DNA of 64,000 bases from assembly GCF_000178995.1 (NCBI RefSeq), contig NZ_ADVZ01000001.1:1-64000 (forward strand), given 5' to 3'. The translations under genes were made by a program, and so were the position numbers. Positions 1 to 64,000 of this stretch are shown one piece after another. Each line of letters begins with the position of its first letter. Position 1 is the stretch's first letter. This DNA is from Afipia sp. 1NLS2 (lineage in GTDB: Bacteria > Pseudomonadota > Alphaproteobacteria > Rhizobiales > Xanthobacteraceae). The notes under the pieces were generated by a model. That model was not told the DNA's origin and did no database searches. It was given only the letters and a program-made list of their open reading frames with translations.

Positions 1-1162
1 CACCAAAGATTTCAATGAAGAACTGACTTAGAATACCCCTGAACGCTGTACGAATTTGTCTATCAAAATCATTGAAATTGTACGCGTCTCGATAGATGCC
101 GAGATAAGAAGAAACAGAGCGACCGAGCTTAACTACCGTTTCTTGAAAATTGCTTTTCTCGCTAATTCGCTTTTTCAAGGAATATTCATCACGCAAACTA
201 TCTAGGATTTTCTTGATCTGACGTGAAGAGACGCGCGCGCGATAGCCATTAGTTTCTGAGTGAAAGATTTCTCTTCCCAAAAAATCCAAAGACCCCTTGG
301 GCCCAATACGTTGCGTTTTACCATCAATTGGTATGGACAAATCATACTTAGAAAGCTGGTCTCTGATGAACTTTTCGCCTTCTTTCATCTCCGCTTCGCT
401 TTTAAAAAATAGAATTAAATCGTCGACGTAACGCACCATTACCATGTTGCGTTTTCTAATTGCGTTATCAAATTTAGAAAGTGCAAGATTGGACAAAATT
501 GGAGAAAGTGGCATCCCTTGGCGCAAGCCACGCTTTTTCTCCAAACCTTGTTTCGCTAATTCCTCTTTTTGGTCGCCACGCTCATAAACCTCACAGTCCA
601 CCGCCTTGCAGAGCAAGTGCGTTAAACTATGCCCACGCATCGCCGTTTTAATCTGATTTTTAAGATGCTCCCGGGAAATCCTATCAAAAAAGGATATAAT
701 GTCTGCCTTTAGACACCAGTCAAATTGACCTCGGAGTTCTACTGCTTTTTCAATCGCGCGCTTGACGCCACGCTCTTGTATGAACCCAAAAGAATACGGG
801 TCGTAAATGGGCAGGCACTTCTTATTAGTCAGATATTGAACGATCGCGCGCTGCACTAGCCGATCGCGCACGATTGGAATGCAAATCATGCGCTTCTTGT
901 CAGACCCATCCTTTGGAATGAACACAGGCTTAAGCCGAGAAAACCCAAATGATCCGTCTTTAATTGTTCGGACAATAATATCGAGATTGCGATCTAAGCT
1001 AGCTTCGAACTGCAACGCAGAAACGTTGTCGATTCCGGCACGCCCCGCATCAATGCTGCTATCACGGCTATTCCGCCAAGCGGTTTTCAAGGCTTGTTTG
1101 CCAAGTATTTTGGTAGGCCGACTTATACGGCTACCGGTTCGTCCGGGCTTAGGATCGAGCAA
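1..1162 (-). CDS. Reverse transcriptase (RNA-directed DNA polymerase), C-terminus cut by window edge
   Basis: I translated this minus-strand frame by hand; it is open from a stop at 1193-1195 to the window edge. It carries the ordered motifs of a group II-like reverse transcriptase: an N-terminal AGIDNVS block (about residue 58), RMICIPIVRDRLVQ (about 92), motif A LKADIISFFDRIS (about 151), RGLRQGMPLSPILSNLA (about 211), the catalytic YVDD (about 245) and FLGREI (about 293), then a basic thumb-like region. There is no good ATG. TTG at 1162 has GGAG eight bases upstream, and I chose it. The C-terminus is missing, so I cannot tell whether a maturase, HNH or other domain follows. It could be a group II intron protein, a defence-associated RT or another unassigned RT. 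Base composition is AT-richer than the core genome, which suggests transfer. The RT identity is secure; the class and start are not. Confidence 0.85.
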   Translation of the reverse strand, partial: MLDPKPGRTGSRISRPTKILGKQALKTAWRNSRDSSIDAGRAGIDNVSALQFEASLDRNLDIIVRTIKDGSFGFSRLKPVFIPKDGSDKKRMICIPIVRDRLVQRAIVQYLTNKKCLPIYDPYSFGFIQERGVKRAIEKAVELRGQFDWCLKADIISFFDRISREHLKNQIKTAMRGHSLTHLLCKAVDCEVYERGDQKEELAKQGLEKKRGLRQGMPLSPILSNLALSKFDNAIRKRNMVMVRYVDDLILFFKSEAEMKEGEKFIRDQLSKYDLSIPIDGKTQRIGPKGSLDFLGREIFHSETNGYRARVSSRQIKKILDSLRDEYSLKKRISEKSNFQETVVKLGRSVSSYLGIYRDAYNFNDFDRQIRTAFRGILSQFFIEIFG

Positions 1163-1193
1163 TTCGGTACTCCGAAGCCCATCAGAACTGGCT

Positions 1194-1306
1194 CAACGGA
1201 AGCGGAAATCCGCGACCGTTTCGTCCGTGCGCATTGCAGGTGACACGCTGGCGCGCGCAACGCTCTGCTCCGGACAGATCACCTTGGTGAGGTCGCTTCG
1301 AGGACG
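1194..1306. repeat. 113-bp direct repeat, copy 1 (RT-proximal)
   Basis: This stretch recurs at 1500-1612 in the same orientation with four mismatches (offset 306 bp). It starts exactly where the reverse transcriptase frame stops, so it forms the immediate 5' flank of that gene. The minus strand is open through both copies and would encode the same peptide twice (core PRSDLTK..CPEQSVARASVS), but I do not recognise a protein family. It could be a duplicated promoter or leader, or a copy of an interspersed repeat. Confidence 0.8.
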
Positions 1307-1499
1307 CAAGCCCCCACTCTCGCCAAAGCTTAGTCCCCCCAAAATAGACGCCGCCACAAAGAACAAAACGTGAACAAGGTCTCGGGAAGAGGTCTTGGTG
1401 GATCGTACCGGCCCGCTCTGCCTTCCATCACAATAATCCTCTGCTCGGCTCTTTATTTTAAGTACCGCGAGCATGGATGCCTCCATTGACCTTGCTTTC

Positions 1500-1612
1500 C
1501 AACGGAAGCGGAAATCCGCGACCGTTTCGTCCGTGCGCATTGCAGTTGACACGCTGGCGCGCGCAACGCTCTGCTCCGGACAGATCAACTTCGTGAGGTC
1601 GCTTCGAGGTCG
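1500..1612. repeat. 113-bp direct repeat, copy 2
   Basis: Second copy of the 1194-1306 sequence, separated from it by 193 bp of unique, non-recognisable sequence. The four differences from copy 1 are scattered single bases. A 155-codon minus-strand frame (1193-1660) covers both copies. It is more likely an accident of the repeat than a gene, because it has no homology I recognise. Confidence 0.8.
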
Positions 1613-1697
1613 AAACGTCACCAATATTCCAAAATTTGAAGTCGATTCGGTCTTTTCCAAGGCAAGGGAACATGTATTGACAGGATAATGGATTAGG

Positions 1698-1705
1698 CTT
1701 ATATT
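1698..1705 (+). repeat. Target-site duplication, left copy
   Basis: CTTATATT lies immediately outside the left terminal inverted repeat and is repeated exactly, in direct orientation, at 4193-4200. Confidence 0.9.
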
Positions 1706-1729
1706 CGCATTTATATACTTTACTTAGCA
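1706..1729 (+). repeat. Left terminal inverted repeat of the IS1595-family element
   Basis: 24 bp beginning CGCATTTATATACTT. It matches the reverse complement of 4169-4192 at 23 of 24 positions. Confidence 0.92.
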
Positions 1730-1810
1730 CTATCGCGCACATATATTCCTAACTGCGTGACAGGCCAGCAAAGTTTGTAAATGCGTCCCGGCTAAATAAG
1801 GGGACGCTCT

Positions 1811-1993
1811 ATGAGCGAATACATTCCAGAGCCTACAGCCGCAATGATTGATGCGGGGGTGAGGGTTTTGTCGGGCTGCGTTTCCGACGAACCAACGGTT
1901 TTGTCCAAAGATGAGATTGTTCGAATGGTATATCTCGCGATGACCACCATTCAAAATCCATCGCAAAAGCTAATTGGCAAACCGCAAGCTTAG
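1811..1993 (+). CDS. Small hypothetical protein (60 aa) inside the IS1595 element
   Basis: The frame starts with ATG preceded by an AAGGGGA-type ribosome binding site eight bases upstream and encodes a plausible soluble acidic peptide (MSEYIPEPTAAMIDAGVRVL at the N-terminus). I recall similar short proteins beginning IPxPTxxMIxAG in rhizobial and phage genomes, but cannot name a family. Its last 161 bases overlap the 3' end of the convergent 207-residue gene, so at least one of the two C-termini is read antisense to a gene. It is probably cargo of the element. Function unknown. Confidence 0.55.
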   Translation: MSEYIPEPTAAMIDAGVRVLSGCVSDEPTVLSKDEIVRMVYLAMTTIQNPSQKLIGKPQA

Positions 1994-2456
1994 TCGCCGC
2001 GATCAGGTCTTGGCAGAGCTGGCGCGTTTCTTTGATTTTGATTGGTTTCAATTCGCGAGTTGCAAGCTCTGGCTCTTTAAAGGCCTGGGGCTTGGAAATT
2101 CTGACAATTTTCTTCTGTCTAGTCAGTCTGCCACGCGGCACCTTCCACATGGAATGAATATAAGAATTCCTTCGAGTGCGAAGATCGTTATCGATGGTGT
2201 TTAGATTGCCTACCACGGAATCGTACCAACCCGGGTGCTCCTTTCGTTTCAAGAAAGCCAGCGCCTTAACCATCTGGATTTTCTGTTTCATGTCGGCATT
2301 GCCAGTTATTGCATCGGCGACGTGCCCCTCCTGCAGGGGGGCTAACGTAGTAACTAGCTCATCAATGACATCTTCAATCCACGCCCAGTAGATGCTTATA
2401 TATCCAAGCTCCAGCGCGATTTTTTCCAATCGGGGAGAATGTAGGCTTTTAGGCAT
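1833..2456 (-). CDS. Hypothetical protein (207 aa), passenger gene of the IS1595 element
   Basis: I do not recognise a family. The N-terminal 140 residues look like a genuine helical protein (YISIYWAWIEDVIDELVTTL, then a central YDSVVGNLNTIDNDLRTRRN and a nearby H-S-M-W). The last 35 residues are Arg/Lys/Pro/Ser-rich and lie opposite the 60-residue gene at 1811-1993, so the conserved part may end earlier than the stop. There is no signal peptide or membrane segment. The start codon at 2456 is complementary to the ATG (2455) of the divergent small gene, so the two share start bases. It lies in the same direction as the transposase and the ClpP-like gene, but the small plus-strand gene separates them. 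Function unknown. Confidence 0.6.
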   Translation of the reverse strand: MPKSLHSPRLEKIALELGYISIYWAWIEDVIDELVTTLAPLQEGHVADAITGNADMKQKIQMVKALAFLKRKEHPGWYDSVVGNLNTIDNDLRTRRNSYIHSMWKVPRGRLTRQKKIVRISKPQAFKEPELATRELKPIKIKETRQLCQDLIAATKLAVCQLAFAMDFEWWSSRDIPFEQSHLWTKPLVRRKRSPTKPSPPHQSLRL

Positions 2457-2601
2457 GGCAAAGAACCCTGTGAAAGACCCTGTATTTCAAAAGACACTCA
2501 AGAACCTACTTAACGCGAAGCCGAAGCCGCAATCTGAAATGAAGATTGGGAAAAAGAAAGCAGCAAAGAAAAAGCCTAGTTCTGTGGTGGCCAAACGTTA
2601 A
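2455..2601 (+). CDS. Small basic hypothetical protein (48 aa) in the IS1595 element
   Basis: The reading frame gives MAKNPVKDPVFQKTLKNLLN followed by a Lys/Pro-rich tail (KKKAAKKKPSS), a pattern I recall from short rhizobial proteins of unknown function. It is too short for standard calling from its ATG, and the in-frame upstream ATG at 2392 has no better support. Its ATG overlaps the start codon of the divergent 207-residue gene. Its 3' end overlaps the 3' end of the convergent ClpP-like gene by 26 bases. The basic, possibly unstructured tail could bind nucleic acid, but this is only an inference from composition. Confidence 0.55.
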   Translation: MAKNPVKDPVFQKTLKNLLNAKPKPQSEMKIGKKKAAKKKPSSVVAKR

Positions 2602-3157
2602 ATAATTTGGCTCCGGCTTGTGGTGAGAATTCCCCAATTTCCTCGGCAATACCAAAGCTCTTTGCTTCTTCAGAAGATATCCAGACATCAGAGAACTTAT
2701 GTTGCTCCCATTTAGTTGGTGGGATTTTCGTATGCTCCTTGAGGATCGACTCGGTTCTCGTATCCTCTATGGCTAAATATTCTGCGCTAGCTGCCATCCT
2801 ATCGGCGTTGGCCGCAACGGGGCTTAAGTAAGAGCGATGAATCATGAAGGCGGAATGTTTGCTGGCTATTCGCCTGGTAGCCCCAAGATATGCGATGACG
2901 CCAATGGATGACACAGACCCAACGTTATAAAGATGAATTTCGACGGGCGACGACCGAAACAAATTATACAAGCTGATGCCCTCGCCAATACCGCCCCCTG
3001 TGGTTTGGAAAAGCAGATGTATCCGTTTAACGCCAGCATTTGTGGCAACGCTTATGGCGTTATGAAATCGCATAACGGCTTGCTGGTCTATGAAGCCTGC
3101 GAAAAGGCCGTAGATGTTGGGAGGCACGATGTCCTCGGCTGGCTGTGGCTCACTCAT
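2576..3157 (-). CDS. ClpP-like serine protease (193 aa), passenger gene of the IS1595 element
   Basis: The protein matches the ClpP/crotonase fold of stand-alone Clp protease proteolytic subunits. It has Y..FAGFID near residue 18, a TTGGGIGEGISLYN loop near residue 52, the nucleophile region NVGSVSSIG near residue 79 and the histidine region SAFMIHRS near residue 103. Length (193 aa) is normal for ClpP. An acidic third catalytic residue is not obvious, so activity is inferred. There is no signal peptide, so it is cytoplasmic. A strong GGAGG lies nine bases upstream of the ATG, and the gene follows the transposase by 53 bp on the same strand, so the two may be cotranscribed. This is not the housekeeping clpP, because it lies inside the mobile element away from clpX. 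Confidence 0.82.
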   Translation of the reverse strand: MSEPQPAEDIVPPNIYGLFAGFIDQQAVMRFHNAISVATNAGVKRIHLLFQTTGGGIGEGISLYNLFRSSPVEIHLYNVGSVSSIGVIAYLGATRRIASKHSAFMIHRSYLSPVAANADRMAASAEYLAIEDTRTESILKEHTKIPPTKWEQHKFSDVWISSEEAKSFGIAEEIGEFSPQAGAKLFNVWPPQN

Positions 3158-3210
3158 TTCGCTTCCTCCAAGCTAGGAAGCGTTTAACCGCTTGCTTCCT
3201 GTTTTTGAGT

Positions 3211-4131
3211 TCAGTTAGGCCGTCGATAAGTTAAACGCTTGCCTTCGATGCCTTTCAAGAGTGTTTCAGCGCGCATCGTGTCGTTGATGCCAAGGCCAAT
3301 GCGGTTATTGAAGCGGAATTCAAACTCCGTGACGTAACGCTGCAAATGTTGTGCATCGCACTTGTGATAGGTGCCAACCATGCCGCGTTTGAAGATGCCA
3401 AAGAAGTTCTCGGCAGCGTTCGTAGTCTGGCCGTCCTTGCCAACCCATTCGCCGCGACCGTTCCAAGAATGGTTGACGGTTTTGTGCGACGCGAACTCTT
3501 TGCCAACCTCGTCATAGAGGCGGGAATTATCGGTGTGCAGGTCGGATTTGCGTGAGGCGTTAGTAACGAGAATTTCGCGGACTGATTTCTTGGTTGCGGA
3601 CTTGACGTGAACGGCCTTGGCCTTTCCGCCGGGTTCGACCAAAGCGACGATCTGCTCTTTGTGCGAATGGCCCTTCTTGTAGCCCTTCGCGCGCTTGGAT
3701 GAGTTGCCGATATAGGTTTCGTCAGCTTGGACCGACTTGCCTTCGCCACCCAGCGGACCGGCCTTCGTGTCGATCATGGCTTCGCGGATGCGATGGGCGA
3801 GGAACCAAGCCGACTTGTAGGTAATGCCCAGCATACGGTGAAGCTGATGGGCGCTCATGCCCTTCTTAGAGGCGCTCATGAGGTGGATTGCGAGCAGCCA
3901 CTTATGAACCGGGATATGCGAACGCTCCATAACCGTGCCAGTGCGGCAGGTGAATTTGTCGCGGCAGTCGTTGCAGAGCCAGTAACCGGCTTGGGTAGCG
4001 CCTTCCATCTTTCGGACGGCGAACGAGCCGCAGTGAGGGCAATGAGCGCCAGCGTCGGCCCAGCGGGATTTCTCCAGATGGGCGATTGCGGCGGCTTCGT
4101 TCGTGAATTCTGGGGCGTAAATGTCGGCCAT
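3211..4131 (-). CDS. IS1595-family (ISXO2-like) transposase, intact
   Basis: 306 residues. The N-terminal zinc ribbon shows CPHCG (about residue 34) and CNDC (about 53). The DDE-type catalytic domain includes QADETYIGN (about residue 134), LHTDNSRLY (about 196) and the late TTNAAENFFGIFKRG (about 236). FEFRFNNR near the C-terminus is typical of the family. The frame is complete, so the element may be able to move. AGGAG lies upstream of the ATG, 37 bp inside the right inverted repeat. A shorter ATG at 3749 in another frame is an overlap artefact. Confidence 0.95.
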   Translation of the reverse strand: MADIYAPEFTNEAAAIAHLEKSRWADAGAHCPHCGSFAVRKMEGATQAGYWLCNDCRDKFTCRTGTVMERSHIPVHKWLLAIHLMSASKKGMSAHQLHRMLGITYKSAWFLAHRIREAMIDTKAGPLGGEGKSVQADETYIGNSSKRAKGYKKGHSHKEQIVALVEPGGKAKAVHVKSATKKSVREILVTNASRKSDLHTDNSRLYDEVGKEFASHKTVNHSWNGRGEWVGKDGQTTNAAENFFGIFKRGMVGTYHKCDAQHLQRYVTEFEFRFNNRIGLGINDTMRAETLLKGIEGKRLTYRRPN

Positions 4132-4168
4132 GGCTAGCTCCTATCCCCTGAATATGCAGGGAACGGGA

Positions 4169-4192
4169 TGCTAAGTCAAGTATATAAATGCG
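4169..4192 (-). repeat. Right terminal inverted repeat of the IS1595-family element
   Basis: 24 bp reading TGCTAAGTCAAGTATAT and on to AAATGCG. It is the inverted copy of 1706-1729 with one mismatch and sits 37 bp upstream of the transposase start. Confidence 0.92.
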
Positions 4193-4200
4193 CTTATATT
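4193..4200 (+). repeat. Target-site duplication, right copy
   Basis: CTTATATT, identical to 1698-1705, immediately outside the right inverted repeat. Confidence 0.9.
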
Positions 4201-4811
4201 CCTATTCATCCCACCTCACTTGAGGGGCGTTTCGCGATCGTCACAAACGCGAGGCGGGATGCGGTGGCTGCGCACGGTGTTCGATGCGCGGGCGATTGAT
4301 CGGGCGCGGAGCAGCAATGTTCCGGGCCTTTTTTGTTGCCCGTACTGACGACAGCATCGCGCGCGGACGGCCCAAGGCGTGTCATCCCGGCGCATCGGCT
4401 TCGCGCCAGGGGCCGGACAACGTTGCCACGCCTCGTACAGAGGATGGCGAAAGAGTCCATAAGTCCCCGCATCGGTGGTGTACTCAGCACCGGCCACCGG
4501 GGGTCATCACGCAACAAGCCGTTAAAACCATTGCGTGCGGAACGCCGGATGATGCGGCGTAACCGTGGTGACTACGCTCGTGTGCTTTCACTTTTTGCAC
4601 GCGAGGCTGCGGATGCGTTCGCGCATCCGGCGTTCCGCGCGCCCTCTTGAAAGAGGGTGACGGTTGAACGGTGACGGCGCCCCCGCGCCTTCAAGAACAG
4701 GGGCGATCACGCACGTCCGAAGGACCTCAACGCAGCCATGAATTTTTGCAGGGAACGACATCATGCCTCATTCGTTCGCGTCAGGTGCCCCTCCGGGCGC
4801 GAAGGAGGCGC
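4201..4811. other. Gene-free stretch with degenerate family-specific repeat
   Basis: I see no convincing gene in these 611 bases. The short open frames have arginine-rich, low-information translations. The text resembles a repeated intergenic element I recall from Bradyrhizobiaceae genomes: a TTTCGCGATCGTCAC..AACGCGAGGCGGGATG start, then an NARVL/FAREAA-type pseudo-coding tail near 4560-4650. The tail contains the inverted repeat listed separately. This copy looks partial and scrambled. The true start of the downstream acyltransferase is at 4812. Confidence 0.5.
4537..4638. repeat. Long inverted repeat, 15-bp perfect arms
   Basis: GCGGAACGCCGGATG at 4537-4551 is the exact reverse complement of 4624-4638, with a 72-base interval. 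It lies within the degenerate intergenic repeat between the IS element and the acyltransferase. No T-run follows, so it is a repeat arm pair rather than a simple terminator. Confidence 0.75.
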
Positions 4812-6479
4812 ATGCTCGTTCACATCCAGATCCTGAGATTTCTCGCCGCCGCCGCCGTGGTGGCGTTTCATGTCTGGGGCATCGCGCCGGACCACATTGA
4901 TGTACCGGCGGACACGCCCTCGCTCGGCCTCTGGCATTTCGGTCATGGCGTCGATCTGTTCTTCGTCATCTCCGGCTTCATCATCTATTACGCGACGCAG
5001 ACCTCCATCGCGCGCGGCAAGGAGCTTTCGCCTTCCGCCTTCCTGCGCCGCCGCGTCGAGCGCATCGTGCCGCTCTATGCGTTCGCCATCCTCGCGATGA
5101 CGGCGCTTGCGGTTCTTCTCCCCGCCACGTTCGGCACGCCGGGCTGGTATAGCCCAAGCCATGTGCTGAAGTCGCTCGCCTTTATCTCCTTCACCGACGG
5201 CCAGATGCCTGTGGTGTTTGTCGGCTGGTCGCTCGAATACGAGATGTTTTTCTATCTCACGCTCGCGCTGTTGATGATGCTGACGCAGGATGCATGGCGC
5301 GCGGTCGTGGTGGCGTTCTGCGGCCTCGCGATGATCGGCCAGATTCCCGGCGTCGCGGATGCACTCGGCCATTACACCTTCTTCACCGATCCGCTGATTC
5401 TGGAATTCATCTTCGGCGTGCTTGCCGGCATCCTGTTCATGAACGGGATGAGCGGAGAGCGGCACACCGGCGCGATGCTGCTCGCTGCCGGCTGCGCCAT
5501 AACCGTGCTGCTGGTGACGGACCCGGCGAACCGCGCGCTGGTCTATGGCCTGCCGTCCGTTGCGCTGGTGGCCGCGGCAGCCTGGATCAGCCGCCTGCGC
5601 ACCAACGCATCATGGCCGGAGCGCGTTTGCGAGCGGCTCGGCGATGCGTCGTTCTCGATTTACCTGATACAGGCGCCGCTGGTGGTGTTCGCGGCGCAGG
5701 GCATGGCCGCACTGTTTCCGCAAATTCATCCGCTGTCGCTCGTTGCATCGGCGAGCGCGCTCGTGATCGCAGCGGGCCTTGCACTCAACATCGTGCTGGA
5801 GCGCCCGCTGCTCGCGCTGTGCCGCCGCATCGGCAGGCCACGCACGGCAAAAAAAAATCATGCGGCTTGCGCCATCCGCACGATAAGGGACCAACATGAA
5901 ATTTTGTTCACGGAGCCTGCGTCGTCGTCTCGCCATGCTTGGTTCATGCAGCAGTCATCGCACATCAGAAACAATGGCCATGGTGATGATTCATATCGCG
6001 CCACGACCTTTCCTTTCATCCACCCAAGGAGATTCACTCATGAAGACGATCGCTTCCGGATTTGCCGCCGCCCTTGTCCTCGGCTTTGCCGCGCTCGCGG
6101 CTCCGGCATCCGCTGCACCGGTAGCCGTACCTGCCCCCGGCCTTTCCGCTATCGCGCACCCTGCCGTAACGAAAGCTTATGTCGAGCGCCGTGTCGTCCG
6201 CCGCGGTCCGCACTGCACCGTGCGCAAGATTGTACGGCGTGGTCCGTATGGCCGCCGCGTCATCACCACCAAGCGCGTCTGCTACTGATCGCAGCCCCAA
6301 AAAAGGAACGCCACGCATTCCGCGTGGCGTTCTTCATGGGTTACGGTCATAGACTCAATCGTCATCATCATCGTCGTCGTCGCGCTGGGGCGACGGTGGG
6401 TCATAATACCGCTTCGCCGTGCGTGCATTGTGCGCGCGCGAACTTTGCGGATAGAACACCGCATAACAGGCCGGACTGA
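4812..6479 (+). CDS. Membrane acyltransferase (acyltransferase 3 / OafA type) with probable C-terminal frameshift
   Basis: From the ATG at 4812, with AAGGAGG seven bases upstream, the first about 350 residues are a typical acyltransferase 3 protein. It has QILRFLAAAAVVAFH with the conserved Arg and His in the first membrane segment, DLFFVISGFI, the RRVERIVPLY loop and about ten hydrophobic segments. Such enzymes O-acylate surface polysaccharides or lipids. The family domain ends near 5848, where nine A's (5849-5857) occur. After that the frame runs on for about 200 codons with atypical composition across the separate gene at 6040-6288. Shifting frame at the A-run gives short normal ends: stop at 5886 in one frame, at 5897-5899 in the other. 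The real product is therefore probably about 355-360 residues, through an indel or transcriptional slippage. Confidence 0.8.
   Translation: MLVHIQILRFLAAAAVVAFHVWGIAPDHIDVPADTPSLGLWHFGHGVDLFFVISGFIIYYATQTSIARGKELSPSAFLRRRVERIVPLYAFAILAMTALAVLLPATFGTPGWYSPSHVLKSLAFISFTDGQMPVVFVGWSLEYEMFFYLTLALLMMLTQDAWRAVVVAFCGLAMIGQIPGVADALGHYTFFTDPLILEFIFGVLAGILFMNGMSGERHTGAMLLAAGCAITVLLVTDPANRALVYGLPSVALVAAAAWISRLRTNASWPERVCERLGDASFSIYLIQAPLVVFAAQGMAALFPQIHPLSLVASASALVIAAGLALNIVLERPLLALCRRIGRPRTAKKNHAACAIRTIRDQHEILFTEPASSSRHAWFMQQSSHIRNNGHGDDSYRATTFPFIHPRRFTHEDDRFRICRRPCPRLCRARGSGIRCTGSRTCPRPFRYRAPCRNESLCRAPCRPPRSALHRAQDCTAWSVWPPRHHHQARLLLIAAPKKERHAFRVAFFMGYGHRLNRHHHRRRRAGATVGHNTASPCVHCARANFADRTPHNRPD
6040..6288 (+). 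CDS. Small secreted basic protein, unknown function (82 aa)
   Basis: ATG at 6040 has AAGGAG nine bases upstream. The first about 25 residues are a clear signal peptide (MKTIASGFAAALVLGFAALA, then APASAAP). The mature part is short, Arg-rich and contains two cysteines (RRGPHCTVRK and the C-terminal KRVCY), so it may form a disulfide in the periplasm. Similar short secreted proteins are common in Bradyrhizobium-type genomes, without known function. It lies in a different frame from the run-on acyltransferase ORF, which argues that the run-on is artefactual. A hairpin terminator follows at 6306-6332. Confidence 0.8.
   Translation: MKTIASGFAAALVLGFAALAAPASAAPVAVPAPGLSAIAHPAVTKAYVERRVVRRGPHCTVRKIVRRGPYGRRVITTKRVCY
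6306..6332. terminator. Bidirectional hairpin terminator
   Basis: Perfect 11-bp arms GAACGCCACGC and GCGTGGCGTTC (6306-6316, 6322-6332) with a 5-base loop. An A-run precedes it and TT follows. It sits between the convergent genes ending at 6288 and 6355. Confidence 0.85.
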
Positions 6480-6681
6480 GCCGTGGCCCCGCCTGCTGCA
6501 GGCAGTTTGCAATGCGATCCGCATCCGGGATGTAGCGCCCGCACAGCCTGAAGACATCGGGCGTGCAAGCTTCACGATCGGCCGCCGTTCCCTGTTGCGC
6601 CATAGCCCACGAGGGCGCGCATATCAGCATCGAGGCAACCGTCCATCCGGCAACACGGCGAGATCCCAGTCCGAAACCCAT
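6355..6681 (-). CDS. Secreted cysteine-containing small protein with poly-Asp tail (108 aa)
   Basis: I start it at 6681 (MGFGLGSRR..), where GGGAGA lies upstream and a signal peptide ending around SWAMAQ follows. The longer in-frame start at 6888 adds an unlikely leader. The mature protein carries four cysteines in a short block (REACTPDVFRLC, IANCLQQAG, PACYAVF), a pattern of small periplasmic Cys-rich proteins in this family. It ends in eight consecutive Asp encoded by GAC/GAT codons. The Asp tail could bind divalent metal or merely reflect repeat slippage. Function unknown. It converges on the 6040-6288 gene across the shared terminator. Confidence 0.75.
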   Translation of the reverse strand: MGFGLGSRRVAGWTVASMLICAPSWAMAQQGTAADREACTPDVFRLCGRYIPDADRIANCLQQAGPRLSPACYAVFYPQSSRAHNARTAKRYYDPPSPQRDDDDDDDD

Positions 6682-7036
6682 GGCGTTCTCCCAAAGCTTG
6701 CGACGTTGAGTGCCCTGCCCGACATCGGACCAGCTAACCATGCCGTCCGTCGTCATGAAAAGCCCCACCCTGTGCAAAGTTCCGCACGACGCAGAACTGC
6801 GGCGCATCGGTTTGGAGATGCCCTGGCTCAAAATAAATTCAGGATTGAAAATGGTAACGGCCACGAATGGGCCAGGCTGCGCGTACATCCGGCGCTCGCC
6901 CGGGGCAGATCAGCGATCCGCCTGTTTTTCGTGGCCGTCTCGGCGATGGTGCGGGAGGAGCAGCGACATCGCCGTTATGATGGAGATGGGGACTCAAACC
7001 GGATATTCAAGAGGCCCAACGGCTGCAAGGAACCGC
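6682..7036. other. 355-base interval without a recognisable gene
   Basis: It separates two divergent genes (starts at 6681 minus and 7037 plus) and must hold both promoters. I see no repeat, strong palindrome or credible small gene. The open frames over it (for example 6710-7036, in frame with the DUF72 gene) lack codon character. Confidence 0.4.
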
Positions 7037-7843
7037 ATGGCAAAACAAGGCAGAATTTACATCGGAATCGGCGGCTGGACCTTCGCGCCCTGGCGCGGCG
7101 TGTTCTATCCGGAGAAGCTCGCCCAGTCCAAGGAGCTCGGCTACGCTGCCTCCAAACTGACCTCGATCGAAATCAACGGCACCTATTACGGTTCGCAGAA
7201 GCCGGCCAGCTTCCGCAAATGGGCCGCCGAAGTGCCGAACGGTTTCGTCTTCTCTCTCAAGGGGCCACGCTTCGCCACCAATCGCCGCGTGCTCGCGGAA
7301 GCGGGTGATTCCATCAAGCGGTTCTATGATTCCGGCGTGCTTGAACTCGGCGATAAGCTCGGCCCGGTGCTGTGGCAATTCATGCCGACCAAACAATTCG
7401 ACGAGGCCGATTTCGGCGCATTCCTCGAACTGCTGCCGCGCGACATCGATGGCCGCAAGCTGCGCCATGTGGTCGAGGTTCGCCACGAGAGCTTCCAGAA
7501 CGAGGCCTTCGTCGCGCTGCTCAGAAAATTCTCGACCCCGGTCGTTTATGCAGATCACGCGACTTATCCGGCGATTGCCGACATCACCGGCGATTTCGTC
7601 TATGCCCGCCTGCAAACCGGGCAGGACAGCGTGAAAACCGCATATCCGCCCAAGCAACTCTCGCAATGGGCGCAAAGGCTCCAGACATGGGCCGACGGCG
7701 GCGAGCCTGACGATCTGCCACGCATTGGCAAGAAACTCGCGAAGAAAGAGCCGCGCGACGTGTTCGCCTACATCATCCACGGCGGAAAGGTGCATGCGCC
7801 AGCCGGGGCGATGGAGTTGATCAGCCATGTGAGCGGCAAATAA
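7037..7843 (+). CDS. DUF72 family protein
   Basis: 268 residues of the DUF72 (YecE-like) TIM-barrel family: IYIGIGGWTFAPWRGVFYP at the N-terminus, a SIEINGTYYGSQ strand near residue 46, FSLKGPRF near 73, VVEVRHESFQ near 148 and FVYARLQTG near 188. The biochemical role of the family is not settled. The start at 7037 has AAGGA upstream and matches the usual family N-terminus, so the longer frame from 6710 is rejected. It is followed after 13 bp by a DUF488 gene, a recurrent pairing that suggests an operon and a shared, unknown process. Confidence 0.88.
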   Translation: MAKQGRIYIGIGGWTFAPWRGVFYPEKLAQSKELGYAASKLTSIEINGTYYGSQKPASFRKWAAEVPNGFVFSLKGPRFATNRRVLAEAGDSIKRFYDSGVLELGDKLGPVLWQFMPTKQFDEADFGAFLELLPRDIDGRKLRHVVEVRHESFQNEAFVALLRKFSTPVVYADHATYPAIADITGDFVYARLQTGQDSVKTAYPPKQLSQWAQRLQTWADGGEPDDLPRIGKKLAKKEPRDVFAYIIHGGKVHAPAGAMELISHVSGK

Positions 7844-7856
7844 GAAAACCAAAGCC

Positions 7857-8318
7857 ATGGCAAAGACAAAAAAGATTTTCACCATCGGCTATGAACAGGT
7901 CAGCTCCCGCGCGGTTCTCGACAAGCTTGAGCAGGCCGGCGTCAAGCTGCTGGTCGATGTGCGCGCCATCACATCGTCACGCCGGGCGGGTTTTTCCAAA
8001 AACCAGTTGGCTGCGAGCCTCTATGAGCGCGGCATCGGTTACATCCACTTGCGCGGATTGGGCACGCCGAAGCAAGGCCGCGAGGCAAGACGCAAGGGCG
8101 ACGCCGCGACGATGAAGATAATATACGACGCACACCTGAAAACGCTGCAGGCGGAAAGGGAAATGGACGAACTCGCTCATCTCGTCAAAACGTCCGGCCC
8201 GGTGTGCCTGCTCTGTTTCGAGCGCGACCACACCAACTGCCACCGCCATTTCATCGCCGAGATCATTGAAAAGCGCGATCACGTCACCACGGAAAATCTG
8301 GTTGCGCCGCAACTTTAG
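7857..8318 (+). CDS. DUF488 domain protein
   Basis: 153 residues. The DUF488 signature is present: IFTIGYEQ at the start, LLVDVRAITSSRRAGFSK near residue 31, YIHLRGLGTPK near 62 and the C-terminal CLLCFERDHTNCHRHFIAE near 119, whose Cys/His residues are the conserved core. The family has no assigned reaction. It is probably cotranscribed with the DUF72 gene just upstream (13-bp gap). Cytoplasmic, no signal peptide. Confidence 0.87.
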   Translation: MAKTKKIFTIGYEQVSSRAVLDKLEQAGVKLLVDVRAITSSRRAGFSKNQLAASLYERGIGYIHLRGLGTPKQGREARRKGDAATMKIIYDAHLKTLQAEREMDELAHLVKTSGPVCLLCFERDHTNCHRHFIAEIIEKRDHVTTENLVAPQL

Positions 8319-8438
8319 ATTCTTCCATCCGTTCCGTAGACGTTCTCGCCATGCCTCTAGACGGCGGCGGCGCCTGCCGGTTTACTGGTCTCCGTATTTT
8401 CACGTAGTCAGTTTCAAAATAGCCCCAGAGTTCAGGGC

Positions 8439-9188
8439 ATGCGTTGCGTTCGCGGCCTCACCGTTGCGTGGATTGGCGTAACCTCGGTTCTTGCAGGGCC
8501 GGTGATGGCTGGCTCTTTACCCGACGACTGGTTCGCTGCCTCGCCGCCCAGCAGCCGGGATGCGACCATTCTTTATTTCACTGGCGCCGACCTGTGGCAC
8601 CAAGGCAGCTCTGCTTATGGCGGCGCAGTATGGTCACCCGCCGGACTGGACAGGGATGGCTTCACGCTGAAGACGCTCCTCGCGGGCGGAGACTACCTCT
8701 ATCAGTCTGCGGGAACGGATATACGGGGCGCTGATGTGGTGGCCTCCATTCTGCCAGGCTATCGCTTCAAGCGCGGCAACCTCGAAATCAAGATGTACGC
8801 CGGTCTCGACATCCAGCATCACTGGACGCTGCCCTCCGATCCATCGAACAAGCTGCGCGGTACGCACGCAGGTGTACGCTTCAATATCGACACGTGGTGG
8901 GAGCCTCTCCCGGCCCGGATGATGGTCGCCACCACGCTGACCGGTTCGACCATCGACAACAATTACGGCGTCCGCGCCGCCACCGGATGGCGCATGTTCG
9001 AGCGCCTCTGGTTCGGCCCGGAGATCGAGACCTCGGGTGACCGTACCTACCGGCAATATCGCGCGGGCGCACATGTCACCTCGCTGCAATTCGGCGGCTT
9101 CGAATGGGTCTTCGGCGCGGGCTATGTTCGCGACAACGACAGACGCTCGGGAATGTACGGCCGCTTCAGCCTTCTGACGCGGCGATAA
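8439..9188 (+). CDS. Cellulose biosynthesis BcsS-like outer-membrane protein
   Basis: 249 residues with an N-terminal signal peptide (cleavage near VMAGS, residue 25). The remainder is rich in alternating beta-strand, aromatic and Gly residues, and looks like a small beta-barrel with LPGYRFKRGNLEIKMYAGLD near residue 106 and a C-terminal run of strands. This matches the BcsS family found with alphaproteobacterial cellulose operons. No bcs synthase genes lie nearby, so a direct role in cellulose secretion is inferred from family only. The gene stands alone, convergent with the DUF4189 gene three bases downstream. Confidence 0.7.
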   Translation: MRCVRGLTVAWIGVTSVLAGPVMAGSLPDDWFAASPPSSRDATILYFTGADLWHQGSSAYGGAVWSPAGLDRDGFTLKTLLAGGDYLYQSAGTDIRGADVVASILPGYRFKRGNLEIKMYAGLDIQHHWTLPSDPSNKLRGTHAGVRFNIDTWWEPLPARMMVATTLTGSTIDNNYGVRAATGWRMFERLWFGPEIETSGDRTYRQYRAGAHVTSLQFGGFEWVFGAGYVRDNDRRSGMYGRFSLLTRR

Positions 9189-9191
9189 ACC

Positions 9192-9572
9192 TCAGCCGCG
9201 CGCGTCGCAGGCCCAGGCGCGGATCACGCATTCCTTGCCACCATAGGCGTAACACTTCTTGCTGGCCGCATTTAGCGCACTCGAAATCCGCGGCTCCACG
9301 GCATAGCCGAACGCACCGCAAGGATTTTTCATGTCGATGGCGAGCGCCGCACAGGCGCGCCGCATCGTGATGACGGTGCAGTCGCCCTTGCACTGCTTAC
9401 GGGCGGCGGCGATCGCAGCGTTCTGGTGTTTGTAACCGAAAGCCTGTCCATAGGCGCCACACTTGCCGACAGCAAGCGCGCCCGCAGCATAGGATGGCGC
9501 AGCAAATACGCCGCAGATCAGGATTGCAGCAAAAAACAATCCGGCAAGATGCCGGATCAAGGTGCAAATCAT
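9192..9572 (-). CDS. DUF4189 domain secreted protein
   Basis: 126 residues. A signal peptide ends near SYAAG (residue 30). The mature domain has the DUF4189 pattern of spaced cysteines and small residues: GKCGAYGQAFGY, AAARKQCKGDCTVI, ACAALAIDMKNPCGAFGYA and KKCYAYGGKECVIRAWACD. Eight cysteines suggest disulfide-stabilised periplasmic folding. Function of the family is unknown. It ends three bases from the BcsS-like gene stop on the other strand. Confidence 0.85.
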   Translation of the reverse strand: MICTLIRHLAGLFFAAILICGVFAAPSYAAGALAVGKCGAYGQAFGYKHQNAAIAAARKQCKGDCTVITMRRACAALAIDMKNPCGAFGYAVEPRISSALNAASKKCYAYGGKECVIRAWACDARG

Positions 9573-9634
9573 ATCGCTTCCCCCAAGCGGAAGCGACGTT
9601 ACCGGGAACCGGTTTCAACTTGGTGAATGAAGCC

Positions 9635-11242
9635 TCACCGTTTCGTCAGCAATCTCGCCAACACATCGGGGGTGTCGACATCGAGGAATGCGCTGACGCC
9701 AGTCGCCGGGATCTCAACAACCATTTCGGCATACTTCTGAATGACATGGCGCGCGCCGATGTCGCCTTCGAGCGCCAGCAACTCCTTGAATAATTTACGC
9801 GACCACAACACGGGGTTGCCACGGCGGCCATCCGCCACCGGAATTGTTATCAGACCGTCGCGCTCGGGCGCGTAAGCCTCGATCAACCGGTCAATCAACC
9901 CGCTACCAACAAGCGGCATATCGCCAAGACAGACAATGGCCGCACCGCTGGAGGCAGGGACTGCGTTAATGCCGGTCTTCAGCGACGTTGCGAGTCCGTC
10001 GGCATAATCCGGATTGTGCACGAACCTCACATCGAGGCCCTGCAAGGCCTGTTCGACACGCTCGTGCTGATGGCCGGTCACCACCACAACGGATTCCGCA
10101 CGCGAGGCCAAGGCCTGTTCGACCGCGATACGCACCAGCGGCTTGCCGTCAATCTCGGCGAGCAGCTTGTTGGGCCCACCCATCCGGGTCGAGCGGCCCG
10201 CAGCGAGAATAACGGCAGTCACATCGGTTTCGATCACTGCCTTCTCCGGCTCGCGAGACTGGGGCCGCGAAATGATTTCCATTAGCAGGCCTCCCACACC
10301 CATCGCCGTGATCTCCTCGCGCGTCACCTTGAGGTTGGCGAGAAGCCGCATCAGCACCCAGTCAAAGCCGTTCTCCTTCGGCGAGCGCGCGCAGCCAGGC
10401 GCACCAAGCACCGGCACATTGCCGATCCGCGCCACCAGAAGCAGATTGCCCGGATCAACCGGCATGCCGAAATGCTCGACCTCGCCACCGGCATTCTCGA
10501 CCGCCGATGGAATAATGTCGCGACGGTCCGCAATGGCGGATGCGCCGAAAATCAGGACAAGCTCCGAGCCAAGACTCAGCAACTCTTCAACCACCGCCTT
10601 GAGCGCGGGCTCGCTGTGCTGGACACGCCGCTCGGCGATGATCGAGGCGCCGGCGCGGGCGAGCCGTTCTCTTGTCACCTGCACCGTCTTGTCGATTACC
10701 TTGGGCGCGAGGCCGGGCAGCATCGTCGACACCACGCCAACCCGCTTGACCGCGAATGGCATGATCTTGATCTGGCGCTGCCGCGCGGCTTCCACTGCCT
10801 TGTCGTAAATGCCCTGCTCGATTCCAAAGGGAATAAGTTTCACAGTCGCGATCATCTCGCCTTCGGCCACGGCCTTGAACGCCGGCAGCGTGGCGAAAGT
10901 GATCGATTCATCGACACGGTTGAGCTGATCGACGGCATCACGGTCGATCACAAGGATTCCAGGATGCGCGGCGAACAGATTGCAACGGCCGGTAAATGCC
11001 TTCTCGACGTGAATACCCTCGCCCGCGATTACCCGCGCGATGCCTGCGGCAGCGATATCTTCCGATATGTCACCATCCTCAAGGCGTGCCACCACGATTT
11101 GCTTGATCCCGGCCTGTTCGAGCGCCTTGGCTTCGACAGGCGTAATCAGCGTGCCTTTCTTCAGAACAAAGGAGCTCTGCCGGATCGCATGAACGGCGAC
11201 ACCACCGATGGCTTCCTTGGGCGAAACGGGTCCGAATTTCAT
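9635..11242 (-). CDS. Molybdopterin-binding / MobA-like nucleotidyltransferase fusion (MocA type)
   Basis: 535 residues in two parts. Residues about 1-330 resemble a MoeA/MogA-like molybdopterin-binding region, with FGASAIADRRDIIPSAV near 225. Residues about 340-535 are a MobA-like NTP transferase with AVILAAGRSTRMGGPNKLL near 341 and LGDMPLVGSGLI near 440. This fusion is typical of enzymes that attach CMP or GMP to molybdopterin for xanthine-dehydrogenase or CO-dehydrogenase type hydroxylases. Its ATG overlaps the stop of the XdhC C-terminal gene (ATGA), indicating one operon of three genes. The hydroxylase structural genes are not in the window. Confidence 0.85.
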   Translation of the reverse strand: MKFGPVSPKEAIGGVAVHAIRQSSFVLKKGTLITPVEAKALEQAGIKQIVVARLEDGDISEDIAAAGIARVIAGEGIHVEKAFTGRCNLFAAHPGILVIDRDAVDQLNRVDESITFATLPAFKAVAEGEMIATVKLIPFGIEQGIYDKAVEAARQRQIKIMPFAVKRVGVVSTMLPGLAPKVIDKTVQVTRERLARAGASIIAERRVQHSEPALKAVVEELLSLGSELVLIFGASAIADRRDIIPSAVENAGGEVEHFGMPVDPGNLLLVARIGNVPVLGAPGCARSPKENGFDWVLMRLLANLKVTREEITAMGVGGLLMEIISRPQSREPEKAVIETDVTAVILAAGRSTRMGGPNKLLAEIDGKPLVRIAVEQALASRAESVVVVTGHQHERVEQALQGLDVRFVHNPDYADGLATSLKTGINAVPASSGAAIVCLGDMPLVGSGLIDRLIEAYAPERDGLITIPVADGRRGNPVLWSRKLFKELLALEGDIGARHVIQKYAEMVVEIPATGVSAFLDVDTPDVLARLLTKR

Positions 11243-11955
11243 GCTGGAACACTCACACGTGCGGTATTGATACTCGATGTCGGCAAACGCAAGGCGGCAG
11301 TGATCTGCGCCATCACCGCCACGGCAATCTCGGCCGGCGAAACCGCGCCGATATCCATGCCGATCGGCGAGCGGATGCGGGACAGTGAATTGTCGGTCTC
11401 CCCCGCCGCCTTCAGACGGTCGAGCCGCCTTCCGTGGGTTTTGCGGGAGCCAAGCGCGCCGATATAGAAACAGTCTCTCTCGAGCGCATGCAGCAGCGCG
11501 AAATCGTCGATCTTGGGATCGTGCGTTACGGCCGCCACCGCGGTGTACCGGTCGATGTTCATCGGCGGCAGCACCGTCTCAGGCCAATCCGCGATCACGC
11601 GCACATCGGGAAAGCGCTCGGGCGAAGCAAACGCGGTACGCGGGTCGACGACGCAAACATCGTAGCCGAGAGATTGCGCCAGCGGCGCAAGAGTTTGGCT
11701 GATGTGAACAGCGCCGATGATGACGAGGCGCGCCGTCGGCGCATAGATGTTCAGGAACAGATTCTCGCCATCGACCTGGATCAGCTCGCTTCGGCCCATG
11801 CGCAGATGCTTGTCGAGTTCGACATGCAGCGGGTCTTTCGCAACATCGGCCGCCTTGACGAGCCGCTGTTCTCCAGTCGCGATATTTGTGATCACGACGA
11901 CAGGACGGCGCGCCAGCCGCTCGGCATTCAGTTGCGCCAGGGTGTCCTGCTTCAC
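11239..11955 (-). CDS. XdhC/CoxI family protein, C-terminal (Rossmann) half
   Basis: 238 residues from a GTG at 11955 that lies two bases after the stop of the preceding gene, with GAAGGG upstream. An upstream ATG at 12027 would overlap the neighbour. The XdhC C-terminal Rossmann domain is visible: LVIIGAVHISQTLAPLAQ near residue 79, AVAAVTHDPKIDDFAL near 142 and YIGALGSRKTHGRR near 167. XdhC proteins bind molybdenum cofactor and load it, after sulfuration, into hydroxylases. Here the N- and C-terminal halves are separate genes, translationally coupled. Confidence 0.88.
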   Translation of the reverse strand: MKQDTLAQLNAERLARRPVVVITNIATGEQRLVKAADVAKDPLHVELDKHLRMGRSELIQVDGENLFLNIYAPTARLVIIGAVHISQTLAPLAQSLGYDVCVVDPRTAFASPERFPDVRVIADWPETVLPPMNIDRYTAVAAVTHDPKIDDFALLHALERDCFYIGALGSRKTHGRRLDRLKAAGETDNSLSRIRSPIGMDIGAVSPAEIAVAVMAQITAALRLPTSSINTARVSVPA

Positions 11956-11957
11956 GA

Positions 11958-12290
11958 TCAGCCCTTCGCTTCGATCTTCTCGACGAACACACGAATGGTC
12001 CCGCCGCACGACAAGCCGACCTTCCATGCCGTCTCGTCAGCGACGCCGAATTCAAGCAGCTTCGGCGTGCCGCTCTCGATCACGTCGAGCGCCTCGGTAA
12101 TCACCGCGCCTTCGACACATCCGCCCGACACCGAACCAAGAAACACGCCATCGTCCTTGATAACAAGGTTGGATCCCGCCGGACGCGGCGCCGACCCCCA
12201 GGTCTGCACCACGGTCGCCAGTGCGGCGCCATGGCCGGCATCAACCCAGCCCTCCGCTGCCTGTAACAGATCCTCATCTCGATCCAACAT
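11958..12290 (-). CDS. XdhC/CoxI family protein, N-terminal half
   Basis: 110 residues from ATG at 12290 with AGGAC upstream. The longer frame from 12407 has no ribosome site and an unlikely leader. It carries the XdhC_CoxI motif series: AALATVVQTWGSAPRPAGS near residue 22, GVFLGSVSGGCVEGAVI near 49 and LSCGGTIRVFVE near 93, with the conserved cysteine pair. First gene of the coupled XdhC-N, XdhC-C, MobA-like operon. Confidence 0.88.
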   Translation of the reverse strand: MLDRDEDLLQAAEGWVDAGHGAALATVVQTWGSAPRPAGSNLVIKDDGVFLGSVSGGCVEGAVITEALDVIESGTPKLLEFGVADETAWKVGLSCGGTIRVFVEKIEAKG

Positions 12291-12464
12291 GATCCGTCCT
12301 GCACAAACTTCGGAATATTCCTGTATAAATCCCGCGATGGCCGATCCGGATTTCGAGCATTCGAAAGGCCCGATTATACATGCCTTAAGCCGGATTTGGC
12401 ACCTCACTCTACGCCCATTTGGCCTGCGCGCTTTCGTCCTGTGAAATAAGGCTGGATTTCTATT

Positions 12465-13246
12465 ATGCCAATGATCGACGCCGATGGCTGCCTGCTCAAT
12501 GTCTCCGTCGAAGGCCGCGACGGCGGCCCCACACTGATGCTCTCCAATCCGCTCGGGACAACGCTACAGGTCTGGGAGCCGCAGATGGCAGCCCTGACCC
12601 GATTCTTTCGCGTCATCCGGTACGACCGGCGCGGTCATGGCAAATCGGGCACGCCCCCGGCCCCTACACCGTCGCGGATTTCGGCCGGGATGCGCTGGCC
12701 ATCCTCGACGACCTCAACATCGCACGTACGCATTGGTGCGGCCTCTCGATCGGCGGCGCGGTCGGACAATGGCTCGCGGCGAACGCACCGGAGCGGATCG
12801 ATCGTCTGGTGCTTGCCAACACCACCTGCCACGTTTCCGACCCGGCGCCCTGGCAGGCCCGCATCAAGACCGTGACTGAAAAGGGCCTCGACGCGATCGC
12901 CGATGGCGTCATGGCCGGATGGTTCACCGAGGAATTTCGCGATCGTGAACCGCAAACGGTCAACCGCATCCGTACCATGCTGACCTCCAATTCGATCGCC
13001 GGTTACACGGCAAGTTGCGGTGCGCTGATCGGGCTCGATTTGCGAGAAGCCCTGCCGCGCATCAAGGCGCAGACGCTGATCATTGCCGGGCGTTATGACG
13101 CATCATCGCCATTGCAAATGGCGGCCACGATCCGCGCGGGCATTCCGGGTGCAAGTCTTACGATCCTCGAGGCCGCACACCTGTCCAACGTCGAAGCCCC
13201 CTATGGCTTCAACGAAGCGCTGACCGGCTTTCTCACGCAGCGTTAG
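12465..13246 (+). pseudogene. pcaD: 3-oxoadipate enol-lactonase-like alpha/beta hydrolase, broken by a -1 frameshift
   Basis: The N-terminal part (ATG 12465) gives LMLSNPLGTTLQVWEPQMAA and RYDRRGHGKSGTPP. The rest continues in the next frame with GPYTVADFGRDALAILDDL, the nucleophile elbow CGLSIGGAVGQWLAANAPER and the C-terminal AGRYDASSP and EAAHLSNVEAP. The break is at the C5 run 12654-12658, where one base appears missing. Restoring it gives about 260 residues, the normal PcaD length. PcaD hydrolyses beta-ketoadipate enol-lactone in the protocatechuate/catechol pathway. No other pca genes are near. Either a decaying gene or a sequencing error. Its stop overlaps the convergent membrane gene by 14 bases. 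Confidence 0.82.
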
Positions 13247-13760
13247 AGGACGAGATCACACTCGACGGCTGGCGACCGACATACGGCACGTCGGCACGTG
13301 TGCGCTCGTGCACGCCGCCCTCGACCAGCAGCACGATGCCTGCCGCAAGCAGCATCAAAAGCTCGGTGGCATGGAGCCGAATTGCGGCGGCCTCACCGAC
13401 ATAAGAGGCCGCAAGCATACTGCCGAAGCTGATGAGGCTGCCGAGCGTCAGCGCGAAGGCAAGCGCCTCCTCTGCACCGCGCCTGCGCCACAGCGCCTCG
13501 CGAATCACCAGAAACAGGAATGTGAGAAAAAAAGCCGCCACCAGAAATTTCGACAGCGCGAACAGCCAGGCGAAACGGACGAGCCCAAGCGCCGACCACG
13601 ACAGATGATCACTCACGAACATCGCGGGCGCGATATTGGCGGGCTCATACATCCCGCGAACCGGCGACATCACGACCTTGAAGGCGGAGATCGTCCAGTT
13701 CGGAATGAAATAGCAAGCCAGCATCACACCGTTGAAAATGCCGAGCCGCCATCCCTTCAT
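13233..13760 (-). CDS. Hypothetical membrane protein (175 aa)
   Basis: Starts at 13760 (MKGWRLGIFNGVML), eight bases after AAGGAG; the frame from 13829 is longer but unsupported. Four hydrophobic segments are visible, near residues 5-25, 58-85, 105-125 and 130-150, with a charged C-terminal tail. I do not recognise a named family. Probably an inner-membrane protein of the kind annotated as hypothetical in related genomes. Its 3' end overlaps the broken pcaD gene. Confidence 0.7.
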   Translation of the reverse strand: MKGWRLGIFNGVMLACYFIPNWTISAFKVVMSPVRGMYEPANIAPAMFVSDHLSWSALGLVRFAWLFALSKFLVAAFFLTFLFLVIREALWRRRGAEEALAFALTLGSLISFGSMLAASYVGEAAAIRLHATELLMLLAAGIVLLVEGGVHERTRADVPYVGRQPSSVISSSNAA

Positions 13761-13878
13761 CGTCTCGCTCCTTCCGCACCCAAAAAGGGCACACCCTCGC
13801 GCAGTGCCACGCGAACTCAAGAGCGGCAATCTAAACCGTCTGTTTACGTTAACAGGCTAGGCCAATGGCCGATACCAA

Positions 13879-13907
13879 GAAAAAAACCCCGCCAAAAGCG
13901 GGGTTTT
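13879..13907. terminator. Bidirectional rho-independent terminator
   Basis: CCCCGC / GCGGGG arms (13887-13892 and 13898-13903) with loop CAAAA, preceded by six A's and followed by TTTT. It lies 35 bp beyond the stop of the Gln/Gly-rich gene on the minus strand and reads with a T-run in that direction. Confidence 0.9.
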
Positions 13908-13941
13908 CCTCAAGTTTCTCAGTGAACTTGTCCACAGCCCG

Positions 13942-14088
13942 CTAGTGGCCGCCCTTCTGGCCACTCTGCTGCTGGCCGCCCTGCTTGGAGCCCTGCTGCT
14001 GTTGCTGCTGGCCGGGCTTCTGTCCGCCGCCCTGCTGTTGCTGACCGGGTTTCTGGTTCTGCTGCGACTGCTGGTTCTGGTTCGACAT
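13942..14088 (-). CDS. Gln/Gly-rich low-complexity small protein (48 aa)
   Basis: ATG at 14088 is preceded by AGGAGA and the gene ends just before a good terminator, so it is a real transcription unit despite its size. The protein consists almost entirely of Gln, Gly, Lys, Ser and Asn in short repeats (QQNQKPGQQQQGGG and relatives) ending in GQKGGH. It has no hydrophobic core, so it should be disordered. I know no function. The larger overlapping frame from 14198 is an artefact. Confidence 0.7.
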   Translation of the reverse strand: MSNQNQQSQQNQKPGQQQQGGGQKPGQQQQQQGSKQGGQQQSGQKGGH

Positions 14089-14321
14089 TGGTTTATGTCT
14101 CCTGTTGAACGCCCCTTCCAACAGCCGCCCCCGAACCACGTTCCGCTATATCTCCGGTTCCTTTTCAGCATCCCGTGATCCGGCCGGTTCCTCCCCAATC
14201 AGGCCGCGCAACTGTCCGCCGCAGTTGCCGCACCCGGTTCCCGCTGATAAAAATTTCCCATTCCAACGTCTTGGCTGCCGGAGCCGGGAACGCCGAACCA
14301 CAACGCCAACCGCGGCAGCCG

Positions 14322-15236
14322 ATGGATTATTTCGCACAACAGCTCATCAACGGACTGGTGCTCGGCTCGATCTACGGGCTGATCGCGATCGGCTACACGA
14401 TGGTCTACGGCATCGTCGGCATGATCAATTTCGCCCACGGCGACATCTTCATGATCGGCGGCTTCATCGCCCTGATTTCATTCCTCGTGCTGGTGTCGCT
14501 TGGCATCACCGCCGTTCCCGTCGTGCTGCTGCTGGTCGTTCTCGTGGCGATGGCGACCACTGCACTGTACGGCTGGACGGTCGAGCGCATCGCCTACCGG
14601 CCGCTGCGTCATTCCTTTCGCCTCGCCCCCATGCTTTCGGCGATCGGTATGTCGTTCGTGCTGTCGAACTTTTCGCAGGTCGCGCAAGGCGCCCGCGTAA
14701 AGCCCGTGCCGCCGATCATTACCGGCGGCTATACGCTGTTCGAGCAGGACGGCTTTGTCGTCCGCCTGTCCAACATCCAGATCATCGTCGTTGTGACCAC
14801 CGTAGTGCTGCTCGCGATCTTCTCGTGGATGGTGACACGCACGCGGCTCGGCCGCGACATGCGCGCCTGCGAGCAGGACCAGACCATGGCGGCGCTGCTC
14901 GGCGTCGATGTCGACCGCACGATTTCCATGACCTTCGTAATCGGCGCGTCGCTCGCCGCGGTCGCGGGCATGATGTACCTGCTCTATTACGGCGTGGTCG
15001 ATTTCTACATGGGGTTTGTGGCGGGCATCAAAGCCTTCACCGCCGCCGTGCTTGGCGGCATCGGCTCGCTCCCCGGCGCCATGCTCGGCGGGCTTGCCAT
15101 CGGACTCATCGAGACGCTCTGGTCCGCCTATTTCTCCTCCGAATATAAGGACGTCGCCGCCTTCTCGATCCTGATCGTCGTGCTCATCTTCCTGCCGACC
15201 GGCCTTCTCGGCCGTCCCGAAGTCGAAAAAGTCTGA
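14322..15236 (+). CDS. livH: Branched-chain amino acid ABC transporter permease LivH
   Basis: 304 residues with about eight membrane segments. The N-terminus DYFAQQLINGLVLGSIYGL and the following TMVYGIVGMINFAHGD are the standard LivH opening. TAAVLGGIGSLPGAMLGG near residue 240 is the permease loop that contacts the ATPase. I placed the start at 14322, the family start, although the ribosome site is weak. The in-frame ATG at 14175 would add about 50 unrelated residues. First gene of the operon livH-livM-livG-livF-DUF6867-binding protein. Confidence 0.93.
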   Translation: MDYFAQQLINGLVLGSIYGLIAIGYTMVYGIVGMINFAHGDIFMIGGFIALISFLVLVSLGITAVPVVLLLVVLVAMATTALYGWTVERIAYRPLRHSFRLAPMLSAIGMSFVLSNFSQVAQGARVKPVPPIITGGYTLFEQDGFVVRLSNIQIIVVVTTVVLLAIFSWMVTRTRLGRDMRACEQDQTMAALLGVDVDRTISMTFVIGASLAAVAGMMYLLYYGVVDFYMGFVAGIKAFTAAVLGGIGSLPGAMLGGLAIGLIETLWSAYFSSEYKDVAAFSILIVVLIFLPTGLLGRPEVEKV

Positions 15237-15244
15237 GTACCGGC

Positions 15245-16573
15245 GTGACGGATCAGACATCCTCCACCCCAAAACCGAAACGCGCTCCACAGATGGGCGC
15301 CGCCTTCATCCTGAAGAAGTCGCTGCTCAGCGCGTTCGTCGCGCTGGTGCTGTTCTCGCTGATGATCGGCATCCGCACAGAAGCGGGACCGACCGGACAA
15401 CTGATCTACTGGACGCGCTTCGGCGACCTCGCGATCATGGTCGTCCTTGTCTTTGCTGGCAGCATTCTGACCGAATTGTTCCGGCAGCGGTTCGCGGCGC
15501 GGCAGCACGCACCCCTTCTTCCGGAGAGCGCGAAACGCGGATTGTCCACGCTCGGTCGTCTCGTTGTGCCACTGCTGCTGGTGTTCGCCTTCCTCGTGCC
15601 GGTGATCTTCTACAAACAACGCTACATGCTCGATCTCGGCATTCTGGTGATGACCTATGTGATGCTCGGCTGGGGATTGAACATCGTGGTCGGCCTCGCG
15701 GGCCTGCTCGATCTCGGCTACGTCGCCTTCTATGCCGTCGGCGCCTATTCTTACGCACTATTATCGACGACGTTCGGCCTGTCGTTCTGGATCTGCCTGC
15801 CTCTCGCCGGAATCCTCGCCGCATTCTGGGGCATGTTGCTGGGCTTCCCGGTGTTGCGGCTGCGCGGTGACTATCTCGCCATCGTGACGCTGGCGTTCGG
15901 TGAGATCATTCGCCTCGTGCTGTTGAACTGGCAGCACGTCACCGGCGGCCCCAACGGCATTTCCGGAATTCCGCGCCCAAGCTTGTTCGGCATTCCGCTG
16001 ACGGCAGGCCCGAACGGCCTCGCCGCCCATCTCGGCATTCCGTTCTCGCCGACGCACCGGCTCGTGTTACTGTTCTATATCATCCTTGCGCTGGCGCTGC
16101 TGACCAACTGGGTCACGTTGCGCCTGCGCCGGCTGCCGATCGGCCGCGCATGGGAAGCCTTGCGCGAAGACGAGATTGCCTGCCGCTCGCTCGGCATCAA
16201 CACCACCACCACCAAACTCACCGCTTTCGCCACTGGCGCGATGTTCGGCGGATTTGCGGGCGCGTTCTTCGCCACGCGCCAGGGCTTTATTAGCCCCGAG
16301 TCGTTCTCGTTTCAGGAATCAGCGCTGGTGCTGGCCATCGTCGTGCTTGGCGGCATGGGCTCCCAGCTTGGCGTCGTGCTCTCCTCGCTCGCGCTAATCG
16401 GCGGCTTTGAACTGTTCCGCGGCTTCGAGCAATTCCGCATGCTGGCATTCGGCGGCGCGATGGTGCTCTTGATGATCTGGCGGCCACGCGGCCTGATCGC
16501 TCATCGCGAACCGTCCCTGTTTCTCGCGACGCGCACCAAGGTTTCCTCCGACCTCGTCAAGGAGGGCCGATGA
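15245..16573 (+). CDS. livM: Branched-chain amino acid ABC transporter permease LivM
   Basis: 442 residues from a GTG eight bases after livH. ATG at 15293 (MGAAFILKK) is an alternative start. About ten membrane segments; the family motifs MLGWGLNIVVGLAGLLDLGY near residue 141, LRLRGDYLAIVTLAFGEI near 203 and VVLGGMGSQLGVVLSS near 369 are present. The N-terminal about 120 residues, with three extra hydrophobic segments, are usual for rhizobial LivM. Overlaps livG by the ATGA tetranucleotide, so the two are coupled. Confidence 0.94.
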   Translation: MTDQTSSTPKPKRAPQMGAAFILKKSLLSAFVALVLFSLMIGIRTEAGPTGQLIYWTRFGDLAIMVVLVFAGSILTELFRQRFAARQHAPLLPESAKRGLSTLGRLVVPLLLVFAFLVPVIFYKQRYMLDLGILVMTYVMLGWGLNIVVGLAGLLDLGYVAFYAVGAYSYALLSTTFGLSFWICLPLAGILAAFWGMLLGFPVLRLRGDYLAIVTLAFGEIIRLVLLNWQHVTGGPNGISGIPRPSLFGIPLTAGPNGLAAHLGIPFSPTHRLVLLFYIILALALLTNWVTLRLRRLPIGRAWEALREDEIACRSLGINTTTTKLTAFATGAMFGGFAGAFFATRQGFISPESFSFQESALVLAIVVLGGMGSQLGVVLSSLALIGGFELFRGFEQFRMLAFGGAMVLLMIWRPRGLIAHREPSLFLATRTKVSSDLVKEGR

Positions 16574-17406
16574 ACGCGCCGGGCACCATCCTCGACGTCC
16601 AGCATCTGTCGATGCGTTTCGGCGGCATCATGGCTGTCAACGATCTGTCGTTCGAGGCACAACGCGGAGACATCACCGCGCTGATCGGTCCCAACGGCGC
16701 AGGCAAGACCACGGTGTTCAACTGCATCACCGGATTTTACAAGCCGACCACGGGCATGCTGCGTTTAACCCATGAGAATGGCCGCGCATTCCTGCTGGAG
16801 CGACTGCTCGATTATCGAGTCTCGAAGATCGCAAAGGTCGCCCGCACCTTCCAGAACATCCGCCTGTTCTCGGGCATGACGGCGCTCGAGAACTTGATGG
16901 TCGCGCAACACAACCGCCTGATGCGGGCATCCGGTTTCAGCTTTCTCGGCCTCATCGGCGCGCCCACTTTTCATACGGCCGAACGGCATGCCATCGAGCT
17001 CGCGCGCCATTGGCTTGATCGCATCGGCCTCACCGCCCGCGCCGACGACGCCGCCGGAAATCTTCCCTATGGCGACCAGCGCAGGCTGGAAATCGCACGT
17101 GCGATGTGCGCGGAGCCAGCCCTCCTTTGCCTCGACGAACCCGCCGCCGGGTTGAACGCCCGCGAAGGCGAGGCATTGAGCGACCTGCTGCTGTCAATCC
17201 GCAAGGATCACGGGACATCGATCCTGCTGATCGAACACGACATGTCGGTGGTGATGGAGATTGCCGACCACATCGTCGTGCTGGACTACGGCGTCAAGAT
17301 TGCCGAAGGCACGCCACGCGAGATCCGTGACGATCCGAAGGTTATCGCAGCCTATCTCGGCGCCGACGAAAAAACCGCCATCGAAGTGATGGAGCAGGAC
17401 GCATGA
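16570..17406 (+). CDS. livG: Branched-chain amino acid ABC transporter ATP-binding protein LivG
   Basis: 278 residues. Walker A GPNGAGKTT near residue 38, Q-loop in ARTFQNIRLFSGMTALEN near 92, signature region LPYGDQRRLEIARAM near 160, Walker B LLCLDEPAAGLN near 181 and the switch His in LLIEHDMSVVM near 217. Cytoplasmic face of the transporter. ATGA overlaps with both livM and livF show tight coupling. Confidence 0.95.
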   Translation: MNAPGTILDVQHLSMRFGGIMAVNDLSFEAQRGDITALIGPNGAGKTTVFNCITGFYKPTTGMLRLTHENGRAFLLERLLDYRVSKIAKVARTFQNIRLFSGMTALENLMVAQHNRLMRASGFSFLGLIGAPTFHTAERHAIELARHWLDRIGLTARADDAAGNLPYGDQRRLEIARAMCAEPALLCLDEPAAGLNAREGEALSDLLLSIRKDHGTSILLIEHDMSVVMEIADHIVVLDYGVKIAEGTPREIRDDPKVIAAYLGADEKTAIEVMEQDA

Positions 17407-18134
17407 GCGATTCCCTGCTCGAAATTCGCGGTCTGCGTGCCGCGTACGGAAATATCGAAGCACTGAAGGGCATCGATATCGACGTGAAGCGTGGCGAGAT
17501 CGTCGCGCTGATCGGCGCCAACGGTGCGGGTAAATCCACCTTGATGATGACGATCTTCGGCCGCCCGCGCGCCCGCGCGGGTGAAATCCTGTTCGACGGT
17601 GATGACATCACCCATACGCCGACGCACCAACTCGCGCGGCTGCGCATCGCGCAATCGCCAGAGGGACGGCGAATTTTTCCACGCATGAGCGTTGCCGAAA
17701 ACCTGCAAATGGGCGCGGATGCTGCGGAAGCCAGCGAAAGCGAATGCGCCGCCGATCTGGAGCGTGTCCTCACTTTATTTCCGCGCCTCAAGGAACGACT
17801 GACCCAGCGCGGCGGCACGCTGTCGGGCGGTGAACAGCAGATGCTCGCGATTGGCCGCGCGCTGATGAGTCGTCCACGCCTCTTGATGCTGGACGAGCCC
17901 TCGCTTGGCCTCGCGCCGCTGATTACCCGCCAGATTTTCGACGCCATCCGCACGCTGAACCAGACGGATGGTCTCACCGTGCTGATCGTCGAGCAGAACG
18001 CAAACCATGCGCTGAAGCTCGCCCATCGCGGCTATGTCATGGTCAATGGCCTCATCACCATGTCAGGAGTGGCGAGCGAATTGCTGGAGCGGCCGGAGAT
18101 CCGCGCAGCCTATCTCGAAGGCGGGCGGCACTGA
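17403..18134 (+). CDS. livF: Branched-chain amino acid ABC transporter ATP-binding protein LivF
   Basis: 243 residues. Walker A GANGAGKST near residue 36, signature LSGGEQQMLAIGRALM near 140, Walker B LLMLDEPSLGLAP near 160 and VLIVEQNANHAL near 192. Partner of LivG. Overlaps livG by four bases and the DUF6867 gene by one base. Confidence 0.95.
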   Translation: MSDSLLEIRGLRAAYGNIEALKGIDIDVKRGEIVALIGANGAGKSTLMMTIFGRPRARAGEILFDGDDITHTPTHQLARLRIAQSPEGRRIFPRMSVAENLQMGADAAEASESECAADLERVLTLFPRLKERLTQRGGTLSGGEQQMLAIGRALMSRPRLLMLDEPSLGLAPLITRQIFDAIRTLNQTDGLTVLIVEQNANHALKLAHRGYVMVNGLITMSGVASELLERPEIRAAYLEGGRH

Positions 18135-18505
18135 TGCACGATCTTTACGCCAATGAAGCCTGGTGGCAGTCGGTCATTCTTACCCTCATCCTCGGGGGCG
18201 GCGGCGCATGGCTCGCCGGAAGCGCCATCGCCCGGACCTGGCGCGGCGTCCATGTCGCGGTGCTCGCTGCCATCCCGATGGCAATGGCCGTGCGCTTCGT
18301 GCACTTCGCATTGTTCGAGGAAACGTTGTTTGCAATCCTGCCCTGGATTGCGGAAACGGCAGTCATGCTCGCCGTGATCTGCCTCGCTTTCCAGCACACC
18401 CGCGCCAGGCAGATGGTGCAGCAATATTACTGGCTTTATGAAGCCAGTGGCCCGCTTGGCTGGAAGCTGCGACAAGATGCACCGCAGCATGGCTCGTCGC
18501 ATTAA
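18134..18505 (+). CDS. DUF6867-type small membrane protein
   Basis: 123 residues with three hydrophobic helices (about residues 12-32, 40-62 and 68-88) and a polar C-terminus (VQQYYWLYEASGPLGWK). Such small proteins sit inside rhizobial liv operons between livF and the binding-protein gene. The family name is my recollection. The start overlaps the last base of livF, so it is cotranscribed. An accessory role in the transporter is inferred from position alone. Confidence 0.75.
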   Translation: MHDLYANEAWWQSVILTLILGGGGAWLAGSAIARTWRGVHVAVLAAIPMAMAVRFVHFALFEETLFAILPWIAETAVMLAVICLAFQHTRARQMVQQYYWLYEASGPLGWKLRQDAPQHGSSH

Positions 18506-18614
18506 AACTGCCTGCAACTGTCCCTCCGGCCAACTTTCATGGATGACTCGGCGGCTAATTCGTTCGAGTATCCACTCCCATTTCAGTTCTGATCTTCACC
18601 AAGGGATGACACGC

Positions 18615-19727
18615 ATGACCCCTATTCGCTTGCTTGCCGTAACCTGTGCGGCTGCCTTGCTCGGCTTCTCCGCGCAGGCCATGGCACAAACCATTCCGGT
18701 CGCCGTCGCCGGCCCCATGACAGGCGGCGAATCCGCCTTCGGACGGCAATTGCGCAACGGCGCCGAACAGGCAGTCGCCGACATCAACGCATCCGGCGGC
18801 GTGCTGGGCAAGAAGCTGGCACTGCAAGTCGGAGACGATGCCTGCGACCCGAAACAGGCCCGCTCGATCGCCGAAAAAATCGCCAACAATGGTTCGGTTT
18901 TCGTGGCCGGGCATTATTGCTCGTCCTCGTCGATCCCGGCCTCGGAAGTTTACGCCGACGGCAACGTCCTCCAGATCAGCCCAGCTTCGACCAATCCGGT
19001 GCTGACGGAGCGCAAATTGTGGAATGTGTTCCGGGTTTGCGGACGCGACGACCAGCAGGGCAGCGCGGCGGCGGCGTATCTGCTGAAGCACTATAAAGGC
19101 AAGAACATCGCCATCCTCAACGACAAGACCACCTACGGCAAGGGCCTCGCGGATGAGACCAAGAAAGCGCTCAATGCAGGCGGCATTCAGGAGAAAATGT
19201 TCGAGTCCTACAACAAGGGCGACAAGGACTTTAACTCCATCGTCTCTCGCCTGAAGCGCGAGAACATCGATCTCGTCTATGTCGGCGGCTACCATCAGGA
19301 AGCCGGATTGATCCTGCGCCAGATGCGCGACCAAGGCCTGAAGACCGTGATGATGGCGGGCGACGCCATGAACGATAAGGAATTCGCCTCCATTACCGGC
19401 CCGCTCGCAGCCGGCACGCTGTTTACCTTCGGCCCCGATCCGCGTAACCGGCCGGACGCGAAAGCTATCGTCGACAAGTTCAAGGCCAAGAACGTCGATC
19501 CGGAAGGCTACACGCTCTACACCTACGCTGCTTTCCAGGTCTGGTCGCAGGCGGCCGCCAAGGCCAACACCACCGACCCGCAGAAGGTCGCTACCGCCAT
19601 CAAAGCCGGTGAGTGGAATACGGTGATCGGGCCGCTATCGTTCGATGCCAAGGGCGACATCAAGCAGACCGGTTACGTCGTCTATAAGTGGGACGACAAG
19701 GGTGGCTACGCCGAACTGCCAAACTAA
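18615..19727 (+). CDS. livJ: Branched-chain amino acid ABC transporter substrate-binding protein
   Basis: 370 residues. I prefer ATG 18615, which has AAGGG nine bases upstream; 18606 is too close to that site and 18438 overlaps the previous gene. The signal peptide ends near SAQAMAQ (residue 23). The periplasmic LivJ/Leu-Ile-Val fold is shown by IPVAVAGPMTGGESAFGRQL, NASGGVLGKKLALQVGDDAC and VFVAGHYCSSSSIPASEVY. It captures the ligand for LivHMGF. Ligand specificity cannot be read from sequence. Followed at once by a strong terminator. Confidence 0.93.
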   Translation: MTPIRLLAVTCAAALLGFSAQAMAQTIPVAVAGPMTGGESAFGRQLRNGAEQAVADINASGGVLGKKLALQVGDDACDPKQARSIAEKIANNGSVFVAGHYCSSSSIPASEVYADGNVLQISPASTNPVLTERKLWNVFRVCGRDDQQGSAAAAYLLKHYKGKNIAILNDKTTYGKGLADETKKALNAGGIQEKMFESYNKGDKDFNSIVSRLKRENIDLVYVGGYHQEAGLILRQMRDQGLKTVMMAGDAMNDKEFASITGPLAAGTLFTFGPDPRNRPDAKAIVDKFKAKNVDPEGYTLYTYAAFQVWSQAAAKANTTDPQKVATAIKAGEWNTVIGPLSFDAKGDIKQTGYVVYKWDDKGGYAELPN

Positions 19728-19733
19728 GCGCGC

Positions 19734-19759
19734 AGGCTCTCTCCTTCGGGAGAGAGCCT
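19734..19759. terminator. Hairpin terminator after the liv operon
   Basis: Perfect 11-bp arms AGGCTCTCTCC / GGAGAGAGCCT (19734-19744, 19749-19759) with a TTCG tetraloop, between the convergent liv operon and ccdA. The T-run is poor, but the stem is very stable. Confidence 0.85.
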
Positions 19760-20493
19760 CACCCGATGCTTTGCAGCGCCGGGAAAGCTTCCAGCAACCA
19801 GACCCCGATATTCGACACCGCGCCAGTCAGGAATGCGATGCCGACGAGAACCATTAGCCCGCCCATGACACGCTCGACGGTCGGAAGATAACGCCTCAGC
19901 CGCGCGAGTGCTGACGACGAGCGTTCGATCAGAATTGCGGCGAGCATGAACGGAATTCCCAATCCGGCCGAATACACCGCAAGCAGCAGCGCGCCCTTTT
20001 GAACGGTATTCTCCGAGGCTGCGATCGACAGGATCGCGGCCAGCACCGGCCCAATGCAGGGCGTCCAGCCGAACGCGAAGGCAAGTCCCATCACATAGGC
20101 GCCCCATAACCCGACCGGCTTCGGGATCGGTATCCGTCCCTCACGCATCAGGAAGCGAATGCGTGTCAGGCCGAGGAAGTGCAGACCCATCACGATGATG
20201 ACGAGTCCGGCGACGATCGACAGTTCAGCCGACCAACGCCGCAGGGCTGAGCCGACCACACTCGCGCTGGCCCCGAGCCCGACGAATACCGTGGAAAAAC
20301 CCAGCACGAACAGAAGTGCGCACAGCAGCACCGCGCGGCGCGACGCCGCAGGCTTCTCCTCGCTTGCGACATGTTCGACCGTGGCCCCCGTCAGGTACAC
20401 GAGATAGGCCGGCACCAGAGGCAATACGCAGGGTGACAGGAAACTGACAAAGCCCGCGAACAAGGCTGTGGGGATGGAGATATTCTGAATCAT
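19759..20493 (-). CDS. ccdA: Cytochrome c biogenesis protein CcdA
   Basis: 244 residues with six membrane segments. The two redox cysteines that carry electrons from thioredoxin to the periplasm are in FLSPCVLPLVPAY near residue 23 and FGWTPCIGPVLAAI near residue 142. The first helix and the second Cys-Pro motif are characteristic of the DsbD/CcdA family. It keeps apocytochrome c cysteines reduced. The nearby cytochrome c genes of the nirK operon (23858-24936) would need such a system. Length is normal for CcdA. Confidence 0.92.
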   Translation of the reverse strand: MIQNISIPTALFAGFVSFLSPCVLPLVPAYLVYLTGATVEHVASEEKPAASRRAVLLCALLFVLGFSTVFVGLGASASVVGSALRRWSAELSIVAGLVIIVMGLHFLGLTRIRFLMREGRIPIPKPVGLWGAYVMGLAFAFGWTPCIGPVLAAILSIAASENTVQKGALLLAVYSAGLGIPFMLAAILIERSSSALARLRRYLPTVERVMGGLMVLVGIAFLTGAVSNIGVWLLEAFPALQSIG

Positions 20494-20497
20494 GCGG

Positions 20498-20573
20498 CTA
20501 GTGTCCCGAATCCGAAGTTCGCCTCATCGTGCAGCACCTTCCGTCGCGAACTTCGAATTCGAAAGGACACTAG
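20498..20573. repeat. Palindromic repeat 1 between ccdA and the S58 peptidase
   Basis: Outer arms CTAGTGTCC / GGACACTAG (20498-20506, 20565-20573) and inner arms GAAGTTCGC / GCGAACTTC (20514-20522, 20546-20554). Two nested perfect stems look like a REP-type element. I recall similar text in other Bradyrhizobiaceae intergenic regions. Confidence 0.8.
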
Positions 20574-20599
20574 CAAATTTATGATTCTAGTGTGGTTTA

Positions 20600-20655
20600 G
20601 GTTCGAGAGGTTCACTTGAGAAGCACGCGGAGAAAACCAGCGAACCTCTCGAACC
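20600..20655. repeat. Palindromic repeat 2 between ccdA and the S58 peptidase
   Basis: Perfect 14-bp arms GGTTCGAGAGGTTC / GAACCTCTCGAACC (20600-20613, 20642-20655), extended by TGTGG / CCACA outside. It follows palindrome 1 by 26 bp and together they fill most of the intergenic space upstream of the peptidase gene. Confidence 0.8.
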
Positions 20656-20785
20656 GCCACAGTAAATGCCTCCATCGCTCATCGAAGCGCAAGGCCTCAC
20701 TTTTACGTGTGATCGTCTCCGCGCCCGTAACACGGGCGGATTGACCACATGCGATGGACGCGCTCATCTGGTACCGGGAGACACC

Positions 20786-21784
20786 ATGAAAAATCTGCTC
20801 ACAGATATCGAAGGCATTAAAGTCGGCCACGCGCATAACGAGATTCTGGCGTCTGGCGCAACCGCGATCCTGTTCGACACGCCTGCGGTCGCGGCAATCG
20901 ACATTCGCGGCGGCGGACCCGGCACGCGGGACAGCGCGCTGCTCGATCTCGCCAACACGGTGGAGCGGATCGATGGGCTGGCGCTGTCTGGCGGTTCGGC
21001 TTTCGGGTTGGAGACCGGCGGCGGCGTACAGGCCTGCCTTGCCGAACAAGGGCGCGGCTTCGCCATCGGCGACGCGCGCGTGCCGATCGTGCCGGGTGCG
21101 GTGGTGTTCGACCTTTTGAATGGCGGCAACAAGAAATGGGGCCGCTTCTCTCCGTACCGCGATCTCGGCTTCGAGGCGGCAATGAGCGCCACGGACGGCA
21201 CCTTCACGCTGGGCAATGCGGGTGCGGGATATGGCGCGACTACCGCGAATTTCAAAGGCGGCCTCGGCTCCGCGTCGGCGACTACGCTCGGCGGCATCGG
21301 CGTCGCAGCACTGGCCGTGGTCAATGCGGTCGGCACTGTCACTGTCGGCGACGGCCCCTGGTTCTGGTCCGCGCCCTTCGAGCAGAACGGCGAATTCGGC
21401 GGCCGCGGTCTGCCGCAGATCTTCACGCCTGACATGCTTGCGGCTCGCCTGAAGGGTGCCGATCGTGCCAACGCTGGCGAAAACACCACGCTTGTCGTCG
21501 TCGCAACCGATGCGGCCCTGACCAAACCGCAGGCCCGCCGGCTTGCGATCCTCGCGCAGACCGGCTTTGCGCGCGCGACCTATCCGGCCCATGCTCCGCT
21601 CGACGGCGACATTGTGTTCGCCGTCTCGCTCGGCGACAAACCGGTTGATCCACTTTACGGTCTGACGCAGCTGGGGATGGAGGCAGCCAACGTAGTTGCG
21701 CGCGCCATTGCCCGTGGCGTTTACGAAGGTCGCGCCCTGCCCTTTGCGGACGCGCTTCCCGCATGGCGAGATCGTCACGCTTGA
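20786..21784 (+). CDS. P1 / DmpA-type (family S58) peptidase
   Basis: 332 residues from ATG 20786 with GGGAG five bases upstream. The family core is visible: DIEGIKVGHAH at the N-terminus, ALSGGSAFGLETGGGV near residue 69, NAGAGYGATTANFKGGLGSA near 145 and ENTTLVVVATDAALTK near 233. In this family an internal Thr/Ser becomes the N-terminal nucleophile after self-cleavage; the Asn-Thr-Thr here is the likely site. Members act as beta-peptidyl aminopeptidases, or as nylon-oligomer hydrolases. The substrate is unknown. Confidence 0.88.
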   Translation: MKNLLTDIEGIKVGHAHNEILASGATAILFDTPAVAAIDIRGGGPGTRDSALLDLANTVERIDGLALSGGSAFGLETGGGVQACLAEQGRGFAIGDARVPIVPGAVVFDLLNGGNKKWGRFSPYRDLGFEAAMSATDGTFTLGNAGAGYGATTANFKGGLGSASATTLGGIGVAALAVVNAVGTVTVGDGPWFWSAPFEQNGEFGGRGLPQIFTPDMLAARLKGADRANAGENTTLVVVATDAALTKPQARRLAILAQTGFARATYPAHAPLDGDIVFAVSLGDKPVDPLYGLTQLGMEAANVVARAIARGVYEGRALPFADALPAWRDRHA

Positions 21785-21826
21785 TATTTGAATCATCGAT
21801 ACAACACTTCGCAATATTTGTTCTAA

Positions 21827-21849
21827 AACATATATTTCATTTACATCTT
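21827..21849. promoter_or_regulatory. NsrR-like palindrome A, upstream of the TPR gene
   Basis: The 11-1-11 arrangement AACATATATTT C ATTTACATCTT matches the NO-sensor NsrR site form. The right half, read in reverse, is AAGATGTAAAT. It sits 44 bp upstream of the ATG at 21893. Matched half-site positions are 7 of 11, so support is moderate alone, but two similar sites follow. Confidence 0.5.
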
Positions 21850-21892
21850 AAATCGGAAGCCGTAAGAGACAATCCTTTTTGCGGAGTCGAAC

Positions 21893-22528
21893 ATGGCTTT
21901 CACCTTGCGTAGCATTTGCGCCGGACGGCAGCTTTATATCGCTGCCTCTGTGGCAGGCATCGGCATCGGAGCTATCGCCGCTATCGCATTGACGAGACTG
22001 CCGCCGCTCACAACCCACCGCATCACCACGCCACTCAACAGTGCCGCGACCATTGCACCCGACCCGATTGGAAGCCTGCCTGATCTACCCAAGCTCCTGA
22101 CGTCCAAACCACCTCAAAAATGGACCATTCTTGGCGGCGCTCTGCTTGAAAGCGGCTTGCCTTCGCTCGCCGTCCCGGCTCTCGAACAGGCGGTTGCCGA
22201 CGATCAGGCCAATACGTCTTTGCGCGCAGCCCTCGGCGAAGCTCTCGCACTCTCCGATAATGGGAAAATCAGCGAACGGGCACGAATCGAGTTTGAAGAC
22301 GTCCTGCAGGCAAACCCGAACGATCTCGTGGCCCGTTTCTATATGGCGCACTGGATGCTGCAGAATGGCAAACCCAAACCTGCACTCGTCAAGTTCGTCG
22401 GACTGATGCGTACCGTCGGAAACGATCCATTATGGTACGCGCGGCTGTGGCAAATCATGCCTGAAGCCGCCGAACAGGTTGGCGTCAGTCGACTCGCTCT
22501 CGAAGCGTTGTGCGTTGCAGGAATGTGA
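21893..22528 (+). CDS. TPR-repeat protein with N-terminal membrane anchor
   Basis: 211 residues. One membrane segment near residues 15-37 (YIAASVAGIGIGAIAAIALT), a Pro/Thr linker, then TPR-like helices (LESGLPSLAVPALEQAVADD near residue 85, ARIEFEDVLQANPNDLVARF near 128 and a third from 152). The layout resembles the CcmI/CcmH C-terminal TPR chaperones that hold apocytochrome c, and the neighbours are cytochrome c genes, so a maturation role is likely. It lies 252 bp before the multicopper oxidase gene, and NsrR-like sites flank it. The function is inferred. Confidence 0.7.
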   Translation: MAFTLRSICAGRQLYIAASVAGIGIGAIAAIALTRLPPLTTHRITTPLNSAATIAPDPIGSLPDLPKLLTSKPPQKWTILGGALLESGLPSLAVPALEQAVADDQANTSLRAALGEALALSDNGKISERARIEFEDVLQANPNDLVARFYMAHWMLQNGKPKPALVKFVGLMRTVGNDPLWYARLWQIMPEAAEQVGVSRLALEALCVAGM

Positions 22529-22575
22529 AACGAAAAACATCGTGGCCCGAAATATTTTATCGGGAGGAATGTTAA

Positions 22576-22598
22576 AAGATGTATTTTAAATATTGCTT
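22576..22598. promoter_or_regulatory. NsrR-like palindrome B, upstream of the nirK operon
   Basis: AAGATGTATTT T AAATATTGCTT. The left half is a very good match to the known NsrR half-site AAGATGYATTT, and the halves match at 8 of 11 positions. It is about 183 bp before the multicopper oxidase ATG, a plausible core-promoter position. Strongest of the three sites. Confidence 0.6.
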
Positions 22599-22693
22599 TG
22601 AAACAATAACAGTGACAGGGTGCCTCTCATCAAATTCGATTTGGGGATCGATCATGAAACATCCTTCCACATCTTCGGGGGCCTGACAGGGAG

Positions 22694-22724
22694 CGTCCGG
22701 CAACCCTCCTCTCCCTGCCGGACG
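22694..22724. terminator. Stable hairpin in the nirK operon leader
   Basis: CGTCCGGCA / TGCCGGACG arms (22694-22702, 22716-22724) with a 13-base pyrimidine-rich loop, followed by TTTCCTGT. It lies between NsrR-like sites B and C. It could be a weak terminator or attenuator in the leader RNA. The T-run is short. Confidence 0.55.
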
Positions 22725-22746
22725 TTTCCTGTCGCTCTCGCCACAA

Positions 22747-22769
22747 AACATCTATTATAAATATATCTT
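22747..22769. promoter_or_regulatory. NsrR-like palindrome C, adjacent to the multicopper oxidase start
   Basis: AACATCTATTA T AAATATATCTT. The right half in reverse is AAGATATATTT, and the halves match at 8 of 11 positions. It ends 11 bp before the ATG at 22781, so binding there would block elongation or overlap the leader rather than the -35/-10 region. Confidence 0.5.
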
Positions 22770-22780
22770 AAAGGCTCGCC

Positions 22781-23836
22781 ATGACTGCCTACGGACGACG
22801 CTTGCCTATCGCTACCTTCCTCTCTGCCGTTATCGCCTCGGGACTGACGATGTTCGTCTCTCCCGCCATCGCAGAAACCCGCCATTTCTCGATGACGATC
22901 GAGGACACCGTCCTCACACTGGTGGATAAGCAGACCTTCCACACATTCTCGTTCAACGGCCAAACACCGGGACCGTTGATTCACGTCAAAGAAGGCGACG
23001 ATCTCGTCATCGACGTCGAGAACCAGACCACGCTGCCGCATACGATCCATTGGCACGGCATGTTTCAGCGCGGGAGCTGGAAGAACGACGGCGTTCCGGA
23101 TACGACACAACCCGCGATCGCGCCCGGCGAAACTTTCACCTATCGCTTCAAGGCCGAACCTTCCGGCACGATGTGGTACCACTGCCACGTCAACGTGAAT
23201 GAACATGTCGCGATGCGCGGCATGTGGGGACCTCTGATCGTCGATCCGAAAGATCCGCCCGCGATCGAGAAGGAAGTCACCAAAGACTACATCATGATGT
23301 TCTCAAGCTGGGTCTCCCAGTGGGCGAACAAGCCCGGCCAGGGCGGCATTCCCGGCGACGAGCCAGACTTCTTCACCGTCAACGGCAAGGCATTTCCCGA
23401 TACCCAGCCACTGCGCATCAAGAAAGGCGACGTCATCCGGATTCGCCTGATCGGCGCCGGCGACGAAATGCACTCCATTCACATCCACGGGCATGACTTC
23501 GAAGTCTACGCCAAGGACGGACGGCCACTCGCCAACCCCTATCTTGCCGACACCATCCTGTTCGGCCCCGGCGAACGCTACGACCTGATTCTGCGCGCCG
23601 ACAATCCAGGCATCTGGATGGTTCACGATCACATCGATCGTCACACCGTAAACGGCAAGTCGCCGATGGGCGGCATCATGACCACCATCGAATACGAAGA
23701 GATCCCGGTGAAGGAACAGTCCTTCTACACCTGGAAGAACAAGCAATTCGTGCCCGACTTCTACTACGAGGAATCGCTGAAGAAGCCACTCGGCATGTAC
23801 GAGAGCTCCGTGTTCAAGGGAGTACCGGCACCATAG
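22781..23836 (+). CDS. ncgA: Two-domain multicopper oxidase (NcgA-like)
   Basis: 351 residues with a signal peptide ending near SPAIAETR (residue 31). Two cupredoxin domains with the copper ligand motifs: HTIHWHGMF near residue 87, MWYHCHVN near 130, MHSIHIHGHDFE near 230 and WMVHDHIDRH near 285. This is the laccase-like two-domain type. It is first of four genes (oxidase, di-haem cytochrome, mono-haem cytochrome, NirK) in the same order as the ncgABC-nirK operon of Nitrosomonas europaea, where the product is the blue copper oxidase. AAAGG lies upstream of the ATG. Periplasmic. Substrate not established. Confidence 0.85.
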   Translation: MTAYGRRLPIATFLSAVIASGLTMFVSPAIAETRHFSMTIEDTVLTLVDKQTFHTFSFNGQTPGPLIHVKEGDDLVIDVENQTTLPHTIHWHGMFQRGSWKNDGVPDTTQPAIAPGETFTYRFKAEPSGTMWYHCHVNVNEHVAMRGMWGPLIVDPKDPPAIEKEVTKDYIMMFSSWVSQWANKPGQGGIPGDEPDFFTVNGKAFPDTQPLRIKKGDVIRIRLIGAGDEMHSIHIHGHDFEVYAKDGRPLANPYLADTILFGPGERYDLILRADNPGIWMVHDHIDRHTVNGKSPMGGIMTTIEYEEIPVKEQSFYTWKNKQFVPDFYYEESLKKPLGMYESSVFKGVPAP

Positions 23837-23857
23837 TGCCGAACGAGGAAAATCAAG

Positions 23858-24538
23858 ATGAAATACAAACTGCCTTGGGCAACCGCGGTGCTGACCGTGG
23901 CTCTGCTCAGCGGGGCTCATGCCGCCGACAAGCTCGACGCCAGTTGCGCCTCCTGCCACGCCCTCACCAAGCCGACCGATACGTCGCTCGAGCGGCTGAT
24001 GTCCCGCAAGGGACCCGACCTCTGGTACGCCGGCAACAAATTCAATGCCGACTGGCTAGTGGCCTGGCTGCAGGATCCGAAGCCGATCCGTCCGGCGGGC
24101 TATCCTTATTTCAAGACGATCAAGGAAGGGCCTGACCACGATGTGCCGGATCCATCCAAAATCACTCCGCATCCCAAGCTCACGAAGGCCGCAGCGGAAA
24201 GTGCCGCTGCTGCGCTGATGGCGCTGAAAGCGCCCGACCTCGTACCCGCAGGCACCTTCAAGGGTGATACCGCCGGTGCGCGCATGGGCGCACTTGCCTT
24301 CACCAAGTTGCGTGGCTGCGTGACCTGCCATCAGGGCGAGAACGGGCAAGGCGGCTTCTCGGGGCCTGAACTCACCGATGCCGGCGCGCGGCTGCAGCCG
24401 GACTTCATCGCCGCCTACACCATCGATCCGCAGCGCTTCGATCCGCACATCTGGATGCCGACTCTCAGCCTGAAGGATCAGGACATCCAGCGGATCACCG
24501 CATACCTGTCGGTACAAGGCCGGGGAGACAAAAAATGA
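23858..24538 (+). CDS. ncgB: Di-haem cytochrome c (NcgB-like)
   Basis: 226 residues with a signal peptide ending near SGAHAAD. Two haem motifs: CASCH near residue 31 and CVTCH near residue 152. Each half resembles a class I cytochrome fold, with possible axial methionines at residues 48 and 200. It lies 21 bp after the multicopper oxidase and overlaps the next cytochrome gene by four bases. In the ncgABC-nirK operon this position is held by a periplasmic di-haem cytochrome thought to shuttle electrons to the copper enzymes or to nitrite reduction; that role is inferred. Confidence 0.85.
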   Translation: MKYKLPWATAVLTVALLSGAHAADKLDASCASCHALTKPTDTSLERLMSRKGPDLWYAGNKFNADWLVAWLQDPKPIRPAGYPYFKTIKEGPDHDVPDPSKITPHPKLTKAAAESAAAALMALKAPDLVPAGTFKGDTAGARMGALAFTKLRGCVTCHQGENGQGGFSGPELTDAGARLQPDFIAAYTIDPQRFDPHIWMPTLSLKDQDIQRITAYLSVQGRGDKK

Positions 24539-24936
24539 GCACCTTCGCGAACCATCCGGCTCCCGCTACACGGACATGGAAAAGCCTCGCGCTTATTCCT
24601 GCGCTTGCGGGCGCCGCCCTGCTTCTCACACCGGAAATCAGTCGCGCCGATCCGCCGATTGATCAGGTCTACAACGTCTATTGCGCACAGTGCCACGGTC
24701 TCAAGCGCAACGGCACTGGCGTCAATCTTCCCGGCCTCTCGGTTCGGCCGCGCGACCACACCGACAGTAAAGGCATGGGCGATACGCCTGACGACGAACT
24801 GTTCAAGGCGATCAAGGAAGGCGGCCTCGCGGTCAACAAGTCCGTGTTGATGCCGAGTTGGGGCGCGGTCCTCTCGGATAAGCAGATCACCGAAATGGTG
24901 AAGTACCTCAGAACGGTTTGCCATTGCGGCAAGTGA
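24535..24936 (+). CDS. ncgC: Mono-haem cytochrome c (NcgC-like)
   Basis: 133 residues; signal peptide ending near ISRADPP. One haem motif CAQCH near residue 50 and the likely axial Met in VLMPSWGAV near residue 104 define a class I cytochrome c. The N-terminus before the haem is a long hydrophobic stretch. Starts at ATG inside the 3' end of the di-haem gene (ATGA overlap) and is followed after 48 bp by nirK. Probably the small electron donor of NirK. The specific partner is inferred from the operon. Confidence 0.85.
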   Translation: MSTFANHPAPATRTWKSLALIPALAGAALLLTPEISRADPPIDQVYNVYCAQCHGLKRNGTGVNLPGLSVRPRDHTDSKGMGDTPDDELFKAIKEGGLAVNKSVLMPSWGAVLSDKQITEMVKYLRTVCHCGK

Positions 24937-24984
24937 TCCCGCGCGCAACGACACAACGAAATCAGTTTCATAAAGGAGCATACG

Positions 24985-25935
24985 ATGAACAGAACTTTAC
25001 GGGCCACGCTGATGGCAGGCGGCGTGGTGGCGATGGCAGCCTGTGCGAGCGCCATTGCCAGTGACGCCGAGGCCAAGACCGTCAAGGTCCATCTCACGGC
25101 CAAGGAGACCATGGTGCCGATCGACAACGAGGGCCACAAGGCGATTGGCTGGACCTATGACGGCCAGATTCCCGGCCCCGTGGTCCGCGCCACCGAAGGC
25201 GACACCATCGAGTTCACGCTGACCAACGATCCGGGCAACAAGAACTCGCATTCGATCGACTTTCACGCAGCACGCGCCGACGTGTTGACGGCCTTCGCTC
25301 CGATCAAGCCCGGCGAGACCAAGAGCTTCACCTTCACCGCTGACCATCCCGGCGCATTCTTCTACCATTGCGGCGCCGACCCGATGATCCAGCACATCGC
25401 GCGCGGCATGATCGGCGCGATCATTATCGACCCGAAAGATTCGAACGAGATGCCGAAGGCAGATCGGGAATACGTCCTGGTCGAGCACCAGACCTTCGAT
25501 AATCCGGAAGACGTCAAGGGCATGATGGCCAACAACTGGCAGCACGACGCGTTCAACGCCGTTCCCTTCCAGTATGATCCGGTCCATGACGTCAATGCCA
25601 CGCAAACGCTCGAGGCCAAGCCCGGCGAGCGCGTGCGCATCTACCTGATCAACGCTGGCCCGAACGAATTCTCCGGCTTCCACCCGATCGCGGGCATCTG
25701 GGATCGCGTCTATCCGTCCGGCAATCCAAAGAACGTGCTGGTCGGGATGCAAAACTACACCGTTGCTCCCGGCGATGCCGCGACCTTCGACATCATCTCA
25801 CCGAAGGAAGGCGCTTATGCACTCGTGAACCACTCGATGCGTGCCGCGCTCTCCGGCTCTATTGCGGTGATCATGTTTAGCAACAAGGCCGATCCCTCGA
25901 TGGGCCACGGCGACAAGATCCTTCCAAGAATGTAA
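24985..25935 (+). CDS. nirK: Copper-containing nitrite reductase NirK
   Basis: 316 residues with a signal peptide and two cupredoxin domains. Type 1 copper ligands lie in FFYHCGADPMIQHIARGM near residue 123 (Cys, His, Met). Type 2 copper and catalytic residues lie in SHSIDFHAARADVLT near 88 (Asp, His) and the second-domain GFHPIAGIWDRVY near 231, with LVNHSMR near 275. It reduces nitrite to NO in the periplasm. The Cys-to-His loop is one residue shorter than in the best-known NirK, resembling the short-loop type of nitrifiers. AAGGAGC lies eight bases before the ATG. Last gene of the four-gene operon; a clear terminator follows. Confidence 0.88.
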   Translation: MNRTLRATLMAGGVVAMAACASAIASDAEAKTVKVHLTAKETMVPIDNEGHKAIGWTYDGQIPGPVVRATEGDTIEFTLTNDPGNKNSHSIDFHAARADVLTAFAPIKPGETKSFTFTADHPGAFFYHCGADPMIQHIARGMIGAIIIDPKDSNEMPKADREYVLVEHQTFDNPEDVKGMMANNWQHDAFNAVPFQYDPVHDVNATQTLEAKPGERVRIYLINAGPNEFSGFHPIAGIWDRVYPSGNPKNVLVGMQNYTVAPGDAATFDIISPKEGAYALVNHSMRAALSGSIAVIMFSNKADPSMGHGDKILPRM

Positions 25936-25956
25936 CTGCGTCCCTGGAAGGATCAT

Positions 25957-25998
25957 GGCCCGGCGAGATCTCCGACCCTCCCGCCGGGCCTCTTTTTT
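25957..25998 (+). terminator. Rho-independent terminator after nirK
   Basis: Arms GGCCCGGCG / CGCCGGGCC (25957-25965, 25982-25990) followed by TCTTTTTTG. It ends the ncgABC-nirK transcript 21 bp beyond the nirK stop codon. Confidence 0.95.
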
Positions 25999-26058
25999 GA
26001 ACTTTCCGTTTGAACTTCGCAACACTCGGCGCGTTATCTCTCCGAGAGGAGAGCGCCA

Positions 26059-26277
26059 ATGTCTTCGACCGCTATCCGCCGCATCATGTACGATCCGATC
26101 GATCGCGAATTGTGGGTCACATTCGTATCCGGCCGCCAGTACGTTTATTTCGATGTCCCGCCGGAGAAATTCTCTGCATTCAGTCACGCTGAGTCACGCG
26201 GTGGATTTTTCAACCGTGAAATCCGCGACCATTATGGCTGTCGCGAAATCCTCACTCCCCATCGTCAGGCGAGTTAA
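26059..26277 (+). CDS. KTSC domain protein
   Basis: 72 residues. The KTSC domain, found alone and at the end of some lysyl-tRNA synthetases, is visible as MSSTAIRRIMYDPIDRELWV, then FVSGRQYVYFDVPPEKF near residue 22 and SHAESRGGFFNREIRDHY near 42. It is complete as a stand-alone single-domain protein. GAGAGGAG lies upstream of the ATG. Role unknown. It stands 60 bp after the nirK terminator and is probably a separate unit. Confidence 0.85.
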   Translation: MSSTAIRRIMYDPIDRELWVTFVSGRQYVYFDVPPEKFSAFSHAESRGGFFNREIRDHYGCREILTPHRQAS

Positions 26278-26457
26278 CAAAACAGGTTCCAGATCCCTGC
26301 ACGGCAGGCGGTAGCGTTCTGACGTCAAATCTGAACGGCATACGCTTCTTTCCGTAGAGTTTAAGGTTAGCTTCCTGTTTCAGTTGGCGCAGCTCTCTCG
26401 CCTCTCCACGGTGAGTTGCGTGTGCACATTGCGCACATCAACAGTGGAGCAAACGTC

Positions 26458-26715
26458 ATGAAGAAAATCCTGATCCTCGCCATCGCCGCAACGGCTCTCG
26501 CCGTAACCCCGAGCTTTGCGAAAGGTGGCGGTATCGGCATCGGCGCGAACGTGCTGACCGGCAAAAGCGGCGTGCTTGGTCTGCTCAACGGGCGCAGCAC
26601 CCTCGTCGTCAACACGGCGGTGACCACCGGCAAGGGTGGCGTGCTCGGCGCCGTGCTTGGCCGCGGCGGCATCCTCGGCGGCGGCCATGGCGGCGGTTGC
26701 GGCTGCGGTTACTGA
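26458..26715 (+). CDS. Glycine-rich secreted protein (85 aa)
   Basis: ATG 26458 has GTGGAG eight bases upstream; the longer frame from 26416 lacks a site. A signal peptide ends near PSFAKGG (residue 20). The mature part is Gly-rich with a quasi-repeat (ANVLTGKSGVLGLL, AVTTGKGGVLGAVL) and ends in GGGHGGGCGCGY. A similar pattern is seen in Gly-rich secreted proteins of unknown role. The two terminal cysteines may form a disulfide or bind metal. Function unknown. Confidence 0.7.
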   Translation: MKKILILAIAATALAVTPSFAKGGGIGIGANVLTGKSGVLGLLNGRSTLVVNTAVTTGKGGVLGAVLGRGGILGGGHGGGCGCGY

Positions 26716-26758
26716 GCGTGAGCCTACGATAACGCGGATGGGAGCTTCCCATCCGCAC

Positions 26759-27955
26759 CTATATTTTGCGAGCAACGCTCCCCTTGCCGTCATCTGCCGC
26801 CGCGCTAACAAATGGCGAGAATTTCTTGGTGATCGACGATGACAGGATCAACGCATCGGCTTTGTCCCCGGAAATCAGAATGCCGCGCGCATAGGTCAGG
26901 TCGACCCCCAGCGCATAATCATTGCCCAGATCGTAGGAACCGCCGAACGCCACCGTCGCGGTCTGCGCATCGAACGGCGAATCGAGATAGCGCGTCGTCG
27001 CATATCCGGCAGCCGCACTCAGCGTCAGTTGAGGCGTCACCGTCCACGATAATTTGCCGGTATAGGCTGCATCGATAGTGATCGGCGAAATCGGGAACGT
27101 CGTCTCATTGGCCCGCTTCCATGCCGTCAGATCCAGCGTCCACGCATCGCGACGCCAATGCAGATTGCTTTCATAAAGCAACGTCTTCACATTGCTAAAA
27201 TCGGGATCGTGCCAGGTGCCGCGTAACTGCGACAACGATCCGGTAACGCTGAAATCCTTGTCGGCATATTTAGCGAATACGAACGGCTGGATCCGTTCGT
27301 TATCGCGTCGATAACCGAACACATCAAACTCCTGCGCGTAGCGGCGCATCGACAGATTGATTGAAGCCCCCACCTCGAACTTGCCGCGAACATAAGCCAT
27401 GCCAGGAATGAGTGTCCCGCGCAGATATTGCTGCGCTTCGGGCAGGAAGTCCTGAAAGATGGCGTTGGTCTGGTTCAGGCTGGAGCGCGCGCCCTCACCC
27501 GTTGCGAACAGCTTGAATGAGCCGACTTTCGCTTCGCCTTTGATAGATTGGATAAGGTCCGACGAGCGCAGATTATAGGTACTGACGTCGGCAATCGTCG
27601 TGACCGAACTGACGTTCAGATCGTCGCTCCCGAGCATGCCGCGCATGATGACCTTGCCGCTTAAGCCAGACGTCGCCTGCGGATTGGCGTATTGGGTCTG
27701 GCTCGCCTCCGCCGCAATCCCAAGACTCGTATCGCCATCCTTATGGGCCGCCGCCATGGAGGCATCGGTGCCGATGAAGGCAGAACCACCGATACCACTA
27801 CCGTTGGAAAATTGAGGATTGGAATCGAACCCACCGCGCAGCCGCAAAGAGGCTGCGAAGTCATCCTCCGCCGACGCAGGATGGATTGCCGCCACAATCA
27901 GACTTCCGCACAGCAACGCATTCCGCAACATGCTGCCCCGCCACGCCAACCTCAT
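26759..27955 (-). CDS. Outer-membrane beta-barrel protein
   Basis: 398 residues. Signal peptide ends near HPASAED (residue 30). The rest shows alternating polar/hydrophobic strands with aromatic and Gly turns over the whole length (for example FAASLRLRGGFDSNPQFSN near residue 33, TLSAAAGYATTRYLDSPF near 318). It resembles exopolysaccharide- or biofilm-associated outer-membrane barrels of the BBP2_2 type, but the terminal residue is not Phe, so assembly signals are atypical. I cannot name the ligand. Stands alone, convergent with the Gly-rich gene. Confidence 0.72.
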   Translation of the reverse strand: MRLAWRGSMLRNALLCGSLIVAAIHPASAEDDFAASLRLRGGFDSNPQFSNGSGIGGSAFIGTDASMAAAHKDGDTSLGIAAEASQTQYANPQATSGLSGKVIMRGMLGSDDLNVSSVTTIADVSTYNLRSSDLIQSIKGEAKVGSFKLFATGEGARSSLNQTNAIFQDFLPEAQQYLRGTLIPGMAYVRGKFEVGASINLSMRRYAQEFDVFGYRRDNERIQPFVFAKYADKDFSVTGSLSQLRGTWHDPDFSNVKTLLYESNLHWRRDAWTLDLTAWKRANETTFPISPITIDAAYTGKLSWTVTPQLTLSAAAGYATTRYLDSPFDAQTATVAFGGSYDLGNDYALGVDLTYARGILISGDKADALILSSSITKKFSPFVSAAADDGKGSVARKI

Positions 27956-28089
27956 GGCGATTACGCAGTGGCCATCGTTAGCGAGACATGAAAATCGCCC
28001 GATGTCACGTATTGCTACGTAAGCATCGGGCGCACTGGTACCGCGTGTGTGTGCGTACGGGGTGGTGAGCTAGACGCGTATTCTACGCG

Positions 28090-28845
28090 CTAGACTTTGA
28101 CAGACGAACTCGCCGCATTGGAGACCGCCTGAGACTGCGACTGGATCAGTTTCTCGATCAGATTGTAGGACGATGCCGCGCTGGATGAGCCGGCGCTCGA
28201 TGCCGCGCTGGTCGAGGTGACCTTCGAGCCATCGGCATAGGTCAGTGTCGTTGTCACCGATCCATCTGAATTGGTTGTCGTGGCGGTCGTGGCGCCGTCG
28301 ATCGATTGCGACAGGGCATCGGCAAGGCCGCCGCCCCCACCGCCACCATGTCCACCGTGAGCGTGATGGCTGCCGCCGCTCTTTCTGGTCTGCAGCGCGC
28401 TTGTCAGCTCATTGATGCTGACGGAGCCATCTCCGTCCGTATCAAGTTTGGAGAACACGTTATCGGCCGCCGCGACATTGGTACCGCCTGCGCCGAGCTG
28501 CTGCTCGAATTCCGATTTGGAGATCGAACCATCGCCATTGACGTCGAGCTGCGAGAACAGGTCCTTCATCGCGTCGGACGACGACGCGGACGTGGTGCTC
28601 GCCGATGGAGATTGTGCCGCCAGCAGCGCGCTCCAGGTATCCGGCGACAACGCCCCGCTCTGCCCCCAATTCGCGGCGGTCGAGGACGCCGTCGAACCGG
28701 GCGTGCTGGACGTCAGACTGAAAGGATTCGAATTCTGGGTGACCCCGGTCGTCGGCTTCGACGCCGACGATTTCGACGACGTCAGCGACGACAACAGATC
28801 GAGCGCTGTGGACGCGGCACCCGCCAAAGCCAGATACATGGCCAT
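28090..28845 (-). CDS. EF-hand calcium-binding protein
   Basis: 251 residues from ATG 28845 ([12 protein letters not shown]); the next ATG, at 28839, has a better-spaced GGAGG and is equally likely. Two canonical EF-hand loops: [12 protein letters not shown] near residue 103 and [12 protein letters not shown] near residue 136, each with the Asp/Asn at 1, 3, 5 and Glu at 12, separated by 33 residues as in a paired EF-hand. N- and C-terminal parts are Ser/Thr/Ala-rich and disordered, with a [10 protein letters not shown] stretch near 165. No classic signal peptide is certain. The role may be calcium sensing or storage. Confidence 0.82.
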
Positions 28846-29087
28846 ACTCCCTCCGCCGCGCATGCGCGGCCCTGCAGGAGTTCCAGCAATTGTCGTGCCG
28901 GACCAAAATGCCCGAAAAATCGATATTTTTGGGTGAAACGGCACGCCTTAGTCCGGCAAAAGCTGCCGCAAGGGGCAGAAAATGCCGTGCAGACCGGCCC
29001 TTAAAGGCCATTCCCGTTTTGCGCCGAGGCCTGAGGCATGATAGCGAAACGCCATCCGCCACATCCTCCGAAGCAAGCCCTCGTGCC

Positions 29088-29789
29088 ATGTCCCAGCCGT
29101 CCGCACACCGTCCGCTGATTATCGCACCATCGGTCCTCGCCTCCGACTATGCCCGGCTGGGTGAGGAAGTCCGCGCCGTCGATACCGCCGGGGCCGACTG
29201 GCTGCACATGGACGTGATGGACGGCCATTTCGTGCCGAACATTTCCTACGGGCCGGACGTCATCAAGGCGATGCGCCCTCACAGCAACAAGATCTTCGAC
29301 GCGCATCTGATGATCGCGCCCTGCGACCCCTATCTCGAGGCCTTCGCCAAGGCGGGTTGCGACCACATCACAGTTCACGCCGAAGCAGGCCCCCATCTGC
29401 ACCGCTCGCTGCAGGCGATCCGCGCACTCGGCAAAAAGGCCGGCGTCGCGCTCAACCCGGCGACGCCCGCAAATGCCATCGAATATGTGCTCGACCTCGT
29501 CGACATCGTGCTGGTGATGTCAGTCAATCCGGGCTTCGGGGGCCAGTCCTTCATTCCCGCCGTGCTGGAGAAGATCACCACCATTCGCGCGATGTGCGCC
29601 GGACGCCCGATCGACATCGAGGTGGACGGTGGTGTCACGGCAGGCAACGCCGCGCAGATCGCCGCTGCTGGCGCGAATGCGTTCGTCGCAGGCTCCTCGG
29701 TTTTCAAGGGCGGCACGTTCGACCATTACAAGGCCAACATTTCTGCGATCCGCACAGCCGCTGCCACTGCGCGGGGCGAAGCGATCTGA
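29088..29789 (+). CDS. rpe: Ribulose-phosphate 3-epimerase
   Basis: 233 residues of a TIM-barrel. Conserved blocks: [18 protein letters not shown] near residue 10, [15 protein letters not shown] near 35 (metal and catalytic Asp), HLMI near 70, [15 protein letters not shown] near 144 and [12 protein letters not shown] near 179 (second catalytic Asp). It interconverts ribulose 5-phosphate and xylulose 5-phosphate in the pentose phosphate and Calvin cycles. Starts at ATG 29088. It lies 61 bp before purB. Confidence 0.95.
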
Positions 29790-29850
29790 TCGAAGCCGGG
29801 ACAATCCGGCGCGATGCAGGCGCGACAACTGAAGACGATAGGACGTTTCG

Positions 29851-31158
29851 ATGATTTCACGCTATTCCCGCCCCGAAATGACCTCCATCTGGGACCCGCA
29901 GACGCGCTTCCAGATCTGGTTCGAGATCGAGGCCCATGCCGCCGACGCGCTGGCCGAGATCGGCACGATCCCGAAGGAGGCAGCGAAGAAGGTCTGGGAA
30001 AAGGCCAAGGGCGTAACCTTCAATGTGGATCGCATCGACGAGATCGAGCGCGAGACCAAGCACGACGTCATCGCCTTCCTGACCCATCTGGCGGAAATCG
30101 TCGGCCCCGAAGCCCGCTTCGTGCATCAGGGCATGACCTCGTCGGACGTTCTCGACACCTGCCTGAACGTCCAGCTCGCGCGCGCCGCCGACTTGCTGAT
30201 CGCCGATATCGACCGCGTGCTTGCGGCGCTCAAGACGCGGGCGTTCGAGCACAAGCTCACGCCGGTGATTGGCCGCTCGCACGGCATCCACGCCGAGCCG
30301 GTCACTTTCGGCCTCAAGCTCGCTTACGCTTATGCGGAATTCGATCGCAACCGCGCTCGCCTCGTCGCCGCGCGGAAGGAAATCGCAACCTGCGCCATCT
30401 CCGGCGCGGTCGGCACCTTCGCTCAAATCGATCCGCGCGTGGAGGCCCACGTCGCCAAGGCGATGGGACTGACCGTGGAGCCGATCTCGACTCAGGTCAT
30501 TCCACGCGACCGCCACGCCATGTTCTTCGCAACCCTCGGCGTCGTGGCAGCATCGATGGAACGTCTCGCCATCGAAATCCGCCACATGCAGCGCACCGAA
30601 GTGCTGGAGGCCGAGGAATTCTTCTCCCAGGGGCAGAAGGGCTCCTCCGCGATGCCGCACAAGCGCAACCCGGTACTGACGGAAAACCTCACCGGCCTGT
30701 CGCGCATGGTCCGCGCCTACGTTACGCCTGCGCTGGAGAACGTCGTGCTCTGGCATGAACGCGACATCTCGCACTCCTCCGCCGAGCGGATGATGGGCCC
30801 CGACGCCACCGTGACGCTGGACTTCGGACTCAACCGCCTCGCCGGCGTGATCGAGAAGCTGCTGGTCTATCCTGAGAACATGCAGAAGAACCTCGACCGC
30901 CTCGGCGGCCTCGTCCACTCGCAGCGGCTGCTGCTGGCGCTCACCCAAAAGGGGGCCTCGCGCGAGGATGCTTACAAGCTCGTGCAGCGCAATGCGATGC
31001 CGGTCTGGCGCGGCGAAGGCGACTTCCAGTCGCTTCTGAAAAAGGATGAGGACGTTAAAAAGTACTTGTCCGACAAGGAGATCGAAGAGCAATTTGATCT
31101 CGCCTATCACTTTAAGCACGTCGACACGATCTTCAGCCGGGTGTTCGGAAAAGCCTGA
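29851..31158 (+). CDS. purB: Adenylosuccinate lyase
   Basis: 435 residues. Conserved regions: TSSDVLDTCLNVQLARAADL near residue 95, the His in GRSHGIHAEPVTFGLK near 142, and the signature GSSAMPHKRNPVLTENLTGL near 265. It performs two lyase steps in purine synthesis (SAICAR to AICAR, adenylosuccinate to AMP). AGGAC lies upstream of ATG. Followed by a small hydrolase gene after 13 bp, perhaps cotranscribed. Confidence 0.96.
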   Translation: MISRYSRPEMTSIWDPQTRFQIWFEIEAHAADALAEIGTIPKEAAKKVWEKAKGVTFNVDRIDEIERETKHDVIAFLTHLAEIVGPEARFVHQGMTSSDVLDTCLNVQLARAADLLIADIDRVLAALKTRAFEHKLTPVIGRSHGIHAEPVTFGLKLAYAYAEFDRNRARLVAARKEIATCAISGAVGTFAQIDPRVEAHVAKAMGLTVEPISTQVIPRDRHAMFFATLGVVAASMERLAIEIRHMQRTEVLEAEEFFSQGQKGSSAMPHKRNPVLTENLTGLSRMVRAYVTPALENVVLWHERDISHSSAERMMGPDATVTLDFGLNRLAGVIEKLLVYPENMQKNLDRLGGLVHSQRLLLALTQKGASREDAYKLVQRNAMPVWRGEGDFQSLLKKDEDVKKYLSDKEIEEQFDLAYHFKHVDTIFSRVFGKA

Positions 31159-31171
31159 CGCGGCGCGCGCC

Positions 31172-31729
31172 ATGATCCCGTCCTGCGAGGCCTTCGATTT
31201 CCTGATCCTTCCCGGCCTGACCAATTCCGGGGTCGACCACTGGCAGTCGCATTGGTCGATGGCATTCCCGAATGCTTCGCGTGTGCTGCAGGACGACTGG
31301 GACACTCCGCAACTGGCCGACTGGCTGGCGCGACTCGATCAGGCCGTCGCGCAAGGCAAGCGCCCCGCCGTCCTGATCGCTCACAGCCTCGGAGTCGCGC
31401 TCGCGGTGCACTGGCTCACCTCGCGCGCGCCGGGGCGCGTGAAGGGTGCATTCCTCGTCGCGCCCTCCGATGTGGGGTCGCCCGAGTACACGCCAGACGC
31501 GGTTCGGAATTTCGCACCGCTGCCACGCAAGTCCCTTCCCGTGCCGACCATCACGGTTGCGAGCAGCAACGATCCGTTCGTGACGTTGGAGCGTGCCCGC
31601 GCGCTCGCCTCGGACTGGCACTCGGCTTTCCATGATGCCGGGGAACTTGGCCACATCAACGGAGCATCGCGCCTGGGGCTTTGGCCGCAGGGGCTGGTGC
31701 TACTCGGACGACTGCTCAACCGGGTTTGA
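31172..31729 (+). CDS. RBBP9/YdeN-family alpha/beta hydrolase
   Basis: 185 residues from ATG 31172 (MIPSCEAFDFLILPGLTN). The family core is DFLILPGLTNSGVDHWQSHW at the N-terminus, the nucleophile region LIAHSLGVALAVHW near residue 69, and TVASSNDPFVTLERA near 128 and ELGHINGASRLG near 154 with the catalytic Asp and His. Serine hydrolase of unknown substrate. It lies 13 bp after purB on the same strand. Longer frame from 31046 lies over the purB 3' end and is rejected. Confidence 0.86.
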   Translation: MIPSCEAFDFLILPGLTNSGVDHWQSHWSMAFPNASRVLQDDWDTPQLADWLARLDQAVAQGKRPAVLIAHSLGVALAVHWLTSRAPGRVKGAFLVAPSDVGSPEYTPDAVRNFAPLPRKSLPVPTITVASSNDPFVTLERARALASDWHSAFHDAGELGHINGASRLGLWPQGLVLLGRLLNRV

Positions 31730-31735
31730 TGGCGC

Positions 31736-32284
31736 CTACTGCACCCTGCCGTCGACCATCCGCTCCAGCACACCGTCCTTCTTGATGAAGCGATGGTAGA
31801 GCGCTCCGAGGACATGCAGTGCGATCAGCGCCAGCAGCACATAAGCCGCATAGATGTGCCAATGCTCGAAGTCACCCGCATTCTGCCGGTTCTCGACCGT
31901 GAACTGCGGCACCCGGAATAGGCCGAAAAAATCCGCATAATCCGGCTTGTGCGCGCCTGAATGCGCCCAGCCGAGCATCACCACAACGAAGGTCAGCACA
32001 TAGAGCGACCACTGGTTGAGGCGAGCGAACGCCCGCTCCCAGACCGGCGCACCGGCAGGCAACGCAGGCGTCGGATTGAAGAACTTCCAGACCAACCGCA
32101 GCGCCGTGAACAGCAGCACGAGATAACCGATATCGGCATGGATCGAGCGATAGAAAAAACGATCCGCCCGCGCCGGAAAATTGTTCATCCACCAGCCATA
32201 GGCGATCATGCCGATGATGGCGGCGCCGAGCACCCAATGGAATACCCGCGCCACCGCGCCCCAGGATCGTGTCGTGTTCAGCAT
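31736..32284 (-). CDS. Cytochrome b561
   Basis: 182 residues, four hydrophobic helices. Histidine ligands for two b-haems are likely in ARVFHWVLGAAI near residue 14, YRSIHADIGY near 46, and the pair HWHIYAAYVLLALIALHVLG with YHRF near residues 143-167. Prokaryotic cytochrome b561 proteins accept electrons in the inner membrane, often from quinol. ATG 32284 with GGTGG is better supported than the GTG at 32293. Convergent with the preceding hydrolase gene (6-bp gap). Confidence 0.87.
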   Translation of the reverse strand: MLNTTRSWGAVARVFHWVLGAAIIGMIAYGWWMNNFPARADRFFYRSIHADIGYLVLLFTALRLVWKFFNPTPALPAGAPVWERAFARLNQWSLYVLTFVVVMLGWAHSGAHKPDYADFFGLFRVPQFTVENRQNAGDFEHWHIYAAYVLLALIALHVLGALYHRFIKKDGVLERMVDGRVQ

Positions 32285-32458
32285 CTTGTCCACCGCCGGT
32301 TAAACCGAGGAGAAGCCATAGAAGAAAGGCAGGAACAAGCGAGCTGCCGAGTAACGGCTTGGAATTACTCTAAATAAGAGTATAGCGTTATCCTGCGCAG
32401 ACTGACGCCATCTGCCTGTGCAACTCATTCCTAACCAACGACCAGCTATATTCTTTTC

Positions 32459-33256
32459 GTGTCGAAGTCGCCCGCCATCCTTGTATTCGATTCCGGCCTC
32501 GGCGGCCTGACGGTGCTGCGCGAAATCACCACGGCCCGCCCAGACGCCGCCTATACCTATGTGGCCGACGACGCCTTCTTCCCCTACGGCCGGCATGAGG
32601 AAAGCGCGATCATCGCGCGCGTCGTGCCGCTGATCGGCGACCTGATCGGGCGCCACACCCCCGATCTCGTCGTCATCGCCTGCAACACCGCCTCGACGCT
32701 GGTGATGGATCACCTGCGCAAGGCCTATTCCGTTCCCTTCGTCGGCACCGTGCCCGCGATCAAGCCCGCCTGCGCCTCCTCGAAGACGAAGCGGGTCTCC
32801 GTGCTCGGCACGCGCGGCACGGTGAAGCGCGAGTACACCAAGAAACTGATTGCCGATTTCGCGCACGATTGCGAGGTGACGCTCGTCGGCGCGGGAAACC
32901 TCGCCACGCTGGCGGAAGCCGCCTTGCGCGGCGAGAGCGTGAGCGACGACGCTATTCTCGCCGAGATCGCACCCTGCTTCATCGAGGGCTCTCCTCGCAC
33001 CGATACCGTCGTGCTGGCCTGCACCCATTATCCGCTGCTGCTGGAGCAGATCCGGCGCATCGCGCCCTGGACGGTGGACTGGATCGATCCCGCGCCCGCC
33101 ATCGCGCGGCGCGTCGAAAGTCTGCTCGACAAATCGGAGAACGAAAATATTCCAGCCCCCGCCAAATTTTTATTCACGTCGGGAAAGTCTCCCTCGCCTG
33201 CACTGATGAGAGCGCTGCAACCGTTCTTCGGCGCACAGGCCCTGGATCACGCCTAA
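32459..33256 (+). CDS. murI: Glutamate racemase
   Basis: 265 residues from a GTG at 32459. Motifs: VFDSGLGGLTVLREI near residue 8 with the catalytic region, YVADDAFFPYG near 34, ACNTAST near 72 with the first catalytic Cys, and ACTHYPLL near 184 with the second Cys. It makes D-glutamate for peptidoglycan. It has no neighbour in a common pathway here. A weak ribosome site is consistent with the GTG start. Confidence 0.93.
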   Translation: MSKSPAILVFDSGLGGLTVLREITTARPDAAYTYVADDAFFPYGRHEESAIIARVVPLIGDLIGRHTPDLVVIACNTASTLVMDHLRKAYSVPFVGTVPAIKPACASSKTKRVSVLGTRGTVKREYTKKLIADFAHDCEVTLVGAGNLATLAEAALRGESVSDDAILAEIAPCFIEGSPRTDTVVLACTHYPLLLEQIRRIAPWTVDWIDPAPAIARRVESLLDKSENENIPAPAKFLFTSGKSPSPALMRALQPFFGAQALDHA

Positions 33257-33334
33257 GTTCTTTTTCTTCCTTTCACCGCGCTGCTAGCCTTCATGCATCT
33301 GCCCCAGGAGAGGGCAGCACGAGGGAGAACGTCC

Positions 33335-33754
33335 ATGTTGAAGGGTACGATACTTTGTTTTTCGATCGCGCTGGCCGGCATGAGCGCGGCCAATGCACAG
33401 ACAGCTATGGCACCGGCTCCGGCGGCCTCGGCCATCAAACGCACGCCGTTGCGGGATGTTGATCTGCAAGGCAACTATCATGTGGTCGAGGCGATCGCGG
33501 AAATTGCCGCGGGAACCGCGAGTGCAGGCCGCCACACCCATCCCGGTTACGACGTCAGCTATGTGCTGGAGGGAGAAGGCACACTCATCGTCGACGGCAA
33601 GCCGGATCAGGCGTTGAAACCCGGCATCGTCATCCAGGTGCCTCCCAATGTACCCCATGACGTCAAGGTGGCGCCCGGCAAACCCTTAAAATTGCTAGGG
33701 ATTTACATTGTTGAGAAAGGCAAGCCGGTCGCTTCCCCGGCTCCCCTGAAGTAA
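33335..33754 (+). CDS. Secreted cupin-domain protein
   Basis: 139 residues from ATG 33335, after GAGGGAG. Signal peptide ends near SAANAQT (residue 22). One cupin domain: GTASAGRHTHPGYDVSYVLEG near residue 60 with the His/His/Glu-type metal set, and KPGIVIQVPPNVPHDVK near 95 with the second-motif His. Periplasmic small cupin; substrate unknown. Frame from 33293 includes a leader without signal. Followed by a strong terminator. Confidence 0.85.
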   Translation: MLKGTILCFSIALAGMSAANAQTAMAPAPAASAIKRTPLRDVDLQGNYHVVEAIAEIAAGTASAGRHTHPGYDVSYVLEGEGTLIVDGKPDQALKPGIVIQVPPNVPHDVKVAPGKPLKLLGIYIVEKGKPVASPAPLK

Positions 33755-33775
33755 AAATTCAGGCCGGATTTTCCC

Positions 33776-33816
33776 TGCCGCCAAGGCCTCAAACGTTTGA
33801 CTTGGCGGCACTTTTT
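33776..33816 (+). terminator. Rho-independent terminator after the cupin gene
   Basis: Arms TGCCGCCAAG / CTTGGCGGCA (33776-33785, 33801-33810), then CTTTTT. A second GC-rich hairpin follows at 33836-33856 (CGCGGGCC / GGCCCGCG). Confidence 0.9.
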
Positions 33817-33965
33817 CCTTAAGAACACCCCTGCTCGCGGGCCGTTTCGGCCCGCGTTGTGTTTCGCGACCCGTGGTTTTCCCTGTCATGCTTATGGGGA
33901 CGACCTGTCGGTATCCGGGATTTCCCGGTTACACAGGAGGGCGCGTTTCCTCAAAACTCAAACCG

Positions 33966-34012
33966 CGCATGATCCCGAAAAGTGGATACCGGTTTTCGGA
34001 CCAGATCATGCG
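33966..34012. repeat. Small palindromic repeat in the rpsD leader
   Basis: Arms CGCATGATC / GATCATGCG (33966-33974, 34004-34012) with a GAAAAGTGGATACCGGTTTTC core that itself folds. I recall this as one of the very common short repeats of rhizobial genomes. It lies 21 bp upstream of the rpsD ATG, inside the leader. Confidence 0.8.
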
Positions 34013-34033
34013 CAACAACGCAAAGAGGACGCG

Positions 34034-34651
34034 ATGACTAAGCGCAGTGAGGCGAAGTATAAAATCGATCGCCGTATGGGCCAGAACATCTGGGGCCGCC
34101 CGAAGAGCCCCGTCAACAAGCGCGAATACGGTCCCGGCCAGCACGGCCAGCGCCGCAAGGGCAAGCTCTCCGACTTCGGCACGCAGCTCCGCGCCAAGCA
34201 GAAGCTCAAGGGCTATTACGCCAACATTTCCGAGCGTCAGTTCTACGCCGTCTACGTCGAGGCGACCCGCCTCAAGGGCGACTCGGGCGAGAACCTGATC
34301 GGCCTGCTCGAGCGCCGCCTCGACGCCATCGTCTACCGCGCCAAGTTCGTGCCGACGATGTTCGCCGCGCGCCAGTTCATCAACCACGGCCACATCAAGG
34401 TGAACGGCAAGCGCGTCAACATCCCGAGCTACAAGGTCAAGGTCGGCGACGTCATCGAGGTGAAGGACGCCTCCAAGCAGCTCGCCACCGTGCTGGAAGC
34501 CAATCAGCTCGCTGAGCGTGACGTGCCGGACTTCATCGAAGTCGATCACGGCAAGCAGACCGCGAAGTTCACGCGCGTTCCGAACCTGTCGGAAGTTCCG
34601 TTCCCGGTTCAGATGGAGCCGCACCTCATCATCGAATTCTATTCGCGCTAA
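34034..34651 (+). CDS. rpsD: Ribosomal protein S4
   Basis: 205 residues. [20 protein letters not shown] at the N-terminus, [19 protein letters not shown] near residue 29 and the S4 RNA-binding domain [20 protein letters not shown] near residue 112. It is a primary 16S rRNA binder. In this family rpsD stands alone, away from the alpha operon, as here. ATG 34034 follows AGAGGA by seven bases. The frame from 33797 adds a leader made of repeat text and is rejected. Confidence 0.96.
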
Positions 34652-34673
34652 TTTCCGCACGAACTGCAAAATC

Positions 34674-34701
34674 AAAAGGCCGCCTCATCGGGCGGCCTTT
34701 T
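34674..34701 (+). terminator. Rho-independent terminator after rpsD
   Basis: Arms AAAAGGCCGCC / GGCGGCCTTTT (34674-34684, 34691-34701) with a short loop and a following T-run. It also sits 43 bp beyond the 3' end of the convergent grxD. Confidence 0.92.
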
Positions 34702-34744
34702 TCTTTGCGCCAATCGCCGGCGCGAAACATGAGTTGAGCAGAAA

Positions 34745-35080
34745 CTAGCCCGCCGCCTGGCGTACCGAGACGCCCTTGTCGGAAAACATCTTCTGCAATT
34801 CGCCGTTCTGGAACATCTCGCGGACGATATCGCAGCCGCCAACGAATTCACCCTTCACATAAAGCTGGGGAATGGTCGGCCAGTTGGAATATTCCTTGAT
34901 GCCGTTGCGCAGATCAGTCGAGTCGAGAACGTTCAGGCCCTTGTAGGGGACACCGACGTGATCGAGGATCTGGACGACCTGTCCTGAAAATCCGCACTGC
35001 GGAAACTGCGGCGTGCCCTTCATGAACAGCACGACATCGTTCGACTTCACTTCACTTTCGATAAATTGTTCGATGCTCAT
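34745..35080 (-). CDS. grxD: Monothiol glutaredoxin GrxD
   Basis: 111 residues. The CGFS active site lies in FPQCGFSGQVV near residue 28, with VVLFMKGTPQ before it and IPQLYVKGEFVGGCDIV near 69. Grx4-type glutaredoxins carry 2Fe-2S clusters, commonly with BolA; a BolA gene is at 38807-39040. ATG at 35080 has AAGGG eight bases upstream; ATG at 35086 and the long frame from 35314 are less likely. Confidence 0.94.
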   Translation of the reverse strand: MSIEQFIESEVKSNDVVLFMKGTPQFPQCGFSGQVVQILDHVGVPYKGLNVLDSTDLRNGIKEYSNWPTIPQLYVKGEFVGGCDIVREMFQNGELQKMFSDKGVSVRQAAG

Positions 35081-35347
35081 CGTCATATCCCTTGGCGCGG
35101 GTCCAGCCTCCGATGTCAGGATCACGGGCAGGCTGCCGCCTCGCCTATATATGTAGCCAGAATCGCATGTCCATCCAACGAAATCGCACCAAAAAAGCGG
35201 GTTTTCTGCGGTCAGAACAGCGCATTTTCCCCAAATCACGCCGAAGTGTGCCGCGCCGGATAACAATCGCCCGTCGCGGGCGTAGATAAATTCATTCCGG
35301 AACTTAACTGCCAAAGCACTGTTTCTTTCCCCAAACCGGAGATTTTC

Positions 35348-36595
35348 GTGACAAATCGAGCTTCTGCCGCCTCCGGCGTGTCCGTTGCGTCGGCACTTCC
35401 CGAAACCTCCCTCTCCCGTACGCTTTCAAACGCCTATCGCACGGTTCGCGATGAAACCGAGCGGCGTGCGGCGCACCTGTCCGCCGAGGATCAACTCATC
35501 CAGTCGATGCCCGACGCGAGCCCGGCGAAATGGCATCGCGCCCACACCACATGGTTCTTCGAGCAATTTGTGCTCGGCCAGCATGTGCCGGGCTACAAGG
35601 TCTTTCATCCCGACTACGCCTTCCTGTTCAACTCCTACTACGTCAGCGCTGGCCCGCGTCACGCCCGCGCGCAGCGCGGCCACCTGACCCGGCCCGGCGT
35701 CGAGGCCGTCTCAGCCTATCGGCAATATGTCGATGCGCAGATGCTCGCTTTTCTCGAAAGCGCCAGCGAGGAGAAGCTGCGCGCGATCGCGCCGCTGATG
35801 GAGGTCGGTTTCAACCACGAGCAGCAGCATCAGGAGTTGATGCACACCGACATCCTCCATGCCTTCGCGCAGAATCCGATTCCACCCGTCTATGACGAGA
35901 ACTGGTCGCTTCCCGCCCCCCATCGCGGCGGTGAGCCATGGTTCATGCTCAACGAAGGCATTCACACGATCGGCCATCAGGGCGACAGCTTCCATTTCGA
36001 CAACGAAAAGCCGCCGCACCGGGTTCTGGTCGGTCCGGTGAAGATCGCGCGCAGCCTCGTCACTAACAAGGAATGGCTCGCCTTCATGAATGACAGCGGC
36101 TACCGCACCGCCACGCTGTGGTTGATGGATGGCTTTGCCACTGTCGAGCGAGAGGAATGGAATGCCCCGGGCCATTGGCGCAAGATCGGGGGCGAGTGGC
36201 ACATCATGACACTCGCCGGATTGAAGCCGGTCGATCCCGATGCCCCGGTGTGCCACGTCAGCTATTATGAGGCGGATGCGTTCGCCCGCTGGAGCGGCAA
36301 GCACCTGCCGACCGAAATGGAATGGGAAGTCGCGGCACGGGCCAGCCAGCTCAACGACACCTATGGCATCGTCTGGCAGTGGACACGCTCGTCCTACGCG
36401 CCCTATCCCGGCTACCGCGCCATCGAAGGCGCCCTTGGCGAATACAACGGCAAGTTCATGGTCAACCAGTACGTGCTGCGTGGCTCCTCGGTCGCAACCC
36501 CGGAGGGCCATGCACGCGTGAGCTACCGCAACTTTTTCTATCCGCATCATCGCTGGCAATTCACCGGATTGCGGCTTGCGGATTATGCCACCTGA
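35348..36595 (+). CDS. egtB: Ergothioneine biosynthesis sulfoxide synthase EgtB
   Basis: 415 residues from GTG 35348. DinB-like N-terminal half with iron ligands in KWHRAHTTWFFEQFVL near residue 61 and GFNHEQQHQELMHTD near 155, and C-terminal FGE-sulfatase-like half with WLAFMNDSGYRT near 244 and LPTEMEWEVAARAS near 320, ending YRNFFYPHHRWQFTGLR. It joins cysteine or gamma-glutamylcysteine to trimethylhistidine through an iron-dependent oxygen reaction. Followed after 43 bp by egtD. Confidence 0.93.
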   Translation: MTNRASAASGVSVASALPETSLSRTLSNAYRTVRDETERRAAHLSAEDQLIQSMPDASPAKWHRAHTTWFFEQFVLGQHVPGYKVFHPDYAFLFNSYYVSAGPRHARAQRGHLTRPGVEAVSAYRQYVDAQMLAFLESASEEKLRAIAPLMEVGFNHEQQHQELMHTDILHAFAQNPIPPVYDENWSLPAPHRGGEPWFMLNEGIHTIGHQGDSFHFDNEKPPHRVLVGPVKIARSLVTNKEWLAFMNDSGYRTATLWLMDGFATVEREEWNAPGHWRKIGGEWHIMTLAGLKPVDPDAPVCHVSYYEADAFARWSGKHLPTEMEWEVAARASQLNDTYGIVWQWTRSSYAPYPGYRAIEGALGEYNGKFMVNQYVLRGSSVATPEGHARVSYRNFFYPHHRWQFTGLRLADYAT

Positions 36596-36638
36596 GCGCA
36601 GCGCGCTTCACATTCAGATCTGCAAACGGGAGTAACGC

Positions 36639-37607
36639 ATGAATATTCATGTATCCGCGCGAACTGAGCGTCGTGAACCCAGTTCTGTCGATCCGGCGTT
36701 CGCGCGGGATGCGATTTCCGGGCTGAGCCAATACCCTAAGAAAATTTCACCGAAATATTTCTACGACGAGATCGGATCGCATTTATTCGAGCGGATCACT
36801 CTGCTGCCGGAATACTACCCGACACGCACGGAGCTCCGCATTCTGCGCGAGCACGGGACGGATATCGCAGATTCGATTCCCGAAAACGCGGCGCTTGTGG
36901 AATTCGGGGCGGGCGCCACCACCAAGGTGCGATTGCTGCTGGAAACTTGCGAGTTCGGCGCTTACGTCCCGGTGGACATTTCGGGCGATTTCCTCACGGA
37001 GCAAGCCAGGATACTCCGCTCGGATTATCCGCAACTCAAGGTCTATCCCGTAGCTGCTGATTTCACCACGGCCTTCCCGCTTCCCCACGAAATCCAGAAT
37101 ATGCCGAAGGTCGGATTTTTCCCCGGCTCGACCATCGGCAATTTCGATCCGACAGACGCCGAAGCCTTCCTGCGCAGCGCGCGGGCGATCCTTGGCCGTG
37201 GCGCCGCGATGATCATCGGCGTCGATCTTGAAAAAGACGAGGACACGCTGCACGCCGCTTATAACGACGCAACCGGCGTAACTGCGGAATTCAATCTCAA
37301 CGTGCTGGAGCGAATGAATCGCGAGTTAGGTGCAAATTTCGATCCGGCGACTTTCGATCATCATGCACTCTACAATCACCATCTGCACCGCATCGAGATG
37401 CATCTGATCAGTCGAAAAGCCCACGCCGTCCGCATGCTGGGACGCACTTTTTCGTTCGGGGCTGACGAAAGCATCCACACCGAGTCGAGTTATAAATACA
37501 GCGTCACTCGCTTTCAGAAGCTGGCGCGCCGCGCCGGGTGGATACCGGACAGAGTGTGGACTGACGCGCGGGACATGTTCTCGGTCCACGCGTTGCGCGC
37601 GGGTTAG
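36639..37607 (+). CDS. egtD: L-histidine N-alpha-methyltransferase EgtD
   Basis: 322 residues. SAM-binding region LVEFGAGATTKVRLLLE near residue 86; GFFPGSTIGNF near 164; ending with the family tail ESSYKYSVTRFQKLARRAGW. It trimethylates histidine to hercynine, the substrate of EgtB. GGGAG lies eight bases upstream. The egtB-egtD pair is the minimal ergothioneine set of many proteobacteria. Its stop overlaps the stop of the LtrA gene by four bases. Confidence 0.94.
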   Translation: MNIHVSARTERREPSSVDPAFARDAISGLSQYPKKISPKYFYDEIGSHLFERITLLPEYYPTRTELRILREHGTDIADSIPENAALVEFGAGATTKVRLLLETCEFGAYVPVDISGDFLTEQARILRSDYPQLKVYPVAADFTTAFPLPHEIQNMPKVGFFPGSTIGNFDPTDAEAFLRSARAILGRGAAMIIGVDLEKDEDTLHAAYNDATGVTAEFNLNVLERMNRELGANFDPATFDHHALYNHHLHRIEMHLISRKAHAVRMLGRTFSFGADESIHTESSYKYSVTRFQKLARRAGWIPDRVWTDARDMFSVHALRAG

Positions 37608-38782
37608 GCTTCGGCGCGGTCCGCCCCGCCAAGCGAAATCGCTTCCCATACCCCCACAACGATCAGGACGATGGCGACTAGCGCCGCCAGCGTGAGCGGC
37701 GTGAGGTATGGCGCGACAGCGAACAGAAGCACCAGCAGCGTTATTCCGACCAAATGCGACAGTTGATAGCTGCCGCGAATGACGTGCTTGAACAAAAGCG
37801 TACCGAGAAGAAACAGCAGAGGCCCGCCAATGATGCTGAGCGAACTCTTCGCATCCATGTGCCCCTGCGGATGCGCCAGCAGCACTTCGTCTCCCACCGC
37901 CGACACCACGATGCCGAGCACGATCGGCAGATGCAGATAGGTGTAGGCGATGCGCGCAAACCGGCCACTCTCTTCGGAATGGCTGATCTGTTTCGCACCA
38001 GCCTCGACACCGAGATGGAAATAAACCCACCACATCGCGATACTGCCGATCAGGCAGACCATGAAGGCCGCAATCGTCACCCCCGACCATGAAATCTCGG
38101 AGAAAGTCGCGCCGGTCACCACGATGGATTCGCCGAGCGCGATGATGATAAAGGACGCGCAGCGCTCCGCCATGTGGCCACCTTCGACATCCCAATCCTG
38201 AAAAGACGAGGCACCGAGCTCCGGCGTGCGAAAACGCATCGCGGGGCCCGCATATTCGATCGCCAGCGCGATACACCAAAAAATGGGACGTAGCGCACCC
38301 TCAAAGAGGCCGCCCGCGATCCAGAACATGCCGCTGCAGGCGAGCCAGATCGCGATGCGCCACAGATTCCTCCGCATCGCGGTTTCCGACGCAGGCACGG
38401 CGAACGCGGAATACACCGTGCGGCCAAGCTGCATGGCAACGAAGGCCAGCGCGAAGGCAAGTCCCCTGCTCTCGAATGCTTTCGGAATCGAGGTCGAGAG
38501 CAACAGGCCCGCGATCATCATTGCGAACAGCATCAGCCGGGTCGGCGTGCGTTCGGGGTCAAGCCAGTTGGTGATCCAGGAGGTGTAAATCCACACCCAC
38601 CACACCGCAAAGAACAGGATCAAAACCTGCAGGACGCCCAGCGGGGTGAAATCCGCGAGCAGCGTGTGCGAGATTTGGGTGATCGCGAACACGAAAACGA
38701 GGTCGAAGAACAGTTCGACATAGGTGACGCGGTGATGGCCGTGCGGGTTTTTCTGGCGCAGAAAAGAGCGTGGCGCGCTCAT
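37604..38782 (-). CDS. ltrA: Low-temperature-requirement A (LtrA) family membrane protein
   Basis: 392 residues, about ten hydrophobic segments. LtrA pattern: HHRVTYVELFFDLVFVFAIT near residue 16, WWVWIYTSWITNWLDPERTP near 60, and HMAERCASFIIIALGESIVV near 206. The family is named for growth at low temperature in Listeria; the biochemical role is unknown. 4-bp overlap with egtD on the opposite strand. Confidence 0.9.
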   Translation of the reverse strand: MSAPRSFLRQKNPHGHHRVTYVELFFDLVFVFAITQISHTLLADFTPLGVLQVLILFFAVWWVWIYTSWITNWLDPERTPTRLMLFAMMIAGLLLSTSIPKAFESRGLAFALAFVAMQLGRTVYSAFAVPASETAMRRNLWRIAIWLACSGMFWIAGGLFEGALRPIFWCIALAIEYAGPAMRFRTPELGASSFQDWDVEGGHMAERCASFIIIALGESIVVTGATFSEISWSGVTIAAFMVCLIGSIAMWWVYFHLGVEAGAKQISHSEESGRFARIAYTYLHLPIVLGIVVSAVGDEVLLAHPQGHMDAKSSLSIIGGPLLFLLGTLLFKHVIRGSYQLSHLVGITLLVLLFAVAPYLTPLTLAALVAIVLIVVGVWEAISLGGADRAEA

Positions 38783-38806
38783 GGCCGCGAGCCCGTTCTC
38801 AGCGCG

Positions 38807-39040
38807 TTACTCCGGCACGCCCGTTTGCAGCGCCAGCGCATGCAGCACGCCGCCCATCTGACCCTTCAGTGACTGATAGACGATCTGGTGCTGCTGAACG
38901 CGAGACTTGCCGCGAAACGATTCCGAAATCACGGTTGCAGCGTAGTGATCGCCGTCTCCGGCGAGGTCGCGGATCGTGACTGTGGCATCGGGAATCGCCG
39001 CCTTGATCATGGTTTCGATATCCCGCGCGTCCATAGGCAT
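38807..39040 (-). CDS. BolA family protein
   Basis: 77 residues. MPMDARDIETMIKAAIPDAT at the start, DGDHYAATVISESFRGKSRV near residue 29 with the conserved His, and QHQIVYQSLKGQMGG near 50 which holds the family's other His. It works with CGFS glutaredoxin (grxD at 34745-35080) in iron-sulfur cluster handling, a known pairing. ATG at 39040; 24 bp before LtrA on the same strand. Confidence 0.92.
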   Translation of the reverse strand: MPMDARDIETMIKAAIPDATVTIRDLAGDGDHYAATVISESFRGKSRVQQHQIVYQSLKGQMGGVLHALALQTGVPE

Positions 39041-39173
39041 TCCAGGGTCTCCTCTTCAGCCTGCAAGCTGTTCGTATCAGATATGCGTGATTCTAGCCCC
39101 ATCAAGCCACCGCGTCACGCGGGCAATCGCCGCAACCGTCCCTATATCGCCAGCACCCACAGGAGAGTGCTCC

Positions 39174-39536
39174 ATGAAAATCCCGGGTCCGGATCACCCC
39201 ATCACCATCGCGCTGAACCCCCGGCGCGTGCGTATCACCGCCGGCGGCAAGGTGATCGCCGAGACGGCGAGAGCCCTTGTGCTTCAGGAAGCCTCCTATC
39301 CGGCGGTCCAGTACATTCCAAGGGCCGATGCCGACATGACGCTTCTGTCCGCCACCCATCACCACACCCATTGCCCTTACAAGGGCGACGCCGGCTATTT
39401 TACCATCCATGCCGGCGGCGAGACGCTCGACAACGCGGTCTGGACCTATGAGACGCCGCATGATGCGGTGAAAGCCATCGCCAGCCATTTGGCGTTCTAT
39501 CCCGACCGGGTGAAAATCGAGGAATTACCCGCCTGA
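39174..39536 (+). CDS. DUF427 domain protein
   Basis: 120 residues from ATG 39174, after AGGAGA. DUF427 core: RVRITAGGKVIAETARALVL near residue 19, YIPRADADMTLL near 47, HHHTHCPYKGDAGYFTIH near 61 and AVWTYETPHDAVKAIASHLA near 88. Family function unknown; single domain, cytoplasmic. Frame from 38976 is longer but overlaps the BolA 5' end. It precedes the acyltransferase gene by 37 bp. Confidence 0.87.
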   Translation: MKIPGPDHPITIALNPRRVRITAGGKVIAETARALVLQEASYPAVQYIPRADADMTLLSATHHHTHCPYKGDAGYFTIHAGGETLDNAVWTYETPHDAVKAIASHLAFYPDRVKIEELPA

Positions 39537-39573
39537 GAATTGCCCGGAACTTGCCGCGCTGCTATCGGGGACC

Positions 39574-40704
39574 ATGTCCGGACGAAATATCGCCCTCGAC
39601 TGCGCCCGCACCGCCCTGACGGTGCTCGTCGTCATTCATCACGCGATCATCCCCTACACCTATTATGGGCATGCCGACGCGCAGACATGGCTCGGTTTCG
39701 ACGGCATCGTTCTCGCCAACGACAGCTTCTTCATGGCGGCATTCTTTTTCCTGTCCGGCCTGTTCGTCTGGCCGAGCCTGCGCCGCAAATCGACAAGCCA
39801 GTTTCTGGCCGACCGGGCGCTGCGGCTGGCGCTGCCGTTCGCCGTGGCGGCACTGTTGCTGATGCCGCTCGCCTACTACGCGCTCGAACTGCGCCGCCCC
39901 GATCACCTCGGCTTTGCCGCGTTCTGGTGGAAGACAGTGACAGTCGGGCCGTGGCCGAGCGGGCCGGTCTGGTTCGTCTGGGTACTGCTGATGTTCGACG
40001 TGCTGGCGGCGATGATCTATCGGGTCGCCCCCGATAGCCCCGCCCCTATCAATCGCCTGTCGCTTTCAGGATATGCGCGGCCAGTGGTGTTTTTCATCGC
40101 CTTTGCCGCAGTGACGACGCTGGCTTATGTGCCGATGCGGCTTTGCTTCGGCCCCAGCAAATGGTTCGAGTTCGGGCCGCTATCGGTTCAGGCGAGCCGC
40201 GTCCTGCTCTATGCGGCCTGCTTCATGTTCGGTGCGGGTATTGGTTATGGCCATTCCGAACGTGGGCTTCTTGGTGAGGGCAATGCCTTGTCGCGGCAAT
40301 GGGGCCGCTGGGCGTTGGCCGCGCTCGCGGCCTACAGCGCAATCGTGGCGCTGGTGTATTACCGGCGCGGTATCCTTCCCGATCCCGACATGCTGCCGGA
40401 ATGGTGGGAGATCGCCTATGCCTTCGCATTTCCGCTATTCAGCGCGGCGATGACCTTCGCGGTGCTCGCGTGGTTCATGGGTTCGAAAAAATCCCGCGCG
40501 CCGCTGCTCGACGCCATGCAGCCCTCCGCCTACGGCATTTTCCTGATCCACTACGTTCCGGTGCTGTGGATGCAGCACTGGCTGCTCGGCAAGGACCTCT
40601 CAGCCTTCAGCAAGGCAGGACTGTCACTCGTGTTCGGATTGGGCGTGAGCTGGCTCGCAACGCTGGTCTTGCGCAGCCTGCCGGGCGCAAAGCGCGTGCT
40701 GTAG
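39574..40704 (+). CDS. Membrane acyltransferase (acyltransferase 3 type)
   Basis: 376 residues with about ten membrane helices. Conserved opening ALDCARTALTVLVVIHHAII with the catalytic-type Arg and His-His pair near residues 11-23, FFLSGLFVWPSLRRKS near 58 and the last helices ending YGIFLIHYVPVLWMQHWL near 315. It resembles the MdoC/OpgC-like branch that modifies glucans or other surface sugars. ATG at 39574. Convergent with purL eight bases away. Confidence 0.85.
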   Translation: MSGRNIALDCARTALTVLVVIHHAIIPYTYYGHADAQTWLGFDGIVLANDSFFMAAFFFLSGLFVWPSLRRKSTSQFLADRALRLALPFAVAALLLMPLAYYALELRRPDHLGFAAFWWKTVTVGPWPSGPVWFVWVLLMFDVLAAMIYRVAPDSPAPINRLSLSGYARPVVFFIAFAAVTTLAYVPMRLCFGPSKWFEFGPLSVQASRVLLYAACFMFGAGIGYGHSERGLLGEGNALSRQWGRWALAALAAYSAIVALVYYRRGILPDPDMLPEWWEIAYAFAFPLFSAAMTFAVLAWFMGSKKSRAPLLDAMQPSAYGIFLIHYVPVLWMQHWLLGKDLSAFSKAGLSLVFGLGVSWLATLVLRSLPGAKRVL

Positions 40705-40712
40705 GCAAGCTC

Positions 40713-42928
<2,216 letters not shown>

Positions 42929-42932
<4 letters not shown>

Positions 42933-43630
42933 GCCGCTTTCTCCAGATGCGCGGCAAGGCCGGCGAACAGCCCGCGGCCATCGGTGCAGCCCATCACATC
43001 TTCAACATGGTTCTCGGGGTGCGGCATCATGCCGAGCACGTTGCCCTTCTCGCTGACGATGCCCGCGATGGACGCCGCCGCGCCGTTGAAATTATGCAGA
43101 TCTCCGACATCGCCGCTGGCCGAGCAGTAGCGATAGAGCACGCGGCCATCGCCTTCGAGACGCTTCAGCGTTTCGGTGTCGGCGGCGTAGTTGCCCTCGC
43201 CGTGCGCCACCGGCACGCGGATCACCTGCCCTGCATTGTAGCCGCGCGTGAACGGCGTATCCGAGCGCTCGACGCGCAGATGCACGTCGCGGCAGACGAA
43301 TTGCAGCCGCGCATTGCGCATCAGGATGCCTGGCAGAAGCCCGCTCTCGCACAGAATTTGAAAACCGTTGCAGACGCCGAGCACGAGGCCGCCCTTGGCC
43401 GCGAAAACGCGCACCGCATCCATCACCGGCGAGCGCGCCGCGATCGCGCCGCAACGCAGATAATCGCCGTAGGAGAAGCCGCCAGGAATGACGACGAGAT
43501 CGGTACCGGCTGGCAACTCAGTCTCGGCGTGCCAGACCATTTTCGGCTCATGGCCCGAGACGAGCTTCAGCGTGCGCGCCATGTCGCGCTCGCGATTGAT
43601 GCCGGGAAAAACGAGAACGGCTGATTTCAT
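42929..43630 (-). CDS. purQ: Phosphoribosylformylglycinamidine synthase subunit PurQ
   Basis: 233 residues. Class I glutamine amidotransferase: nucleophile Cys in [20 protein letters not shown] near residue 86, catalytic His/Glu region [11 protein letters not shown] near 205. It releases ammonia from glutamine for PurL. 7 bp downstream of purS, and its last four bases overlap the purL start. Confidence 0.95.
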
Positions 43631-43637
43631 CGGTCGG

Positions 43638-43880
43638 CTAGCCCAACACCTCGACGCGATAATTCTCGATCACCGTATTGGCGAGCAGCTTGTCGGCGGC
43701 AGCCTTCAGCGCGGCCTCGGCCTTCACCCTGTCGCCACCCTCGACCTCGATGTCGAAAACCTTGCCCTGCCGCACGCTGGCGATGCCATCGACGCCAAGC
43801 GATTTCAGCGCGCCTTCAATAGCCTTGCCCTGCGGATCGAGAATTCCGTTCTTCAGCGTAACCGTGACGCGCGCTTTCAT
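43638..43880 (-). CDS. purS: Phosphoribosylformylglycinamidine synthase subunit PurS
   Basis: 80 residues from ATG 43880 ([20 protein letters not shown]). [19 protein letters not shown] near residue 29 and the C-terminal ENYRVEVLG are standard. It bridges PurQ and PurL. The longer frame from 43970 runs through a palindromic repeat and is rejected. Confidence 0.93.
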
Positions 43881-43888
43881 TTTGTCCT

Positions 43889-43988
43889 CGTCATTCCGGA
43901 CGAGCCGCGCAGCGGGTTGATCCGGAATCTCGTCAATAACTTCAGGATTCCGGGTCCGCGCGTGAAGCACGCGCGTTCCGGAATGACG
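43889..43988. repeat. Palindromic repeat between purC and purS
   Basis: Outer arms CGTCATTCCGGA / TCCGGAATGACG (43889-43900, 43977-43988), a 12-bp perfect match, enclosing secondary stems (AGCCGCGCAGC, CGCGCGTGAAGCACGCGCG). It fills almost the whole 117-bp gap in the purine operon and looks like a mobile REP-type element common in rhizobia. As RNA it would form a long hairpin inside the operon transcript. Confidence 0.85.
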
Positions 43989-43997
43989 TGTCTGAAA

Positions 43998-44795
43998 TCA
44001 GCTCTTCACCAGCACCGGGCCGGAACCAGCCGGACGCTCGTTCTCGATCAGGATGCCGAGGCGCTTGGCGACTTCGGTATAGGCTTCAAGCAGTCCGCCG
44101 AGATCGCGGCGGAAGCGATCCTTGTCCATCTTCTCGTTCGACTTGATGTCCCACAGCCGGCACGAATCCGGCGAGATCTCGTCGGCGACGACGATGCGCA
44201 TCATCTCGTTTTCGTAGAGGCGGCCGCATTCCATCTTGAAGTCGACGAGACGGATGCCGACGCCGAGGAATACGCCCGAGAGGAAATCGTTCACGCGAAT
44301 GGCGAGCGCCATGATGTCGTCGATCTCCTGCGGCGTCGCCCAGCCGAACGCGGTGATATGTTCTTCGGACACCATCGGATCGCCGAGCTGGTCGTTCTTG
44401 TAATAGAACTCGATGATCGAGCGCGGGAGCTGCGTGCCCTCCTCGATGCCGAGGCGCTGCGACAGCGAGCCTGCGGCGACATTGCGGACCACAACCTCAA
44501 GCGGCACGATCTCGACCTCCCGGATCAACTGCTCGCGCATGTTGAGCCGCTTGATGAAATGCGTCGGCACGCCGATCTCGTTCAAATGCTGAAAAACGTA
44601 TTCCGAGATCCGGTTGTTGAGGACGCCCTTGCCCTCGATGACCTGGTGTTTCTTGGCATTGAACGCGGTGGCGTCATCCTTGAAATGCTGAATCAGGGTG
44701 CCAGGCTCCGGTCCTTCATAAAGAACCTTGCCCTTGCCTTCGTAGATGCGACGCCGACGGCTCATTGGGATGTACCGAGTGTTGTTGAAATCCAT
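43998..44795 (-). CDS. purC: Phosphoribosylaminoimidazole-succinocarboxamide synthase
   Basis: 265 residues. [20 protein letters not shown] near residue 17, [20 protein letters not shown] near 82, [20 protein letters not shown] near 124, and the [12 protein letters not shown] motif near 209. It makes SAICAR from CAIR and aspartate. ATG 44795 is the track start; ATG 44765 (MSRRRR) is also possible and close to the usual N-terminus. First gene of the operon. Confidence 0.95.
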
Positions 44796-45058
44796 GGATC
44801 GGGATGCTCCGAAACTCTACGCGACACGCGGCGGAGCTGCCGCGAAGCCCTTGATCCACGAAAACAAACCGCGAACCTAGACTCACGGGCAACCTAACCG
44901 ATCGGTCCCCCTGTTACAACGCAACCCCGGCTATTTTCGGGGGTTTTACCGGCTTCTTATCGGCGTCCTGCGACCTTTCGGGACGTTGCGGGAACCACCC
45001 CCGCCTACAATATTCAAATGAGCTCCCAATTCCGGGATTCAACTGGCAGGTCAGATAT

Positions 45059-45376
45059 ATGTCGAGTTTCGATAAGCGCGAGGAAGGCTTTGAAAAGAAG
45101 TTTGCCGTCGACGAGGAACAAAAGTTCAAGGCGATCGCGCGGCGAAACAAGCTACTTGGCCTGTGGGCGGCCGAAAAGCTCGGCCTGACCGGCGACACAG
45201 CCGCCTCCTATGCCAAGGAGGTCGTAGCCGCCGATTTCGAGGTCTCCGGCGACAGCGACGTGTTGGGCAAGGTCACCCGGGACCTTGCGGACAAGGGCGT
45301 TTCGGAACAGCAGATTCGCATGAAAATGGATGAACTGGCTGCCGTCGCAGTGGCCCAGATCAAGGCCGGGACGTAG
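45059..45376 (+). CDS. ATPase inhibitor subunit zeta (DUF1476)
   Basis: 105 residues, MSSFDKREEGFEKKFAVDEE at the start, then KFKAIARRNKLLGLWAAEK near residue 22 and a helical bundle to IKAGT. In Paracoccus and relatives the zeta protein inhibits F1-ATPase hydrolysis by binding through its N-terminus. It lies divergently upstream of purC, a common arrangement in alphaproteobacteria. Cytoplasmic. Confidence 0.92.
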   Translation: MSSFDKREEGFEKKFAVDEEQKFKAIARRNKLLGLWAAEKLGLTGDTAASYAKEVVAADFEVSGDSDVLGKVTRDLADKGVSEQQIRMKMDELAAVAVAQIKAGT

Positions 45377-45390
45377 TTTCGCCGCTCATT

Positions 45391-45456
45391 GATTCGTTAT
45401 CCTTCGAGAGCGCGAAGGCGCGAGGGCAAAGCCCGAGCCTCGAAGGGTGACGAATC
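45391..45456. repeat. Palindromic element between zeta and cynS
   Basis: 18-base arms GATTCGTTATCCTTCGAG / CTCGAAGGGTGACGAATC (45391-45408, 45439-45456) with two mismatches that remain G-U pairs in RNA. The 9-bp direct repeat CCGCTCATT flanks it (45382-45390, 45462-45470), as if the element inserted with a target duplication. It separates the convergent 3' ends of the zeta gene and cynS and could act as a terminator. Confidence 0.75.
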
Positions 45457-45465
45457 GGCCACCGC

Positions 45466-45954
45466 TCATTCCTCCTTGTAGCCGAGCGGCGCGTTATTAC
45501 CGGTCGCGCCGTAATACTTGTACGGCAGGAACTTGCCAGACATCCCGATGCTGACTCGGTCGCCCTTCGGATCGGCCACGCGCTGCATCGTCATGTCGAA
45601 ATCGATCGCCGACATGATGCCGTCGCCGAACTCCTCCTCGATCAGCGCCTTCCACGCGGGGCCGTTGATCATTACCAGTTCATAGAAGCGATAGATCAGC
45701 GGATCGGTCGGCGGCATCGGCACGCCTTCGCCGCGCATCGGCACTTCGTTGAGCAGCGCCTGCTCGACCTTCGAGAGACCGAACAGCTTCGCCGCGACCG
45801 CCGCCTGCGGCTTGGTCAGCTTCATCTGCCCGAGAATGGCGCCCACAATCAGCACGTCCGAGTGACCGCCGATCTCGGAGCAGATGTGCTTCCAGCTCCA
45901 TCCATTCTCGCGCTTGATGTCGAGCAGTTTCTCGGTGAGATCGGATCGCTTCAT
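45466..45954 (-). CDS. cynS: Cyanase (cyanate hydratase)
   Basis: 162 residues from ATG 45954 with GGAGG five bases upstream. N-terminal HTH-like domain (LTEKLLDIKRENGWSWKHIC) and C-terminal catalytic domain with IYRFYELVMINGPAWKALIEE near residue 97 (the Arg and Glu) and FGDGIMSAIDF near 119 (Ser). It converts cyanate and bicarbonate to ammonia and CO2. No cynT or cynR in the window. A nitrifier could use cyanate nitrogen this way. Confidence 0.94.
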   Translation of the reverse strand: MKRSDLTEKLLDIKRENGWSWKHICSEIGGHSDVLIVGAILGQMKLTKPQAAVAAKLFGLSKVEQALLNEVPMRGEGVPMPPTDPLIYRFYELVMINGPAWKALIEEEFGDGIMSAIDFDMTMQRVADPKGDRVSIGMSGKFLPYKYYGATGNNAPLGYKEE

Positions 45955-46119
45955 GAGGCCTCCTGAAAATGTGGATGCCTCATTAAGAGCAACAGTCGTG
46001 CCAGCCGCTTTTCGCGGCAGGGAATGCGATTTCACGCGCCAAACGGGTCGCCTTGCTCAACGCCTGCGCCTGCCGCCGCAAAATTGGGCAATGAGAACGC
46101 CGCGCAGGAGGCGATCGCA

Positions 46120-47301
46120 TCAGGCGCTTTCGAGACGTTTCAACTCCGCCTCAAGATCGCGCTCTATATCGGCAGCCCGCAGTGCGACCACGCGATAGCC
46201 CCGCTCGGCGAGCCATGCGCCCCGGGCAGCACGCTCGCGGACAACAGCGTCACCTTCCTCCGGGTGAACAATCTCAACCGCCATCCGCCGGGGAAACGAG
46301 ACAAAATCGGGAATGTGGCGGCCGACCGGCGTTTGCCGCTTGAACTGCGCGGCGAAGCGGCGGTCCTTGGTCAGCGCCTGCCACAGGATGCGCTCGGCAT
46401 CGGTCGGATTGCGGCGTAGGAGCCGCGCCAGTCCTCGCACGGAACTCGATCTACCCTCCGTTGCAGGGGAACCCTGCTCCGCCAACAGCGCCCGTAGCTG
46501 CGTGGCCTGAGTTCCATCGAGCACCCCACCCTTGGCCGGACCCTTGCGGCCCTCGGCAATCGCCATGACCACCCCATGCAGAGTGTGCATGTCCTGTTTA
46601 CTCGGCTCCATCCTACTGAAAATATTACGTAAATTAACCAGCATCACATCGCGCTTCTCGGCCGGACGCAGAAATTCCACCTTGTCGAGTTCCGCGACCA
46701 GATTGTCGAAAAACGCCTGCATCTGATGCTGGGAAGCCGGCTCGGAGCGTTCTGGCATTGAAAATGGTATCATGCCACCGGACGCGAGCTTGAACCACTC
46801 GTATCCCATCAAAAGCACGGCCTGGGCCAGATTGAGCGAGGCAAATCCGGGATTGACCGGGAAGGTCACGATCCGGTTGGCGAGCGCGACCTCCTCGTTG
46901 GTCAAGCCTGAACGCTCTCGTCCGAACAGGATGCCCGCTGTTATGTCCTGCGCGGTCCCCTCGACGATCTCTCGGGCAGCAGCGTCCGGCGCGACCACTG
47001 GCTTAGCCTGATCATGTGCGCGGGCGGTAGTGGCGAACAGCAGCGCGCAATCCGCCACCGCCGCCTCGACCGTCTCGAACAACTCCACCCGTTCCAGAAT
47101 GTGATCGGCGCCCGCCGCCGCCCGCTGGGCCGCCATATTCGGCCAGCCGTCACGCGGCTTCACCAAACGTAAACGTGTCAGTCCGAAATTGCCCATGGCG
47201 CGCGCGGCCATGCCGATGTTCTCGCCAAGCTGCGGCTCCACCAGCACCACCACGGGGCCCGGCAGATCGGTGCGCGGCTTGGTCTTGTCGGTCCCCGACA
47301 T
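46120..47301 (-). CDS. trmJ: TrmJ-type tRNA 2'-O-methyltransferase fused to a DUF559 (PD-(D/E)XK-like) domain
   Basis: 393 residues from ATG 47301. Residues about 15-170: SPOUT methyltransferase with VVVLVEPQLGENIGMAARAM near 17, LFATTARAHD near 88, GILFGRERSGLTNEEVALAN near 121 and VNPGFASLNLAQAVLLMGYE near 145; it would methylate tRNA position 32. Residues about 275-393: DUF559-like, with ARLLRRNPTDAERILWQALT near 277, RFAAQFKRQTPVGRHIPDF near 298 and GYRVVALRAADI near 367. In DUF559 the core is usually EVDGxxH; here EIVHPEEGD replaces it, so nuclease activity may be lost. Standard TrmJ lacks this tail. The longer ATG at 47346 is less likely. Confidence 0.9.
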   Translation of the reverse strand: MSGTDKTKPRTDLPGPVVVLVEPQLGENIGMAARAMGNFGLTRLRLVKPRDGWPNMAAQRAAAGADHILERVELFETVEAAVADCALLFATTARAHDQAKPVVAPDAAAREIVEGTAQDITAGILFGRERSGLTNEEVALANRIVTFPVNPGFASLNLAQAVLLMGYEWFKLASGGMIPFSMPERSEPASQHQMQAFFDNLVAELDKVEFLRPAEKRDVMLVNLRNIFSRMEPSKQDMHTLHGVVMAIAEGRKGPAKGGVLDGTQATQLRALLAEQGSPATEGRSSSVRGLARLLRRNPTDAERILWQALTKDRRFAAQFKRQTPVGRHIPDFVSFPRRMAVEIVHPEEGDAVVRERAARGAWLAERGYRVVALRAADIERDLEAELKRLESA

Positions 47302-47314
47302 GTCTTCGCTTTCC

Positions 47315-47508
47315 GATTCAATGGCTGAAGCGTCTGCATCAACCATCGAAGGTGGTGATTCAAGCCCTCAAGGTGCTGAATCAAGCCGTGAAGGCATTGA
47401 ATCAACCCAATAAGATTTTGATTCAGAAGGCGAACAATCGGAATCAACGTCTGAAGACGATGATTCAAGCGCTTAAGAAGTTGAATCAACTTCTGAAGAA
47501 AGCGATTC
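47315..47508. repeat. Phased 21-bp array with GANTC in nearly every unit
   Basis: Between trmJ (start 47301) and icd (47782), GANTC occurs at 47315, 47357, 47378, 47399, 47420, 47441, 47462, 47483 and 47504. The one gap at 47336 reads GCATC. Spacing is exactly 21 bp (two helical turns) in ten units, each beginning G-A/C-T/A-T-C-A-A/G. GANTC is the CcrM methylation site in alphaproteobacteria. Open frames cross it on both strands and read as heptads rich in Leu, Ile, Asn and Gln, but no gene is supported. 47505-47781 holds two further GANTC at 47599 and 47607 and no gene. Confidence 0.9.
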
Positions 47509-47781
47509 AACGCCCGCTGGCGGCGGAAAATCGCCGCAAAACGGCGCCCGCTAGGCCTCAAATTCGATTGTAATCGGAATGGGTTACGGAACCCTTTTGA
47601 ATCGCTGATTCCGCCCCGGCAAAGGCACGCTCCGGCACGACCTATCGCCTCCTGATACCGCCTCGAAAATCCCGTCCGGCATGCTGCTTTGAGCTGCCTT
47701 CCGCCGCCGTTCCGCGGGTGCTAAGAGGCGCGCATTCCTCGGTACCACACTCCAAAAACCTCAAAAAAGGCACGCATCCTC

Positions 47782-48999
47782 ATGGCCAAAATTAAGGTAG
47801 CCAACCCGGTCGTCGAACTCGACGGCGATGAGATGACCCGGATCATCTGGCAGTACATCAAGGACAAGCTCATCAACCCCTTCCTCGATGTGAAGCTCGA
47901 ATATTACGACCTCGGGATGGAATACCGCGACAAGACCAACGATCAGGTCACCATCGACGCGGCCAACGCGATCAAGAAGCACGGCGTCGGCGTCAAGTGC
48001 GCGACCATCACCCCGGACGAGGCCCGCGTGAAGGAATTCGGCCTCAAGGAGATGTGGAAGTCGCCGAACGGCACCATCCGCAACATCCTCGGCGGCGTCA
48101 TCTTCCGTGAACCGATCATCTGCAAGAACGTGCCGCGCCTCGTGCCGGGCTGGACCAAGCCGATCATCATCGGCCGCCATGCCTTCGGCGATCAGTATCG
48201 CGCCACCGACATCAAATTCCCCGGCAAGGGCGTTCTGACGATGAAGTTCGTCGGCGAGGACGGCTCCGTGATCGAGCGCGAAGTCTTCAAGGCCCCGGGC
48301 GCCGGCGTCGCCATGAGCATGTACAATTTGGACGACTCTATCCGCGATTTCGCCCGCGCCTCGATGAATTATGGCCTGTCACGCGGCTATCCGGTGTACC
48401 TGTCGACCAAGAACACCATCCTCAAGGTGTATGACGGCCGCTTCAAGGACATCTTCCAGGAGATCTACGACGCCGAGTTCAAGTCGAAGTTCGAGGCCAA
48501 GGGTCTGACCTACGAGCACCGCCTGATCGATGACATGGTAGCCTCGGCGCTGAAATGGTCCGGCGGCTATGTCTGGGCCTGCAAGAACTACGACGGCGAC
48601 GTTCAGTCCGACACCGTGGCGCAGGGCTACGGTTCGCTCGGCCTGATGACCTCGGTGCTGCTGACGCCAGACGGCAGCGTGGTGGAAGCCGAAGCCGCTC
48701 ACGGCACGGTAACTCGCCACTACCGCGAGCACCAGAAGGGCAAGGAAACCTCGACCAACTCGATCGCGTCGATCTTTGCGTGGACGCAAGGGTTGGCCCA
48801 CCGCGCCAAGCTCGACAACAACGCCGAACTGGCGAAGTTCGCCAAGACGCTGGAGAAGGTTTGCGTCGATACCGTCGAAAGCGGTTTCATGACCAAGGAT
48901 CTGGCGCTGCTGGTCGGCCCCGACCAGAAGTGGCTTTCCACCACGGGCTTCCTCGACAAGGTCGCAGAGAACCTCACCAAGGCGATGGCCACCGCCTAA
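47782..48999 (+). CDS. icd: NADP-dependent isocitrate dehydrogenase
   Basis: 405 residues, the eukaryotic-like dimeric type common in alphaproteobacteria. [20 protein letters not shown] near residue 13, [19 protein letters not shown] near 93 (substrate-binding Ser/Asn/Arg), [20 protein letters not shown] near 208, [19 protein letters not shown] near 250 and [20 protein letters not shown] near 304 for cofactor binding. It decarboxylates isocitrate to 2-oxoglutarate with NADP. A terminator follows 35 bp downstream. Confidence 0.96.
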
Positions 49000-49033
49000 C
49001 GCGGTTCAGGTACCCAAGGCAGGCTCACAAAAT

Positions 49034-49061
49034 AAAAGGCGCGGATCACTCCGCGCCTTTT
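49034..49061. terminator. Rho-independent terminator after icd
   Basis: Arms AAAAGGCGCGGA / TCCGCGCCTTTT (49034-49045, 49050-49061) with a 4-base loop and following TCC. Confidence 0.92.
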
Positions 49062-49243
49062 CCGTCATGAAAAAGTTTCGTGAATGAAATTGCTGAAACT
49101 CGCCGCCCGACCGGCGGTAACCGCGCGCTGCCGCAGCGCCGCATTGATTTCCGGTTTCCTCGACTCATAGAAAGGCATAAACGGTCCATAGGTATCTGGC
49201 GCGGTCACAAACGCGCCCTATTCTCCGGCCCCGGGCGAGATCA

Positions 49244-50116
49244 TTGCGGCAAGACAACATCTCACTGGCCCCCGCCGACGCTGACCCGAACGATTCGCTA
49301 CTGGCAGAAGCCGCCCAGTTACGCGCCTCGCCTACCTTCGCCACCGCCATGCGCGAATACACGGTCGCAATCGCCCGGTTTCGCGAGGCACCGCGCCTGA
49401 TCAACAAGCTGATGGCTTCGGAAACACGCTTCCGTCTGACCGCTTATGTGTTCTGTTTTGCTGCCTATTATGAAAGACATGGCCCGCATGGCGGCGTCAC
49501 CTACACCCAGTTGCTCGAACTATGTGCGCAGCGGGAGGAGCTCAGCCCACGTCTCCTCAAGACAACGCTGACCCTGCTGAAGCTGGCAGGCTTCATCAAA
49601 ACATTGCGACACCCATCCGACCGCCGCTCGAAATCCTATCATCCGACGCCGCGCATGGTGGATTTCGTCAAGAGCTGGATGCCCCATGCGGTGAACGCGC
49701 TCGACGCCGTACAGCCGGACATGTGCCGCGCGCAGATGCTTGCGGAAGATCCGGATTTCATCCGGCGTTTCGCCGCCGCCGCCGGACACGAACATGCGAC
49801 AGGCATCCCGCTGATCGACCGCATGCCCGAATTCACCTGCTTCTTCGGAAAGCGTGAGGGCGCCATCCCTGTCGTGCTAGCGGTCATGCTGTCCGATATT
49901 AACGGCACGCCGCTGCCGAGCCGGGCGCAGATCGCCAAACGTTTCGGGCTGTCGAAGACGCAAGTATCGAACATGATCGCCGAGGGCAGCCGCCTCGGCT
50001 TTTTCGCCACCGACGAGACAGGAGCTCCACGCGCAACCACCTATCTGCGCGACAGCTACGGACGCTTTATTTCGATCGAACTCGCATTTTACGCACGGCA
50101 CATGCGGCCGGCCTAA
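49244..50116 (+). CDS. Transcriptional regulator-like protein with two winged-helix segments
   Basis: 290 residues from a TTG with GGCGAG upstream. Residues 85-135 resemble a MarR-like winged helix (TYTQLLELCAQREELSPRLL, then TLLKLAGFIKTLRHPSDRRS). Near residue 230 a second HTH, PLPSRAQIAKRFGLSKTQVS, is clear. Similar proteins occur in rhizobia as hypothetical. It stands alone with no obvious target; DNA binding is inferred from the HTH. The start is uncertain. Confidence 0.72.
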   Translation: MRQDNISLAPADADPNDSLLAEAAQLRASPTFATAMREYTVAIARFREAPRLINKLMASETRFRLTAYVFCFAAYYERHGPHGGVTYTQLLELCAQREELSPRLLKTTLTLLKLAGFIKTLRHPSDRRSKSYHPTPRMVDFVKSWMPHAVNALDAVQPDMCRAQMLAEDPDFIRRFAAAAGHEHATGIPLIDRMPEFTCFFGKREGAIPVVLAVMLSDINGTPLPSRAQIAKRFGLSKTQVSNMIAEGSRLGFFATDETGAPRATTYLRDSYGRFISIELAFYARHMRPA

Positions 50117-50155
50117 ACAAGCCCGCCCTGCTTTACCTTTTTGAACAGAGGCAAT

Positions 50156-51844
50156 TCAGGACGCCAGCGATGGCGCGTCCGCCGCACCGATTTGTGCGAT
50201 CATCGCCTTGGCGATCTCATGCTCGCCCATGATGACCGAATTCGCACCGTGGTGCTTGAGGTGGGCGATCTCCTCTTCCGAATGCGCCCGCGCGATAATC
50301 GGCAATGTCGTGCTGATCGTGCGCGCCTTGGCGACGATCTGGCCTCCCTCGAACGCATCCGGGATCGCGACAAGCAGGCCGTGGGCGACATCCAGATTGG
50401 CCGCCTGCAGCATACCTGGCGCAGCCGCGTTGCCGCTAATGACCTCGACGCCCTCCTGCCGCAATCGCTCGACCGCGCCGGGATTATCCTCGATCACCAG
50501 GAAGGGCGTATTCGCCGCACGCAACGCCTTGCCGACCACGCTGCCAACCCGGCCGTACCCCACCAGAACGACATGGTTCGAGAGCCTGGTAACCGGCAAT
50601 TCGACACGCGGCACTGCGGGTTTCTCGTCCGGCGGCAATGGTGGCGTATCCTTCTTCTCCGCCAGGATGCGATCGAGCACCGCGAACCAGAACGGATTAA
50701 GCATGATGCTGATGATCGACCCGGCGAGCACGAGGTCGCGCCCGCGCTCGGTCATCAGCGACAGACTGACGCCGAGACCGACGAGGATGAACGAGAATTC
50801 GCCGATCTGCGCGAGACTCGCCGAGATCGTCAGCGCCGTGGACTTGGAATATCCGAACACGCGCACGATGCCGTAAGCCGCGAACGACTTGCCGAACAGA
50901 ATGATGAACAGCGTCGCCAGAAGCGGCAGCGGCTCCTTCACAATGATCGAGGGATCGAACAGCATGCCGACGGAGACGAAGAATAGCACCGCGAACGCAT
51001 CGCGTAGCGGCAGCGTTTCGCTGGCGGCGCGCTGGCTGAGTTCGGATTCGCTCAGGATCATGCCCGCGAAGAAAGCCCCCAGCGCGAACGACACATCGAA
51101 CAGGATCGCCGCGCCGAAGGCTACGCCAAGTGAGATCGCGAACACCGCAAGACGGAACAATTCGCGCGAACCCGTATGCGCGACGTAATGCAGAAGCGCC
51201 GGAATGACGCGGCGGCCGACCACCAGCATCAGCGCCACGAACGCCGCGACCTTGCCGAGCGTCAGCGCGAGCGGCCACGCCAGCGAGACGATATCCATAT
51301 CGCCTGCCGCATGGCCTTTCATGAATCCGGCCAGCGGCGGCAACATCACTAGCGTCAGAACGCAGGCGATATCCTCGACGATCAGCCAGCCCACCGCAAT
51401 ACGGCCACGCTCAGTATCGATCAGCCGCCGCTCCTGCATCGCGCGCAACAGCACGACGGTCGAAGCCGTCGAAAGCGCGATGCCGAACATGATGCCCTTG
51501 TCGCTGCTCCAGCCGAGAAGCCAGCCAAGGCCCCAGCCCATCACCGTGGCGGCCGAAATCTGGACAACCGCACCAGGCAGCGCGATCGCACGCACCGACC
51601 ACAAATCCTTCAGGGAGAAATGCAGCCCGACGCCGAACATCAGGAGAATGATGCCGATTTCGGCAAGCTCATTAGCGATGTTCTGATCCGCAACATACCC
51701 AGGTGTGAAGGGCCCCATCACCACGCCCGCAAGCAGATAGCCCACGAGCGGCGAGATGCGGACGCGCTGGACCAGCGCGCCGAACACAAAAGCCAGTACA
51801 AGGCCAACGACAATTGTAGAGATCAGAGGAGTGTTATGATTCAT
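50156..51844 (-). CDS. Cation:proton antiporter, KefB/YbaL type with TrkA-N domain
   Basis: 562 residues. N-terminal about 390 residues: twelve helices of CPA2 type with VGYLLAGVVMGPFTPGYVAD near residue 34, LIVEDIACVLTLVMLPPLAG near 154 and the intramembrane ALGAFFAGMILSESE near 256. C-terminal Rossmann NAD domain: HVVLVGYGRVGSVVGKALR near 418, ending in MGEHEIAKAMIAQIG. It exchanges K+ or Na+ for H+, gated by nucleotide or glutathione. Substrate uncertain. Confidence 0.92.
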   Translation of the reverse strand: MNHNTPLISTIVVGLVLAFVFGALVQRVRISPLVGYLLAGVVMGPFTPGYVADQNIANELAEIGIILLMFGVGLHFSLKDLWSVRAIALPGAVVQISAATVMGWGLGWLLGWSSDKGIMFGIALSTASTVVLLRAMQERRLIDTERGRIAVGWLIVEDIACVLTLVMLPPLAGFMKGHAAGDMDIVSLAWPLALTLGKVAAFVALMLVVGRRVIPALLHYVAHTGSRELFRLAVFAISLGVAFGAAILFDVSFALGAFFAGMILSESELSQRAASETLPLRDAFAVLFFVSVGMLFDPSIIVKEPLPLLATLFIILFGKSFAAYGIVRVFGYSKSTALTISASLAQIGEFSFILVGLGVSLSLMTERGRDLVLAGSIISIMLNPFWFAVLDRILAEKKDTPPLPPDEKPAVPRVELPVTRLSNHVVLVGYGRVGSVVGKALRAANTPFLVIEDNPGAVERLRQEGVEVISGNAAAPGMLQAANLDVAHGLLVAIPDAFEGGQIVAKARTISTTLPIIARAHSEEEIAHLKHHGANSVIMGEHEIAKAMIAQIGAADAPSLAS

Positions 51845-52038
51845 GCGGCATTTTGCGGCATTCCCGAATGAGAGGCCAGAGCGTTGTCCGGCTACTCATC
51901 GCCGCAGTTTCGGCCGGATGAGCATGTGACAGCAACACGTCAACCGGCCTACAAAGCATACTGTTGATATGCCTCAACGCGTTATCATCCCGCCGCGCGA
52001 TGATCTCTCATCATTTTACCAGCCGATTGGAGGTATTC

Positions 52039-52872
52039 ATGATCAAGGATATCACCCTCAAGCTCGAAACCAACCCGGACCGCGACCGTTCGCTCGATTA
52101 TGCAGTGTCGATAGCCAAGGCTTTTAACGCGCATATCATCGCGATGGCATCCTGCGATCCGATCAGCTTTTCACAATACCCCATTCCATCAATGCCCGAC
52201 TCGGTGCTCTCGAACATCAGAGCGGAGAAGGAACGCGATGCACGCGCAGCCCTCGCGCGTTTCGAGGAAATCGCGAAGAGCCATGGCATTTCCTACGAAC
52301 ACGAAATCATCACCCACCGCCTGCCTCAATTGGCACAGGCATTCGCGGTGAAGGCTCGCCGCTCCGATCTCAGCGTCGTTCAGCAGACAGAACACGCCGA
52401 CGACGACAACGAGATTATCATCGAGACCGCACTGTTCGATTCTGGCCGGCCTGTCCTGATTGTGCCGTACATCCAGAAAGAGGGGCTGAAACTCGACCAT
52501 GTCGTATGTTGCTGGGACGGCAGCTCCACCGCCGCACGAGCGGTCAACGACGCCCTACCGCTCCTGACTCGGGCCAAAAATATCGACATCCTGATTATCG
52601 CCAACGAAAAAACGGAGGATTCCCGTCACCAGGCGAGCGGCGAAGGCATCGTGAATCACCTCACCCGTCATGGCCTGAACACCCGGCTGAAGATGCAGCA
52701 CGCCCCCGATGTCAGCGTCGCCAACACGATCCTGTCCTACGTCGGCGAACACGGCAGCGATCTCATCGTCATGGGAGGCTACGGACATTCTCGCCTGCGC
52801 GAATTCGTCCTCGGCGGCGCGACGCGCAGCATTCTCACTTCGATGACGGCGCCCGTCTTCATGTCACACTGA
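52039..52872 (+). CDS. Universal stress protein, two Usp domains
   Basis: 277 residues from ATG 52039 with GGAGG five bases upstream. The N-terminal Usp half (KDITLKLETNPDRDRSLDYA) lacks a clear nucleotide loop. The C-terminal half has LIVMGGYGHSRLREFVLGGA near residue 248, matching the Gly-x2-Gly-x9-Gly-Ser/Thr ATP-binding motif. Frame from 51964 is longer without a site. Stands alone; typical stress regulation is not visible. Confidence 0.88.
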   Translation: MIKDITLKLETNPDRDRSLDYAVSIAKAFNAHIIAMASCDPISFSQYPIPSMPDSVLSNIRAEKERDARAALARFEEIAKSHGISYEHEIITHRLPQLAQAFAVKARRSDLSVVQQTEHADDDNEIIIETALFDSGRPVLIVPYIQKEGLKLDHVVCCWDGSSTAARAVNDALPLLTRAKNIDILIIANEKTEDSRHQASGEGIVNHLTRHGLNTRLKMQHAPDVSVANTILSYVGEHGSDLIVMGGYGHSRLREFVLGGATRSILTSMTAPVFMSH

Positions 52873-52958
52873 GGGAAATGACCGGCCACCCATCAGCACT
52901 ACGCGCGGCCTCCGAGCCATCAGGCCTTTCGGCCTGCGCCATATAGGCGCCGGCGCTC

Positions 52959-53873
52959 TCAAACGCCCTGCTCGATTACGGGCTTCGGCTTTGAAAGCGC
53001 CAGTGCGACCCCGGCCAGCGTAAGTACAATTGCACATATTTCGCGCCAGCCGATGCCATCACCCAGAAAGAGAGCTCCCGCGAGAATGCCGATCACAGGC
53101 ACGGACAGCATCCCCACCGCCGCGGTCGTTGCGGGAAGACGGCGAATGGTCGCGAACCACGTCAGGTAACATGTCCCCATCGGCACAAGTGTCATGTAGG
53201 CCAGCATAAGGCCGCTGTCGATCCTGAGCGCTCCCATGTCCGGATGTTCGAATGCGAGGCCCAGTACGACCATTGGGAGAGATCCCAATCCTATCTGCCA
53301 GGCTACAAAGGAAATCGGTGCCACTGGCACAGGCCGGGCATTCAGAAGGCTGCCGAGTGCAAACAGAATAGCGGCGCCGAGTGCCAGAGCGACGCCGACG
53401 ATCTTGTCGGATGCAAACCCAAGTGGGTGGTCTGAAAAGAGAACGAAGAGTCCTGCGAATCCCAAAATGAGTCCCGCCACGTCTCGCGGTTTCGGGCGCG
53501 AACCGAGAACGGGCCACGCAAGAAGCGTCGCCCAGATCGGCATTGTATAAACGAGAAGTGAAGCCTCGCTGATCGACAGCGTCGTCATCGAGATGGTGGT
53601 AAAACCCATCCAGGCAAAAACATTGGTGAATGAAGCAAGGAGCAGCGCCCCCCACGTCTTTCGCGGCACAGCCGAGCGTTCGCGGTTCGCCGCCGCAATC
53701 GCGAATAAGATGAGCGTCGCTACAACACCGGAAATCCCGCGCGCAAACAAAGGCGGCCAGTCACGCAGGAGAATCTTCATGGCCGGCCAATTCAGTCCCC
53801 AGCCAATCGCCGTACAGGCGAGAAAAAGAAGTCCGCCCAATCGGGCCTGATGGGTGGATGCCTCTTTGTCCAT
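52959..53873 (-). CDS. EamA/DMT family membrane transporter
   Basis: 304 residues with ten hydrophobic helices in two repeats of five. GGLLFLACTAIGWGLNWPAM near residue 13 and LMLAYMTLVPMGTCYLTWFA near 223 mark equivalent first and last helices, with the family's LSVPVIGILAGALFLGDGIG near 256. It exports or imports an unknown metabolite. Gap to alaS is 26 bp, same strand. Confidence 0.9.
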   Translation of the reverse strand: MDKEASTHQARLGGLLFLACTAIGWGLNWPAMKILLRDWPPLFARGISGVVATLILFAIAAANRERSAVPRKTWGALLLASFTNVFAWMGFTTISMTTLSISEASLLVYTMPIWATLLAWPVLGSRPKPRDVAGLILGFAGLFVLFSDHPLGFASDKIVGVALALGAAILFALGSLLNARPVPVAPISFVAWQIGLGSLPMVVLGLAFEHPDMGALRIDSGLMLAYMTLVPMGTCYLTWFATIRRLPATTAAVGMLSVPVIGILAGALFLGDGIGWREICAIVLTLAGVALALSKPKPVIEQGV

Positions 53874-53899
53874 TGATAGTTCCGAACGCGCCTGAAACG

Positions 53900-56566
53900 T
53901 CAGGCGCCCATCGCGGCCTCGATCGCCTTCAGCGCCGCATCGGCCTTCGAGCCGTCCGGCCCACCCGCCTGCGCCATGTCCGGCTTGCCGCCGCCGCCCT
54001 TGCCGCCCAGCACTTCGCTGGCCTTGCGCACGAGATCGACGGCGCTGAAGCGTGACGTCAAGTCAGGCGTCACGCCGACAACGACGCTGGCCTTGCCATC
54101 TTCACTGGTCGCCACCAGCGCGACGACACCGGAGCCGATCTGCTTCTTGCCCTGATCGGCGAGGCTCTTGAGATCCTTAACCTCGACACCCTGCACCGCG
54201 CGGGCAAGCAGTTTGACATCGCCGACACTGCGCACGTCCGAAGCAGCTGCCGCCCCGCCGGCGCTGCCTCCCCCGCCCATCGCGAGCTTCTTGCGCGCCT
54301 CAGAGAGATCGCGTTCGAGCTTCTTGCGCTCCTCGATCAGCGCCGCGATACGCACCGGCATGTCTTCGAGCGTGGTCTTCAATTCCGCGGCCGCTGTCTT
54401 CGCGGTCTGGATGCTGTGGTTGGCGGCCTGACGCGCGGCTCGGCCGGTCAGCGCCTCGATGCGGCGCACCCCGGAGGCCACCGCGCTTTCGCCGGTGATC
54501 GAAACAAGACCGATGTCGCCGGTGCGCCTCACATGCGTGCCGCCGCACAGTTCGACCGACCAGCCGAGCGCGTTGCCGCTCCCTTGCCCCATCGACACGA
54601 CGCGCACTTCGTCGCCGTATTTCTCGCCGAACAGCGCCCGCGCGCCCGAGCTGCGGGCATCCTCGATGCCCATCAGCCGCGTCGTCACTTCGCCGTTCTC
54701 GAGCACGATATCGTTGGCGATGTCCTCAATGCGGCTCAATTCGTCCGGCGTGATCGGCTTGGTGTGCGCGAAGTCGAAGCGCAATCGCTCCGGCGATACC
54801 AGCGAGCCGCGCTGGGCGATATGGTCGCCGAGCACCTGACGCAGCGCTTCGTGCAGAAGATGCGTTGCCGAGTGGTTGGCACGGATCGCACCGCGACGCG
54901 CGTGATCGACTTCGAGCTGCAGCGGCGCGCCCTTCTTCAGGGTGCCCTGCTCAAGCTGGCCGATGTGAACGAACAGATCGCCAGCCTTCTTCTGCGTGTC
55001 GGTCACGCGGAAGCGCACACCGCCGTCGCCGGTGAGAACGCCGGTGTCGCCAACCTGACCGCCGGATTCGCCGTAGAACGGTGTCTGGTTCAGTACCACG
55101 GAGGCTGCATCGCCCGCCTTCAGGCTCTCGACGCTTGCGCCATCCTTCACCAGTGCCGTCACGACGCCCTCGGCGATCTCGGTGTCGTAGCCGAGGAATT
55201 CAGTCGCGCCGAGTTCCTCGCGCAGCGGGAACCAGATCTTCTCCGCCGCGGTGTCGCCCGAGCCCGCCCACGACGCGCGCGCCTTCGCCTTCTGGCGTTC
55301 CATCGCGTCGGTAAAGGATGCGAGATCGACACCGATGCCGCGATTGCGCAGCGCGTCCTGCGTCAGATCGAGCGGGAAGCCGTAAGTATCGTACAGCGTG
55401 AACGCCGTCTCGCCATCGAACATATCGCCCTTGTGCAGGGCCGCGCTCTTTTCATCGAGAATAGCAAGACCACGATCCAGCGTCTTGCGGAAGCGGGTCT
55501 CTTCGAGCTTCAGCGTTTCCTCGATCAGCGCTTCGGCACGCACCAGTTCGGGATACGCCTGCCCCATCTCGCGCACTAGCGCCCAGACGAGGCGATGCAT
55601 CAGCGGATCCTTTGCGCCGAGCAACTGCGCATGACGCATCGCGCGGCGCATGATCCGGCGCAGCACGTAACCGCGGCCTTCGTTCGAGGGCAGCACACCG
55701 TCCGCAATCAGGAACGACGAGGCGCGCAGATGATCGGCGATTACACGCAGCGACGCCTTCTGCGCGCCATGCGGGTCGGCACCGGTGAGATCGGAGATGG
55801 CGCGGATCAGCGCCACGAACAGGTCGATGTCGTAATTGTCGTGCTTGCCCTGCAGCACGGCAGCGATGCGCTCGAGGCCCATGCCGGTATCGATCGAAGG
55901 GTGCGGCAGCGGGTTGCGATTCCCCGGCGCGATCTGATCGAACTGCATGAAGACGAGATTCCAGATCTCGATGAAGCGGTCGCCATCTTCATCCGGCGAT
56001 CCGGGAGGGCCGCCCGGCACCTTGTCGCCATGGTCGAAGAAGATTTCCGAGCACGGTCCGCAGGGGCCGGTGTCGCCCATCTGCCAGAAATTGTCGGAGG
56101 TCCCGATGCGAACAATCCTGGATTCGGGCAGCCCTGCGATCTTCTTCCACAGCCCGAATGCCTCGTCGTCCTCGGCATAGACCGTCACCAGAAGGCGATC
56201 CTTGGGAAGCGCAAAATCCTTGGTAATCAGCGTCCACGCCAGTTCGATCGCTCGATCCTTGAAATAGTTGCCGAACGAGAAGTTGCCCAGCATCTCGAAA
56301 AAGGTGTGGTGGCGAGCGGTGTAGCCGACATTGTCGAGGTCGTTGTGCTTGCCGCCGGCGCGGACGCATTTCTGCGAGGTGGTGGCGCGCTGGTAAGGGC
56401 GCTTCTCCAGACCCGTGAACACGTTCTTGAACTGCACCATGCCCGCATTGGTGAACATCAATGTCGGATCGTTGCGGGGAACCAGCGGCGAGGACGGGAC
56501 GATCTCGTGCCCGTTTTTCGCGAAAAAATTGAGAAACCCAGACCTGATCTCGTTAACGCCGCTCAT
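53900..56566 (-). CDS. alaS: Alanyl-tRNA synthetase
   Basis: 888 residues, normal for the family. N-terminal catalytic domain: [20 protein letters not shown] near residue 22 and [20 protein letters not shown] near 98. Editing domain: zinc ligands [12 protein letters not shown] near 568 and [13 protein letters not shown] near 674. C-terminal DHHA1 region with [13 protein letters not shown] near 864. It charges tRNA-Ala. A glycine-controlled operon starts divergently upstream. Confidence 0.97.
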
Positions 56567-56767
56567 AACCGTCCAATCGACCTTGCGAATCCGTGCCGGA
56601 CCATGCCGGGCAAAATGCAGATTTTCCAGCCGCTTTTAGACGGGGGATGCCATCCTTGTCCACAAAACGGGCGAAACCAGGCAAACTGTCATTTAACGGA
56701 GGGATGACGGCAGACAGCCGCGTTGACAGTCCCAGAATCCCGTGTTTTGCTTTGCAGCATAACGACC

Positions 56768-56955
56768 CGCACACCGGGAGAGACTGGCCGCTTTTGAAAT
56801 GGAAAGCAGCCGGCGCCGAAGGAGCAACCGCCCCGGAAACTCTCAGGCAAAAGGACCGTGTGAGGGACGATACATCTGGAAAGAGATACGGCCGGAAACG
56901 GTGCGGTATCCGCCGACGGGATAATACTCTCAGGCACAGCGACAGGTGGGGCTTC
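56768..56955 (+). promoter_or_regulatory. Tandem glycine riboswitch upstream of gcvT
   Basis: Two aptamers are recognisable. First, CGGGAGAGACTGG (from 56774), then CGCCGAAGGAGCAACCGCC and GGAAACTCTCAGGCAAAAGG. Second, ATCTGGAAAGAGA (from 56873), CCGCCGACGGGATAATACTC and TCAGGCACAGCGACAGGTGG. The C-T-C-T-C-A-G-G-C-A core appears in each. Glycine binding normally turns on glycine cleavage genes; the element ends 45 bp before the gcvT ATG and fills most of the leader. Confidence 0.95.
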
Positions 56956-56999
56956 GGCAGGGTTTCGGGACTTTTCCCGCAAACCCACAGGAGCAACCC

Positions 57000-58151
57000 A
57001 TGCTGGCGCAACCCAACACCCCTTCCGAGCTGAAAAACGTACCCCTGCACGCGCTGCACGTCTCTTGCGGCGGCAAAATGGTGCCATTCGCCGGCTATGA
57101 GATGCCGGTGCAATACGCGGCTGGGGTATTGAAAGAACACCTCCATACTCGCACTTCCGCCGGCCTGTTCGACGTCTCACACATGGGCCAGATCAGGCTC
57201 CGGCCGAAATCGGGCCGGATCGAGGATGCTGCAACCGCGCTGGAGCGTATCGTTCCGCAGGACATTCTTGGCATCGCACCGGGGCGCCAGCGCTATGCGC
57301 TATTCACCAATGATGAGGGCGGTATCCTTGATGACCTGATGGTCGCTAATTTCGGCGACGAGTTGTTTCTGGTGGTGAACGCCGCCTGCAAGGCTGCCGA
57401 CGAGGCGCATCTGCGCGACCATCTGGCCCGCGATTGCGAGATCATCCCCCTGCCCGACCGCGCACTGATCGCCCTGCAGGGCCCGAAGGCCGTGGACGTG
57501 CTGGCGAAGTTCGATGCCGCTATCGCATCGATGCGCTTCATGGACAGCGGCCCGCGCACCCTGATGGGCATCCCCTGCTTCGTCTCGCGCTCGGGCTACA
57601 CCGGCGAGGACGGTTTTGAGATTTCGGTTCCCGCCGCGGACGCGGAGCGGCTGGTGACGACGTTGCTCGCGGACGCCGCGGTGCTTCCCGTGGGTCTTGG
57701 CGCGCGCGACAGTCTGCGGCTCGAAGCTGGTCTCTGTCTTTACGGCCACGACATCGACACAACCACGACGCCGATTGAAGCGGCGCTTGAATGGTCGATC
57801 CAGAAAGCCCGCCGCAAGGGCGGCGCGCGCGAGGGCAGATTTCCCGGTGCAACCACCATCCTGCGCCAATTGGAAGAAGGCGCCCCGCGCCGTCGCGTCG
57901 GCCTGAAGGTGGAAGGACGTGCCCCGGTGCGTGAAGGCGCGCCTTTATTCGCCGACGCATCCTCCACCAACAAGATCGGCCGCGTCACATCCGGCGGTTT
58001 CGGCCCGAGCGTCAACGGGCCCGTCGCCATAGGCTATGTGCCCACTCCGCTCGCCACGCCGGGTACCGGACTGTTCACCGAACTACGCGGAAGCCGCCTG
58101 CCGATGCAGACCGCCAAACTGCCTTTCGTCGCTCCCACCTATCAACGCTAA
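57000..58151 (+). CDS. gcvT: Glycine cleavage system T protein (aminomethyltransferase)
   Basis: 383 residues. ATG 57000 after AGGAG. Motifs: [20 protein letters not shown] near residue 20, [16 protein letters not shown] near 53, [19 protein letters not shown] near 197 and [20 protein letters not shown] near 231. It takes the aminomethyl group from GcvH to tetrahydrofolate. First gene of gcvT-gcvH-gcvP under the glycine riboswitch. Confidence 0.96.
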
Positions 58152-58159
58152 GGAAATCC

Positions 58160-58525
58160 ATGACCACGCTTTTCACTTCCGATCATGAATGGCTCCAGAT
58201 CGACGGCGATACCGCAACCATCGGCATCACCGACTTCGCACAGAACCAGCTCGGCGACGTGGTATTCGTCGAGCTGCCCAAGGCAGGCCGCACCCTGAAG
58301 AAGGCCGAAACCGCCGCGACCGTGGAGAGCGTGAAGGCGGCATCGGACGTCTACGCACCGGTGTCCGGCGAAGTCATCGAGTCCAACGACGCGCTCGCCG
58401 CCGATCCCTCGCTCATCAATTCCGACCCGCAGGGCAAGGCGTGGTTCTTCAAGCTTAAGCTCGCCGACAAGAGCGAACTGGACGGGCTAATGGATGAAGC
58501 GGCCTACAAGGCGCAGACGGAGTGA
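58160..58525 (+). CDS. gcvH: Glycine cleavage system H protein
   Basis: 121 residues. The lipoylated lysine lies in [20 protein letters not shown] near residue 48 (Glu-Ser-Val-Lys). [19 protein letters not shown] near 23 completes the fold. It shuttles the aminomethyl group among P, T and L proteins. 8 bp after gcvT. Complete length. Confidence 0.96.
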
Positions 58526-58592
58526 CCCTTTTCGTCATGTCGGGACGCGCTCTGCATGACGAGACCAGACAGATTTCCTTCGAGGATATCCC

Positions 58593-61445
<2,853 letters not shown>

Positions 61446-61463
61446 CCGGTTTCCAAAACAAAA

Positions 61464-61512
61464 CGGGCCCTGAGGATGTCGGCAACTCAACATCCGCAGC
61501 GCCCGCTTTGCC
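61464..61512 (+). terminator. Imperfect hairpin terminator after gcvP
   Basis: CGGGC..CTG.GGATGT (61464-61479) pairs with ACATCC.CAG.GCCCG (61490-61505), two mismatches, followed by CTTTG. It lies 19 bp past gcvP; recA converges from the other side. Confidence 0.6.
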
Positions 61513-61645
61513 TTCCAAAGGACGATGGTGTCCGGGCAAGGATTCCCGTCTTGCCCGCATCGCCCGGACCTGAGCAGTTCCCAAGCCCCGGAATTTGTCT
61601 GTTCATGCGAGGCGCGCCAAGCGTGATCCCGCACGAGAAGGACGA

Positions 61646-62728
61646 TCAGTCCTCCGCTTCCTCGTCGTCATCGCTCTCCGGCTTGCCGGCTAGAATCTGC
61701 TCGGCGATCAGGCCGGAATTCTGCCGGATCGCGGCTTCGATCTTGGCGGTCATGTCCGGGTTGTCGCGCAGAAACGCCTTGGAATTCTCGCGGCCCTGAC
61801 CGAGGCGCTGGCTGTCATAGGAAAACCAGGCGCCGGACTTCTCGACGATGCCGGCCTTGACGCCAAGATCGAGGATCTCGCCCATCTTGGAGACACCCTC
61901 GCCGTACATGATGTCGAATTCGACCTGCTTGAACGGCGGCGCAAGCTTGTTCTTCACCACCTTGACGCGGGTGGAGTTGCCGATCACCTCGTCGCGCTCC
62001 TTGATCGCGCCGATGCGGCGAATGTCGAGGCGGACGGAGGCATAGAATTTCAGGGCATTGCCGCCCGTCGTGGTTTCCGGCGAGCCGTACATCACCCCGA
62101 TCTTCATGCGGATCTGGTTGATGAAGATCACCATGGTGTGGGACTTGTTGATCGAAGCCGTCAGCTTGCGCAGCGCCTGGCTCATCAAGCGCGCCTGCAA
62201 ACCCGGCAGCGCGTCGCCCATCTCACCCTCGAGTTCGGCGCGCGGCACAAGAGCTGCGACCGAATCGACGATCAGCACGTCCACCGCGCCGGAGCGCACC
62301 AGCGTATCGGCGATCTCAAGCGCCTGTTCGCCATGGTCGGGCTGGGAAATCAGCAGTTCATCGACATTGACGCCGAGCTTGCGGGCATAGACCGGGTCCA
62401 GTGCATGTTCGGCGTCGATGAAGGCACAGGTGCCGCCCTTCTTCTGGGCCTCGGCCACCGTATGCAGCGCCAGCGTGGTCTTGCCGGAGGATTCAGGACC
62501 GTAAATCTCGACCACCCGGCCCTTCGGCAGCCCGCCGACGCCGAGCGCGATGTCGAGCCCGAGGGAGCCCGAGGAGATCACCTCGATGTCCATGGAGCGG
62601 TCGGCCTTGCCGAGCCGCATCACCGAGCCTTTACCGAACTGGCGTTCGATCTGCGACAGGGCGGCCGTGAGGGCCTTGGTCTTGTCCATCGACGTTCCTT
62701 CAACGATACGCAGGGCGGCTGGGGCCAT
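61646..62728 (-). CDS. recA: Recombinase RecA
   Basis: 360 residues from ATG 62728 (MAPAALR..), with AGGAG seven bases upstream; the in-frame GTG at 62737 is directly on that site and less likely. Walker [21 protein letters not shown] near residue 70, [18 protein letters not shown] near 147 and [20 protein letters not shown] near 197. Acidic C-terminal tail [10 protein letters not shown]. It catalyses strand exchange and LexA self-cleavage. A LexA box lies 115 bp upstream. Confidence 0.97.
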
Positions 62729-62842
62729 AGGGGTCACTCCTTATGTACGGGATTCGCCGGCCGGACAAACGGGCTTCCCTGAAGCGGCGGACCGGAATCG
62801 CTGAAAACGTCCGATTGAATAAATGTACCCTATTTGTTCCTT

Positions 62843-62857
62843 GTTCGCAATATGTTC
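62843..62857. promoter_or_regulatory. LexA (SOS) box in the recA promoter
   Basis: GTTC-N7-GTTC, exactly the alphaproteobacterial LexA operator (GAAC-N7-GAAC read on the recA strand). An additional GTTC lies at 62836-62839, three bases before the first. It is in the 210-bp gap between recA and the divergent transporter gene, placed to repress recA. Confidence 0.9.
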
Positions 62858-62948
62858 TTGCAGCGAGCGGCCCAAATTTTACAAAACCTGATGGCGCAAC
62901 AACCGCAGCCGAGGTTCAATTTCGAATGATGATCCTTATACTTATCTC

Positions 62949-63578
62949 ATGAGCGGATGTTGTAGTTCAGATCATTGCTGTGCTCCCGATCCTCACCAAG
63001 GAAATCCGGGATACCGCAAAGCCCTGTGGGCTGTTCTGGCAATCAATGGGGCGATGTTCGCCGTTGAGGTCATCGCCGGACTCGCTGCCGGTTCTGCATC
63101 GCTCCAAGCAGACGCCCTCGACTTTCTCGGCGATACGGCAAACTACGCGATCAGCCTGATCGTCGTCGGCATGGCTCTCCGCTATCGCGCGCTCGCCGCC
63201 ACGGCCAAGGGCGCGACCATGGCCATATTCGGGCTATGGGTGATCGCAACCCTCATCTGGCATGTTGTTCAGGGAACGCTTCCCAACGCCTACACCATGG
63301 GCGTGGTTGGCTTCACCGCGCTGCTCGCCAACGTAGCCTCGTTCGCATTGCTCTGGGCCTATCGCGATGGCGACGCCAACATGCGCTCGGCGTGGATATG
63401 CACACGAAATGACGTACTAGGAAATCTTGCAGTTCTTGCAGCCGCCGCCGGTGTGTTCGGCACCGGAACGGGCTGGCCGGATGTGATTGTGGCGTCGATC
63501 ATGGCCATGCTTGCATTGCAGGGGGCCTTCATCGTCCTGCGACGATCGTCAGCAGAGTTGCGAGCCAACCCTGCTTAA
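62949..63578 (+). CDS. Cation-efflux (CDF-like) membrane protein, short form
   Basis: 209 residues. N-terminal Cys/His-rich CCSSDHCCAPDPH; then six hydrophobic segments with EVIAGLAAGSASLQADALDF near residue 39, the first part of which matches cation diffusion facilitators (AD/DFLGD ligand set), and TRNDVLGNLAVLAAAAGVFG near 151. Usual CDF proteins are about 300 residues with a C-terminal cytoplasmic domain; that domain is missing here. The Cys/His-rich start suggests Zn, Cu or Cd binding. Metal not determined. Confidence 0.83.
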   Translation: MSGCCSSDHCCAPDPHQGNPGYRKALWAVLAINGAMFAVEVIAGLAAGSASLQADALDFLGDTANYAISLIVVGMALRYRALAATAKGATMAIFGLWVIATLIWHVVQGTLPNAYTMGVVGFTALLANVASFALLWAYRDGDANMRSAWICTRNDVLGNLAVLAAAAGVFGTGTGWPDVIVASIMAMLALQGAFIVLRRSSAELRANPA

Positions 63579-63604
63579 GACCACCCCAATCCTCCATCCT
63601 CTGC

Positions 63605-63988
63605 TCACGCCATCGTCCGCACCAGATGCATCGCACCGATCAGAGCGCCGAGTGACAGCAGCGCCGAAGCCACCATGTAGGCGGCGGTCGCGGCGAATTC
63701 ACCGCGCTCGATCAGATAAAAAGAATCAAGCGAGAAGGTCGAGAACGTAGTGTAGCCGCCGCAAAAGCCAACGATGAGAAAGATCCGCACCGCCTGCGGC
63801 AGATTCCATCGCATCGCGAACAGGCTCGCAAAGAGCCCAATCACGAACGAGCCGGTGATGTTGATGATGAGCGTCCCCCAAGGAAAATCCGTGCCAAACA
63901 GCCTGCCCGCGCCGATGCCGACCAGATAGCGCGTCACCGAACCCAATGCTCCACCGAGCGCCACTGCCAGAATAAAAATCCAGTTCAC
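63605..63988 (-). CDS. crcB: Fluoride ion channel CrcB (Fluc)
   Basis: 127 residues, four helices. Conserved: GGALGSVTRYLVGIGAGRLF near residue 12, FPWGTLIINITGSFVIGLFA near 35 (pore Asn), and FCGGYTTFSTFSLDSFYLIE near 75 (Thr/Ser-Phe box with Na+ site). Dual-topology dimers expel fluoride. Complete gene; the ATG is 12 bp inside the window end. Confidence 0.94.
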   Translation of the reverse strand: MNWIFILAVALGGALGSVTRYLVGIGAGRLFGTDFPWGTLIINITGSFVIGLFASLFAMRWNLPQAVRIFLIVGFCGGYTTFSTFSLDSFYLIERGEFAATAAYMVASALLSLGALIGAMHLVRTMA

Positions 63989-64000
63989 TTGTCTCGTCCT

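Follow-up and report, generated by a model that had tools for sequence, protein, structure and literature searches.

What is a phased run of GANTC sites for when it lies beside a central metabolic gene? The question is raised by positions 47315..47508 of the window, by which we mean the whole stretch of 64,000 nucleotides of Afipia sp. 1NLS2 DNA that was analysed. Ten 21-bp steps of the unit TTGAWTCA-N5-STGAAG follow one another there, with cores at 47315, 47336, 47357, 47378, 47399, 47420, 47441, 47462, 47483 and 47504. A preliminary description of this DNA had counted nine GANTC sites and one GCATC over ten consecutive steps of exactly 21 bp, and the site positions bear this count out. The single degenerate core, GCATC at 47336..47340, belongs to a step that is likewise degenerate in three relatives (loci L004, L005 and L012); after it come eight unbroken steps, 47357..47508, whose core centres read T A A T A T A T. 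None of these features is assigned a strand. Every intact core of the array is GAATC or GATTC. The A/G-rich stretch that had been reported after each site can be refined to two features, an A next to the core in nearly every unit of the window and a second conserved element, STGAAG, at unit positions 13-18.

The chance of such spacing had been called negligible, and simulation agrees. Among 100 simulated 64-kb sequences (first-order Markov), the best count per ten 21-bp steps was 2 in 67 and 3, the maximum, in 33, against 9 in the array. Across periods 5-59 no other unbroken GANTC run of at least 3 sites was found in the window, save for the 42-bp harmonic. A BLAST search of the own genome found no second copy of the array (the best other match covered 27 bases, E 4.96), and no plasmid match was found. 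GANTC sites in bulk showed no clear sign of 21-bp phasing outside the arrays in the own genome or in genome G465: 464 kb of the former held 4 GAWTC pairs at 21 bp beyond the array, where the mean for a distance was 1.7 pairs, and 400 kb of the latter held one such pair beyond the known loci. At 44690, inside the open reading frame 43998-44795, which we take to be purC, one isolated site reached a top score against the consensus. No description of such phased arrays was found among the matches listed in a search of the full-text literature, whose coverage leaves out most subscription journals.

The flanking genes, which we take, as did the preliminary description, to be trmJ (tRNA methyltransferase, 46120..47301, minus strand) and icd (isocitrate dehydrogenase, 47782..48999, plus strand), determine how far the array is non-coding. 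The likely trmJ start is the ATG ending at 47301, which gives a protein beginning MSGTDK and leaves 14 bp between the gene and the array; with this start the interval is non-coding, as had been stated. A longer in-frame reading from the ATG at 47346 would place the first two sites within the gene, and for those two the statement would then fail. At its other end, in 46120-46500, the trmJ frame runs into a C-terminal extension that presumably represents a DUF559-type domain. From the end of the array to icd there are about 270 bp. They hold two extra GANTC sites, at 47599 and 47607, that are out of phase with the array, and a block at 47562..47612 (no strand assigned) that contains GGGTTACGGAACCC and TTGAATCGCTGATTC; resembling blocks were read by eye between the array and icd in several relatives. 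A weak terminator-like hairpin lies on the plus strand at 47581-47594, one such site being found against a mean of 1.0 in shuffles.

A search of relatives, which the preliminary description had called for, found the array, with its spacing kept, in most members of the genus. At E<=1e-4 the sequence-only model R1 (72 positions, 26 sequences) matched 26 of the 29 genomes of the genus, in one neighbourhood each. All 25 of the matched genomes that could be placed carry the array beside icd and/or trmJ; the match in G043 was not placed. The three genomes without a match are G002 and G023, in which no icd match was present, and G009, which retains a single TTGAATCAA. icd was located in 37 of the 41 genomes searched. 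Among the 22 genus loci with icd-upstream sequence, those on the minus strand being turned before comparison, 20 had at least three GANTC sites at 21-bp steps or multiples of them. The exceptions were L006, with one TTGAATCAA, and L021, from a genome in which a shortened array of two GAWTC sites 21 bp apart lies beside trmJ, about 2.1 kb upstream of icd. Where other genes separate icd and trmJ, the array is found with icd, with trmJ, or divided between them (L007, L166, L048). Runs of at least three GANTC sites at 21, 42 or 63 bp occurred in 39 of the best 80 of 303 trmJ loci, many of them a three-site version immediately before the trmJ start. Array matches were also seen on the other side of icd, at its 3' end, in genera g48 and g40 (L145 and L344, the latter by eye).

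Comparison of orthologous units, base by base, identifies what is conserved. Over 37 orthologous unit columns the minimum number of changes was 0 at G3, 1 at A4, 0 at the centre, 2 at T6, 1 at C7 and 1 at A8, against 8-19 at positions 10-12, 20 and 21. In pairwise counts between species groups, where the pairs are mutually dependent, 10 of 495 sites of the GANTC core differed (0.020), as did 59 of 396 comparisons at its outer bases, 81 of 495 in TGAAG, 130 of 495 in the free spacer (0.263) and 486 of 2303 at icd fourfold sites (0.211). Free spacers thus diverge about as fast as icd fourfold sites, and the core GAWTC with its following A barely changes. By eye, individual spacers persist between close species; since units keep their own spacers, the array is not a product of repeat homogenisation. 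The phased DNA platform of the preliminary description is in keeping with these data, the spacing being kept in relatives and the cores strongly constrained.

CcrM accepts any N in GANTC, and its methylation site had been put forward as the selected feature. Among 82 units anchored by both neighbours alone, the central base was A in 45 and T in 37, and never C or G, where units of CcrM promoter arrays would have any base; the base after GAWTC was A in 79 of the 82, where the K of the GcrA consensus YGAKTCK requires G or T. With A or T at the centre of all 82 units and no centre change over the 37 columns, the conserved sequence is TTGAWTCA-N5-STGAAG and not GANTC generally. Selection acts on GAWTCA with a fixed centre, not on the CcrM recognition sequence by itself, and together with the lack of bulk 21-bp phasing of GANTC this speaks against methylation sites as the thing selected, although methylation may still play some part.

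The main alternative to a chromosome-level role, which we consider unlikely, is local regulation linked to the cell cycle: upstream of icd and trmJ, the array would bind a MucR- or GcrA-like regulator whose binding depends on CcrM methylation or blocks it. The array does sit between divergent genes, and each intact core includes a CcrM site. In L007, where trmJ is elsewhere, the array remains with icd, and at many Bradyrhizobium-type loci it lies just before the trmJ start. According to the available parts of the sources, methylation of GANTC across the genome reaches 99.77% in free-living B. diazoefficiens (PMC4840208), and in Caulobacter and Sinorhizobium GANTC sites are occluded by MucR (PMC5172544). 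However, a centre restricted to A/T does not suit regulators for which it would be any N (CcrM) or part of YGAKTCK (GcrA). If local regulation were right, the case would be unusual: a phased array serving regulation and overlapping nine CcrM sites, placed ahead of a gene of central metabolism.

A degenerate repeat-protein gene had been offered as another possibility. As 21 bp equal seven codons, the product would be a small heptad-repeat protein (LxQxLKx) encoded on the plus strand, which we regard as extremely improbable. In the window, as in L004, L005, L011, L012, L016 and L025, the array does contain one plus frame that is free of stops, but this frame is interrupted by stops or spacing shifts in L015, L017, L018, L022 and L024, and a minus frame is also stop-free in the window array. 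The nearly invariant G3 and T6 are third codon positions of the heptad frame, and this frame prefers CAA, whereas icd and trmJ jointly use CAG 22 times and CAA twice (for asparagine they use AAT, the less used codon, 10 times and AAC 16 times). In addition, FemAB_like genes contain the motif in another frame, GAA-TCA; that this frame differs from the open frame of the icd locus argues for selection at the DNA level. The repeat-protein gene was rejected, as the open frame is not maintained across relatives and the cores are nearly invariant at third codon positions. The array is a DNA-level element.

The unit is not confined to icd and trmJ. With R1 at E<=1e-3, arrays were detected in 64 of 296 family genomes (232 of 296 without), and at E<=1e-4 in 60 of 397 order genomes and 26 of 141 genera (337 of 397 genomes without); these counts are lower bounds, as samples of more than 40 genomes were run with stricter filters that lose weak arrays. 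That most genomes had no detected array means either that weaker sites were missed or that the system is dispensable. A second sequence-only model, R2 (63 positions, 29 sequences, at most one locus per genome used in building it), matched four genomes besides the own one in a class-wide sample of 387 at E 1e-4, three of them in family f60. In a phylum-wide sample of 249 genomes, of which the number outside this order was uncounted, all 15 matched genomes belonged to the order. In f60, the R2 matches at L208 1480-1660 and L209 1380-1560 lie amid several GANTC sites and the word TTATCCACA, presumably DnaA-box-like and possibly part of an origin region.

Sequence read at the other loci again showed the unit TTGAWTCA-N5-STGAAG, in varied gene contexts. 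In FemAB_like genes (PF04339) units sit in frame within the 5' part, where they encode E-S-x-x-E heptads. Close to the start of the gene, two GAWTC sites 21 bp apart were present at 7 of 29 FemAB_like loci (G067, G505, G145, G161, G540, G131 and G101) and at none in five same-genus genomes, the own genome included; the count was made without the protein pattern for the gene start, which failed at 14 of the 29 loci. The FemAB_like protein is uninterrupted in G014 and G338. Units were further found within a YcjX-like gene (PF04317), within an RsmB/F-like gene, between convergent genes, and at a terminase/portal junction (L193 and L205, 1481-1554). Of 162 same-strand neighbouring strong sites, 105 were spaced at 21 bp, and 27 further neighbours were on opposite strands; the dominance of 21 bp is partly ascertainment, because the models enforce this distance.

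Several details of these loci are recorded here. The YcjX-like (DUF463) in-frame insert of genus g115 has GAATCA at 21, 36 and 33 bp (L323, L328, L333, L337 and L341), and L185, from another genus, carries the insert in a three-site version, the Pfam assignment being made on L185 alone. The array of L193 and L205 lies between genes for a terminase large subunit and a phage portal protein (Pfam, L193 only), possibly in a gene transfer agent cluster. A GANTC pair with a 9-bp step, GATTC-N4-GACTC or its reverse, adjoins array matches at L322, L324, L329, L339 and L343, in two genera. The words CACTTTAA and TTAAAGTG recur beside arrays at L319, L358, L184 and L200 (g115). Finally, G223 has two near-identical clusters of GATTC sites, L355 and L356, probably carried by a repeated element.

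Units that lie within genes or between convergent ones at unrelated loci, and that are spread non-randomly over the chromosome, argue against local regulation. With units at unrelated loci, within genes and in one chromosome zone, the timing of icd or trmJ that had been suggested as the function is not supported.

The same recurrence could come from a dispersed selfish or neutral 21-bp repeat that spreads into permissive sites such as gene 3' ends and protein loops, an account we find improbable. Inserts of 21 bp, a whole number of codons, would keep the reading frame, and the in-frame FemAB_like inserts (7 of 29 genomes, 0 of 5 same-genus), the inserts in the YcjX-like gene and the patchy presence across genomes are what it would lead one to expect. 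However, units are kept one by one with near-frozen cores and diverging spacers, being neither homogenised nor decaying; they occupy one strand and one zone across unrelated lineages; and the own genome offers no second copy beyond the 27-base match.

To place the loci on the chromosome, rsmG was used as the origin marker and a proxy for the origin, and |f| denotes the genome fraction from rsmG. R2 matches at E<=0.01 were merged within 5 kb, and the icd/trmJ arrays were excluded. Strands were taken from R2 only, since the strand call of R1 is unreliable (the units are near-palindromic, and the two models clash at G465:88346). The 49 non-icd loci, from 14 closed or nearly closed genomes, lie on both arms at |f| 0.219-0.470, with 0, 0, 10, 36 and 3 loci in successive tenths of |f|. 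All but one of them (48 of 49) are on the strand opposite rsmG, the single counted exception being G558:3362628. Genus g115 contributes 33 of the 49 loci, from seven genomes and with many loci orthologous; outside it, 16 of 16 loci agree in zone and strand. In G558 and G614, genomes absent from the first scan, 6 of 7 loci agree. Of 45 loci that were read (three in G558 and one in G614 are left out), 23 had at least three GANTC sites at 21 or 22 bp, 15 had a pair and 7 had no such pair; the zone-and-strand count thus takes in 22 loci, of the 45, that are pairs or looser clusters. The 23 stricter loci, eight of them outside g115, are all opposite rsmG at |f| 0.260-0.403.

The count omits weaker or opposite-strand matches within 5 kb of a better one (G465:1921781, for instance, has both strands) and eight genomes with rsmG on another contig or unscanned (G526, G469, G075, G646, G377, G440, G505 and G317). 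Weaker matches that disagree in strand include G145:1671403, G586:947773 and G205:1504998. As a control, GAATC was present in 20 of 20 sampled stretches of G465, 193 times on the plus and 231 times on the minus strand. Moderate sites in the same genome numbered 50 on the minus and 23 on the plus strand, and one good single site was on the other strand, at f -0.455.

In 12 genomes the icd/trmJ arrays themselves were placed at |f| 0.275-0.394, some on one arm and some on the other. In those genomes R2 at E<=0.01 found icd/trmJ arrays only, plus G215:3021214, which was left out of the 49 (E 0.0025, within coding sequence) and whose strand would have agreed. That the icd array falls in this zone may reflect no more than where icd happens to lie. 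The zone also mostly avoids the innermost terminus, which counts against a system for the terminus half. The icd/trmJ array is the sole strong array found in the window's genus, and a domain-wide system would be expected to have more than one array neighbourhood per genome.

GAATC and GATTC are reverse complements of each other, which makes the unit asymmetric. At the icd locus neighbouring cores alternate between the two in 46 of 59 steps among 13 distinct genus strings (shuffle mean 34.3, sd 3.5; 46 reached in 2 of 20,000 shuffles), and with one representative per group in 50 of 63 steps (reached in 3 of 20,000 shuffles). At non-icd loci only 9 of 89 neighbour steps alternate. The unit is therefore mostly head-to-tail elsewhere, with the core flipping at icd.

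Alternating cores are also what an RNA element would want, in which adjacent GAATC and GATTC cores pair to form tandem leader hairpins; we judge this very unlikely. Folding of the region does beat shuffles on both strands (z -4.70 and -4.06), and a hairpin with a UUCG- or CUCG-type loop is readable upstream of trmJ in L035 and L053. Spacer complementarity, however, was not clearly above that of swapped halves (Watson-Crick pairs 262 against 246, sd 9.4; G-U pairs 81 against 95), positions 9 and 1' showed no pairing preference by eye (A-T 40, A-C 20, G-C 12, G-T 14), alternation is nearly confined to icd, and Rfam gave two chance-level matches and no family of note. The hairpin model, which the alternating cores had prompted, found no clear support in spacer complementarity or in positions 9 and 1', the alternation of the centres being the one sign of covariation in stems. 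In L035 and L053, both Bradyrhizobium-type, a long inverted repeat with that loop is built from the pair of units ahead of trmJ.

The constraint on core and phase, the indifference to gene context and frame, the zone and the strand, all of them computed here, as are the unit itself and its recurrence at unrelated loci, make a chromosome-organising, protein-binding array the simplest account. We therefore favour, tentatively and at somewhat less than even odds, a DNA-level binding platform that belongs to an order-wide family and organises or marks the terminus-side half of the chromosome, rather than regulating icd or trmJ. Each 21-bp unit would span two helical turns and bear a single asymmetric site, TTGAWTCA-N5-STGAAG, an arrangement in which multiple copies of a putative sequence-specific protein could be aligned on one face of the helix and bind cooperatively. 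Arrays, pairs and looser clusters may together mark or organise the terminus-side half, working like matS or ZapT sites, and the overlap with CcrM sites could couple occupancy to replication timing. A more specific version, which we hold with a little less confidence, is a polar chromosome-wide site system in Hyphomicrobiales: phased arrays of TTGAATCA-N5-STGAAG, present in the terminus-side half on either arm and on one global strand, would give the chromosome a clockwise or anticlockwise sense, and the window array would be a bidirectional version at an icd locus that can be on either arm. The alternating cores at icd suggest, without proof, that the array keeps working when the locus changes arm. 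To our knowledge, a clockwise or anticlockwise sense of the chromosome is used by no known segregation, termination or domain system. As far as we know, terminus-side organisation is a largely open field outside enterics and Caulobacter. If the platform reading is true, the arrays provide a sequence handle on it in rhizobia and their relatives, and one-strand polarity over both arms would, as far as we know, be new.

Among known systems, the phylogenetically closer one is ZapT, a terminus-binding MerR-family protein of Caulobacter. Most of its ten ChIP sites fall within open reading frames, all but one lie in the terminus or its flanks, and no consensus motif was found for them (PMC7188993, in the parts available). 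The present sites are likewise discrete, on the terminus side and partly inside genes, but they have a consensus and form 21-bp arrays, whereas ZapT sites lack a consensus and the available text of PMC7188993 reports no such arrays. The E. coli matS is a 13-bp motif with 23 sites in an 800-kb domain (PMC3330122), and MatP is confined to enteric bacteria (PMC7188993), both as given in excerpts of these papers. The resemblance lies in a short motif recurring at scattered terminus-side loci, 49 of 49 here at |f| 0.219-0.470 from the rsmG proxy. The present sites, in contrast, form phased arrays, are nearly all on one strand and lie mostly outside the innermost terminus; matS sites are unpolarised.

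For sites controlled by CcrM, GcrA or MucR, the excerpted text of PMC7987155 gives the GcrA consensus YGAKTCK and identifies no consensus motif for Caulobacter MucR1/2. The present arrays share with them the GANTC in each intact core and differ in the A/T centre, the STGAAG element, the 21-bp phasing and the occurrence within genes and at their 3' ends. Rickettsia palindromic elements are palindromic repeats in frame inside genes, with near-identical dispersed copies per genome. They and the PARCELs resemble the present units as palindromic repeats that are in frame within genes. A mobile repeat of the Rickettsia type is not supported by the own genome, where no near-identical dispersed copies were found. 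PARCEL units encode 25 residues and are tied to mobile elements in some taxa (PMC2996958, in the portion available). The unit described here has 21 bp, is phased and is zone-restricted.

KOPS are FtsK-orienting motifs whose orientation flips at dif. The present sites share with them, as motifs named in the accessible part of PMC3140498, a strand bias with chromosome-wide order, but they do not flip between the arms and are opposite rsmG in 48 of 49 cases on both. One strand over both arms fits neither matS and ZapT well, nor motifs that flip at the terminus.
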